A stretch of 37,673 nucleotides of DNA, from assembly GCF_902762735.1 (NCBI RefSeq), contig NZ_CACWPP010000023.1, forward strand, positions 1-37,673. Direction: 5' to 3'. Each line of letters begins with the position of its first letter. Position 1 is the first letter of the stretch. The translations under genes were made by a program, and so were the position numbers. A model generated the notes under the pieces. The model did not search any database. It was given only the letters and a program-made list of their open reading frames with translations, and had not been told where the DNA came from. This document shows, in pieces, positions 1-37,673 of this stretch. The DNA comes from an uncultured Ruminococcus sp. (GTDB lineage Bacteria; Bacillota; Clostridia; Oscillospirales; Ruminococcaceae).

Positions 1-100
1 TATTATATCATTTTCCAGGTACTCTGTCCAGTAATTTGTATAATCTGAAATATAAATGTAACTTTTGAAACCTGATTTTTTGAAAATTGATTTCCGTGGG
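1..100 (-). other. AT-rich edge with open leftward reading frame
   Basis: The first ~100 bases are markedly richer in A and T than what follows. Read leftward, one frame stays open to base 1 and looks protein-like (it contains YIYISDYTNYWTEYLEN). It could be part of a gene running out of the window, either host or an inserted element. No start codon or ribosome site can be assigned. Composition changes abruptly near base 100, so this may be a recombination boundary. Confidence 0.25.
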
Positions 101-254
101 TGTAAATGTTTTGGGCGTTCTGGAATGCGCACTGTATAACGCCTACGGTAATGACGCTGAGATAATGTCCCTGAAAGCTGACAGCGACACGGCGAGCATC
201 GTGTTCAGATACGGCGGCACGACTTACTCGGTGCAGTTCGGGCTGGCGTTTTAG
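84..254 (+). pseudogene. C-terminal fragment of an unrecognised phage gene
   Basis: The frame ending in TAG at 252-254 is open only from about base 84, because a TGA lies at 81-83. It reads as plausible coding sequence from about base 108 (LECALYNAYGNDAEIM and then FRYGGTTYSVQFGLAF). A GTG at 96 is the only reasonable start and has no ribosome site. The body has the base composition of the phage genes while the upstream part is AT-rich, so it looks like the 3' end of a gene cut at a junction near base 100. It ends 11 bases before the next gene. Family not recognised. Confidence 0.35.
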
Positions 255-265
255 GGGGTGGCGGA

Positions 266-1462
266 ATGATCTCTTACGAAGAGCGCACTAAAGACTATGC
301 CGAAAAGATAGCCGCGTTTCAAGTCAAACAAAAACAGCCTTACGAGTTCAAACGCAGATATGCAGAAGTGCGTATCAAAGAGTTTATACGCGAATGTGCG
401 GTGCGCGGGCTGAACTGCCATGTGTCGGTCGGCGGACTTGACAGCATCACACTGCTGATGCTGATACGTTCTATGGGGTATACTTCATCAGATATTCCCG
501 GAGTTTCAGTGTCGTCACTGGAGGACAGTTCGGTTCAGACCGTTCACAGAGCGCTGGGGGTCGAAAGGCTCAAACCTTACAAAAACAAGGTGGACATTTT
601 GCAGGAATTCGGTTTTCCTGTTATCTCAAAAGAGGTAGCCGCGAAGATAGAACTGCTTGCTAATCCCACCGAAAAGAACAAGACAGTCCGCCATGCGATA
701 ATCACAGGCGAAACAGGAGAATACGGCGGTTTTCGCAAGGGAACGCGAATGAAACTGGCTGACCGCTGGCTGAAACTTTTCGGCGGCTATGCCAACGAAG
801 AAGAGGGCGTTGACTACTGCGTTCCGCCGAACGGTGTAAAGGTCTCATCACAGTGCTGTTACTGGCTCAAAGAAAAGCCTGCGGACGACTGGGCACGGGC
901 AAATAACAGCGTGCCTTTTCTGGGGCTTATGGCAAGCGAGGGCGGCAGGCGGCAGAAAAGTCTGATGATAAACGGCTGTAACTATTTCGGCAAAAGCACT
1001 ACCAGAAGCGCTCCGTTTGCTATATTCATGCGTCAGGATATACTTACCCTCGCACAGGAGATGGACTGCTACTACCGTGAGCATATCGACAGATTTGCAA
1101 AGACATCGAAGCTAAGATCGGGTGAAATAATGCCCGAAAGCATCATACCCGCCGCATACGGTGAGATAAAGCGAGATTTCAGCGGCAAACTGAGGACCAC
1201 TAAGGCACAGCGGACAGGCTGTTCGATGTGCGGCTTCGGAATACACATGGAAAAGCGCCCACACCGTTTTGACAGACTCAGAGAGCGCAACCCGAAAGAG
1301 TGGGATTTCTGGATGAACCGTTGTTGTAAAGACCCTGACGGTACACTTTACGGCTGGGGACGAGTACTTGACTACATCGGCGTTGGCTGGCGCGATGAAG
1401 TGTTTGATATGGAAAATGCACAGCTAAGTTTTGATGATATTGATAATGAGGAGGAAACCTAA
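266..1462 (+). CDS. PP-loop ATPase / PAPS-reductase-like enzyme
   Basis: 398 aa. Residues 54-60 (SVGGLDS) fit the PP-loop of N-type ATP pyrophosphatases (canonical SGGxDS), the fold of PAPS reductases and of DndC-like sulfur-transfer enzymes. Cysteines at 197-198, 319, 322 (GCSMCGFG) and 353-354 could bind iron-sulfur or zinc, as proposed for phage members. Such proteins are frequent in Firmicutes phages and their real substrate is generally unknown; nucleotide or tRNA sulfur chemistry or DNA modification are options. The start follows GGGGGTGGCGGA. The stop abuts the ATPase gene at 1463, so the two are probably co-transcribed and coupled. The fold is fairly sure, the substrate is not. Confidence 0.7.
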   Translation: MISYEERTKDYAEKIAAFQVKQKQPYEFKRRYAEVRIKEFIRECAVRGLNCHVSVGGLDSITLLMLIRSMGYTSSDIPGVSVSSLEDSSVQTVHRALGVERLKPYKNKVDILQEFGFPVISKEVAAKIELLANPTEKNKTVRHAIITGETGEYGGFRKGTRMKLADRWLKLFGGYANEEEGVDYCVPPNGVKVSSQCCYWLKEKPADDWARANNSVPFLGLMASEGGRRQKSLMINGCNYFGKSTTRSAPFAIFMRQDILTLAQEMDCYYREHIDRFAKTSKLRSGEIMPESIIPAAYGEIKRDFSGKLRTTKAQRTGCSMCGFGIHMEKRPHRFDRLRERNPKEWDFWMNRCCKDPDGTLYGWGRVLDYIGVGWRDEVFDMENAQLSFDDIDNEEET

Positions 1463-2722
1463 ATGTCAGTAAAAATAAATACCCTTGAATTTGAAAATGT
1501 TAAGAGAATAAAGGCAGTACAGCTTGCTCCTGCAAAGAACGGTCTGACCGTCATCGGCGGGGACAACAGGCAGGGCAAGACTTCGGTGCTTGATGCCATA
1601 GCATGGGCGCTGGGCGGCGAGAAGTTCCGCCCCTCATCGCCTAAGCGTGAAGGCTCGGTGACAGAACCTCACCTGAAAGTCACGCTGGATAACGGCATCA
1701 TAGTCGAGCGCTCGGGGAAGAACGGTGCGCTGAAAGTCATCGACCCTGCGGGCAACAAGGGCGGTCAGACACTGCTCAACAGCTTCGTGGAACAGCTCGC
1801 CCTCGACCTGCCGAAGTTTTTGAACTCCACCGGCAAAGAAAAAGCAGATACCCTGCTGAAAATAATCGGCGTGGGCGACAAGCTGTATCAGCTGGAACGT
1901 GCCGAAAAGACCACCTACGACCGCCGCACGGAAGTCGGGCGCATAGCGGATCAGAAAGCGAAGTTTGCGAAAGAACTGCCTGTATACACAGGCGTTCCCG
2001 CACAGCCTGTTTCGGCGGCGGAACTGATACAGTCACAGCAGGAGATAATGGCATTCAACGCCGAAAACCTCCGCAAGCGTCAGCAGAGGGACTACTACAA
2101 GTCTCAGCTGGAAGTGGCTGAAACTGCGCTGAAACAGGCGCAGGAACGCTATGATGCGGCGCTGAACAACTTTAAGCTGGCAGATATGGACGAGCCGGAA
2201 GACAAGTCCACCGAAGAGCTGGAGCGCAACATAGCCGAGATAGACGAGATCAACAAGAAAGTCAGGGCGAACCTGGACCGTGAAAGAGCCGAGCAGGAAG
2301 CCGAAGACCTCCGCGACCAGTACAATGAGCTGACACATCAGATAGAGAGTCTGAGGCAGGAGCGCCGTGAACTGCTGGAGGGGGCAGACCTTCCGCTGGA
2401 AGGGCTTAGTGTCGAAAACGGCGAGCTTATCTACAAGGGACAGAAGTGGGACTGCATGAGCGGTGCAGAACAGCTGATAGTCGGCGCATCTATCGTGCGC
2501 AAGCTCAACCCCGACTGCGGCTTTGTCCTGCTGGACAAGCTGGAACAGCTGGACAGCAAGACCCTCGAAGAGTTCGGCAAGTGGCTGGAAAGTGAGAACT
2601 TGCAGGCTATCACGACCCGAGTTTCTAAGGGCGATGAATGCTCTGTCATCATCGAGGACGGCATATCAGTCGAAAATAACAACAAATTCACAACCAAGCA
2701 GTGGACAGCAGGCAGTTTTTAA
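1463..2722 (+). CDS. RecF/SbcC-like phage ATPase
   Basis: 419 aa. A Walker A motif lies at 32-41 (GGDNRQGKTS) after an N-terminal FENVKRIK strand typical of SMC/RecF/RecN ATPases. A charged coiled-coil region covers about 195-310, and a C-terminal lobe has a Walker-B-like segment at 352-363 (CGFVLLDKLEQL). The coiled coil is far shorter than in SbcC, as usual for phage AAA proteins of recombination modules. It starts on the base after the PP-loop gene, with AGGAGG upstream. It probably acts with the Sak4-like ATPase and DUF669-like protein downstream in phage DNA recombination (inference). Its C-terminus WTAGSF closely matches that of the DUF669-like protein (WKAGSF). Confidence 0.75.
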   Translation: MSVKINTLEFENVKRIKAVQLAPAKNGLTVIGGDNRQGKTSVLDAIAWALGGEKFRPSSPKREGSVTEPHLKVTLDNGIIVERSGKNGALKVIDPAGNKGGQTLLNSFVEQLALDLPKFLNSTGKEKADTLLKIIGVGDKLYQLERAEKTTYDRRTEVGRIADQKAKFAKELPVYTGVPAQPVSAAELIQSQQEIMAFNAENLRKRQQRDYYKSQLEVAETALKQAQERYDAALNNFKLADMDEPEDKSTEELERNIAEIDEINKKVRANLDRERAEQEAEDLRDQYNELTHQIESLRQERRELLEGADLPLEGLSVENGELIYKGQKWDCMSGAEQLIVGASIVRKLNPDCGFVLLDKLEQLDSKTLEEFGKWLESENLQAITTRVSKGDECSVIIEDGISVENNNKFTTKQWTAGSF

Positions 2723-2790
2723 TAATAATTGCGCGGAGAATTTATGCAAACTACCGTTTTTTATTTTAATCAAGACTTATTTCATTAAAG

Positions 2791-2810
2791 GTTGTACAAA
2801 AACGTACAAC
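2791..2810. promoter_or_regulatory. Perfect inverted repeat, operator-like
   Basis: GTTGTAC, six bases, then GTACAAC: a perfect 7-bp dyad about 100 bases upstream of the Sak4-like gene, inside the 187-bp gap after the ATPase gene. It has no T-run, so it is not a terminator. It fits a binding site for a dimeric repressor. A second small hairpin (GCGGG/CCCGC) lies at 2866-2881, before the AGGAGG of the next gene. Confidence 0.45.
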
Positions 2811-2909
2811 TTTCGCCCTCAAAAAGGGTGATAGTGAAAGGTACTTTTCGGGAATAAAAAGCGCGGCGGGAAAATACCCGCTTCATAAAACAGGAGGTAT
2901 CAAAAAGAC

Positions 2910-4049
2910 ATGAACATCACAACAGGAGTGCAGGCAAAGCCTGTAAAAGCAGTCATTTACGGTCCTGAGGGCATCGGCAAATCGACCTTTGCGGCGCAGT
3001 TCCCTCAGCCGCTTTTCATCGACACTGAGGGCAGCACCACAAGGCTCAACGTGGCAAGGACGGACACGCCCACAAGTCTTGCTATGCTGAGCAGTATGCT
3101 CGATGAGCTGAGACAGAACATGTGCGGCTACAAGACCCTCGTTATCGACACAGCTGACTGGGCAGAGCGCCTTTGCATTAAAGCAGTGTGCGAGAAAAAC
3201 CAGAAGTCAGGCATAGAGGAGTTCGGGTACGGCAAGGGATTCACCTATGTATACGAGGAAATGGGGCGCATACTCAATCAGCTGACGGATATATGGGAGC
3301 ATGGCGCGAACATCGTCATCACAGCCCACGCCGCTATACGCAAGTTTGAACAGCCCGATGAAATGGGAGCATACGACCGCTGGGAACTGAAACTGATAAA
3401 CGCTCCCAAGTGCAACGTCTGCGCCATGATAAAAGAGTGGTCAGACCTGGTGTTGTTCGCCAACTACAAGACCTACTCGGTGGCGGTGGACAAGGACGGC
3501 AAAAAGCACAAAGCACAGGGCGGCGAGCGTGTGATGTACACCACACATAACCCCTGCTGGGACGCTAAGAACCGCTTCGACCTTGCACCCGAACTGCCGT
3601 TTGAATTCGTGCAGATAGCGCATATCTTCGCGCCTCAGCAGGCAGTTCAGATGCCTGTACAGCAGAACGTTCAGCAGACAGCACCGCAGACAGCAGTACA
3701 GACCCCGCCGCAGAGCGTTCAGCCCGCACCTCAGCAGACCCCGCCGCAGAACGTTCAGCCCGAACAGCAGAACGTTCAGCAGACAATGCCCGACACAGAC
3801 GGCTTTGAGGATATGACACCCCGTCAGCTCAACATACCCGACAGTCTGCCGAAGGAGCTTAAAGACCTGATGCAGGCAAACGGCGTGGACGAAAGCGACA
3901 TAAGGCTTGTTTGCTCACAGCGGGGGTATTTTACCTATGACACCCCCATGACCGCATATCCGCCCGATTTCGTCATGGGCTGTCTGGTAGGCGCGTGGGC
4001 GCAGATGCTCCCGCTTATCAGGGAAAATCAGGCAGTACCGTTTGTTTAA
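2910..4049 (+). CDS. Sak4-like RecA-fold ATPase (AAA_24 type)
   Basis: 379 aa. Walker A at 18-26 (GPEGIGKST), Walker B at 77-80 (LVID) and a sensor-like IVITAH at 135-140 give the RecA-like core of phage AAA_24/Sak4 proteins, which act in single-strand annealing recombination with a partner ssDNA-binding protein. Residues about 244-292 are a low-complexity Q/P/V linker made of imperfect QQNVQ/PPQ repeats, leading to a C-terminal domain of about 85 aa. CAGGAGG lies 11-12 bases before the ATG. The DUF669-like gene follows after a 297-bp gap, a common pairing in Firmicutes phages. Enzyme class is confident; the exact role is inferred from context. Confidence 0.75.
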   Translation: MNITTGVQAKPVKAVIYGPEGIGKSTFAAQFPQPLFIDTEGSTTRLNVARTDTPTSLAMLSSMLDELRQNMCGYKTLVIDTADWAERLCIKAVCEKNQKSGIEEFGYGKGFTYVYEEMGRILNQLTDIWEHGANIVITAHAAIRKFEQPDEMGAYDRWELKLINAPKCNVCAMIKEWSDLVLFANYKTYSVAVDKDGKKHKAQGGERVMYTTHNPCWDAKNRFDLAPELPFEFVQIAHIFAPQQAVQMPVQQNVQQTAPQTAVQTPPQSVQPAPQQTPPQNVQPEQQNVQQTMPDTDGFEDMTPRQLNIPDSLPKELKDLMQANGVDESDIRLVCSQRGYFTYDTPMTAYPPDFVMGCLVGAWAQMLPLIRENQAVPFV

Positions 4050-4080
4050 TTCATAATTCATAATGCATAATTCATAATTG
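4049..4080. repeat. ATTCATAAT tandem repeats
   Basis: Four near-identical copies of a 9-10 base ATTCATAAT unit follow directly after the Sak4-like stop codon. The surrounding 4050-4346 gap holds no gene, only this repeat and the three inverted repeats listed next. Confidence 0.5.
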
Positions 4081-4130
4081 TTGGCATGCACGAAAGATTT
4101 GTGCGTTAACGCAATTTTGTGCAAACAAGG

Positions 4131-4170
4131 GTGTGTAGGGCGGGGGCTTGCCCCCGCCGCTGATACACAC
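4131..4170. repeat. GC-rich hairpin
   Basis: GGCGGGGGC (4139-4147), TT, GCCCCCGCC (4150-4158) is a perfect 9-bp stem, extended outward by GTGTGTA (4131-4137) and TACACAC (4164-4170). No T-run follows, so it is not a classical terminator. Confidence 0.6.
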
Positions 4171-4201
4171 AAAGCGATATAAACATGCCAAAGAGCGAGG
4201 A

Positions 4202-4290
4202 GCTTTTGCGCCTTTAAAGTTTTTTTGCGCCCGTAGGGAGGTACGACCGAAGGGTGCAAAAAAATCTTTAAGTTTCTTAGGCGCAAAAGT
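4202..4290. repeat. Long imperfect inverted repeat
   Basis: The left arm starts at 4202 (CTTTTGCGCCTT, then a TTTTTTTGCGCCC segment). The right arm ends at 4290 and contains the complement of both segments (GGTGCAAAAAAA, then AGGCGCAAAAG). Arms are about 30-38 bases with small bulges and enclose about 20 bases. It looks like a mobile or dispersed intergenic repeat rather than phage regulatory DNA. The apparent frames through it are by-products of symmetry. Confidence 0.5.
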
Positions 4291-4306
4291 CCGAAGCGTG
4301 GGGAGC

Positions 4307-4327
4307 ATGAGGGGCTTCGCCCCTCAT
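4307..4327. repeat. Short perfect hairpin before DUF669-like gene
   Basis: ATGAGGGGC, TTC, GCCCCTCAT: a perfect 9-bp stem with a 3-base loop, ending 9 bases before the AGGAGG of the DUF669-like gene. It could affect mRNA stability or ribosome access. Confidence 0.5.
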
Positions 4328-4346
4328 TTAAAATAGGAGGTTAAAT

Positions 4347-4940
4347 ATGGCATACGATCAGGATTTTTTTGAGTACGGCTGGGAAGATATGATAAGCGAT
4401 GAGGGCAAGGAGTTCGTGCTTCTGCCCGAAGGCGATTATGACTTCACGGTCAGCAAAATAGAGAGGGCAAGGCACGCAGGCTCGGAGAAAATGCCGCCCT
4501 GCAACATGGCTAAGGTCACAGTGACGGTCTGGGGCAAGGAGGACAAGATAGAGATAACCGAAAATCTTTTCCTCTGCAACAAGATGGAATGGAAGCTCAG
4601 TCAGTTTTTCCTCAGCATCGGGCTAAAAAAGCATGGTGAACCGCTGAAAATGAACTGGGCGGCGGCTCAGGGCAGGTCGGGCAAGTGCCACGTTTATGTG
4701 GACACCTACAAGAAGAAAGACGGCAGTGAGGGCAAGTCCAACAAGATACGCAAGTTCCATGCCTATGACGACAACGTGCAGACAGTCAGCCCGCAGGCGA
4801 ACGCTCAGCAGGGCTACAACACACAGCCGCAGGGCGGTTATCCTCAGCAGGGATACTCTCAGCCTCAGCAGGGCTACTCTCAGCCACAGAACTACAACGC
4901 ACCGCCCGTTAACGGCGGCTGGAAAGCGGGGTCGTTCTGA
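4347..4940 (+). CDS. DUF669-like phage protein, probable ssDNA-binding partner
   Basis: 197 aa. Residues 1-145 resemble DUF669-type phage proteins (N-terminal YGWEDM, LLPEGDYDFTV, and a later CNKMEWKL), which usually sit next to Sak4-like ATPases and helicases. Residues about 150-190 are a disordered Q/G/Y/P tract with repeats of PQQGYSQ. The end is GGWKAGSF. This layout, a globular domain, a flexible low-complexity tail and a short conserved tip, mimics bacterial SSB. SSB-like function is an inference. ATAGGAGG lies 7 bases before the ATG. The stop overlaps the helicase start (TGATG), giving translational coupling. Confidence 0.6.
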   Translation: MAYDQDFFEYGWEDMISDEGKEFVLLPEGDYDFTVSKIERARHAGSEKMPPCNMAKVTVTVWGKEDKIEITENLFLCNKMEWKLSQFFLSIGLKKHGEPLKMNWAAAQGRSGKCHVYVDTYKKKDGSEGKSNKIRKFHAYDDNVQTVSPQANAQQGYNTQPQGGYPQQGYSQPQQGYSQPQNYNAPPVNGGWKAGSF

Positions 4941-6532
4941 TGGGCGGCTTATCACTCAGACCGTATCAAAACGAAGCGAAAACCGCCGTGCTGAAAGAGT
5001 GGGACGAGGGCAACGCAAAGACGCTCCTCGTCCTGCCTACGGGCACGGGCAAGACGATAGTTTTTTCCAGCATTACTGAGGAATGCGTCCGCAGGGGCGA
5101 GCGGGTGCTTATCCTCGCACATCGCGGCGAACTGCTGGAACAGGCGGCGGACAAGCTGAAAAAGTCCACAGGGCTGAACTGCGCGGTGGAAAAGGCAGAA
5201 CAAAGCTGTCTGGGGTCGTGGTACAGGGTCGTGGTCGGATCTGTGCAGACCCTTATGCGTGAAAAGCGCTTGTCGGGCTTTTCGGCTGACTACTTTGACG
5301 ACATCATCATAGACGAGGCACATCACGCTGTCTCGGACAGCTATCAGACAATACTGAGGCATTTCTCGCGGGCTAAGGTGCTGGGTGTGACTGCTACCCC
5401 CGACAGGGGCGATATGCAGAACTTAGGGCAGGTCTTTGACAGCCTTGCCTACGAGTACACCCTGCCTAAAGCCATAAAAGAGGGCTATCTCTCGCCCATC
5501 AAGGCAGTGACTATACCGCTGGAACTTGACCTCTCGGGGGTGGCTATGCAGTCGGGGGACTTTAAGGCGAGCGACATCGACACTGCCCTCGACCCATACC
5601 TCTATCAGATAGCGGACGAAATGAAGAACTACTGTGCAGACCGCAAAACGGTGGTGTTCCTGCCGCTGGTAAAGACTTCGCAGAAGTTCCGCGATATACT
5701 CAACGAACGAGGGTTCAGGGCGGCAGAGGTCAACGGTGAAAGCGCTGACAGGGCTGAGATACTGGCTGACTTCGACAGCGGCAAGTATAACGTGCTGTGC
5801 AACTCCATGCTTCTGACTGAGGGCTGGGACTGCCCGTCGGTGGACTGCGTTATCGTCCTGCGCCCCACGAAAGTCAGGGGGCTGTACTGCCAGATGGTAG
5901 GGCGCGGCACAAGGCTCTGTGAGGGCAAGAAAGACCTGTTGCTTCTGGACTTTCTGTGGCACACCGAGCGCCACGAGCTGTGCAGACCTGCCCATCTCAT
6001 CTGCAAGGACGAACAGGTAGCGGCGCAGATGACGGCGAACATGGCAGATAATGCAGGCTGTGCGGTCGATCTGGAAGAAGCCGAAGAAAAGGCTGAAAGT
6101 GATGTAGTAGCACAGCGCGAGGAAGCCCTCGCCGAACAGCTGAAAGAGATGCGCACCCGCAAGCGCAAGCTGGTAGACCCGTTGCAGTACGAGATGAGCA
6201 TAGCGGCGGAAGACCTGTCAAGCTATGTACCCGCCTTTGGCTGGGAGTGCGCACCGCCCTCCGACAAGCAGAAGGCAAGGCTGGAAAAGCTGGGCATCTT
6301 CCCCGATGAGATAGACAACGCAGGCAAGGCGGCGCTTATACTTGACAGGTTGGAAAAGCGCAGGAACGAAGGTCTGACGACGCCAAAGCAGATACGTCTG
6401 CTGGAATCGAAAGGCTTCCTGCACGTGGGCGAGTGGAGCTTTGAGCAGGCAAGCTCCATGATCTCCCGCATAGCCGCCAACAACTGGCGGGTGCCTTACG
6501 GGGTCGAGCCTAAGTCATATGTGCCTGCATAA
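4940..6532 (+). CDS. DEAD/DEAH-box DNA helicase (superfamily 2)
   Basis: 530 aa. SF2 motifs appear in order: Walker A LPTGTGKT (32-39), DEAH (125-128), motif III VTATP (150-154) and motif VI QMVGRGTR (317-324). These match phage helicases related to UvsW/RecG-like or type III restriction helicase folds. The region after about 350 is charged and unassigned, and may bind DNA or partners. It overlaps the DUF669-like stop by one base and is read as part of the same operon. A likely role is branch migration or strand remodelling in phage recombination and replication (inference). The gene ends against a hairpin serving the oppositely oriented small gene. Confidence 0.85.
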   Translation: MGGLSLRPYQNEAKTAVLKEWDEGNAKTLLVLPTGTGKTIVFSSITEECVRRGERVLILAHRGELLEQAADKLKKSTGLNCAVEKAEQSCLGSWYRVVVGSVQTLMREKRLSGFSADYFDDIIIDEAHHAVSDSYQTILRHFSRAKVLGVTATPDRGDMQNLGQVFDSLAYEYTLPKAIKEGYLSPIKAVTIPLELDLSGVAMQSGDFKASDIDTALDPYLYQIADEMKNYCADRKTVVFLPLVKTSQKFRDILNERGFRAAEVNGESADRAEILADFDSGKYNVLCNSMLLTEGWDCPSVDCVIVLRPTKVRGLYCQMVGRGTRLCEGKKDLLLLDFLWHTERHELCRPAHLICKDEQVAAQMTANMADNAGCAVDLEEAEEKAESDVVAQREEALAEQLKEMRTRKRKLVDPLQYEMSIAAEDLSSYVPAFGWECAPPSDKQKARLEKLGIFPDEIDNAGKAALILDRLEKRRNEGLTTPKQIRLLESKGFLHVGEWSFEQASSMISRIAANNWRVPYGVEPKSYVPA

Positions 6533-6562
6533 AAAAAGTCCGCACCGTTCACAGCGGTGCGG
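6531..6562 (-). terminator. Terminator of the leftward small gene
   Basis: CCGCACCG (6540-6547), seven bases, CGGTGCGG (6555-6562). In the leftward direction it is followed by ACTTTTTTT, a good intrinsic terminator. In the rightward direction the downstream tract is purine-rich, so termination of the helicase transcript here is doubtful. Confidence 0.75.
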
Positions 6563-6574
6563 AAAAAGAAAAAG

Positions 6575-6721
6575 CTATGGTGTCTGCGGGGGCGTTGTAG
6601 GCGTACCCTTTGGCTTGTAAGCGGGGTCGCCCGACTCTATCCACAGGATAAAGTCATTTATCTGAGTATCCGTCCAGCCTGCGGCACGCAGACCTAAAAT
6701 AAGTCTTGAACATTCCTGCAT
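6575..6721 (-). CDS. Small leftward protein of unknown function
   Basis: 48 aa starting MQECSRLILGLRAAGW. The start at 6721 is chosen because GGGAG lies 8 bases upstream; the longer frame opening at 6769 would begin inside the promoter. Features: a predicted amphipathic helix (SRLILGLRAAGWTDTQINDFILWIESG) with a helix-turn-helix-like spacing, then a proline/threonine-rich C-terminus (KPKGTPTTPPQTP). It is the only leftward gene in the replication block, has its own consensus promoter and terminator, and is therefore probably expressed independently, possibly in the lysogen. Family not recognised; a regulator or lysogenic accessory factor is possible. Confidence 0.6.
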   Translation of the reverse strand: MQECSRLILGLRAAGWTDTQINDFILWIESGDPAYKPKGTPTTPPQTP

Positions 6722-6740
6722 ATCATCAGCTCCCAACTTC

Positions 6741-6769
6741 ATTATACCGCAAATATGCGGGAATGTCAA
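6741..6769 (-). promoter_or_regulatory. Consensus sigma-A promoter with spacer palindrome
   Basis: Leftward: TTGACA (6769-6764), 17 bases, TATAAT (6746-6741). Both hexamers match the consensus exactly. The spacer contains the dyad CCGCA-AATA-TGCGG (6747-6760), placed to block RNA polymerase if a repressor binds. The promoter drives the 48-aa gene and would oppose transcription entering the helicase gene. Confidence 0.85.
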
Positions 6770-6793
6770 GGTGAACGATAAAAAATACAGGAG

Positions 6794-9067
6794 ATGATCT
6801 GTAACAATATGAACAGCGACATTTTAAATATACTGAAAAAAATCGACCCCTCGACCCTTGACTATCAGGAATGGATAAATGTAGGCATGGCACTAAAGTA
6901 CGAGGGATACACGCCGGCAGACTGGGACAGCTGGTCGCAGGCTGACAGCCGCTATCATGCAGGTGAGTGCGAGCAGAAATGGCAGGGCTTTAACGGCTCT
7001 GCCGAGCCTGTGACAGGCGGCACTATCATACAGATGGCGAAAGACAGGGGGCTTCTGGGCGGCGAGTTCAGGGAGCTTGACTGGGACGGCGAGATAATCT
7101 ACGAAGAGGGTACACCCACCGTCAACACAGGTGAGGGCATACCCATACATGAGCCTGAAAATTTCGACCCCGTGAACGAGATAGTCACCTATCTGGAAAC
7201 GCTTTTTGAGCCTGCCGACAACGTGGGCTACGTCACCGAAACGTGGGAAAGTGATGATAAAGGCAAACGCAGGTATCTGCCCACAAAAGGCGCTTGTGAC
7301 CGCACTGCGGGCGAGCTGATACGTCTGCTGAAAACCTGCGGCGGTGACATCGGCGCAGTTCTGGGCGACTGCAACCCCGAAGCGGGTGCGTGGATACGCT
7401 TCAATCCGCTGGACGGCAAAGGCGTGAAGAACGAGAACGTCACCGAGTACCGCTATGCTCTGGTGGAAAGTGACAGTATGCCCATAGCACAGCAGAACGC
7501 TGTCATGCGTGAACTGGAGCTTCCCATAGCGGTACTGGTATACAGCGGCGGAAAGAGCCTGCATGCCATCGTCCGCATAGATGCGCCCAACTACGAAGAG
7601 TACCGCAAGCGGGTGGACTACCTGTACAAGGTCTGCAAGGAGAACGGTCTGGAGATAGACCGTCAGAACCGCAACCCCTCAAGACTTTCGAGAATGCCCG
7701 GTGTGATACGTGGTGAGCACAAGCAGTTCATCGTTGACAAAAACATCGGCAAGTCGGATTTTTCCGAGTGGAAAGACTATATCGAGAGCATCAACGACGA
7801 TCTGCCCGACCCCGAGAGCCTTGCGGCAGACTGGGAAGATATGCCCGAACTTGCGCCGCCGCTCATAGAGGGCGTACTGCGGCAGGGTCACAAAATGCTG
7901 GTAGCAGGACCGTCTAAGGCGGGCAAGTCCTTTGCGCTGATAGAGCTGTGCATAGCCCTTGCAGAGGGCAAGAAGTGGCTGGGCTTCGGCTGTGCGCAGG
8001 GGCGGGTGCTGTACGTCAATCTTGAGCTTGACAGAGCTTCCTGCCTGCATCGTTTTAAGGACGTTTACAGGGCGATGCACCTCACACCCAACCATCTTGA
8101 CCACATCGACATCTGGAATTTGAGAGGGCGCAGTGTGCCGATGGACAAGCTGGCGCCCAAGCTGATACGCCGTGCGGCGAAGAAAAACTATATCGCGGTC
8201 ATCATCGACCCGATCTACAAGGTCATCACAGGTGACGAGAACAGCGCCGACCAGATGGCTAGGTTCTGCAACCAGTTCGACCTGATCTGTACCGAGCTGG
8301 GCACAGCAGTCATCTACTGCCATCACCACTCGAAAGGCGCTCAGGGCGGCAAGAGGTCTATGGACAGAGCCAGCGGTTCGGGCGTGTTCGCCCGCGACCC
8401 CGATGCTCTCCTTGACTTGACACAGCTGGAAGTCACGGACAGCCTGCGCAAACAGCAGGAGGACAAGCAGACCTGCCGCATAGCCGAAGAGTGGCTGCAC
8501 AGGTTCGTGGCTGACAGCGCGTTTGACGAACTGGTATCTCAGGACGACCGTGTAACGCCCTCACGTATGCTGGACATAGCACACGGCGCTCTGCCCCCCA
8601 ACAGCTACCGCCTGATGAATGAGGACATCGAGCGCGCGAAAGGCACACTGATGAGCCGTACAGCGTGGCGCATAGAGGGCACACTGCGAGAATTCGCAAG
8701 TTTCAAGCCCCTCGACCTGTGGTTTGACTACCCCATACATATCAGCGATACAGACGGCATTCTGCAAGATGCGGGGTATGAGGGAGCATCAGAACCGCCC
8801 TGGAAACTGGCGCAGAAAAACAGACAGAAGCAGGCAAAGGAACAGAAGATACAGTCACTTTCCGAGTTCGATATTGCATTTGAAAACTCTGTAGACGAAA
8901 ACGGGCTGGCTAAGATTGATGACATAGCAGAGAAACTTGGAGTAGCTCCCGAAAGCATAAGAAAAAAGTTTGGAAACGGAAAACAAAGTGATAAAGATTA
9001 TAAAAAGAACTATGAGAAAGTCATAGACGAAGATAATCATAAAGCGTATCTCAAACGAATTGAATAA
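6794..9067 (+). CDS. Phage primase-helicase (PriCT_2, primase-like core, RepA-like ATPase)
   Basis: 757 aa. Residues ~14-68 (DYQEWINVGMAL, DSRYHAGECE) match the PriCT_2 domain. Residues ~195-310 resemble an archaeo-eukaryotic-type primase core (VESDSM at 224-229, SGGKSLHAIV at 251-260, then SRLSRMPG). A RepA/RecA-like helicase follows: Walker A GPSKAGKSF (372-380), Walker B AVIIDP (468-473), YCHHHSKG (508-515). About residues 700-722 form a helix-turn-helix-like tail. The start is uncertain: the ATG at 6794 touches its GGAG, and the ATG at 6809 has a long 15-base spacing. The last ~200 bases are distinctly AT-rich. It is the probable replication initiator. Confidence 0.8.
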   Translation: MICNNMNSDILNILKKIDPSTLDYQEWINVGMALKYEGYTPADWDSWSQADSRYHAGECEQKWQGFNGSAEPVTGGTIIQMAKDRGLLGGEFRELDWDGEIIYEEGTPTVNTGEGIPIHEPENFDPVNEIVTYLETLFEPADNVGYVTETWESDDKGKRRYLPTKGACDRTAGELIRLLKTCGGDIGAVLGDCNPEAGAWIRFNPLDGKGVKNENVTEYRYALVESDSMPIAQQNAVMRELELPIAVLVYSGGKSLHAIVRIDAPNYEEYRKRVDYLYKVCKENGLEIDRQNRNPSRLSRMPGVIRGEHKQFIVDKNIGKSDFSEWKDYIESINDDLPDPESLAADWEDMPELAPPLIEGVLRQGHKMLVAGPSKAGKSFALIELCIALAEGKKWLGFGCAQGRVLYVNLELDRASCLHRFKDVYRAMHLTPNHLDHIDIWNLRGRSVPMDKLAPKLIRRAAKKNYIAVIIDPIYKVITGDENSADQMARFCNQFDLICTELGTAVIYCHHHSKGAQGGKRSMDRASGSGVFARDPDALLDLTQLEVTDSLRKQQEDKQTCRIAEEWLHRFVADSAFDELVSQDDRVTPSRMLDIAHGALPPNSYRLMNEDIERAKGTLMSRTAWRIEGTLREFASFKPLDLWFDYPIHISDTDGILQDAGYEGASEPPWKLAQKNRQKQAKEQKIQSLSEFDIAFENSVDENGLAKIDDIAEKLGVAPESIRKKFGNGKQSDKDYKKNYEKVIDEDNHKAYLKRIE

Positions 9068-9068
9068 T

Positions 9069-9173
9069 AAGCACAAACCTTAACGGTTAGGTCAGTGCCT
9101 ATTAAGAATAGGGCAAGCACGAACTTTGATATTCAAGTCAGTGCTTATGGATAAGCATAGTAAGCACTGACTT
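9069..9173. repeat. 46-bp iterated repeats and 13-bp dyad, origin candidate
   Basis: AAGCAC occurs at 9069, 9115 and 9162, spaced 46 and 47 bases. Between the copies GTCAGTGCCTAT (9091) and GTCAGTGCTTAT (9137) recur at the same offset, so this is an imperfect tandem repeat of about 2.3 units. It ends in a perfect inverted repeat: AAGTCAGTGCTTA (9135-9147), 13 bases, TAAGCACTGACTT (9161-9173). No T-run follows. Lying directly after the primase-helicase gene, it fits an iteron-type replication origin; this is inference. Confidence 0.5.
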
Positions 9174-9200
9174 AATAAAAAAGATGCTTGCTTGCAGGGT

Positions 9201-9294
9201 GGCACACCCTTACTTACGTAAGGGGTTTGTGCCTACCCGTGCGGGTCGGTGGAAGGTGGGTGGCTAAAGCCCCACCTACCTACCGACCGCCGCA
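9201..9294. repeat. Two further large hairpins
   Basis: The first, 9201-9233, pairs GGCACA...CCTTAC with GTAAGG...TTGTGCC. The second, 9239-9294, pairs GTCGGT and AGGTGGG with CCCACCT and ACCGAC. With the repeats at 9069-9173 they fill the 271-bp gap, which contains no credible gene. They could be origin structure or a folded RNA. Confidence 0.45.
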
Positions 9295-9338
9295 CGCACA
9301 TACGCCGACTAATTTTGAATGAAAGGACTTGTAAAATT

Positions 9339-9506
9339 ATGGAAATCAATAAGATTAAGAAATGCCCGTTCAATTGCAAAGAGTGCATGGAAGAAGATTG
9401 CAGACTGTACGATGACGAAAACGAGATGTGTGAGTTCGAGGACATAAGCAGATTTATCGGTGAGTGTTTTGGTAGCTTGATAAAGGCGGTCAAAAATGAC
9501 GACTGA
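9339..9506 (+). CDS. Small Cys-rich protein
   Basis: 55 aa, MEINKIKKCPFNCKECMEED onward. The start at 9339 has AAAGGA upstream; the longer frame from 9249 runs through the hairpin region and is rejected. The cysteines fall as CPFNCKECxxxxC plus two later ones, a likely small metal-binding knuckle, followed by an acidic stretch. The end overlaps the RusA-like gene by 11 bases. Family not recognised. Part of a row of small Cys-rich early proteins. Confidence 0.6.
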   Translation: MEINKIKKCPFNCKECMEEDCRLYDDENEMCEFEDISRFIGECFGSLIKAVKNDD

Positions 9507-9888
9507 ATTTTTCCTGCCCATGATACCGCCGACCGTCACCCACCAGGAGAAGAAGTTCCATGTGGTGAACGGTAAGCCTGTTCCCTACGAGCCGCCCGAG
9601 CTGAAAGATGCAAGGGCAAAGCTCACAGCTCACCTGTCACGGCACGTACCCGAACAGATGTATACCTCAGGGCTCAGGCTGACGGTCAAGTGGCTGTTCC
9701 CGAAAGGCAGACATAAAAACGGCGAGTACCGCATTATAAAGCCCGACACCGACAATCTCCAGAAACTGCTCAAAGACTGCATGACACACCTGCACTTCTG
9801 GAAAGATGATGCGCTGGTGGCAAGCGAGGTATGTGAGAAGTTCTGGGCAGAACCTTCGGGTATCTACATCAGGATAGAGGAGCTGTAA
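9496..9888 (+). CDS. RusA-family Holliday junction resolvase
   Basis: 130 aa, the usual RusA size. It begins with a hydrophobic strand (FFLPMIPPTVTHQ), and residues ~83-105 (KPDTDNLQKLLKDCM, then WKDDALV) carry the aspartates that bind metal and cut four-way junctions in RusA. It would resolve recombination intermediates or debranch DNA before packaging. It overlaps the upstream Cys-rich gene by 11 bases and is followed directly by ATG at 9889. Confidence 0.9.
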   Translation: MTTEFFLPMIPPTVTHQEKKFHVVNGKPVPYEPPELKDARAKLTAHLSRHVPEQMYTSGLRLTVKWLFPKGRHKNGEYRIIKPDTDNLQKLLKDCMTHLHFWKDDALVASEVCEKFWAEPSGIYIRIEEL

Positions 9889-10086
9889 ATGGACATACGA
9901 GATGTGAAGAAGAATTTAGGACGCATGGTACACCACAACGGCAGGCAGTGGCTCTTTGCGGGGTGCATACTCCGCCGCCACCGCAAGACAGGTCGGTTTT
10001 ACTATGAAGCCGAACTGCACGACCCTCAGCGAGAACAGTGGGTAGTGGTGTGCGCGATGGAAGATGTGAAGGAGGAACGAACATGA
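9889..10086 (+). CDS. Hypothetical early phage protein
   Basis: 65 aa, basic, MDIRDVKKNLGRMVHHNGRQ. It begins on the base after the RusA-like stop, with GAGGAGCTGTAA upstream as ribosome site, and its stop overlaps the next ATG (ATGA). Alternating strands (WLFAGCILRRHRKTGRFYYEAEL) suggest a small beta-barrel, seen in many short phage proteins of unknown function. Real by coupling; function unknown. Confidence 0.6.
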   Translation: MDIRDVKKNLGRMVHHNGRQWLFAGCILRRHRKTGRFYYEAELHDPQREQWVVVCAMEDVKEERT

Positions 10087-10328
10087 GTAAAAGCAAGCGT
10101 CAAGAGTGCTTTGTGAACGGACATTGCTGCTATGACTGTCCCAACTTCGACATTCAGATAGCCGATGAGCGGTATGGATACGGCATCGCTGAGGACATGG
10201 GGCTTGAAGAGGTCAAGTGTAAAAACTGTTATTACAACAGCGGAGAGTGCAAAGACTGCCTTCTGAAAAACAGCCCTGATTGTCCGAAGTACAGGCATGA
10301 GCAGGAAAAGGTTGACGATGAAAAGTAA
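10083..10328 (+). CDS. Cys-rich zinc-binding-like protein
   Basis: 81 aa. The start at 10083 sits in the ATGA overlap with the preceding gene and follows AAGGAGGAACGAAC. It has eleven cysteines in CxxC or near-CxxC arrangements (CCYDC, CKNC, CKDC, CPKY), suggesting two or more metal sites. Between them is an acidic stretch (ADERYGYGIAEDMGLEE). No known family is recognised. Similar small Cys-rich proteins sit on both sides. Confidence 0.6.
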   Translation: MSKSKRQECFVNGHCCYDCPNFDIQIADERYGYGIAEDMGLEEVKCKNCYYNSGECKDCLLKNSPDCPKYRHEQEKVDDEK

Positions 10329-10467
10329 GAACCGCCCGAAACGGCAACAGAAGAAACGCAAGCAGGAGTACAAGAAGACCCCGAGAGGGCGGAAGTTCAA
10401 CTCGTGGGTGTATAAGTATTTCGATGTTAAGGCAGATCTCAGGGAGGATAAAGATGATAAACTATGA
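10318..10467 (+). CDS. Small highly basic protein
   Basis: 49 aa, MKSKNRPKRQQKKRKQEYKK onward, then TPRGRKFNSWVYKYFDVKAD. About a third of the residues are Lys or Arg, so it may bind nucleic acid. It overlaps the end of the Cys-rich gene by 11 bases and the start of the next gene by 14, the packing of a coupled operon. AGGAAAAGG lies about 8-10 bases before the ATG. Probably real; function unknown. Confidence 0.5.
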   Translation: MKSKNRPKRQQKKRKQEYKKTPRGRKFNSWVYKYFDVKADLREDKDDKL

Positions 10468-10870
10468 TTTCGTAAAATATGAGAACGACAAGAGGGACGA
10501 ATATATTCGGCTTGATACAACGATCATAGTCATAGACAATTTGATAGCAAAAGCATCTACTGCCGAAGAAGCAAATGCGTTGTTTAAGGCAAAAGACGTA
10601 ATATATAGCCAGCAGCAAACCGAACAAAATAACCTGACCGCAGACGAGCGTTACTGCCGCGACTGCATACACAACGAAGTGTGCCGCTACTGTCCGCATG
10701 ACGGGTGCGATTTTAAGGAGACACCAAAAGAAGCCGAGTCTGTGAAGCATGCACAGTGGATAAGAAAACACAATTCCTTCCCGCAACGATATTACTGCAC
10801 AAACTGCGGAGAAGGAGCAGTAGGGAGATCTGCATTCTGCCCGAACTGCGGCTATAAGATGGGAGGGTGA
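10454..10870 (+). CDS. Hypothetical protein with C-terminal zinc ribbon
   Basis: 138 aa. The ATG at 10454 is chosen for its AGGGAGG seven bases upstream. The N-terminal ~55 residues are helical (ASTAEEANALFKAKDV). The middle has CRDCIHNEVCRYCPHDGC. The C-terminus is a classic zinc ribbon, YYCTNCGE ... AFCPNCGYKMGG. Such proteins are common in Clostridia phage early regions with no known function. A role in nucleic-acid or protein binding is likely. Confidence 0.65.
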   Translation: MINYDFVKYENDKRDEYIRLDTTIIVIDNLIAKASTAEEANALFKAKDVIYSQQQTEQNNLTADERYCRDCIHNEVCRYCPHDGCDFKETPKEAESVKHAQWIRKHNSFPQRYYCTNCGEGAVGRSAFCPNCGYKMGG

Positions 10871-10872
10871 CA

Positions 10873-11082
10873 ATGATGACAAACCGTGAAAAGTACATCA
10901 CAAAGAGAAACGAATACGACCTGATGATAACCATATACGAAGCGAAAAATTTCTGGTGTCCGATACAGATAGTAGGCGGCAAAAAGCCTAAGTGTTTGAG
11001 ACGGCGAAATGCCAGTGGGTATCCATACTCCGACTGCCGTAATTGCATACAGGAATGGCTCAACGAGGAGGTGATAGAATGA
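10873..11082 (+). CDS. Hypothetical Cys-containing early protein
   Basis: 69 aa. GGGAGG precedes three possible in-frame starts: GTG 10867, ATG 10873, ATG 10876. The ATG at 10873 is preferred. Residues FWCPIQIVGGKKPKC and YSDCRNCIQEWLNEE give four cysteines, and the C-terminal CxxCIxEWLxxE resembles other small phage Cys proteins. It ends in an ATGA overlap with the late regulator. Function unknown. Confidence 0.55.
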   Translation: MMTNREKYITKRNEYDLMITIYEAKNFWCPIQIVGGKKPKCLRRRNASGYPYSDCRNCIQEWLNEEVIE

Positions 11083-11513
11083 CGACCGATGAAGTAAAGA
11101 AATACCTCCGTCAGGCTGAGAAGCTGGACAAGCGGCTTACACGCGAGCGCAGGAATCTTGAAAAGCTCATGTCTGCGGCTGAGTACCGTTCGCCCGCATT
11201 TGACAGCGCGGGCGGCGGCGGAAACGGCGACAAGATATGTTCGGCGGTGAGCCGTATCATGGAGGAAGAACAGCGCGTTCGGGAGCTGACCGAGCTTTAC
11301 ACGGCAAAGTATGTGGAGATAGAGCAGACTATCAGGAGCATAGGCGATGACACGTTGGAGGAAGTTCTGGAACTGCGGTATCTGCGGTTTCTCAAATGGG
11401 AGGAGATAGCGGCGCAGATGAACTATTCCGAGCGTCAGACCTTACGCTTACACGGTGTCGCACTGAAAAAAATGCAAAAGATGTCACCCGATGTCATTGA
11501 ATGTCACCCTTGA
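11079..11513 (+). CDS. ArpU/DUF1492-like late transcription regulator
   Basis: 144 aa. The ATG at 11079 lies in the overlap with the upstream stop, after GAGGAGGTGATAGA. The N-terminal half is a charged coiled coil (AEKLDKRLTRERRNLEKLM). The C-terminal half is a sigma-70 region 4-like helix-turn-helix (LELRYLRFLKWEEIAAQM, YSERQTLRLHG). This is the usual build of phage regulators that switch on packaging and structural genes, and it sits at the early/late border just before the terminase region. Its last codons contain the phased ATGTCA repeats listed next. Confidence 0.8.
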   Translation: MTTDEVKKYLRQAEKLDKRLTRERRNLEKLMSAAEYRSPAFDSAGGGGNGDKICSAVSRIMEEEQRVRELTELYTAKYVEIEQTIRSIGDDTLEEVLELRYLRFLKWEEIAAQMNYSERQTLRLHGVALKKMQKMSPDVIECHP

Positions 11514-11532
11514 CTTATGTTATTATTATACT
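11481..11532 (+). promoter_or_regulatory. Candidate late promoter with three phased repeats
   Basis: ATGTCA occurs at 11481, 11491 and 11501, exactly 10 bases apart, inside the last codons of the regulator gene. A -10-like TATACT lies at 11527-11532. The TTGACT at 11510 is only 11 bases from it, too close to be a normal -35, so an activator bound at the repeats probably replaces the -35. Assigning it to the upstream regulator is inference. Confidence 0.55.
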
Positions 11533-11539
11533 AGCCGAT

Positions 11540-11803
11540 AAGGCTGAAACGGTCAGCATATACATGCAAGGCAATGGGGCACGCGCCCCATACGGGAAGT
11601 CACAGGTAAGCCGCACCGGTACGCGGTGAGCGGGCGCAAGTCCCGCGCTTCCTCTTTTATCGACCTCCTTTAGAAGATTTCGGCGGTGAGGTTTTCCCAT
11701 TTGCCAAAGCCGCCGAAGTCTTGCGAACAGGCATTGAAAAAACTCTCCTTGAAAGCGCTTCGGCTGATGTCGGGGCGCTTTTGCATGCAGAAAGGAAACG
11801 CTT
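11540..11803 (+). other. Structured non-coding leader before the packaging genes
   Basis: No credible gene on either strand in this stretch. It holds several strong stems: AGCC-GATAA-GGCT (11533-11545), ATGGGGC-ACGC-GCCCCAT (11574-11591), CACCG/CGGTG (11614-11628) and GCGGG-CGCAAGT-CCCGC (11630-11646). It is probably the 5' leader of the late transcript or part of the packaging signal. It is followed by GAAAGGAAACGCTT before the zinc-ribbon gene. Confidence 0.45.
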
Positions 11804-12007
11804 ATGACACCGAAATTTATCTGTGACGAATGCTTTGTGCCTTTTGTCATACACATCAAAGTCAGCCGCAAAAAGACCCGCAGGGGTGTGCAGGAGCAGT
11901 GGCTGTTCTCCTGCCCGTTTTGCGGGAAGAGGTACAAGGCTTATGACAACCGTGATACGGCTGAGGTCGATGAGAGGGCACGTCAGGCGGTAGTCTCATG
12001 TTGTTGA
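11804..12007 (+). CDS. Small zinc-ribbon protein
   Basis: 67 aa. Two CxxC pairs, C7/C10 (CDEC) and C37/C40 (CPFC), flank a basic beta segment (HIKVSRKKTRRG), a typical zinc ribbon. AAAGGAAACGCTT precedes the ATG. The end overlaps the HNH gene by 10 bases. This small protein next to HNH and TerS is a frequent arrangement in Firmicutes phages; its function there is unknown. Confidence 0.6.
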   Translation: MTPKFICDECFVPFVIHIKVSRKKTRRGVQEQWLFSCPFCGKRYKAYDNRDTAEVDERARQAVVSCC

Positions 12008-12426
12008 AACCCTGCCCTAAGTGCGGCAAGCTCTACGCCTACGGCAAGCCCTACTGCCCCGAGTGTATGCCTAAGTACGAGGCAGATAAAGCTAAGTACA
12101 AAGCCGAAAATGCAAAGCGGTACGATCAAAAGCGCAAAGGAACACGCGAGTATAAGTTCTATCGGTCCGATGCCTGGAAGCGGACAGCTTTCGATACTCT
12201 CAGAAAGCGCAAGTACAAGTGTGAGCGCTGTGGGGAATGGGCGGAACAAGTGCATCACATTCAGCCGATCAAGACCCCCGAAGGCTGGAAACGTCGTTTC
12301 GACCCGACAAATCTGGAGATCCTTTGCATCAGGTGCCACAATGCCGAGCACAAACGATTTCAAAAAAAATCCTGCGGGGCTAGGTCGATCACCTGCGTTC
12401 ACAGCTCCAATGGGAACCGAGCATAG
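11998..12426 (+). CDS. HNH endonuclease
   Basis: 142 aa. The ββα-metal motif is present: H86-H87 (VHHI), N105 (PTNLEILC) and H114/H118 (CHNAEH), with structural zinc cysteines C75/C78 and C110/C113. An extra N-terminal zinc ribbon (C6/C9, C20/C23) and a basic helical linker precede it. HNH proteins beside TerS take part in cos cleavage or packaging in HK97-type phages. The last ~20 residues (SCGARSITCVHSSNGNRA) fit no motif and may be a shifted tail. Confidence 0.85.
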   Translation: MLLKPCPKCGKLYAYGKPYCPECMPKYEADKAKYKAENAKRYDQKRKGTREYKFYRSDAWKRTAFDTLRKRKYKCERCGEWAEQVHHIQPIKTPEGWKRRFDPTNLEILCIRCHNAEHKRFQKKSCGARSITCVHSSNGNRA

Positions 12427-12595
12427 ATGTGTGCTTTACAGCAATGTCGGTAACGCATCCGCCCGTCCGGCGCCAGGACCCCGGGGGTGGGTCAAAAAGT
12501 ACGCATTGACGGTCGGGAGACCGGTGCAAGGGAGGGCCTTACGCAAAAAAGTCCCTTTTTGAGTTTAGAATGTCTGAACCGAGTGAGGTGATAGT
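12427..12595. other. Candidate cos/packaging region
   Basis: 169 bases between the HNH and terS genes with no good gene. It includes GACCC-N7-GGGTC (12477-12493) in a very GC-rich setting, followed by an AAAAAGT tract, and further on GGTGCAAGGGAGGG. A dyad-rich GC block between HNH and terS is where cos sites of HNH-containing phages usually lie. No exact cut position can be given. Confidence 0.4.
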
Positions 12596-13081
12596 ATGGC
12601 AGGCAGAAACAAAGAGCCCATAGCCCTGATACAGGCAAAGGGCAAGTCGCATAGAACGAAAGCGGAGATAGCCGAGCGTGAGGCTCAGGAAGTCAAGCCC
12701 ATAACCGAGGGCATTGAACCGCCTTCCCAGCTGACAGCCAAGCAAAAGCGCAGATTTAACGCACTGGCTGCCATGCTGGCAGAGTGGAAGGTGTTGTCTG
12801 CGACCGATGTTGAGGCGCTTGCCCGCTATGTGGGCGCCGTTGATGAGTACTGGGCATGTGTCAGGATACTGCGCAAGAAGGAGATCCGTGCGAACATCGA
12901 GTCATACGGTGAGTGGTCTGACCGCCTTGACAAGTGGGACAAGATGTGCGGCCGACTGGAGGCTAAGCTGGGGCTGACACCTGTTGACAGGGCAAAGATC
13001 TCAGCGCCGAAGAAGGAAGAACCGAAAGTCAACCGCTTTGCCAAGTTCTCAGTGACGGAGAAAGTGAGCGGCGATGGATAG
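12596..13081 (+). CDS. Terminase small subunit, P27 family
   Basis: 161 aa. The N-terminus is basic (MAGRNKEPIALIQAKGKSHR), followed by a helical DNA-binding domain (LTAKQKRRFNALAAMLAEWKVLSATDVEALARYV), characteristic of P27-family TerS (Terminase_4). It would recognise the packaging site and recruit the large subunit. GAGGTGATAGT precedes the ATG. It overlaps terL by 8 bases. Confidence 0.85.
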   Translation: MAGRNKEPIALIQAKGKSHRTKAEIAEREAQEVKPITEGIEPPSQLTAKQKRRFNALAAMLAEWKVLSATDVEALARYVGAVDEYWACVRILRKKEIRANIESYGEWSDRLDKWDKMCGRLEAKLGLTPVDRAKISAPKKEEPKVNRFAKFSVTEKVSGDG

Positions 13082-14798
13082 GGTCTACGAACACGCTTGC
13101 CGTGCTGTAAACGGCGAAGTCGTAGCAGGCGAACTCCATGTGCTTGCCTGTCAGCGTCACCTGAACGACCTTGAACGGCAGGACACCGAGGAATTCCCGT
13201 ACTACTGGGACGAGGGCGAAGCCTCCCGCATAATTAACTATGCGGAAACGCTGACGATCGCTGAGGGCGAGAGCCCACGCCCTGTGCGGCTCATCGAGGA
13301 GCAGGCTTTTGATCTGGGCTGTACTTTCGGGTGGAAGAAATGCGTCAACGGCGCAAGACGCTTCCGCAGGCGATACAAGTCCGAGGCCAGGCAGAACGGC
13401 AAGTCCTTCGAGAACGGTATCATGGGTACCTATATAGCAGGCTTCGGCGGATATAACTACGGCAAGCTATTTACCGTAGCCACAAAACAGCGGCAGGCAA
13501 AGATAGTCTGGGAAGAAATGGCGAAGTTTATCCGCGCTGACCCTGATCTGGGTGAGTTTTTTGAGATCAAAGAGTACAAGCTGATGATACGAGCATTGGC
13601 AACGCTCTGCACCATCGAAGCTCTTTCCCAGGAGGCAGGTCTTGACGACGGCTTCCGTGCTATTTTGGCCAGTATTGATGAGATACATCAGCACCGTGAC
13701 AACGGCATATACAAGGCGCTGTACAACGGTACCAAGAAACTCAAGGAAACTCTGATCTCGATGATAACTACAAGGGGCTTTGACCTCAACAGTTTCTGCA
13801 AGGAGTTTGACGACTATGCGGTAGCTGTGCTTCGGGGTCTGGTGTCAGCTGAGGATCTGTTTGTAGACATCTTTGCGCCCGACGAGTCAGACAGCACATG
13901 GGATATTGAGGCGGCAAAAAAAGCTAATCCGCTGCTCTACCGTGATGCCGAAGCATGGGAGACCTTTAAGCAGGATATGCAGACCGCCAAGGATATGGGC
14001 GGCAGTGAGGAACAGGATTTCATAGTCAAAAGCCTAAACCGCTGGTCCAGGGATACATCGAGGACGTTTATATCTCCCGATATTCTGACAAAGTGCCTAG
14101 CCGTCAGAAAACTGGAGAGATACCGTGGCCAGACCTGCACCGTCGGGCTTGACCTTTCCAGTGGCGGCGACCTTGTAAGTTTTGCCTTTGACTTTGATGA
14201 CGATGAGCCTGACAGCGGCTATTTTTACAGCCACAGCTTTATGCCCAGGGGCAGGCTTGCCGAGCATATCCAGTCGGACATAGCACCCTATGATCTGTGG
14301 TCGCAAAAAGGTCTGCTGACCGTCACAGGCGGTGAATCAGACTTTAAAAATGACTACAAGTTTATCATCAAAAAGCTGGCAGAGCTGAAAACTGAGTATG
14401 AGCTGAATTTTGCGGCTATCGGCATAGACCCTCACAACGCTGATGGTATCATCGCAGACCTGGAGCAGTTCGGCTGTCCGATCATCGTGGTGACACAGTC
14501 TGCTAGAAACCTTAATGACGCCACCGTTGACATACAGCTGCAAGCGAAGTCGGGCAAGCTGACCATGGATAAGGATAACGAACTGCTGATCTTTAGCTTT
14601 AACAATGCCGAAGTAGTAAAAAACAGCTTCGGCGAGATAAAGATAGACAAAAAGGACGGCAAGCGCCGCAGAAGGATAGACCCCTGTGATGCCTGCGTGG
14701 ACGCCCGTTTTGTAAAAATTACCCTGAAAAAGCAGGAAGCTCCCGTGGACTACCAGAAGTCACTGGACGACTACCTGGCACTCATGGGCGTGGAATGA
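13074..14798 (+). CDS. Terminase large subunit
   Basis: 574 aa. ATPase: Walker A SEARQNGKS (103-111), Walker B IDE (201-203) following a hydrophobic strand. RNase H-like nuclease: D360 (TVGLDLSSGGD), further acidic residues around IGIDPHNAD and DACVDA near the end. This is a Terminase_1/P27-partner type motor that pumps DNA into the prohead and cuts it. It starts inside the last codons of terS, so translation is coupled. Length is normal for the family. Confidence 0.92.
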   Translation: MDRVYEHACRAVNGEVVAGELHVLACQRHLNDLERQDTEEFPYYWDEGEASRIINYAETLTIAEGESPRPVRLIEEQAFDLGCTFGWKKCVNGARRFRRRYKSEARQNGKSFENGIMGTYIAGFGGYNYGKLFTVATKQRQAKIVWEEMAKFIRADPDLGEFFEIKEYKLMIRALATLCTIEALSQEAGLDDGFRAILASIDEIHQHRDNGIYKALYNGTKKLKETLISMITTRGFDLNSFCKEFDDYAVAVLRGLVSAEDLFVDIFAPDESDSTWDIEAAKKANPLLYRDAEAWETFKQDMQTAKDMGGSEEQDFIVKSLNRWSRDTSRTFISPDILTKCLAVRKLERYRGQTCTVGLDLSSGGDLVSFAFDFDDDEPDSGYFYSHSFMPRGRLAEHIQSDIAPYDLWSQKGLLTVTGGESDFKNDYKFIIKKLAELKTEYELNFAAIGIDPHNADGIIADLEQFGCPIIVVTQSARNLNDATVDIQLQAKSGKLTMDKDNELLIFSFNNAEVVKNSFGEIKIDKKDGKRRRRIDPCDACVDARFVKITLKKQEAPVDYQKSLDDYLALMGVE

Positions 14799-14809
14799 GG
14801 TGATAAGAC

Positions 14810-16069
14810 ATGAGATTATCGAAAAGAGTATCACTGGCCTGGCAGATACTCAAAGGCAGCAGAGTTGAGAACATTGAGCTCAACAACCTGCTTGATTTCC
14901 TTGGGATAGACAGGACCCTGAAAGGCGGGGCGCTGGCTGAGGCCACATACTTCACCTGCCTGAAAGTGCTGGGGGAGAGTCTGGGCAAGCTTCCGCTGAA
15001 GCTTATGCGGCATGACAACAATGAGGGTGTGGTGGCTGAACGCAGACACCCGCTGTATCATGTACTGCATGACCGCCCGAACCCGTATATGAGTGCGGCT
15101 ATCTTTTGGTGTACCATGGAACGCCTGCGCAAGCATTACGGCAACAGCTATGCACTGATAGACGGCTATCCCAGGGATACAAAGCTGTGGATACTTGACC
15201 CGTCACGCATGGAGGTATGGTATGATGATGCCTGCCTGCTCAAAGATGCGCCCGACGTCTGGTATATCTACTCGGGCGAAGACGGCAACATTCACAGGTT
15301 CTGCAATGCGGAAATACTGCATTTCAAATCTTCCAACACGCTGGACGGTTTGGTCGGCAAGCCTGTGCGGGAAACCCTGGCTGAGAATATCGACGGTGCC
15401 CGAAAGGCACAAAAACTGCTGAACAAGCTGTACGAGTCGGGTTTTACGGCAAAAGCGGTGCTGCAGTACACCTCTGACCTTAACCCCGAGAGCGAAGCAA
15501 AGTACCTGAAAATGATAGAGCGGTACATGACCGGCGATTTGAAGTCAGACAGTATCGAGAACATCATACCGCTGTCCTACGGTTCGACCTTGACACCGCT
15601 TAACATGAAGCTGTCCGACAGCCAGTACCTGGAGGTGAAGCAGTACTCAGCCGTACAGATCGCTTCTGCCTTCGGCATAAAGCCCACGCAGATAGGCGAC
15701 TATACAAAATCCAGCTATGCAAGTGCAGAGGCACAGCAGCTGGATTTTTATATCTCCACAATGCTGTTCAGCATTAAACAGTATGAAGAAGAACTGACCG
15801 AGAAACTGCTGACCGATACGGACAGGCGAAACGGCCTGCACTTTAAGTTTAACGTGTCGGTTGTACTGAGGGCAGACCAGGAAACGCAGATGAGGACGCT
15901 GACATCGGCTGTGACCAACGGGGTATACACTCCCAACGAGGCAAGGCGCCTGCTTGACCTTCCTGACAGGGAGGGGGGCGACCAGCTATATGTCAACGGC
16001 AATGTTATCCCGCTGAGCAAGGCGGGTATACAGTATATGAGCGGAGGAGGTGAGAATGATGGAGCTTAA
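14810..16069 (+). CDS. Portal protein, HK97 family
   Basis: 419 aa, the family's normal size. Characteristic segments are an N-terminal YFTCLKVLGESLGKLPLKL, HPLYHVLHDRPNPYMSAA and, in the C-terminal half, IASAFGIKPTQIGDYTKSSYAS. It forms the dodecameric ring at one capsid vertex for DNA entry and tail attachment. GAGGTGATAAGAC precedes the ATG. Its last codons overlap the protease gene. Confidence 0.92.
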   Translation: MRLSKRVSLAWQILKGSRVENIELNNLLDFLGIDRTLKGGALAEATYFTCLKVLGESLGKLPLKLMRHDNNEGVVAERRHPLYHVLHDRPNPYMSAAIFWCTMERLRKHYGNSYALIDGYPRDTKLWILDPSRMEVWYDDACLLKDAPDVWYIYSGEDGNIHRFCNAEILHFKSSNTLDGLVGKPVRETLAENIDGARKAQKLLNKLYESGFTAKAVLQYTSDLNPESEAKYLKMIERYMTGDLKSDSIENIIPLSYGSTLTPLNMKLSDSQYLEVKQYSAVQIASAFGIKPTQIGDYTKSSYASAEAQQLDFYISTMLFSIKQYEEELTEKLLTDTDRRNGLHFKFNVSVVLRADQETQMRTLTSAVTNGVYTPNEARRLLDLPDREGGDQLYVNGNVIPLSKAGIQYMSGGGENDGA

Positions 16070-16817
16070 CACCATAATCAAAGCGGGCAGACTTGGCAGC
16101 AACACCGTTACTGAGGAAGATCTGAAAGCTATCAACAGCTTTGCGCTGAAGGAGCTGACAGCGGACGACGTTTTCACGTTTAAGATCAAGGCGGCTGACA
16201 ACTCCACCGACGACCGCAACCTGGAACCTTTCACACTGAACGCTCTTAGGCAGCTCAAAAAGCTGTATGTGGGCAGAACGGTCGGCAAAGACCACAAGGT
16301 CAGCGCAGATGTGCAGTGCGCAAGGATATACGCCACAGATTTGACCGAAAGCGAGAAGATCAACGGAGTTAACGGCGAGAAGGTCTATGACCTGGTATGC
16401 AAGTGCTATATGGCACGAACCGCTGAAAATGCAGGTCTTATCTCTGAGATAGAGGCAGGTATCAAGCGGGAGGTGAGCACCTCTTGTCGTGTGAGCAAGG
16501 CGCTTTGCAGTATATGCGGTACAGACCTGACAAAAAAGTACTGCCGTCATCTCCCCGGGGAGACTTACAACGGCAAGATCTGTTACCGTGTGCTGGACGA
16601 GGTAAAGGACGCTTACGAGCTCAGCTTTGTAGCAGTACCTGCACAGCCTCAGGCAGGCACGTTTAAGGGGCTCGCTGCCAAGAACGAGGAATTGCCCGTC
16701 GAGGACAAGAAAACATCTGAGAAAGAAGCTGTGTGCGCTCAGCACAAGCTTGCATACGCTATAGCTCAGGCGGAAATATTTATGATGACAGAAAGTGAGG
16801 AAAAAGACCATGAATGA
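16056..16817 (+). CDS. Prohead maturation protease with inserted Cys finger
   Basis: 253 aa from the ATG at 16056 (GGAGGAGGTGAGA before it; the in-frame GTG at 16050 is too close). The pattern of HK97-type serine proteases is seen: H80 in GKDHK, serines 141/143 in EVSTSCRVSK, and the later strand YELSFVAVPAQPQ. An insert with C151, C154, C163 and H165 (CSICG ... YCRHLPG) looks like a zinc finger, which the HK97 enzyme lacks. It would cleave capsid scaffold (delta) domains. It sits between portal and capsid genes as expected. Confidence 0.8.
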   Translation: MMELNTIIKAGRLGSNTVTEEDLKAINSFALKELTADDVFTFKIKAADNSTDDRNLEPFTLNALRQLKKLYVGRTVGKDHKVSADVQCARIYATDLTESEKINGVNGEKVYDLVCKCYMARTAENAGLISEIEAGIKREVSTSCRVSKALCSICGTDLTKKYCRHLPGETYNGKICYRVLDEVKDAYELSFVAVPAQPQAGTFKGLAAKNEELPVEDKKTSEKEAVCAQHKLAYAIAQAEIFMMTESEEKDHE

Positions 16818-17979
16818 ACAGATGAAGGACCTGCTGGCAAGAATGGAAAGTGTTATGGCGCTTGCCAAGGACTACATGGAGGGCGAGAATAAGGACATCG
16901 AAAAGGCAAACGAGAAGATGGACGAGTACAACACCCTCAAAGCTGAGTACGATACTCAGAAGCGTATCTATGAGGCTGACAAAGCAGAAGCTGCTGAAAA
17001 GGCTGACAAGCAGATAGCAGACAGGAAGGCCAAGGATCAGGAAGCCGAGGCTGTAAAGAAGTTTGCAGATGCAGCAAGAGCAGGCTTTCCCAGAAACCAG
17101 AAGGATATGAGCGAGGGTTCCGACGCCGACGGCGGCTACACCGTGCCCGAAGACATCGTCACCCGTATCGAGCACCTGAGAGATGCTAAGTACTCTCTCA
17201 GACAGGATGTGACTGTTACCCCCGTAAAGACCAAGTCGGGCAGACGTACTATCAAGCAGAGATCTCAGCAGACAGGTTTTACGAGTGTTGCTGAGGCAGG
17301 CAAGATCGGTAAGAAGAACACGCCTCAGTATACAGTTCTCAACTATGATGTGGAAAAGTATGCGGGCTACTTCGCAGTTACTGATGAACTGCTGGAGGAC
17401 AGCGATGCGAACATCACCGCAGAACTGACAGCATGGATAGCCGATGAGGCAAGGGTAACTGATAACAAGCTGATACTGGCTGAGATAGCAGCAGAGTGGA
17501 GCACTCTCACCGACTTCAAGGACATCAAGGGCATCAAGACAGCACTGAACAAGACCCTCGGTCAGGCTTTCAAGCCTACCAGTGCTATTTATACCAACGA
17601 CGACGGTCTGAACTGGCTGGACAACCTTGACGACGGTGTGGGCAGACCTCTGCTCAATCCCGACCCCACAGCACCTGCCACGCTGAGGCTGCGCTGCGGT
17701 GCGACCACAGTACCTATCCGTGTAATCCCTACCACTGACCTGCCTAACTTGACAGGCGCGGCTAGCGGCAAGACCAGGGTGCCTTTTATCATCGGCGACA
17801 TGAAGGAGGCTGTCAGCCTGTTTGACCGTAAGCAGATCACCATCAAGTCCAGTGATGTGGCAGCCACTACTGCTATCAACGCTTTTGAGCAGGATATGAC
17901 CCTGATGAGGGCTATCGAGCGTCTTGACGTTGTTGCAAGAGATACTGCTGCACTGGTCAACGGCTACATCGACATCTAA
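16810..17979 (+). CDS. Major capsid protein, HK97 fold
   Basis: 389 aa from the ATG at 16810, with GTGAGG about 8 bases before. Residues 1-~95 are a charged coiled coil (delta-type scaffold), then DADGGYTVPEDIVTRI marks the start of the mature shell domain, as in HK97-like capsids. Cleavage by the upstream protease is expected near the R/N-rich border (ARAGFPRNQKDM). The C-terminal part has the usual FIIGDMKEAVSLFDR. Overlap with the protease gene is 8 bases. Confidence 0.92.
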   Translation: MNEQMKDLLARMESVMALAKDYMEGENKDIEKANEKMDEYNTLKAEYDTQKRIYEADKAEAAEKADKQIADRKAKDQEAEAVKKFADAARAGFPRNQKDMSEGSDADGGYTVPEDIVTRIEHLRDAKYSLRQDVTVTPVKTKSGRRTIKQRSQQTGFTSVAEAGKIGKKNTPQYTVLNYDVEKYAGYFAVTDELLEDSDANITAELTAWIADEARVTDNKLILAEIAAEWSTLTDFKDIKGIKTALNKTLGQAFKPTSAIYTNDDGLNWLDNLDDGVGRPLLNPDPTAPATLRLRCGATTVPIRVIPTTDLPNLTGAASGKTRVPFIIGDMKEAVSLFDRKQITIKSSDVAATTAINAFEQDMTLMRAIERLDVVARDTAALVNGYIDI

Positions 17980-17992
17980 GGAGTGAGTAAGC

Positions 17993-18280
17993 ATGGCAGT
18001 AATAACGGCATACGACTTGCAGGGACATCTTGGCATTGATGTGGTCGATGAGCAGATAACCACCAATCTGGAGCGTGCTGTAAATGCCGCCTGCCGTTGG
18101 CTGCCTGCGGCAGTAGGCAGTAACTATGAGGACAACGACCCCCGTGTGGTAGAGCTTGCGCTGATAACTGCGGCGGACTTTTACGATAACCGTGGGCTTA
18201 GCGGCACACCCGGGGCGACCGTCCGCAAGCTGGCAAGAGACCTTGCCATGCAGCTGAGGGTAGAGGGGGCGGAACTGTAA
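17993..18280 (+). CDS. Head-tail connector (gp6-like)
   Basis: 95 aa. ITAYDLQGHLGID and the later VELALITAADFYDNRGL match the small helical connector proteins (HK97 gp6/SPP1 gp15 type) that sit under the portal. AAGGAGTGAGTAAGC precedes the ATG. The stop overlaps the next start (TAATG). Confidence 0.8.
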   Translation: MAVITAYDLQGHLGIDVVDEQITTNLERAVNAACRWLPAAVGSNYEDNDPRVVELALITAADFYDNRGLSGTPGATVRKLARDLAMQLRVEGAEL

Positions 18281-18612
18281 TGGCTAAACACATCTACGAC
18301 AAACCTGTTGTACTGCAAAAATACGACGATGAGACCGACAGCTATCTGCCCGAACGTCTGCCCACACTGCACGCACATATCAACACCGCTTACTTTACCA
18401 CCGAAAAGTACGAGGGCAAGGCTATGCAGGACGATGCAGCGATGGATTTTTACTTCCGCTACTTTCCCGCCCTGCTCAATGTCGTCAAAAAGCCTCAGCT
18501 GTATCGTCTGATGTGGGGTGACGATGCCTACGACCTCGTGGGCGGTGACGACTTCCAGCTACAGCACAAGGAGATACGTCTGAGAGGGGTGATCGCTAAT
18601 GGCGGACGATAG
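18280..18612 (+). CDS. Head closure protein
   Basis: 110 aa. Position after the connector, size and beta-rich makeup (KPVVLQKYDDETDSYLPE, LYRLMWGDDAYDLVGG) fit SPP1 gp16-like or joining proteins that close the head after packaging. Assigned mainly by order. It overlaps the next gene by 14 bases. Confidence 0.65.
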   Translation: MAKHIYDKPVVLQKYDDETDSYLPERLPTLHAHINTAYFTTEKYEGKAMQDDAAMDFYFRYFPALLNVVKKPQLYRLMWGDDAYDLVGGDDFQLQHKEIRLRGVIANGGR

Positions 18613-19009
18613 CGTATATGGTCAGCTGGCAGCGATCTTTGATGACGTGGGCAAGACGTGCAGCAAGGAAAGCAAGAAAACCCTCCGCAAACACGCCAAC
18701 GCTCTGAAACGTAAGATACAGCGGGACTCACCGAAGAAAAAAGGCGACTATGCCAAAGGCTGGGCGGCAAAAGTCGAGCACGAAAGCGAGTTTGATCTGG
18801 CAATGGTGGTAAGGAATACCGCCAAGCCTACAATGCCGCACTTGCTGGAAAACTCCCACATCATAAGGGTGCGAAAAGGCAAAAAAGGCGGCTATGCTAT
18901 AGTTTCCAGTGAGAAAAAGCAGAGGACAGAAGCCCGACCGCATATCCTGAAAAATGCGGAAGAAGAGATACAGGCATTTTATGACGAGCTGAAAGGGGGC
19001 GGCGTATGA
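18599..19009 (+). CDS. HK97 gp10-like tail completion protein
   Basis: 136 aa. SPKKKGDYAKGWAAKV followed by a beta stretch and LLENSHIIRVRKG, TEARPHILKNAEE is the typical HK97_gp10 pattern (RDSP...GxLxxGW, and PHIxPA-like end). It joins head and tail. Overlaps with both neighbours show one tightly packed operon. Confidence 0.85.
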   Translation: MADDSVYGQLAAIFDDVGKTCSKESKKTLRKHANALKRKIQRDSPKKKGDYAKGWAAKVEHESEFDLAMVVRNTAKPTMPHLLENSHIIRVRKGKKGGYAIVSSEKKQRTEARPHILKNAEEEIQAFYDELKGGGV

Positions 19010-19326
19010 GCTTTCAAAACTGCAAAGAGTTGCAGGACTTTATCAAGTCGGGTACAGGTCTGAGAGCTGTGTTTGTGGACAGCTGGGAAGGCACTATACA
19101 GCCGCCTTACATCGTCGTCAGCAAGATAAAGACAGAAACGCTGAAAGCTGATGACGAAGTCTATGTCAAGGATAGCCGCTACTATGTGTCCTTATTCGTA
19201 AAAAAGACCGATACCGAGACCACCGAACAGCTGGAAGAGCTGTTTGACAGCAACGAAATTATCTATGACACCGAGGTCTACTGGCTCAACGACCTGAGGC
19301 TGGAGTGCCATGAGTTTGAAGTTTAA
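19006..19326 (+). CDS. Tail terminator-like protein
   Basis: 106 aa. The position directly after the gp10-like gene, the size, and YIVVSKIKTETLKADDEVYV followed by YYVSLFVKK fit tail terminator/neck proteins, which cap the tail tube and fix its length. Family assignment is by order and length rather than a clear motif. Start in an ATGA overlap. Confidence 0.65.
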   Translation: MSFQNCKELQDFIKSGTGLRAVFVDSWEGTIQPPYIVVSKIKTETLKADDEVYVKDSRYYVSLFVKKTDTETTEQLEELFDSNEIIYDTEVYWLNDLRLECHEFEV

Positions 19327-19346
19327 AGACAGGAGTGATATATTTT

Positions 19347-19982
19347 ATGGCTAAGCATGATAAAAACCTGATAAAGTATGGTATCAAGAACATCAGGATC
19401 TTTCCTATCACCGGCATTGATCTGAGCAAGACCGACGGATCTGCATATACATACAGTACACCTTTTCCGCTTCCCGGTGCGCAGACACTCAATCTGCCGT
19501 CAAACTGGGCAAGCAATACTGTTTTCGCCGATGACGGTCCCTACGCTGAGCAGAAAGCAAATCTGGGATACGAAGGTTCTCAGACGCATGTTATGCTGAC
19601 AGAGCAGTTCGAGGAAGAGATCCTCGGCGACGTGAACGGTCAGGAAAACGCAGACGTTATTCCCAAGGACTACGGCATGGCTTTTGAGTTCAGCGGTGAC
19701 AAGAACAAGGGCAGATGCTTCTTGTATCATGTCAGCCTGACAAAGCGCCCGGACATCATACACAACACCAAGAGCAACAGTCTGAGCGTAGACAGCGATA
19801 CCATGAACATCATCGCCAAGCCTCGTCTTGACACCCATGACGTCAAAGTCAAGGTGTACCCCGGGGATGCACTGTATGATACTATCCTTACTACTCCCCC
19901 CAACCCCGTTGAGAGAGCACAGGCGGAAACGGACTCCACTGAGGGGACGCAGGAGGAAACAGACCCCGATTCTAAGCCTTAA
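19347..19982 (+). CDS. Major tail (tube) protein, phi13 type
   Basis: 211 aa from the ATG at 19347 (GGAGTGATATATTTT upstream). The phi13-type order is visible: YGIKNIRIFPI, FPLPGAQTLNLPS, VIPKDYGMAFEF, and CFLYHVSLTKRPDI then SDTMNIIAKPR. It polymerises into the tail tube. An acidic Thr/Glu-rich C-terminal tail (AETDSTEGTQEETDPDS) follows the fold. A possible paralogue lies 150 bases downstream. Confidence 0.8.
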   Translation: MAKHDKNLIKYGIKNIRIFPITGIDLSKTDGSAYTYSTPFPLPGAQTLNLPSNWASNTVFADDGPYAEQKANLGYEGSQTHVMLTEQFEEEILGDVNGQENADVIPKDYGMAFEFSGDKNKGRCFLYHVSLTKRPDIIHNTKSNSLSVDSDTMNIIAKPRLDTHDVKVKVYPGDALYDTILTTPPNPVERAQAETDSTEGTQEETDPDSKP

Positions 19983-19997
19983 AGGAGGTAGAGCAGT

Positions 19998-20132
19998 ATG
20001 ACTATACTTGACGCATTAAAGCACCTTGCTGAGGCTATGGGTGCAGACGCTTCCGAGGCGGGCGATATTGCAGAGGCTATCGAAGTGATAGCAAAGGCTA
20101 AGGAGCAGGAGCAGGAGGGCGGTGAGCCCTGA
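19998..20132 (+). CDS. Small acidic protein between tail-tube-like genes
   Basis: 44 aa, MTILDALKHLAEAMGADASE onward, ending in a Lys/Glu/Gln-rich tail (AKAKEQEQEGGEP). It has an excellent AAAGGAGG eight bases before the ATG, and its stop overlaps the next start (TGATG). It is an Ala-rich helical protein with no recognised family. The strong ribosome site and the coupling support a real gene. Confidence 0.65.
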   Translation: MTILDALKHLAEAMGADASEAGDIAEAIEVIAKAKEQEQEGGEP

Positions 20133-20668
20133 TGCCCCGATACTACACGGGATTTCGGAATTTTTTGTACAAGGTAGGCAGAGGCGAGTTAAAGCCACTC
20201 TACGGCGCACAAAAAATATCTTTTAAGCAGCAGACAGTGCCCCGCTCCCTGACCGTAAGAGTGGGGGCGGGAGCGCTGAACTACAGCGAGAACATCGAGG
20301 CAGGAAAGCTCGCAGACCTGGATATAGTACAGCTGCCTGTGTCTTTCCTGGTAGACGTTCTCGGTTATACTCTTACAGCCGGTAACGTACTTGTGGAAAA
20401 TGCACAGTATAAACCTGTGCATTTTTCGCTGTTCTATGAACAGCAGACCGACACAGAGCCTGTGCGCACACAGGTCTTTGACGTGTGCTGTGTACGGCCT
20501 GATTTTGATGTGACGACCATGACAAACAGACCGTCGGTAGACATCAAAAAATTAAAGCTGATAATAAATGCAGATGTTCGCAGTACGTCTGCAAACCTCA
20601 GGACTATAAGCCGTGAGGACAATGCAGAACTTTTTGACACTTGGTTCGGGGAGGCGAGTACATCATGA
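20132..20668 (+). CDS. Second tail-tube-like protein
   Basis: 178 aa. Segments follow the same order as in the upstream major tail protein: a YGAQKISFKQQ strand, a central acidic stretch, and at the end VCCVRPDFDVTTMTNRPSVDIKKLKLIINADV, matching LTKRPDIIHNTKSNSLSVDSDTMNIIAKPR in layout. Similarity is visible but low, so homology is inferred. It could be a minor tube subunit, a cap or an alternative tube protein. It overlaps the chaperone by four bases. Confidence 0.5.
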   Translation: MPRYYTGFRNFLYKVGRGELKPLYGAQKISFKQQTVPRSLTVRVGAGALNYSENIEAGKLADLDIVQLPVSFLVDVLGYTLTAGNVLVENAQYKPVHFSLFYEQQTDTEPVRTQVFDVCCVRPDFDVTTMTNRPSVDIKKLKLIINADVRSTSANLRTISREDNAELFDTWFGEASTS

Positions 20669-21180
20669 CGGGCAGCGTAAAACTAGGGCGTGATAAAGTA
20701 CAGCTCAAAGCCTCTGCGGGGGTGCTGGTGCTGTACAAGTCGCAGTTCGGCTGCGACTACATCGAGGACAGCAAAGCCATTTTTGACGACGATAAAAAAC
20801 TGGACATAGAGCAGTATATCCAGACAGGCTATCGCTTGCTGTGGTGTATGGCAAAAATGGCTGACCCTGACATACTCCCGCCCGATGAATGGGCGGAGAG
20901 CCTGGGAGAGTTTGACCTTGAAGAACCCCTGAAGAAGGCGCAGAAGCTGTATTCAGAAAGTCTGAACTTTGCACAAAAGATACAGAACGCCACCGAGGAC
21001 AGCGAGGAGCTGACAGCGGAAAAGCTGATAGCCTACTCTGCCCTGTGTGGCATGACCCTTGCAGACCTTGACCGTCTGCCCCTGCCTATGGTGCTGGAAA
21101 GCATATATGAGTATGTGCGCCTGAGATATGGCGAGGGTGAGGAACGTGCAGCGACTCAGGCAGACTATGATAACTTTTAG
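20665..21180 (+). CDS. Tail assembly chaperone-like protein
   Basis: 171 aa from the ATG at 20665 in an ATGA overlap, with GGGGAGGCGAG upstream. Place in the order (between tube and tape measure), acidic helical makeup (DPDILPPDEWAESLGEFDLEE, ENATEDSEELT) and length fit siphoviral G-type chaperones. These often make a second, frameshifted GT product. Here the frame ends at TAG next to a terminator, and no convincing slippery site is seen. Any GT partner may have been displaced by the inserted island. Confidence 0.65.
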   Translation: MTGSVKLGRDKVQLKASAGVLVLYKSQFGCDYIEDSKAIFDDDKKLDIEQYIQTGYRLLWCMAKMADPDILPPDEWAESLGEFDLEEPLKKAQKLYSESLNFAQKIQNATEDSEELTAEKLIAYSALCGMTLADLDRLPLPMVLESIYEYVRLRYGEGEERAATQADYDNF

Positions 21181-21187
21181 GCACAAT

Positions 21188-21220
21188 AAAGCCCCCGCAG
21201 GTGCGAGGGCTTTGTTTGTT
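21188..21220 (+). terminator. Intrinsic terminator after the chaperone gene
   Basis: AAAGCCC, an inner CGC/GCG stem and GGGCTTT (21188-21213) are followed by GTTTGTTTA. It is placed to stop or reduce rightward transcription before the island, and it also lies just beyond hicB. Confidence 0.7.
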
Positions 21221-21621
21221 TAGTCGTTGATATTCAATTCCTGCATAAGGGCTTTTTGCAAAACTGCGGAAAAGTTGATACCCGCCTTTTCGGAAAGGGT
21301 GTTGAGCCAGTTGGGGATAGTCAGAGTTTTCTTGACTGCTTTATTATCGAAAAACTTGCGGTATTCGACAGTGTCACATCCGACCAGCGAAGCTATTTCG
21401 TTATCGGCAAGGCTGATACTGCGTATAGGTGTGGGCGGAGCGATCTCTTTGCCGTCCTCTTCCAGACCGTAGAGCGTAAGATTGAGAACATCTTCTGCCA
21501 TTTTCAAAGCCTCTTCCAGAGTATCGCCCTGAGTATAGCAGCCTTCCAGATCGGGAAATACTACGGAATAGCCGCCCTCTTTTTCAGCTGTAAAGACCGC
21601 AGGATAAACGTATTTAGCCAT
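21220..21621 (-). CDS. HicB-like antitoxin
   Basis: 133 aa. The N-terminal partial RNase H-like HicB domain is clear (YPAVFTAEKEGGYSVVFPDLEGCYTQGDTLEEAL). The C-terminal ~40 residues (TIPNWLNTLSEKAGINFSAVLQKAL) form a ribbon-helix-helix DNA-binding domain. It neutralises HicA and represses the pair. AAGGAGGTATTATC precedes the ATG. It lies downstream of hicA in the same leftward operon, the usual HicAB order. Confidence 0.92.
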   Translation of the reverse strand: MAKYVYPAVFTAEKEGGYSVVFPDLEGCYTQGDTLEEALKMAEDVLNLTLYGLEEDGKEIAPPTPIRSISLADNEIASLVGCDTVEYRKFFDNKAVKKTLTIPNWLNTLSEKAGINFSAVLQKALMQELNIND

Positions 21622-21668
21622 GATAATACCTCCTTGTAAGTTTTATATGAAAGCGGGGTAAACAGGGC

Positions 21669-21854
21669 TTATTCAAGCCCTGCGTCCCTTTTGATGTTTT
21701 TTAGCGTACCGCTTGCTACCTCTTGTCCCTTGTGACGACCTATCGAAAAGGTCTTGCCGGTTTGGGGGCTGAACCATTGTTCGTGGTTCGCGCCCTCTCT
21801 TACAAGGTAACAACCGTTCTTTTTCAGCAGCTTTTTCAGCTCGCTGTATTTCAT
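21669..21854 (-). CDS. HicA-like mRNA interferase toxin
   Basis: 61 aa. The dsRBD-like HicA fold is complete: YSELKKLLKKNGCYLVREGANHEQWF, with the catalytic H24, and FSIGRHKGQEVASGTLKNI. It cuts mRNAs independently of ribosomes in known systems. GGGGGAAAGTCA precedes the ATG. It is first in a leftward operon with hicB. The intact active-site residue suggests a working toxin. Confidence 0.92.
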   Translation of the reverse strand: MKYSELKKLLKKNGCYLVREGANHEQWFSPQTGKTFSIGRHKGQEVASGTLKNIKRDAGLE

Positions 21855-21879
21855 TGACTTTCCCCCTTTCTGTAATTAT

Positions 21880-21908
21880 ATTATAACACGTATTAATACG
21901 TATGTCAA
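21880..21908 (-). promoter_or_regulatory. hicAB promoter with palindromic operator
   Basis: Leftward TTGACA (21908-21903), 17 bases, TATAAT (21885-21880), both consensus. The spacer holds the perfect 14-base palindrome ACGTATTAATACGT (21888-21901), the probable HicB or HicAB operator for autoregulation. Confidence 0.85.
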
Positions 21909-21962
21909 CCCCTTTTGCAAAGAAATTTGTAAATCATTTGTGAACACAATCGAGGTGTAAAC

Positions 21963-22028
21963 ATGACAGAATTACTCGCTTACCTCGACACCCTCGAACA
22001 CTGTTTGAGTGGATTATTAGACGACTAG
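21963..22028 (+). CDS. Tiny ORF ending in SGLLDD
   Basis: 21 aa, MTELLAYLDTLEHCLSGLLD plus D. GAGGTGTAAAC is a fair ribosome site. The DNA for the last 12 codons (21993-22028) matches the end of the gene at 22520-22759 at 29 of 36 positions, both ending in SGL(L/I)DD and TAG. It is either a leader peptide, the remnant of a duplicated gene end, or a leftover of the chaperone's second part. A terminator follows directly. Confidence 0.4.
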   Translation: MTELLAYLDTLEHCLSGLLDD

Positions 22029-22070
22029 CATTTGCGACCGACATATATGTCGGCGGCAGGTGCTTTTTTT
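22027..22070 (+). terminator. Intrinsic terminator before the Tad1/Acb2-like gene
   Basis: AGCA...TGCT arms enclose a strong inner stem CCGACATATATGTCGG, and the structure runs into TTTTTTT (22064-22070). It follows the 21-aa ORF. It may attenuate read-through into the next gene. Confidence 0.75.
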
Positions 22071-22100
22071 ATACTCAAAAGCAGAAAGGAAATGATGAAA

Positions 22101-22469
22101 ATGAGAGAATTAAGCACGATACAGAAACGCGAGAAACTGAACACCGTCTACGCTGTTGATGAAGCGGGTGTCGGCGGCGCTAGTCACGAATACTTGGTGT
22201 TACTGCCTACGGACGAATCCGATGTAGCAATACCTGTTGAGATAGCTTTCCAGAACGGTCCGAGGAAAGACCCGAAGAGCATTCCGGGTGTACTTGACAC
22301 TGACCTGTTAGAGATCGTCCGTGACAGGCTCAAAGGCTTCCAGAGCGGCGAATTTTCCTGCCGTGAAAATGCCTGCGCCCTCACTCACATAGAAGAAGCA
22401 TTGATGTGGATGAACCACAGAGTTGAGGACAGGATAGAAAGACAGGTACTCGGCACGAATGCAAAGTGA
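22101..22469 (+). CDS. Tad1/Acb2-like immune-signal sponge (candidate anti-Thoeris/anti-CBASS)
   Basis: 122 aa. ATG 22101 is preferred because AAAGGA lies 10 bases upstream; in-frame ATGs at 22092 and 22095 are too close. The C-terminal two thirds match what I know of the Acb2/Tad1 hairpin family: FQNGPRKDP (50-58), [19 protein letters not shown] (63-81), then [17 protein letters not shown] (87-103) and a [11 protein letters not shown] end. The N-terminal strand region ([18 protein letters not shown]) fits Tad1-type proteins. Family members bind cyclic nucleotide or gcADPR signals and so blunt CBASS or Thoeris. Terminators flank it in the tail operon. Family fairly sure; ligand unknown. Confidence 0.65.
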
Positions 22470-22497
22470 CCGCTTAACTCAGTTAGGTGGTTTTTTT
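22469..22497 (+). terminator. Intrinsic terminator after the Tad1/Acb2-like gene
   Basis: ACCGCTTA and its partner TAGGTGGT pair with wobbles to give an eight-base stem with a loop of about 7 bases, followed by TTTTTTT (22491-22497). Confidence 0.65.
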
Positions 22498-22519
22498 ATA
22501 CCCGAACGGGGGTGATAAA

Positions 22520-22759
22520 ATGGATAGTCCCAAATTCCCGATATATATGTGTGACCACACTAAGAACACCGAATGCCCTAAAACATCGTGCAAGTATAAC
22601 CCGAATGCCAAATACGGGGAATGCACTAACACTTCAAAGAAAGAATTCGCCAGACTCGATGAAAACGGCAAGCCAATAGTTGTATATGCCAACATGACAG
22701 AGGCTATGGCTGAATTCAATGCCCTTGAACATACTTCAAGTGGATTAATAGACGACTAG
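22520..22759 (+). CDS. Small Cys-rich protein before the tape measure
   Basis: 79 aa from ATG 22520 (GGGGGTGATAAA before it). The N-terminus MDSPKFPIYMCDHTKNTECP plus two more cysteines (TSCKY, YGECTN) suggests a small metal-binding knot. The remainder (FARLDENGKPIVVYANMTEAMAEF) is globular, and it ends EHTSSGLIDD, shared with the 21-aa ORF. It lies 10 bases before the tape measure ATG, so it is coupled to tail genes. Similar Cys-rich small proteins occur in Clostridia phages; function unknown. Confidence 0.6.
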   Translation: MDSPKFPIYMCDHTKNTECPKTSCKYNPNAKYGECTNTSKKEFARLDENGKPIVVYANMTEAMAEFNALEHTSSGLIDD

Positions 22760-22769
22760 GAGTGATAAA

Positions 22770-25700
22770 ATGCCGGCAGCATACCGCAGTATATATGTGA
22801 CCTTTGAAGCCAACACCCAGAAGCTGGGAACGGCGTTAAAAAACATCGACAGCGAGGCCACCAGCGTAAACCGGAACCTCAAAGAAGTAAACAAAGGTCT
22901 TAAACTTGACCCTCAGAACACCGAACTGCTGGCAAAAAAGTTTGCTACGCTGTCCGATGGCATATACAACGCCGAGAAACGTTTGAAGATGCTTCGGGAA
23001 GCTCGCAGTCAGGCGGAGGCACAGCTTGGCGGGCTGGATAAGACGTCACAGCAGTACAAAGATCTGGAGGCACAGATAGCCAGCCTGGACAAGGAACTAG
23101 AGCGCAGCGGTCAACTGCTGGCCAACTACCAGCAGGAGGCAAAGAACGCATCGGCGGAGATCACGGGCAGGCTCAAGGAAGGTGTCAGCGCCCTGAAAGA
23201 AGAGTTTGCTTCCGCCGCAAGCGTTATCGCCAAGGCGGAGGCGGCACTGGCAGCATATACCGCTGCCGCTGTAAAAACAGGCGCTGAGTTCTCGGCAGCT
23301 ATGTCCCAGGTAGCGGCAACTACAGGTGTAACAGCTGACACCGAAGACTATGATAAAATGGCGGCCGCCGCTAAAGAGATGGGCGAGACCACGAGCTACA
23401 CGGCCTCGCAGGCCTCTTCGGCACTCAACGCACTCGCGCAGGCAGGCTACAACGCCGACGAGGCCATAGCCAAGCTGCCGAAGACCTTGACACTGGCAAA
23501 AGACGGCGGGCTCGATCTTGCGCAGGCCGCAAAGATCGTCACCAACTCCATGTCCTCCCTCAAACTGGAGGAGGAAGACCTGAACAAGCTGATAGATGAG
23601 CTTGCAGTGACAGCGCAGAAGTCCAACACCAACATAGCGGAACTGGGCGAAGCTATCAAGGTAACGGGTGGAACTGTCAGCATGACGGGGCAGAGCATGG
23701 AGACCATGTACACCGAACTGGGCATACTGGCCAACAACGGCATAGTGGCTGCCGAAGCCGGTACCCACCTGAGAAACGCACTGCTAGCCCTTGCCGCACC
23801 ATCCACAAAGGGTGCTAAAGCGCTGAAGGAGCTGGACGTCAGCCTGACAGACGGCAAAGGCAACATGAGGGACTATGGCGAACTGCTCGCAGATCTCAGC
23901 AAACGCCTCGATGAGGTCTATGGTGTGGGTAAAAACAATGCGGCCCGTACCGAAGCCCTGAAAGAGATCTTTAGAGTTACCGATCTGACCGCTATAAACG
24001 CTATGTTAGACGGCACATCGGGCAAGATGCAGGAACTGAGAGCCAACATCGACTCCGCTGAGGGTGCTGCCGATCAGATGGCGCAGACGATGGGCGACAA
24101 CCTTAAAGGCGACTTTGACATCTTAAAGTCCTCCGCCGAGGGTCTGCAGCTGGCCATAGCCGAAAAGCTTGACCCTGCGCTGAGAAAAGCCGCACAGGAC
24201 GGGACGGATTTCTTTGCCGATCTGACGCAGAAAGTCAAGTCAGGAGAGCTTGGCGAGACCTTTGAGGAACTTGGCGAAACTATCAACAAGCTGCTGAAAA
24301 CAGGGCTTGAAAATGCATCGAAGTGGCTGCCTGTTATCATAGATCTGTTGGCAAAGGTAGCAGACAATTTTGACCTGATACTGACACTGTACATAACCTG
24401 GCAGGCGGCTTCAAAGGCAAAGATCATAGCGGGGGCTATAACCAAGATATATGAGAGCACAATGGGGCTTGTCACGGCTATGCAGGCAGCCACCACAGAG
24501 CAGGAGGCATTTAACGCTGCCGCTTCAGCTAACCCTATAGGTGCGATCATAACAGCTGCTGTAACTGCAATCACGGCATTAAAGCTGGCAATCGATGCAG
24601 CCACAGCCTCCATTGATGTGACAGGTGGAAAATTTACAGAAGCATCACAGGAGATCAAGGATTACGCCGAAAACATACACGCCATGAATGAGGAACTGCG
24701 AGAGACGTCCGAAAACCGCAGATCCGCACTCAACGACCTCGAACGTGAGAACGCAAGGTTGTCTGCTCTTGCAGGAACGGTTGCTGAATTGGCGGAAAAA
24801 CAGGAACTGTCAGCAGGTGAGTATGAGACCCTGCAAAAGCACATCGACACCTTAAATAAGACTGTCCCGGGGCTTAGCCTTGCGTTTGACAGCCAGACAG
24901 GTGCGCTGAACATGACACGTGAAGCCATGCTGAAGCTGGTTGAAAGCTACGAAGCCTACCAGGAGCTGCAGGCACGCATAGACTACGGTGCTGACCTGAG
25001 GCGAGAACAGGTGGAAGTACAGGATAGTTATGATGTGGTCGATGAGAAATTCCGTGAGGTCACTCAGCGCAAAAAAGATCTGGAAAACGACCTTGCACGC
25101 ATAGAAACTGAACGTGCAGTTTTGAGTGCCAAGCTCACCGACCAGAACGGGCTTTGGACAGATGACGACATCGCCAAAGACACACAGCTTACCCGCAGAT
25201 ATGAAGCAGTCAGCCAAGCCCTTGAACAGACCTCAGCCGACTACCGAGAACTTGGGCTTGCACACATTGAAGCACGAGAAACGTTGGAAAATCTCAATGA
25301 AAAACTAAGCGACAATGGTGAAAAAATCGAAGAACTGACAACCGTAGCGGCGGATTACACCGACACACTCACCGATCAGACCCGCGCCGAAGGTAAGGCT
25401 GCCGAAGCTGCAGACAAAGCCGCACACTCTTCCGACGACCTGAAAAAAGCATACGATTCTGCCAAGTCTGCCACTGCCGCATACAAGTCAGAACTTAAAG
25501 ACCTGTTAAGCGTGCTTGAAAATGTGCAAAAAGGCACAGCTTACAGCACCTCGCAGATACTTGACCTTATCGACAAATACCCTCAGCTGGCGGGAGCGAT
25601 ACGTGAAACGGCTGACGGGTATATCATCGAGGCTGATGCGGTGCGCAGGCTGACGGAAGCGCGGGCGCAGACAACAGTGCAGGCAAAACAGCTGGAGATA

Positions 25701-26672
25701 GCGGAGCTGGAAAGTCAGCTGTCAAAGCTGATGATAAAGCCCGCAGACATGGACACTGACGAATGGCAGAAACAGCGTTCGGCATTATACAGCCAGTATG
25801 GGGAAGCGCAGGAACTCCTGTCAGCATACCGCGCCATCGAGCAGGAGATAAGGGAAGGGCACATCTATTTCGGCTCGTCATCATCGGGCGGCGGTACATC
25901 GTCTTATGAGGGCGGCGGCTCTTCATCGCCGAGCAGTGCCGACCCCTACGAAGAAGAACTCAAACGCCGCAAAGAAGCCGCAAAGTCTGAGCAGGCACAG
26001 CTTGAACATGACTACAAGATGGGGCTTATCTCGGCTGAGGACTACTACAACGGTCTGATGGACGTTGCAAGGCGGTACTATGCGGGCATCGGCGAACTGC
26101 GGGAAGAGTACCTTTCGGCAGAAAGCAAGGTCTATGAGGGGCTAAAAAAAGCGCAGGAAGATGAACTGTCAAACGCTAAGAAACTGGAAGATCAGCTGAG
26201 AGCAGTCAGGGAAGCTGAGGACGCGCTGAACAATGCGCAGAAACAGCAGGTCAGCGTTTACAGTTCAGCGGCGGGTTATCATGCTGAGATGAACACAGCC
26301 GCCATCGACAAGGCGCGGCAGACCCTTGCCGACAAGAACTATACTCTTGCCGAAACACTGCTTAAAAACGCCCGCTTCAACGGTGAGAGTTTGGCTGAAC
26401 GCTTGCAGTCCATAGGGCTTGCGAACATACGCGACATGCTCCCCGACCTTTCGGGACTGCGCTTGCCGTCAATAGGCGGGGGAACTGCCACCACGAACAA
26501 CAGCACCCGAAACATCACCTACAACGGCGGCGATATACACATAACCATCGCGGGCAGTGTGGACGAAACTACTCTGCCGAAGCTGAAAGGCACGCTGGAG
26601 GACACTGTAAGAAAAGTCTTTGAACAGGTGCTTGACGAAGAGAATGCCGCGCGGCAGACAGGAGGTCTATAA
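22770..26672 (+). CDS. Tail tape measure protein
   Basis: 1300 aa, the longest gene here. It starts with a coiled coil (DSEATSVNRNLKEVNKGLKL), then an Ala/Gly-rich TP901-like core (AAMSQVAATTGVTADTEDYD), hydrophobic segments about 560-630, and long coiled coils to about 1000. Near 1035 a Ser/Gly linker (SSSGGGTSSYEGGG) leads to a second helical part. At 0.15 nm per residue it implies a tail of about 190 nm. AGGAGTGATAAA precedes the ATG. No peptidase motif was noticed. Confidence 0.92.
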   Translation: MPAAYRSIYVTFEANTQKLGTALKNIDSEATSVNRNLKEVNKGLKLDPQNTELLAKKFATLSDGIYNAEKRLKMLREARSQAEAQLGGLDKTSQQYKDLEAQIASLDKELERSGQLLANYQQEAKNASAEITGRLKEGVSALKEEFASAASVIAKAEAALAAYTAAAVKTGAEFSAAMSQVAATTGVTADTEDYDKMAAAAKEMGETTSYTASQASSALNALAQAGYNADEAIAKLPKTLTLAKDGGLDLAQAAKIVTNSMSSLKLEEEDLNKLIDELAVTAQKSNTNIAELGEAIKVTGGTVSMTGQSMETMYTELGILANNGIVAAEAGTHLRNALLALAAPSTKGAKALKELDVSLTDGKGNMRDYGELLADLSKRLDEVYGVGKNNAARTEALKEIFRVTDLTAINAMLDGTSGKMQELRANIDSAEGAADQMAQTMGDNLKGDFDILKSSAEGLQLAIAEKLDPALRKAAQDGTDFFADLTQKVKSGELGETFEELGETINKLLKTGLENASKWLPVIIDLLAKVADNFDLILTLYITWQAASKAKIIAGAITKIYESTMGLVTAMQAATTEQEAFNAAASANPIGAIITAAVTAITALKLAIDAATASIDVTGGKFTEASQEIKDYAENIHAMNEELRETSENRRSALNDLERENARLSALAGTVAELAEKQELSAGEYETLQKHIDTLNKTVPGLSLAFDSQTGALNMTREAMLKLVESYEAYQELQARIDYGADLRREQVEVQDSYDVVDEKFREVTQRKKDLENDLARIETERAVLSAKLTDQNGLWTDDDIAKDTQLTRRYEAVSQALEQTSADYRELGLAHIEARETLENLNEKLSDNGEKIEELTTVAADYTDTLTDQTRAEGKAAEAADKAAHSSDDLKKAYDSAKSATAAYKSELKDLLSVLENVQKGTAYSTSQILDLIDKYPQLAGAIRETADGYIIEADAVRRLTEARAQTTVQAKQLEIAELESQLSKLMIKPADMDTDEWQKQRSALYSQYGEAQELLSAYRAIEQEIREGHIYFGSSSSGGGTSSYEGGGSSSPSSADPYEEELKRRKEAAKSEQAQLEHDYKMGLISAEDYYNGLMDVARRYYAGIGELREEYLSAESKVYEGLKKAQEDELSNAKKLEDQLRAVREAEDALNNAQKQQVSVYSSAAGYHAEMNTAAIDKARQTLADKNYTLAETLLKNARFNGESLAERLQSIGLANIRDMLPDLSGLRLPSIGGGTATTNNSTRNITYNGGDIHITIAGSVDETTLPKLKGTLEDTVRKVFEQVLDEENAARQTGGL

Positions 26673-28358
26673 GTGATGAGAAGCACGATGAAAACCATAA
26701 CAAATGTCAGCATTGACGGCAGAGCTGTTGACACCTCGCAAGAGGGCTTGCAGTTCACCGTTAACAGTGACGGTCTTTCGCGGGTGGAGTTTAACTGGCG
26801 CGATATGAACACTGCCGCCGCACGGACTTCCTATCTGGGCAGCGGCTGGGAGACCATCAAAGAGCGCGGCGGCACTGTCACGATGTCGCTTTCGGGCTTT
26901 ACGGCGGGGCATGACTACATGTGTACGCCCACCATCTTTCAGTCGAAAACAAACGCGGCTGAGAGCGATGCAAGTCCGGGAAAATATGACGTATTCATGG
27001 GCGGCGGCAGATTGCAGGCAGACAGCGCCAACGCCTCACAGGTCTATATCGACAAGGACATCGGCTTTATACGCACCCCTGCTGAGAGCGGCGGCAGGCT
27101 GATCGGCGGGTGTGTGCTGAGGCTCGGCGACCGTGACCTGCTGATACGCTCATACGACCCGCAGACGGGTCTTGCGGCTGTTGAAAGGGCAGACATAAAC
27201 GGTTCGTCCTACGCGCCGAGAACGACCTCACAGGGCGAGAGATACAGCCTTGTGACAAACTACCTTGTGTGTGACACGTTCGTGTTTTACGCCCGCACAG
27301 CGCCCACAGTGACGCTCACGGCGAACATCACCGCAAACGGCATAGAAGTGACAGGCACGTACACGCAGGCAGAAGGTGCGGCACTGCAAAGCTGTAAGCT
27401 GTGGGGCGAATATGCCAGCCAGTACTTTGATGCATACCGCTTTACAGTCGGCGGTGAGAAGCAGTACACGCAAAATATCAGTGCAGTTTTCCCGCTTCTT
27501 GCCAGTGACGGCGCATCGCAAGCGCCCGCAAGGTGCGATATGTACTGCGAGATAACCACTCAGGACGGTCAGACTGCGCAGGCAAAAGCCGAACTGCGGC
27601 TCTCCTGCGAAAACTATCTTGCAGTCACCGCATCGGAAAGCACTGTAAGTGTGCAGGGTCTGAGTGCGGGCGGGCACGTATTTGTCTGGCGCGAGCAGAA
27701 CATGCGCCAAAGCGACCATGACAGCGGCGAAGATATATATGTCATGGGAAAGCTGACGTATATCGGGGAGACCGATGTTTCCGCCGAAGTATCGGGCGTG
27801 ACCACGTATACCGTACACGATGCGAAAGCAGGACACCGCACCACGTACCGCTACATCGTCTGCGCAGTTGACAGCGAGGGCGGTCTGCACTACGGGCTGT
27901 CGGACAGCGTGACGGTGAAGCGCCGCACATGGAGCTTACAGCACCTCATCGGTACAGGCTACAAGTCATACCGCACTGACGGCAACGCATGGGAATTTTC
28001 GTGCGATGTACAGCCGTCAGCCATCGAGACCGTGACGGGCAGTGCGGTATGGGGCACTGAGGGGCGCTTCCCGAAGTACATACATGGCACCGACCGCTAC
28101 GAACAGGGCAGTTTCACGGCGCTTCTCGGCAGTGTGACAGAGCAGGAAGTCTCTTCTTCTGATATAGCGAGTTGGACTGAATTCATCTCGCAGGCAGGAC
28201 CTTTCCTGCTAAAGACCGAGAACGGCGATGTGAAGATAGTCGCCATAACGGGCGACCCATCGCGGCAGTACGGCACAGCCCTCGCAGAGCTGGGCATAAC
28301 GCGGGTCACGTACAGCTGGACTGAGGTAGATGACGCTGAAAGTGCGGTGATACGGTGA
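26673..28358 (+). CDS. Distal tail (Dit-like) protein
   Basis: 561 aa, with GTG 26673 (7 bases after GGAGG) or ATG 26676 as start. Place after the tape measure and a beta-rich makeup fit a distal tail or baseplate protein. Middle parts (APTVTLTANITANGIEVTG, then ENYLAVTASESTVSVQGLS) look like Ig/fibronectin-type modules. The C-terminal third (HLIGTGYKSYRTDGNAWEF ... YGTALAELGITRVTYSWTEV) resembles a Dit-type C-terminus. Overlaps the next gene by four bases. Exact family not certain. Confidence 0.6.
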   Translation: MMRSTMKTITNVSIDGRAVDTSQEGLQFTVNSDGLSRVEFNWRDMNTAAARTSYLGSGWETIKERGGTVTMSLSGFTAGHDYMCTPTIFQSKTNAAESDASPGKYDVFMGGGRLQADSANASQVYIDKDIGFIRTPAESGGRLIGGCVLRLGDRDLLIRSYDPQTGLAAVERADINGSSYAPRTTSQGERYSLVTNYLVCDTFVFYARTAPTVTLTANITANGIEVTGTYTQAEGAALQSCKLWGEYASQYFDAYRFTVGGEKQYTQNISAVFPLLASDGASQAPARCDMYCEITTQDGQTAQAKAELRLSCENYLAVTASESTVSVQGLSAGGHVFVWREQNMRQSDHDSGEDIYVMGKLTYIGETDVSAEVSGVTTYTVHDAKAGHRTTYRYIVCAVDSEGGLHYGLSDSVTVKRRTWSLQHLIGTGYKSYRTDGNAWEFSCDVQPSAIETVTGSAVWGTEGRFPKYIHGTDRYEQGSFTALLGSVTEQEVSSSDIASWTEFISQAGPFLLKTENGDVKIVAITGDPSRQYGTALAELGITRVTYSWTEVDDAESAVIR

Positions 28359-29539
28359 CTTACTATAACGTGATTAACGCGGCATACCTTGCGGCACTGA
28401 AAGACAGATCGGCAATTTACGCCGCTATGATACAGCCCCTTGACCACTGGGAGAACGCACTGGGCGAACTGCGGGCAGAACTGCTGACAGGCACTCCCGC
28501 ACAGCTGACAGTCGGGGACGGGAACGAAGTGCGCAGAAGCATAGCGCTGACAGTGGCAGACGAGGGCGGCAGGTTCTCGCCGTCGAAAGACAGCATGTTC
28601 TGGTTCGGGCGCAAGTTCAGGCTGTGGAACGGCTTGCAGGTTGGCGGGGACATGTACTGGGTCGCGGGCGGTGTATATTACAGCACTCACGCTGACGAGC
28701 AGGAACATCTGCTGACGATCTCGGGCGTTGACAAATTCGGGGCGCTGAACGGTGAGCTGAATATCGGCAGGTGTGTCAATGCCTTCTCCACCGACATTGG
28801 GGGCGGTGACATATACGTTGCCGATCTTATCCGCGAAACGCTGGCGCTGAATTTCGGCAGACTGCCCATAGACCCGACAGCGCCCATCATAGACCCGATA
28901 TTTGAGACCACAAAGCTGTATGCCGACATATCCCTTGATGCGGGGCAGTACTACGGACAGGTGATAACAACGCTTGCCGAGATGTACGGCGCTGACTGCT
29001 ATTACGACCGATGCGGCGTGCTGAACTTCCGCAAAAAGGCGGTTATTGACCGTCCCTGGTGGTATGTGCATCAGGGCTGTGCGTGGGTGTTCGGCGAGGG
29101 AGATGTGAACATAGCCGAAAGCGTGCGCCGTTCCACCGACCTGCGGGCGGTAAACACGGTGACAGTCGTGAGCGACAACACAGACGGCGAAACAGCATCG
29201 GTGACGGTGAAAAACGAAAATCCCGAAAGCCCTCTTTGCGTGCAGAACATCGGTGAACACTATCCCGAAAGCGGCGCGGTGAGCATTTCTGTCGGGGACA
29301 GCACAAGGCAGTCAGCCGAAGAAAAGTGCAGGCAGTACGGAAAGTATCTGCTGTGTCAGAACACTGCGCTGATATGCTCCGAGACGTTCACAGCGGCGCT
29401 TATACCGCACTTTGACACGGGCATGGTGATAGATGTTCACGGTGAAGAACGGCTCATAACGGGGCTGTCTGCCGACCTCAGCACAAGGCTGATGAAAGTT
29501 GAGTGCTGTAATATTAACTGCTTACCTTTGGAGGTGTAA
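28355..29539 (+). CDS. Tail hub / Tal-like protein
   Basis: 394 aa, starting at GTG 28355 within the GTGA overlap with the previous stop. Beta-rich with FWFGRKFRLWNGLQVGGDMY, SGVDKFGALNGEL and a C-terminal DTGMVIDVHGEERLITGLS, the pattern of gp27-like hub domains (DUF5048-type). It would form the tail tip ring that binds the Dit ring. The frame of the long opposite-strand ORF here is a coding shadow. Confidence 0.65.
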   Translation: MTYYNVINAAYLAALKDRSAIYAAMIQPLDHWENALGELRAELLTGTPAQLTVGDGNEVRRSIALTVADEGGRFSPSKDSMFWFGRKFRLWNGLQVGGDMYWVAGGVYYSTHADEQEHLLTISGVDKFGALNGELNIGRCVNAFSTDIGGGDIYVADLIRETLALNFGRLPIDPTAPIIDPIFETTKLYADISLDAGQYYGQVITTLAEMYGADCYYDRCGVLNFRKKAVIDRPWWYVHQGCAWVFGEGDVNIAESVRRSTDLRAVNTVTVVSDNTDGETASVTVKNENPESPLCVQNIGEHYPESGAVSISVGDSTRQSAEEKCRQYGKYLLCQNTALICSETFTAALIPHFDTGMVIDVHGEERLITGLSADLSTRLMKVECCNINCLPLEV

Positions 29540-29540
29540 C

Positions 29541-30704
29541 ATGAGCAAACTGCTTGACCTTATCGACAGGCGCATCGAACAGAAGATGACCGCGCAGGAC
29601 AGCATCAGGTATGCGCCTGCGGAAGTCCTTGCGGTGTACAAGAACGGACTTGACATCATCGTGCGGGCAGATGTGAGACTGCTCGCCAACGGCACGATAA
29701 TCAGGAAGATACTCAACAAGACAAGTGAAAAACTGACGGTGGGGCAGGGCGTGAAAGTCGCGTACCTTACCCTGCCGTCTGCGGGCTGGATAGCTGTTGC
29801 CAACGGCGAAGCCGACCCGCTTAGATCGGGTGAGGGCGGCGGGGACATTTGGAACGTTGAAACAGCGGCGATACTTAACACGGATAATTTCGATAATTTT
29901 GAAATTGTAAAAGAAGAAATGGTGGAAATATCGCCAGCTACAAAAATTTATTACGGCACAAAGCCTGCATTTATCGTGTTGCAAGGCATGTTGTGCTATT
30001 TCGGCGCAGGAAACGTCAGTGCTAGTACATATCCGTGTCAGCTTGACAACAGTACGGAGATATTTCAGTCGGTGATTGACAATAAGGAGTTCTTTAGTGC
30101 ATCATCATTCAGCAGTATGACAGAACCTGACCACACGCTGATGACATATCCGTCAGGTACTAATAATACATATGTGCGCTACTGGAGTTTTGCCGCATCA
30201 ACGGTTCAGGCGGTGATGAATTACCGAAATTCCTCACTTTACTTGCAGCAACGTGTACAGCCGTATTCGTCAAGATGGACACTTGACACAGGCTCGAAAC
30301 CAACAGAGTTGAAGTTCTATGACGATTTGACCGCAGAAGAAAAGGCGGCGGTGGTGAATAATGACACATGGGTGTACCGCGATCGTGGACTTGGCTCGGT
30401 TCGTCATAACGGAAGTGGCAATCTTGACCGACTTGCCGATAACATTTTTGTACTGCCGGTAGTAACCGCAATACACGACACTCCGACCACGCCCAACGGC
30501 TATCCCACGCCATACGGGTATGCGGAAGTCGGTAATATGTACACCGTTGCCGGCGAAGAATGGGTAGAGGTATCTTATAATGTAAATGCAACTACCTTGT
30601 CGGGTGCATCGGGCTATATGCCCTTTAAATCACAAGCCGAACATGACTTTGCTATGGGCATGACCAAGCGCTCCGAACCGCAGGAGGAAAGCAATGGCAA
30701 CTAA
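29541..30704 (+). CDS. Baseplate / tail fibre protein
   Basis: 387 aa from ATG 29541 (GGAGGTGTAAC before it). Residues ~15-105 (RYAPAEVLAVYKNGLDIIV, VGQGVKVAYLTLPSAGWIAV) look like a small OB-fold as in baseplate spike proteins. After about residue 112 the DNA turns AT-richer and codon use changes, and the protein becomes Ser/Thr/Tyr-rich, which suggests an exchanged receptor-binding module. The end overlaps the next gene by 11 bases. Confidence 0.55.
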   Translation: MSKLLDLIDRRIEQKMTAQDSIRYAPAEVLAVYKNGLDIIVRADVRLLANGTIIRKILNKTSEKLTVGQGVKVAYLTLPSAGWIAVANGEADPLRSGEGGGDIWNVETAAILNTDNFDNFEIVKEEMVEISPATKIYYGTKPAFIVLQGMLCYFGAGNVSASTYPCQLDNSTEIFQSVIDNKEFFSASSFSSMTEPDHTLMTYPSGTNNTYVRYWSFAASTVQAVMNYRNSSLYLQQRVQPYSSRWTLDTGSKPTELKFYDDLTAEEKAAVVNNDTWVYRDRGLGSVRHNGSGNLDRLADNIFVLPVVTAIHDTPTTPNGYPTPYGYAEVGNMYTVAGEEWVEVSYNVNATTLSGASGYMPFKSQAEHDFAMGMTKRSEPQEESNGN

Positions 30705-31398
30705 AATCAAAATAGACAGAGCGGCGTTTCCTCTCTTGCATAGAGTGCCTGTGAAAGATATTACATACAATCACAGTTACAGCGCGGCTGATGGCTCATA
30801 CACATACGACATGACAACTGCGGCGGCGGAGAACTCCGTCCCAAGCTGGATAAATGCTGAGGGGATGGCGGTACTCGTATCTACAAGTAATACCGTATGG
30901 ACGGTCAGCCCGACCATTTTGAGAATAGAGCACAACACGAATGAAAGCACCAGCATTCCGCCGCCGACTGACAGCACACGCTACATCTCAGGCTGGAAGC
31001 TGAGGGCGACAAGTGCTGACGGGTCAGGCTGGGTGGAAGTCGGATATTCTGCCATGCAGAGGGCTGTCGCAATCAACTCTGTTGAGGCGCTATGTTCGTT
31101 CCAGAAAGCCGTGTCGGTTGACCACAGCACGAACACATATGCAAACCTCAACGCATTCTACGACCCCGACACAGGTGAACCGATGTATACACGGTATGCC
31201 ATGACGTACTATCACTGCTCCTGGACAGTGGAGGCGTGGGAGCGAACAACGGGCGGCGACTGGATTATGCATACAGAGGTGAGAGATAACTATATCGCCG
31301 CGAGTGGCAATAACTATCTTTGTCATGCTGTCCCGCTTGACAGACAGGCATTTTTCGGGGCGAAAAGCCATGATGTGATAAGCGAAACGGAGGTATGA
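30694..31398 (+). CDS. Candidate tail fibre or receptor-binding protein
   Basis: 234 aa, with GGAGGAAAGC before the ATG. Rich in Ser, Thr, Trp and aromatic residues (NAEGMAVLVSTSNTVWTVS, SGWKLRATSADGSGWVEVG), beta-strand pattern, no catalytic motif recognised. Its position between the tail fibre gene and the holin is where siphoviruses carry host-range proteins. Function is inferred from place only. Confidence 0.5.
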   Translation: MATKIKIDRAAFPLLHRVPVKDITYNHSYSAADGSYTYDMTTAAAENSVPSWINAEGMAVLVSTSNTVWTVSPTILRIEHNTNESTSIPPPTDSTRYISGWKLRATSADGSGWVEVGYSAMQRAVAINSVEALCSFQKAVSVDHSTNTYANLNAFYDPDTGEPMYTRYAMTYYHCSWTVEAWERTTGGDWIMHTEVRDNYIAASGNNYLCHAVPLDRQAFFGAKSHDVISETEV

Positions 31399-31399
31399 A

Positions 31400-31858
31400 A
31401 TGAAAAACAACTTTATGAAATCCCTCACCGCCGTACTTATCGGCGGGCTGTCGGCGTATATGCGGGTGCTGTTCCTGCCGCTGGTGGTGCTGATCTCGGT
31501 GATGATAGTTGACTACATGAGCGGCATGCTCAAGGCGTGGGGGCGCGGCGAACTTTCCTCGCGGGTAGGACTGCGGGGCATCGTCAAAAAAATCAGCTGT
31601 CTGATGCTTGTCTGCGTGGCAGGCGTGGTGGACTGGCTGTTGAGTTCGGGGCTGAAACAGGTCGGCATAGCGCTTGACTTCGGCTTTTGCTTTGGCTTGA
31701 TAGTTGTGATCTGGCTGATAATCAACGAACTTATCAGCATACTGGAAAATCTCGATGCACTGGAAGTCCCCATGCCGAGATTTTTAGTCAGCATAGTAAA
31801 ACACCTGCGGACTGCCGTTGAGGTTCGCGGAGAAAGCGAGGAGAAAAATGGACAGTAA
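31400..31858 (+). CDS. Phage holin (holin_4/toxin-secretion type)
   Basis: 152 aa. Three or four membrane segments (LFLPLVVLISVMIVDYMSG, ISCLMLVCVAGVVDWLLSSG, IALDFGFCFGLIVVIWLIINEL) with the DYMSGMLKAW and SSRVGLRGIVKK signatures of phage holin family 4. A charged tail ends EEKNGQ. It would permeabilise the membrane for the lysin. It starts 1 base after the previous stop, with CGGAGGTATGAA upstream. Confidence 0.9.
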   Translation: MKNNFMKSLTAVLIGGLSAYMRVLFLPLVVLISVMIVDYMSGMLKAWGRGELSSRVGLRGIVKKISCLMLVCVAGVVDWLLSSGLKQVGIALDFGFCFGLIVVIWLIINELISILENLDALEVPMPRFLVSIVKHLRTAVEVRGESEEKNGQ

Positions 31859-31904
31859 CGAAGTAAGCCGCATAGAAGATCCGGAAACAGAGGTACACAT
31901 ATAA
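31848..31904 (+). CDS. Possible 18-aa peptide between holin and lysin
   Basis: 18 aa, MDSNEVSRIEDPETEVHI. AGGAG lies 4 bases before the ATG and the frame overlaps the holin end. Very short and acidic; it may be a translation-coupling leader. Low support. Confidence 0.25.
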   Translation: MDSNEVSRIEDPETEVHI

Positions 31905-31927
31905 AAAACCGAAAGGACAGTGATACT

Positions 31928-32665
31928 ATGAAAATCAAAGGCATAGATGTTTCTCAGTGGCAGGGAAATATAGATTTTGGCAAGGTCAAATCGGCGGGTA
32001 TCGGCTTTGTGATACTCCGCGCGGGGTACGGCAGGTACATTTCGCAGAAAGACCCCACTTTTGAACAGAACTACGCCCGCGCAAAGTCGGCGGGGCTGAA
32101 TGTGGGTGTGTACTGGTACAGCTACGCTCAGAGTGAAGCTGATGCCCGCACAGAAGCGGCGGTCTGCATGGAAGCGATAAAGGGCAAGCAGTTCGAGTAC
32201 CCGATTTACTTCGACCTCGAAGAGCAGTCGCAGTTCTCGCGCGGAAAGGCGTTCTGCTCGGCGCTGGTGACAGCTTTCTGCGGTGAGTTGGAAAAGGCAG
32301 GCTATTTCGCGGGGCTGTACATCAGCCGCTCACCGCTCCAGAACTACATCACAGCAGAAGTCGCGGGCAGATACGCGCTCTGGGTGGCTGAGTACGGTTC
32401 TAAGTGCAACTACGGCGGCTCTTACGGAATGTGGCAGTACAGCTCTGAGGGGCGTGTGAACGGCATTTTGGGCGATGTGGACATGGACGAGTGCTATGTG
32501 GACTACCCGAAAATCATCAAAAACGGCGGCTTTAACGGCTACACCAAGCCTCAGCCTGCCGCTCCCGCCGCCCCAAAAGGCGACCTCAACGGTGACGGCA
32601 AAGTGAATGTCGCTGATGTGGCTCTGCTGGCGGCACAGGTCAAGGGGATAAAGCCCATCAAGTAA
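31928..32665 (+). CDS. Endolysin: GH25 lysozyme with C-terminal half dockerin
   Basis: 245 aa. Residues 1-~195 are a GH25 muramidase (GIDVSQWQG with D7, YFDLEEQ with D96/E98, WQYSSEGRVNGILGDVDMD). After a Pro/Ala linker (KPQPAAPAAPK) the last 28 residues (218-245) form one dockerin-type calcium repeat: GDLNGDGKVNVADVALLAAQ and VKGIKPIK. A full dockerin needs two such repeats, so this is half of one. No signal peptide: holin-dependent export is likely. AAAGGACAGTGATACT precedes the ATG. Confidence 0.88.
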   Translation: MKIKGIDVSQWQGNIDFGKVKSAGIGFVILRAGYGRYISQKDPTFEQNYARAKSAGLNVGVYWYSYAQSEADARTEAAVCMEAIKGKQFEYPIYFDLEEQSQFSRGKAFCSALVTAFCGELEKAGYFAGLYISRSPLQNYITAEVAGRYALWVAEYGSKCNYGGSYGMWQYSSEGRVNGILGDVDMDECYVDYPKIIKNGGFNGYTKPQPAAPAAPKGDLNGDGKVNVADVALLAAQVKGIKPIK

Positions 32666-32701
32666 ACTTATGACAGCTTAGTAACCTTAGAAACGTAAAG
32701 T

Positions 32702-32755
32702 AAAGCCCCGTGCTTACCGTCAGATGATGGTTGAGCATGGGGCTTTTGTTTTTTG
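32702..32755 (+). terminator. Terminator at the end of the late operon
   Basis: AAAGCCCC...GGGGCTTTT with inner TGCT/AGCA pairing, then TTTTGTTTTTTG. A strong intrinsic terminator after the lysin, isolating the next cassette. Confidence 0.88.
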
Positions 32756-32760
32756 TACAA

Positions 32761-32774
32761 ATGGTCGACCAAAA
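32761..32774. promoter_or_regulatory. Operator O1
   Basis: ATGGTCGACCAAAA. It is the exact reverse complement of the 14-mer at 32807-32820 and contains the perfect 10-base palindrome TGGTCGACCA. Its centre lies 46 bases from that of the second copy, about four and a half helical turns. Confidence 0.75.
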
Positions 32775-32801
32775 TTTGTGCATTATTTTATAAGAAAAGT
32801 A

Positions 32802-32830
32802 TTGACTTTTGGTCGACCATATGTTATAAT
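32802..32830 (+). promoter_or_regulatory. Promoter with operator O2 in its spacer
   Basis: TTGACT (32802-32807), 17 bases, TATAAT (32825-32830). TTTTGGTCGACCAT (32807-32820), the inverted copy of O1, fills most of the spacer, so a bound repressor would block transcription. It drives the small-peptide, regulator and recombinase genes. Confidence 0.88.
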
Positions 32831-32862
32831 ATAGATACAGTAAAGGACAGGGGGTGATAAAG

Positions 32863-32997
32863 TTGCAGGACTTAATCAAAAAATTAGACCAGCTTGAACG
32901 ACTTCTGGTCAAAGTCGATAAACTGGTCTACAGACTGATACAGATAGCCGGTACAATCGGCATTCTGATATTAGCGATCCGCTCATGGTTCACATAG
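32863..32997 (+). CDS. 44-aa membrane peptide
   Basis: MQDLIKKLDQLERLLVKVDK followed by LVYRLIQIAGTIGILILAIRSWFT. Start TTG 32863, eight bases after GGGGG, the same spacing as in the ATG gene at 22520; GTG 32854 is an alternative. An amphipathic charged helix precedes one membrane segment. First gene after the operator-controlled promoter. It could be a small toxin, exclusion peptide or signalling peptide; no family recognised. A hairpin (32997-33029) follows. Confidence 0.5.
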   Translation: MQDLIKKLDQLERLLVKVDKLVYRLIQIAGTIGILILAIRSWFT

Positions 32998-33029
32998 CGG
33001 AGGGGGAGCGAAAAAGCTCCCTCTACCGC
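32997..33029. other. Intercistronic hairpin
   Basis: GCGG and GGGGGAGC pair with GCTCCCTC and CCGC around a GAAAAA loop. No T-run, so RNA stability or processing rather than termination is likely. Confidence 0.5.
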
Positions 33030-33065
33030 TAAGTATAGCATAAATACGAAAGGGTGTCAAGTATT

Positions 33066-33167
33066 ATGAAAAAGATTTTAAGAGTTACTGGCTTGGCTGT
33101 CTTGGGTATAGCGGAAGTTGCAGTGCTTATCTCAGCGGTCGTATACGTTATAAGAACTATCGTGTGA
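33066..33167 (+). CDS. 33-aa membrane peptide
   Basis: MKKILRVTGLAVLGIAEVAV followed by LISAVVYVIRTIV. Two basic residues then a single hydrophobic helix, with AAAGGGTG 9-12 bases before the ATG. It sits between the 44-aa peptide and the regulator. Too short for family assignment; a small membrane factor is likely if translated. Confidence 0.4.
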   Translation: MKKILRVTGLAVLGIAEVAVLISAVVYVIRTIV

Positions 33168-33203
33168 AAGGTGGCGATATAGACGGAGAACGGCAAGAAG
33201 AAA

Positions 33204-33371
33204 ATGGGCAGACCAACCGATAACCCACGAACAGAGAAAGTCGGCTTTCGTATGTCGCCCAAAGAGATCGAGGACATTCAGAAGTGTGCCGATGCTATGG
33301 GAACACAGCGAGTAAACGCTGTTGTTGAGGGCATCAATCTTCTGAAAGAAAAACTGAATATCAAGGAATAA
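33204..33371 (+). CDS. Ribbon-helix-helix regulator
   Basis: 55 aa. MGRPTDNPRTEKVGFRMSPK then EIEDIQKCADAMGTQRVNAVVEGINLLKEKL is the familiar short GRP...NP..  type Arc/MetJ-like protein: one beta strand (KVGFRM) and two helices. It is the best candidate to bind the TGGTCGACCA operators upstream and so control this cassette and lysogeny (inference). The ribosome site is weak: GGAG about 15 bases away. Confidence 0.7.
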   Translation: MGRPTDNPRTEKVGFRMSPKEIEDIQKCADAMGTQRVNAVVEGINLLKEKLNIKE

Positions 33372-33377
33372 GAAAAG

Positions 33378-33475
33378 CGGCACTCGCAACCGTGGAAAGT
33401 ACCGAGTACCGCAGAACCAACAACACCCGAAGGTATTGCTTTACATTATTATAGCATATCCTTTCGGGAAAGTCA
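33378..33475. other. Two imperfect hairpins before the 184-aa gene
   Basis: GCGGCACTCG pairs with CGAGTACCGC (33378-33413) with one mismatch. CCCGAAGG pairs with CCTTTCGGG (33427-33475), the right arm lying just before the ribosome site AAAGGATG. They may set expression of the recombinase pair. Confidence 0.45.
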
Positions 33476-33492
33476 AGAAAGGATGTAATTTT

Positions 33493-34047
33493 ATGAAAAC
33501 TATCATCGAAAACAACACCATCAAGGTTCAGAGCGACTACAACAAAGACTTTATCGCCCGTGCGAGAATGTTGCAGGGCAAGTGGAAAGCGCCCTACTGG
33601 TGCTTCCCCGAAGAGAATAAGGACGAAGTCAGAGAACTTCTGCTGGACATTTATGGCGAGTGCGACACCCTCGCCGAAGAGCCCACCGCCTACGTAACTC
33701 TGGAAGTATCTCTGGACGAACTCAGCGACGGTGAGAGCATAAAGCTCGACACTATGACGCTATGCCGCCGCCAGTGTCGTGACTACGATGTAAGGCTCAG
33801 CGACAATGTTATGCTGATAAAAGGTGGGTTCGCTTCCAGCGGCGGCTCGATGAAAAATCCCCGCTGCTGTCCTCAGGACGGCACTGTTCTGCGCGTCAAG
33901 AACGTCCCCATGAAGATATACGAGCGTGTGAGAGAACACGAGGGTGTGACCCTTGTGGGCAACATCGACCGGGCAAAGCTGGTCGAAGAGCGTGAAAGGC
34001 TCATGGCAAGGCTTGCAGAACTGGACGAACTTCTGGCGGCGATATAA
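33493..34047 (+). CDS. Unknown protein coupled to the recombinase
   Basis: 184 aa from ATG 33493 (AAAGGATGTAATTTT). The N-terminal ~55 residues (IKVQSDYNKDFIARARMLQG, then KWKAPYWCFPEEN) resemble a short domain seen in assorted plasmid and phage proteins in which a basic helix is followed by GKW...W.F. The central part is beta-rich, and the C-terminus is a coiled coil (AKLVEERERLMARLAELDELL). The stop overlaps the recombinase ATG (TAATG), so both are made together. It may be a directionality or accessory factor; unproven. Confidence 0.55.
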   Translation: MKTIIENNTIKVQSDYNKDFIARARMLQGKWKAPYWCFPEENKDEVRELLLDIYGECDTLAEEPTAYVTLEVSLDELSDGESIKLDTMTLCRRQCRDYDVRLSDNVMLIKGGFASSGGSMKNPRCCPQDGTVLRVKNVPMKIYERVREHEGVTLVGNIDRAKLVEERERLMARLAELDELLAAI

Positions 34048-34820
34048 TGGTTGCCATATACATTCGGGTGTCCACGCCCGATCAGGCGAGGGAGGGCTAC
34101 TCTCTCGCCGCCCAAGAAAGGGCTTTGCGGGAGCACTGCGAGCGGACAGGGCATGAAGTGTATGCCGTCTATGCCGACGAGGGCATCAGCGGGAAAGATA
34201 TAGTCCACCGTCCTGCGTTCTGCCGCCTTATGGACGATGCACGACACGGACTGTTTACTGCTGTATACGTCTGGGCACTGAGCCGCTTTACGCGCAGTGT
34301 AGCCGATCTGTATAACACATGGGGCGAATTGTCGAAGTATGGCGTACAGCTTGTGAGCATCACAGAGGGCTTTGACACTTCCACGCCTACGGGACGGGCT
34401 ATGATGGGAGTGATAGGCGTATTCGCGCAGATGGAGCGCGAACTGACAGCGGAACGAGTCAGACTGGCGATGCAGGAACGTGCGGAGCAAGGCAAGCGAA
34501 CATGCAGCTATGTTCTGGGCTACGACCGTGACGGCAAGGACGGGCTGAAAGTCAATCCCGAAGAAGCAGAGCTGGTGCATCTGATATATGATAAATTTAT
34601 CGCTTATAAGTCTTACCTGCCTGTCGCTGACCTGCTGAACGCGCTGGGAAAAACGGGCAAGTCAGGCAAGCCGTTTAAAGCTGAGAGCATCAAGAAGATA
34701 CTGAGAAATCCGATCTACATCGGGTACTACCGCTACAAGGGCAAGTGCTACAAAGGCGACTTCAAACCGATAATCGAGCGGCACTTGTGGGATAAGGTAC
34801 AGAAGATCGTTGTGAGATAG
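34047..34820 (+). CDS. Short serine recombinase (probable phage integrase)
   Basis: 257 aa. Resolvase-type catalytic domain with S9 (YIRVSTPDQAREGY), EGISGKD and the E-helix region (GVFAQMERELTAERVR). It is followed by the Recombinase domain (GYDRDGKDGLKVNPEEAELV ... LRNPIYIGYYRYKGK). It stops right after that domain. Large serine integrases normally continue for 150-300 residues with a zinc ribbon and coiled coil; these are absent. It lies at the prophage's right end next to ssrA. Either a minimal enzyme or a truncated one; the following terminator argues against recent truncation. Confidence 0.85.
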   Translation: MVAIYIRVSTPDQAREGYSLAAQERALREHCERTGHEVYAVYADEGISGKDIVHRPAFCRLMDDARHGLFTAVYVWALSRFTRSVADLYNTWGELSKYGVQLVSITEGFDTSTPTGRAMMGVIGVFAQMERELTAERVRLAMQERAEQGKRTCSYVLGYDRDGKDGLKVNPEEAELVHLIYDKFIAYKSYLPVADLLNALGKTGKSGKPFKAESIKKILRNPIYIGYYRYKGKCYKGDFKPIIERHLWDKVQKIVVR

Positions 34821-34826
34821 TAAGTC

Positions 34827-34859
34827 AAAGCCAGCCGGATAAAAACGGCTGGCTTTTTT
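34827..34859 (+). terminator. Terminator after the recombinase
   Basis: AAAGCCAGCCG, eight-base loop, CGGCTGGCTTTTTT: perfect stem and T-run. Confidence 0.92.
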
Positions 34860-34910
34860 GTGTCATATTTCGTGTCATACATGTATAATTTCGTGTCATA
34901 TTTCATCGAA
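34860..34910. repeat. Candidate attachment site (attR)
   Basis: GTGTCATA occurs at 34860, 34872 and 34893, and a perfect 10-base palindrome ATACATGTAT lies at 34877-34886 between the second and third copies. This AT-rich stretch separates the recombinase terminator from ssrA and has the size of a serine-integrase att site. The matching left copy is not visible in the window. Confidence 0.45.
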
Positions 34911-34940
34911 TTTGATAATATTTTATAATAGCCGAAAATA

Positions 34941-34983
34941 TAAGAAAACCGCGTACCTGCGCGATAATACGCAAGTACGCGGT
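34941..34983 (-). terminator. ssrA terminator
   Basis: Leftward: ACCGCGTAC-TTGCG, loop, CGCAGGTACGCGGT with one mismatch, followed by TTTTCTTATATTTT. It ends the tmRNA transcript. Confidence 0.85.
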
Positions 34984-34991
34984 CAAATATC

Positions 34992-35346
34992 TGGTGGAGA
35001 TGAGGAGAATCGAACTCCTGTCCGAAAGCCCATTCACGCGAATTTCTACGAGTCTAGTCGGTTATTTCGGCTTGCGCCCTTTCCCTCCGCGCGGGCAAAC
35101 AGACACGCCCCTCGCTTTGGTAGACTGTAATACACCGACAGGTCACAGCCGTCGCCTGCCGACGTTCACCACTGGTCGACGCCTTTACCCGAGCCGTGGT
35201 ACTCTCAGGCAAGACGGGCTGCCCTTAGGCTGCCATTGCAAAATTATCGTTGTCGTCTAATTTTAAAACGTACGCCGTTTAAGGAGAGTGCGCTCCTCCA
35301 CTCGCTTATCGCCCTTCAAAACCCCCGTCGAAACCTTTACATCCCC
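34992..35346 (-). ncRNA. ssrA: tmRNA
   Basis: 355 nt. The 5' end GGGGATGTAAAGGTTTCGAC (at 35346) and the 3' end with a TΨC-like arm (GTTCGATTCTCCTCATC) and encoded CCA pair as the tRNA-like domain. The tag frame at 35225-35254 reads DNDNFAMAA and stop, preceded by TTAGAC; the resume codon appears to be GAC rather than the common GCA. It rescues stalled ribosomes with SmpB. It is intact, and the prophage ends just beyond its 3' terminator. It lies 67 bases after the 167-aa gene. Confidence 0.97.
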
Positions 35347-35413
35347 GTGTTTTCATAGGTATGCCGTTTAACGGATAGCCGCAGGGAAAAATATCCTGCT
35401 GTCACATTCCTTT

Positions 35414-35917
35414 CTATTCATCCTTTTCCAGCTCACCGCACCCGTGACATATCCACGAACCGTCGGAAAGCCGTTCCACAGCCCAGTAAGCCTCAGAATG
35501 CAGCCTGCCGCGGAATTTTTCATCTACCGTGTCCGCATAGCCCGTGTATACCACCGACTTCAGATATATCCAGTCACCGACATTATCATTACGGTGATTT
35601 TCGCTGAAAGCATCATCATAGTAAAGTTCAAGCATGTACACGCCGTTGTAGGTGTGCCAGTCATGCCTGTAAGTTTTTATGGCGGCATCTATCGCCAGCC
35701 TTATCTCGTCATCGGTGTACCTGTCCGACTTTTCCGCCGAAATGTTTATCTCGGGGTCTTTCCACGGAAGTGCGCCGATGTCATTATACAATTTTACACG
35801 AACATCATAACCGATCATCGCCATCACGATAAAAACCACTGCACACAGCAGACCTGCCGCTATCAGCGCAATGGGGAACGCATAAGCAAAAGATACTCTC
35901 TTTGTCTTATTTTCCAT
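35414..35917 (-). CDS. Membrane-anchored protein of unknown function
   Basis: 167 aa. One N-terminal membrane segment (FAYAFPIALIAAGLLCAVVFIVMAMIG) with a short basic cytoplasmic start, then a soluble acidic domain outside (KSDRYTDDEIRLAIDAAIKT, AYWAVERLSDGSWICHGCG). No family recognised; a sensor or cell-surface factor is possible. GGAG precedes the ATG by four bases. It lies 9 bases after smpB and before ssrA, so the three may form one transcript. Confidence 0.65.
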   Translation of the reverse strand: MENKTKRVSFAYAFPIALIAAGLLCAVVFIVMAMIGYDVRVKLYNDIGALPWKDPEINISAEKSDRYTDDEIRLAIDAAIKTYRHDWHTYNGVYMLELYYDDAFSENHRNDNVGDWIYLKSVVYTGYADTVDEKFRGRLHSEAYWAVERLSDGSWICHGCGELEKDE

Positions 35918-35926
35918 AACGCTCCG

Positions 35927-36400
35927 TCAGTAGTTCTGCCTGTCCTTGAGTGCGCGTTCGATCTCGCGGTTAGCGGCTTTTTTCGCCATGTCATCGCGCT
36001 TGTCGTGCAGTTTTTTACCCTTGCACAGCCCCAGCGCCACCTTTACCCTGCTGCCCTTGAAATAAAGTGAGAGCGGTATCAGCGCCAGACCCTCCTGCTG
36101 TACCTGCCCGAACAGACGCATTATCTCGCGCTTGTGCAGTAACAGCTTGCGCACGCGGCGCGGGTCTTTGTTGAAGATGTTGCCGTGCTCGTAGGGACTG
36201 ATGTGCATGCCCTTTATCCACATCTCGCCGTCATCGACACTGCACCAGCTGTCCTTGAGGTTCACGCCCCCCTGACGGATAGACTTGACCTCAGTACCCA
36301 CCAGTTCAATGCCGCACTCGATGGTCTCCAGTATAAAATAGTCGTGCCGCGCCTTGCGGTTGTCAGCTATTTGTTTAGTGCCCTTTTTGTCGATAGCCAC
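35927..36400 (-). CDS. smpB: SsrA-binding protein SmpB
   Basis: 157 aa. [20 protein letters not shown], then [19 protein letters not shown], a central HISPYEHGN and the basic tail ([20 protein letters not shown]) define SmpB. It carries tmRNA to stalled ribosomes. Start GTG at 36400 after GGGAGGTCACGCCT. Normal length. A strong promoter lies upstream. Confidence 0.97.
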
Positions 36401-36450
36401 AGGCGTGACCTCCCATCATATACTCGCGGCATTTCCCACACCGCATATAT

Positions 36451-36479
36451 AGTATAGCACATATTCTTGATTTTGTCAA
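36451..36479 (-). promoter_or_regulatory. smpB promoter
   Basis: Leftward TTGACA (36479-36474), 17 bases, TATACT (36456-36451), 50 bases before the GTG. Confidence 0.88.
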
Positions 36480-36538
36480 AGGGTATTTATATAGATTTTT
36501 CTGCGAGACCGCTCAAATCTTGTCGCCCCACCCCCATA

Positions 36539-36683
36539 CCGCGAAAATCCCCCCCCGCCAAAGCCCCTCATGCATTCATATCCCAAACCATATAATACAG
36601 ACTTTCCCGCACCCCACCCCATACCGCCGCCCACCCCCCACCCCGCGAAAACCGCCCCCGCTAAATCCCCCCCTGCATTCATA
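36539..36683. repeat. C-rich repeat block
   Basis: Two ~41-base copies, both starting CCGCGAAAA and ending TGCATTCATA (36539-36580 and 36643-36683), lie in a stretch with many runs of four or more C (G on the other strand, possibly quadruplex-forming). The rest of the 36401-37050 gap holds the smpB promoter, this block, and from 36690 AT-rich DNA without a recognisable gene until the promoter at 36936. Confidence 0.6.
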
Positions 36684-36935
36684 CGACCAACTTTACCCCT
36701 GCGTTTGTTAATAATGTTTAAACTCTTAACAATTATATGTTTACAAAAGCTAAAATCACACGATTTCATATATAAACACATCTTCTGACGGCAGAAAAAA
36801 TAATATCCGAGACCCTCGCTGCCTGAAACCCCGATAACTCGGGACTTTGTGAAAAGATTATCAGCCGCGCTCCCGATTGAACAGTATGCACAAAGAGATG
36901 CGCTAAAGAAATTTTGAAACTATATAATTTTATTC

Positions 36936-36964
36936 TTGAAAATTTTTGTGAAATATGATATAAT
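36936..36964 (+). promoter_or_regulatory. Promoter of the membrane-protein gene
   Basis: TTGAAA, 17 bases, TATAAT. A dyad GTTCG-N9-CGAAC lies just after it (36967-36985), possibly an operator. The transcript would start near 36971. Confidence 0.75.
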
Positions 36965-37050
36965 TTGTTCGTAAACTAAACGAACTGCAAATTGCGTAAC
37001 TTTGGCATGAAAATATGAAGATCGAGTAAAATAAGAAAGGATGATCGACT

Positions 37051-37479
37051 ATGGCGGCTATGTTGATTTTTACACTGGTAATGGATCTGACAGGTTGGGC
37101 TGTTTTTACTTTGACCGATCTTATGCTGGGCGGCTTTTCGGGCGTGCATATGGTCATGCTGGCTGAATGGTTCGTTGTGCCGATGGCTGCCTCAGCTATA
37201 TACAGGGCTGTCACAGGCTCGGGCAAATTCTCTGACGCTAAGGAAAAGACCATGTACATGCTGATGTGGTTCGTCATCAGCACGGGCATCTCCGCTGTTG
37301 TCTGCAAGGCGGTCGAAACAGGCAGATGGTTTGAAGATGCCGCATTCACCCGCTTTGACTACCTGACGTTCGCCTCTGCTTTCGTGCTGGGCTTTATCGT
37401 CTATTCTGTCGCTTTTGAGATCGTCAGGTTCTTTGTAGAAGGCGGCTTCGCTTCTCGCAGGACGGCAGGCGCAAAATAA
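37051..37479 (+). CDS. Four-helix membrane protein of unknown function
   Basis: 142 aa, four hydrophobic segments (about 3-25, 31-52, 67-85 and 104-128), short loops, basic C-terminus (ASRRTAGAK). AGAAAGGATGATCGACT precedes the ATG. Monocistronic, between its own promoter and a terminator. No family recognised. Confidence 0.75.
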   Translation: MAAMLIFTLVMDLTGWAVFTLTDLMLGGFSGVHMVMLAEWFVVPMAASAIYRAVTGSGKFSDAKEKTMYMLMWFVISTGISAVVCKAVETGRWFEDAAFTRFDYLTFASAFVLGFIVYSVAFEIVRFFVEGGFASRRTAGAK

Positions 37480-37506
37480 AAACGCTTACAGCTTATAATT
37501 TAACTG

Positions 37507-37542
37507 CACGGCTGGCATATTGTGTCAGCTGTGTATTTTTTT
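37507..37542 (+). terminator. Terminator after the membrane-protein gene
   Basis: CACGGCTG, 11-base loop, CAGCTGTG (one wobble), then ATTTTTTT. Confidence 0.8.
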
Positions 37543-37588
37543 GTATGCAGAATTTTTAAAATGAGATGTTTTGTGCAGTCTGTCGCAA

Positions 37589-37616
37589 AAGTCTACCCGA
37601 AAGGGTAGGCTTTTTT
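37589..37616 (+). terminator. Second intrinsic terminator
   Basis: AAGTCTACCC, GAAA tetraloop, GGGTAGGCTT then TTTT; a strong terminator isolating the next gene. Confidence 0.85.
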
Positions 37617-37625
37617 GAATAAGTG

Positions 37626-37634
37626 TGGTATAAT
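37626..37634 (+). promoter_or_regulatory. Extended -10 promoter
   Basis: TGG followed by TATAAT, 17 bases before the start codon's ribosome site region; no good -35 is seen, as usual for extended -10 promoters. Confidence 0.5.
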
Positions 37635-37651
37635 AAAGAGGGGTGAAAAAG

Positions 37652-37673
37652 ATGCTGGAAAAGAAAACCAAAG
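37652..37673 (+). CDS. Start of a gene cut by the window end
   Basis: ATG with GAGGGGTGAAAAAG upstream; only MLEKKTK is visible. Nothing can be said of its function. Confidence 0.5.

What the first reader, a model, noticed from the sequence alone, without database searches (positions are those of the whole stretch)
22101..22469. Tad1/Acb2-like signal sponge inside the tail operon
The 122-aa product carries the family pattern I know from Acb2/Tad1 hairpin proteins ([40 protein letters not shown]). Known members sequester CBASS cyclic nucleotides or Thoeris gcADPR. Here it lies between the tail chaperone and the tape measure, between two terminators and beside HicBA, in a gut Clostridia prophage. 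The pattern match is from memory of the family; ligand and activity are unknown.
Basis: partly seen in the sequence, partly recalled or inferred. Interest (0 to 1): 0.85.

Follow-up and report, generated by a model that had tools for sequence, protein, structure and literature searches.

The report
Tad1 immune-signal sponge in phage operon
A rumen-type bacterial phage carries, among its tail genes, a clear member of the known Tad1 family of small proteins that soak up bacterial alarm molecules; the family is already known, while its swappable place among the late structural genes is the less familiar part.

Summary

Tad1 and the next gene (orf79) form a block between a 21-codon micro-ORF and the tape-measure gene; a close relative (L132) has that site empty, and lacks HicBA. 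The same pair occupies a portal|protease slot in other phages, where other small genes replace tad1. At least 48 of 99 distinct tad1 loci have a head, packaging or tail gene as neighbour. Best reading: an exchangeable anti-Thoeris/anti-CBASS sponge, probably expressed late. Novelty: new member of a known kind.

The parts
22101..22469 (+). tad1: 122-aa Tad1 sponge (N-terminal beta domain, C-terminal helical hairpin)
22520..22759 (+). orf79: 79-aa Cys-containing protein of unknown function, travels with tad1 in window, L001, L003/L152, L005/L151; ends in SGLIDD
   Evidence: dN/dS about 0.10-0.19 against four relatives
21963..22028 (+). p21: 21-codon micro-ORF (ends SGLLDD) that directly precedes the tape measure in the empty-site relative L132
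22027..22070 (+). hairpin plus U-run between p21 and tad1
   Evidence: -22.9 kcal/mol, z -6.1
22468..22496 (+). hairpin plus U-run between tad1 and orf79
22770..26672 (+). tape measure protein
   Evidence: phrog_1533 E 1.8e-82
20641..21180 (+). gene in the tail-chaperone position (function inferred from place only)
21669..21854 (-). HicA toxin-like protein of a HicBA pair, a separate insertion absent from L001, L004 and L132
21220..21621 (-). HicB antitoxin-like protein

Best explanation
The gene encodes a Tad1 sponge. Inferred mechanism: the protein assembles as a trimer of dimers and binds, without degrading, the cyclic ADP-ribose signals of Thoeris in pockets between protomers and cyclic trinucleotides of CBASS at the trimer interfaces, so that the host's suicide effectors stay off until lysis. 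From its place, it is most likely made with the capsid and tail proteins from the late operon. Shown here: sequence membership, predicted fold, conserved residues, purifying selection, position among structural genes, and that tad1+orf79 is an insertable block. Inferred from published relatives: hexamer, ligands, anti-defence activity. Inferred from position only: late timing, which would fit Thoeris systems that sense phage capsid.
Against: No binding or plaque data. The own genome shows no ThsB_TIR, SMODS or TIR_2, so the target is not visible in this host; it may lie in other hosts or in families not searched. Late timing is not shown: a promoter-like site at 21854-21882 (+, 10 of 12; 5 sites found in the region against 2.8 expected) could drive p21-tad1 separately, and a hairpin with U-run precedes the gene. 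51 of 99 loci were not assigned a structural neighbour.
Confidence: 0.86

Rival explanations
1. Virion-delivered sponge: this Tad1 is packaged with the particle and injected, so that it acts from the start of infection; the position among structural genes reflects that.
For: The phiKZ Tad1 homologue gp184 was validated as an injected protein (PMC10449902, passage), and a review calls phiKZ Tad1 injected (PMC13282480, passage). A gp184 chain of PDB 8y6v matches the window protein at E 9e-6 (that 8y6v is phiKZ is recalled). Some phage homologues are annotated as (putative) structural proteins, e.g. H6, H23, H28.
Against: gp184 is 230 aa with an extra N-terminal part that the 122-aa protein lacks. 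No packaging signal is known here; no virion data. Annotations were not checked.
Confidence: 0.15
2. Sponge with a narrowed or shifted ligand range, e.g. mainly CBASS cyclic oligonucleotides and not gcADPR.
For: Tad1 homologues differ in cyclic dinucleotide range (PMC12043709 passage); the N-terminal half is the variable part of the family.
Against: Residues recalled for both sites are intact.
Confidence: 0.15
3. Tail morphogenesis protein without anti-defence role.
For: Its place before the tape measure.
Against: The tail genes exist without it (L132), recalled pocket residues are intact, and relatives sit at several other gene junctions.
Confidence: 0.04
4. tad1 and HicBA are one functional anti-defence/addiction cassette.
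For: They are neighbours in the window.
Against: L001 and L004 carry tad1 without HicBA; no hicA/hicB match at E <= 10 in L001, L004 or L132.
Confidence: 0.03

Closest known systems
Tad1 of a Clostridium prophage (cbTad1; PDB 7uav, 7uaw, 8smd, 8kbe, 8kbf)
   Different: Loop between beta strands differs and is 2 residues shorter; this one sits in a rumen-type phage between a p21 micro-ORF and a tape measure, with orf79 behind it
CmTad1 (PDB 8kbb-8kbd, with cAAA and cAAG)
   Different: 34-37% identity
Tad1 of Bacillus phage SBSphiJ7 (annotated Tad1, hit H20)
   Same: 48% identity over residues 48-122
   Different: N-terminal part not matched by tblastn
gp184 / phiKZ Tad1 (PDB 8y6v chain I; phiKZ assignment recalled)
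   Same: C-terminal hairpin matches at E 9e-6
   Different: 230 aa, injected with the virion
Acb2
   Same: Shares the Pfam hairpin family PF24729 and the sponge principle
   Different: Acb2 is about 94 aa, with one short and two long helices (review PMC12043709, passages); this protein has a beta domain, and no chain named Acb2 was among the 7 sequences matched at E <= 1

Membership tests
Tad1 | Sequence homology to characterised Tad1 over both domains | tested here: met
   E 5e-46, residues 1-122, phrog_2428
Tad1 | PF24729 Acb2/Tad1 hairpin | tested here: met
   30.2 bits against cut-off 27, residues 84-106
[quoted passage not shown]
   (strands 15-18, 30-36, 43-50; helices 66-82, 88-113)
Tad1 | Pocket residues for gcADPR (F, N) and cyclic trinucleotides (three R) | tested here: met
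   F80, N90, R55, R107, R111 present and kept in 99-100 of 100 sequences; which residues line the pockets is recalled, the primary papers were not held
Tad1 | Hexamer | not testable with these tools
   only a monomer was predicted
Tad1 | Binds gcADPR / cyclic oligonucleotides; blocks Thoeris or CBASS | not testable with these tools
   needs binding and plaque assays
Acb2 | PF24729 hairpin | tested here: met
   shared with Tad1, so not discriminating
Acb2 | Short all-helical protomer (about 94 aa, one short and two long helices) | tested here: not met
   122 aa with a beta domain in the model; description of Acb2 from review passages

The most novel reading that the evidence does not exclude
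Phages of this rumen group use a common exchange device at several structural-gene junctions: small ORFs whose coding end is a near-fixed sequence (peptide ...SGL(I/L)DD, DNA TAGACGACTA), mostly followed by interchangeable hairpin + U-run elements. Anti-defence genes such as tad1 are shuffled through these sites into the late operon, where the sponge is made together with the capsid that Thoeris can sense, or is even carried in the virion.
Probability: 0.25. Interest if true: 0.6.

Novelty: new member of a known kind. Interest (0 to 1): 0.36.

Why it matters
It extends a characterised immune-signal sponge into rumen Ruminococcus-type phages and shows, with empty and filled sites, that the sponge gene is an interchangeable insert within structural operons. 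Thoeris can sense phage capsid (title and start of abstract of PMC12578639, listing), so placement among late genes makes a testable prediction about timing. The recurring SGL(I/L)DD boundary gives a handle for finding other accessory, possibly anti-defence, genes: in the portal|protease slot tad1 alternates with a DUF6275 gene and a Cys_rich_CPCC gene.

Tried and rejected
Acb2 membership: rejected on architecture. No Acb2 chain appeared among the rows shown by Foldseek or VIA, which by itself excludes nothing.

HicBA as partner of tad1: rejected, because L001 and L004 carry tad1 without it and L132 lacks both.

Flanking hairpins as terminators that isolate the gene: rejected as stated, since the upstream U-run ends about 30 nt before the tad1 start. 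A family-wide 'U-run + ATAC' feature was looked for next to 99 tad1 loci: found in the 120 nt upstream at 3 of 99 and in the 80 nt downstream at 14 of 99, with slightly different patterns on the two sides, so it belongs to a subgroup and not to Tad1 in general.

Targets in the own genome: PF08937, PF18144 and PF13676 gave no match; other defence families were not searched.

PADLOC gives no family for the protein. orf79 has no match in the annotated phage collection and only a sub-threshold Pfam match. The relative scan with the upstream tail gene found three loci, two of them contigs already held.

Limits of the neighbour count (48 of 99): whole BLAST clusters were assigned from one scanned representative; 20 representatives were scanned and 14 were structural, the other six being unknown, unmatched or a helicase. 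L004 counts only through the upstream tail gene, whose PHROG is of unknown function. Unscanned clusters were counted as non-structural, so it is a lower bound; it is not corrected for relatedness. The neighbour was the nearest ORF of at least 130 aa on the same strand, which can be a false ORF or lie kilobases away. From 120 tad1 loci, 99 distinct proteins of 90-150 aa without internal stops were kept; L081, L086, L087, L131 and L133 were left out as duplicates. One search returned only the best 80 of 134 viral loci. In one search a micro-ORF alignment was one base out of register and the orf79 dN/dS was out of register; both were redone.

Full report
Observation. The 122-codon frame at 22101-22469 is there and carries the quoted motifs. 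In-frame ATGs lie 6 and 9 nt upstream, but the alignment to known Tad1 begins at the 22101 Met; the longer TTG start at 22032 falls inside a hairpin and is unlikely. Three close relatives give dN/dS of 0.065 (L001), 0.081 (L002) and 0.14 (L004, first 100 codons), so the protein is under purifying selection.

Function by homology. A review states that Tad1 is a hexamer of three dimers that holds gcADPR or cyclic dinucleotides in six pockets and cyclic trinucleotides at two trimer interfaces (PMC12043709, passages). Another paper states that it binds 1''-3' and 1''-2' gcADPR but not cADPR or ADPR (PMC11025887, passages). The residues I recall for these sites are present and kept in 99-100 of 100 sequences. 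The primary papers were not held, so the residue roles are recall.

Place in the phage. Upstream are portal (PF04860) and capsid (PF05065) genes and a major-tail-like gene; downstream is a tape measure. Between 21180 and 22770 lie HicBA on the minus strand, the p21 micro-ORF, tad1 and orf79. Relatives take this apart. L132, a 4.6-kb contig, has a fragment of the 19335 gene (100%), the major-tail-like gene (97%), the upstream gene (94%) and the tape measure (91% over residues 1-983), and reads upstream gene, p21, tape measure with no HicBA, tad1 or orf79. L001 has p21, tad1, orf79, tape measure without HicBA. L004 has p21 then tad1 to the contig end, without HicBA. So tad1+orf79 and HicBA are two separate insertions. 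p21 and the end of orf79 are similar over 66 nt (47 identical), and orf79 recreates the p21/tape-measure junction; recombination through that shared end is my inference.

The same pair elsewhere. A scan with orf79 gave 5 loci. All 5 have a portal gene upstream (78-100% identical to that of L003) and a head maturation protease just downstream (72-100%) (L003 genes named by PHROGs). The gene directly before orf79 is tad1 in 2 of 5 (L151, L152), a DUF6275 gene in 2 (L150 scanned; L153 by like sequence), and a Cys_rich_CPCC gene in 1 (L154). So tad1 is one of several alternative inserts.

Wider pattern. Among 99 distinct tad1 loci, 43 have an upstream and 37 a downstream neighbour in a cluster assigned to head, packaging or tail; 48 have at least one (37 of 67 viral, 11 of 32 genomic). 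The commonest arrangement is minor head protein, tad1, scaffold protein (25 of 99). The remaining 51 were not assigned; one group lies beside a helicase (L006 cluster, 5 loci). The limits of this count are under Tried and rejected. Placement among structural genes is thus common in this part of the family, not special to the window. I saw no description of it in the listings of four paper searches, which is weak evidence because the library misses the primary papers.

Why there? Thoeris can sense phage capsid (PMC12578639, title and start of abstract), so a sponge made with the capsid would appear with the trigger. A stronger version is virion delivery, reported for phiKZ gp184. Neither is tested here. 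Against simple late co-transcription stand the hairpin + U-run just before tad1 and a promoter-like site at 21854-21882, itself near chance level (5 sites found, 2.8 expected).

Hosts. tad1 occurs once in the own genome and in 4 of 297 family genomes, the own included. ThsB_TIR occurs in 4 of 29 genomes of the genus and SMODS in 2 of 29; the own genome has neither, nor TIR_2. One ThsB (L082) and two CBASS cyclases (L134, L135) are confirmed by PADLOC. G003 carries both a Tad1 and a TIR-like protein, but that protein matches several TIR defence models weakly (best E 3e-11).

Boundary element. A peptide-level search of the fetched loci found 19 distinct contexts ending SG(L/F)(I/L)DD; all 19 read TAGACGACTA at the DNA level, 15 of them seen in loci that were fetched without using that DNA. 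The DNA pattern, which itself spells the peptide, hits 13 stretches (14 matches) in viral contigs; all 14 end one of three kinds of small ORF: p21-like, orf79-like, or a 36-38-aa proline-rich ORF. It hits 2 of 297 family genomes, against 1 for the reversed control pattern, so genome counts alone say little. Where a hairpin follows, the same hairpin type occurs after different ORF ends and different hairpins after the same end. p21 shows fewer amino-acid than silent changes (for example 0.02 against 0.72 between L001 and L132), but it is only 21 codons long.

Verdict. A correctly recognised member of a known family in a moderately interesting, exchangeable setting among structural genes.

Noticed in passing
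window 21963-22028 and 22694-22759; L002, L009, L011, L012, L132, L143, L155: Recurring ORF end with peptide SGL(I/L)DD and DNA TAGACGACTA in unrelated small ORFs at structural-gene junctions, mostly followed by interchangeable hairpin + U-run elements; conserved at both peptide and DNA level. Function unknown.
   Followed up: partly
window 22520-22759; L150-L154: orf79, a small Cys-containing protein, is a fixed boundary gene before the head protease in other phages; the gene in front of it alternates between tad1, DUF6275 and Cys_rich_CPCC.
   Followed up: partly
window 21220-21908 (-): HicBA with a 12-of-12 sigma-70-type promoter match (21908-21880) inserted in reverse between the tail genes; absent from L001, L004 and L132.
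   Followed up: partly
window 1463-2722 (+): AAA ATPase (PF13476) with PADLOC matches to LmuB (E 2.4e-15) and others; possibly only the shared ATPase fold.
   Followed up: no
window 34047-34820 (+): Serine recombinase of 257 aa (PF00239, PF07508) near the right end, consistent with a temperate phage.
   Followed up: no
L115 and L116 (Clostridium cadaveris chromosome): One chromosome carries two tad1 loci about 1.6 Mb apart, suggesting two Tad1-carrying elements in one host.
   Followed up: no
literature: Tad1 can backfire: two of four Tad1 alleles inhibited colony formation with the Panoptes system, probably by sequestering its decoy nucleotide (PMC12657218, passages).
   Followed up: no
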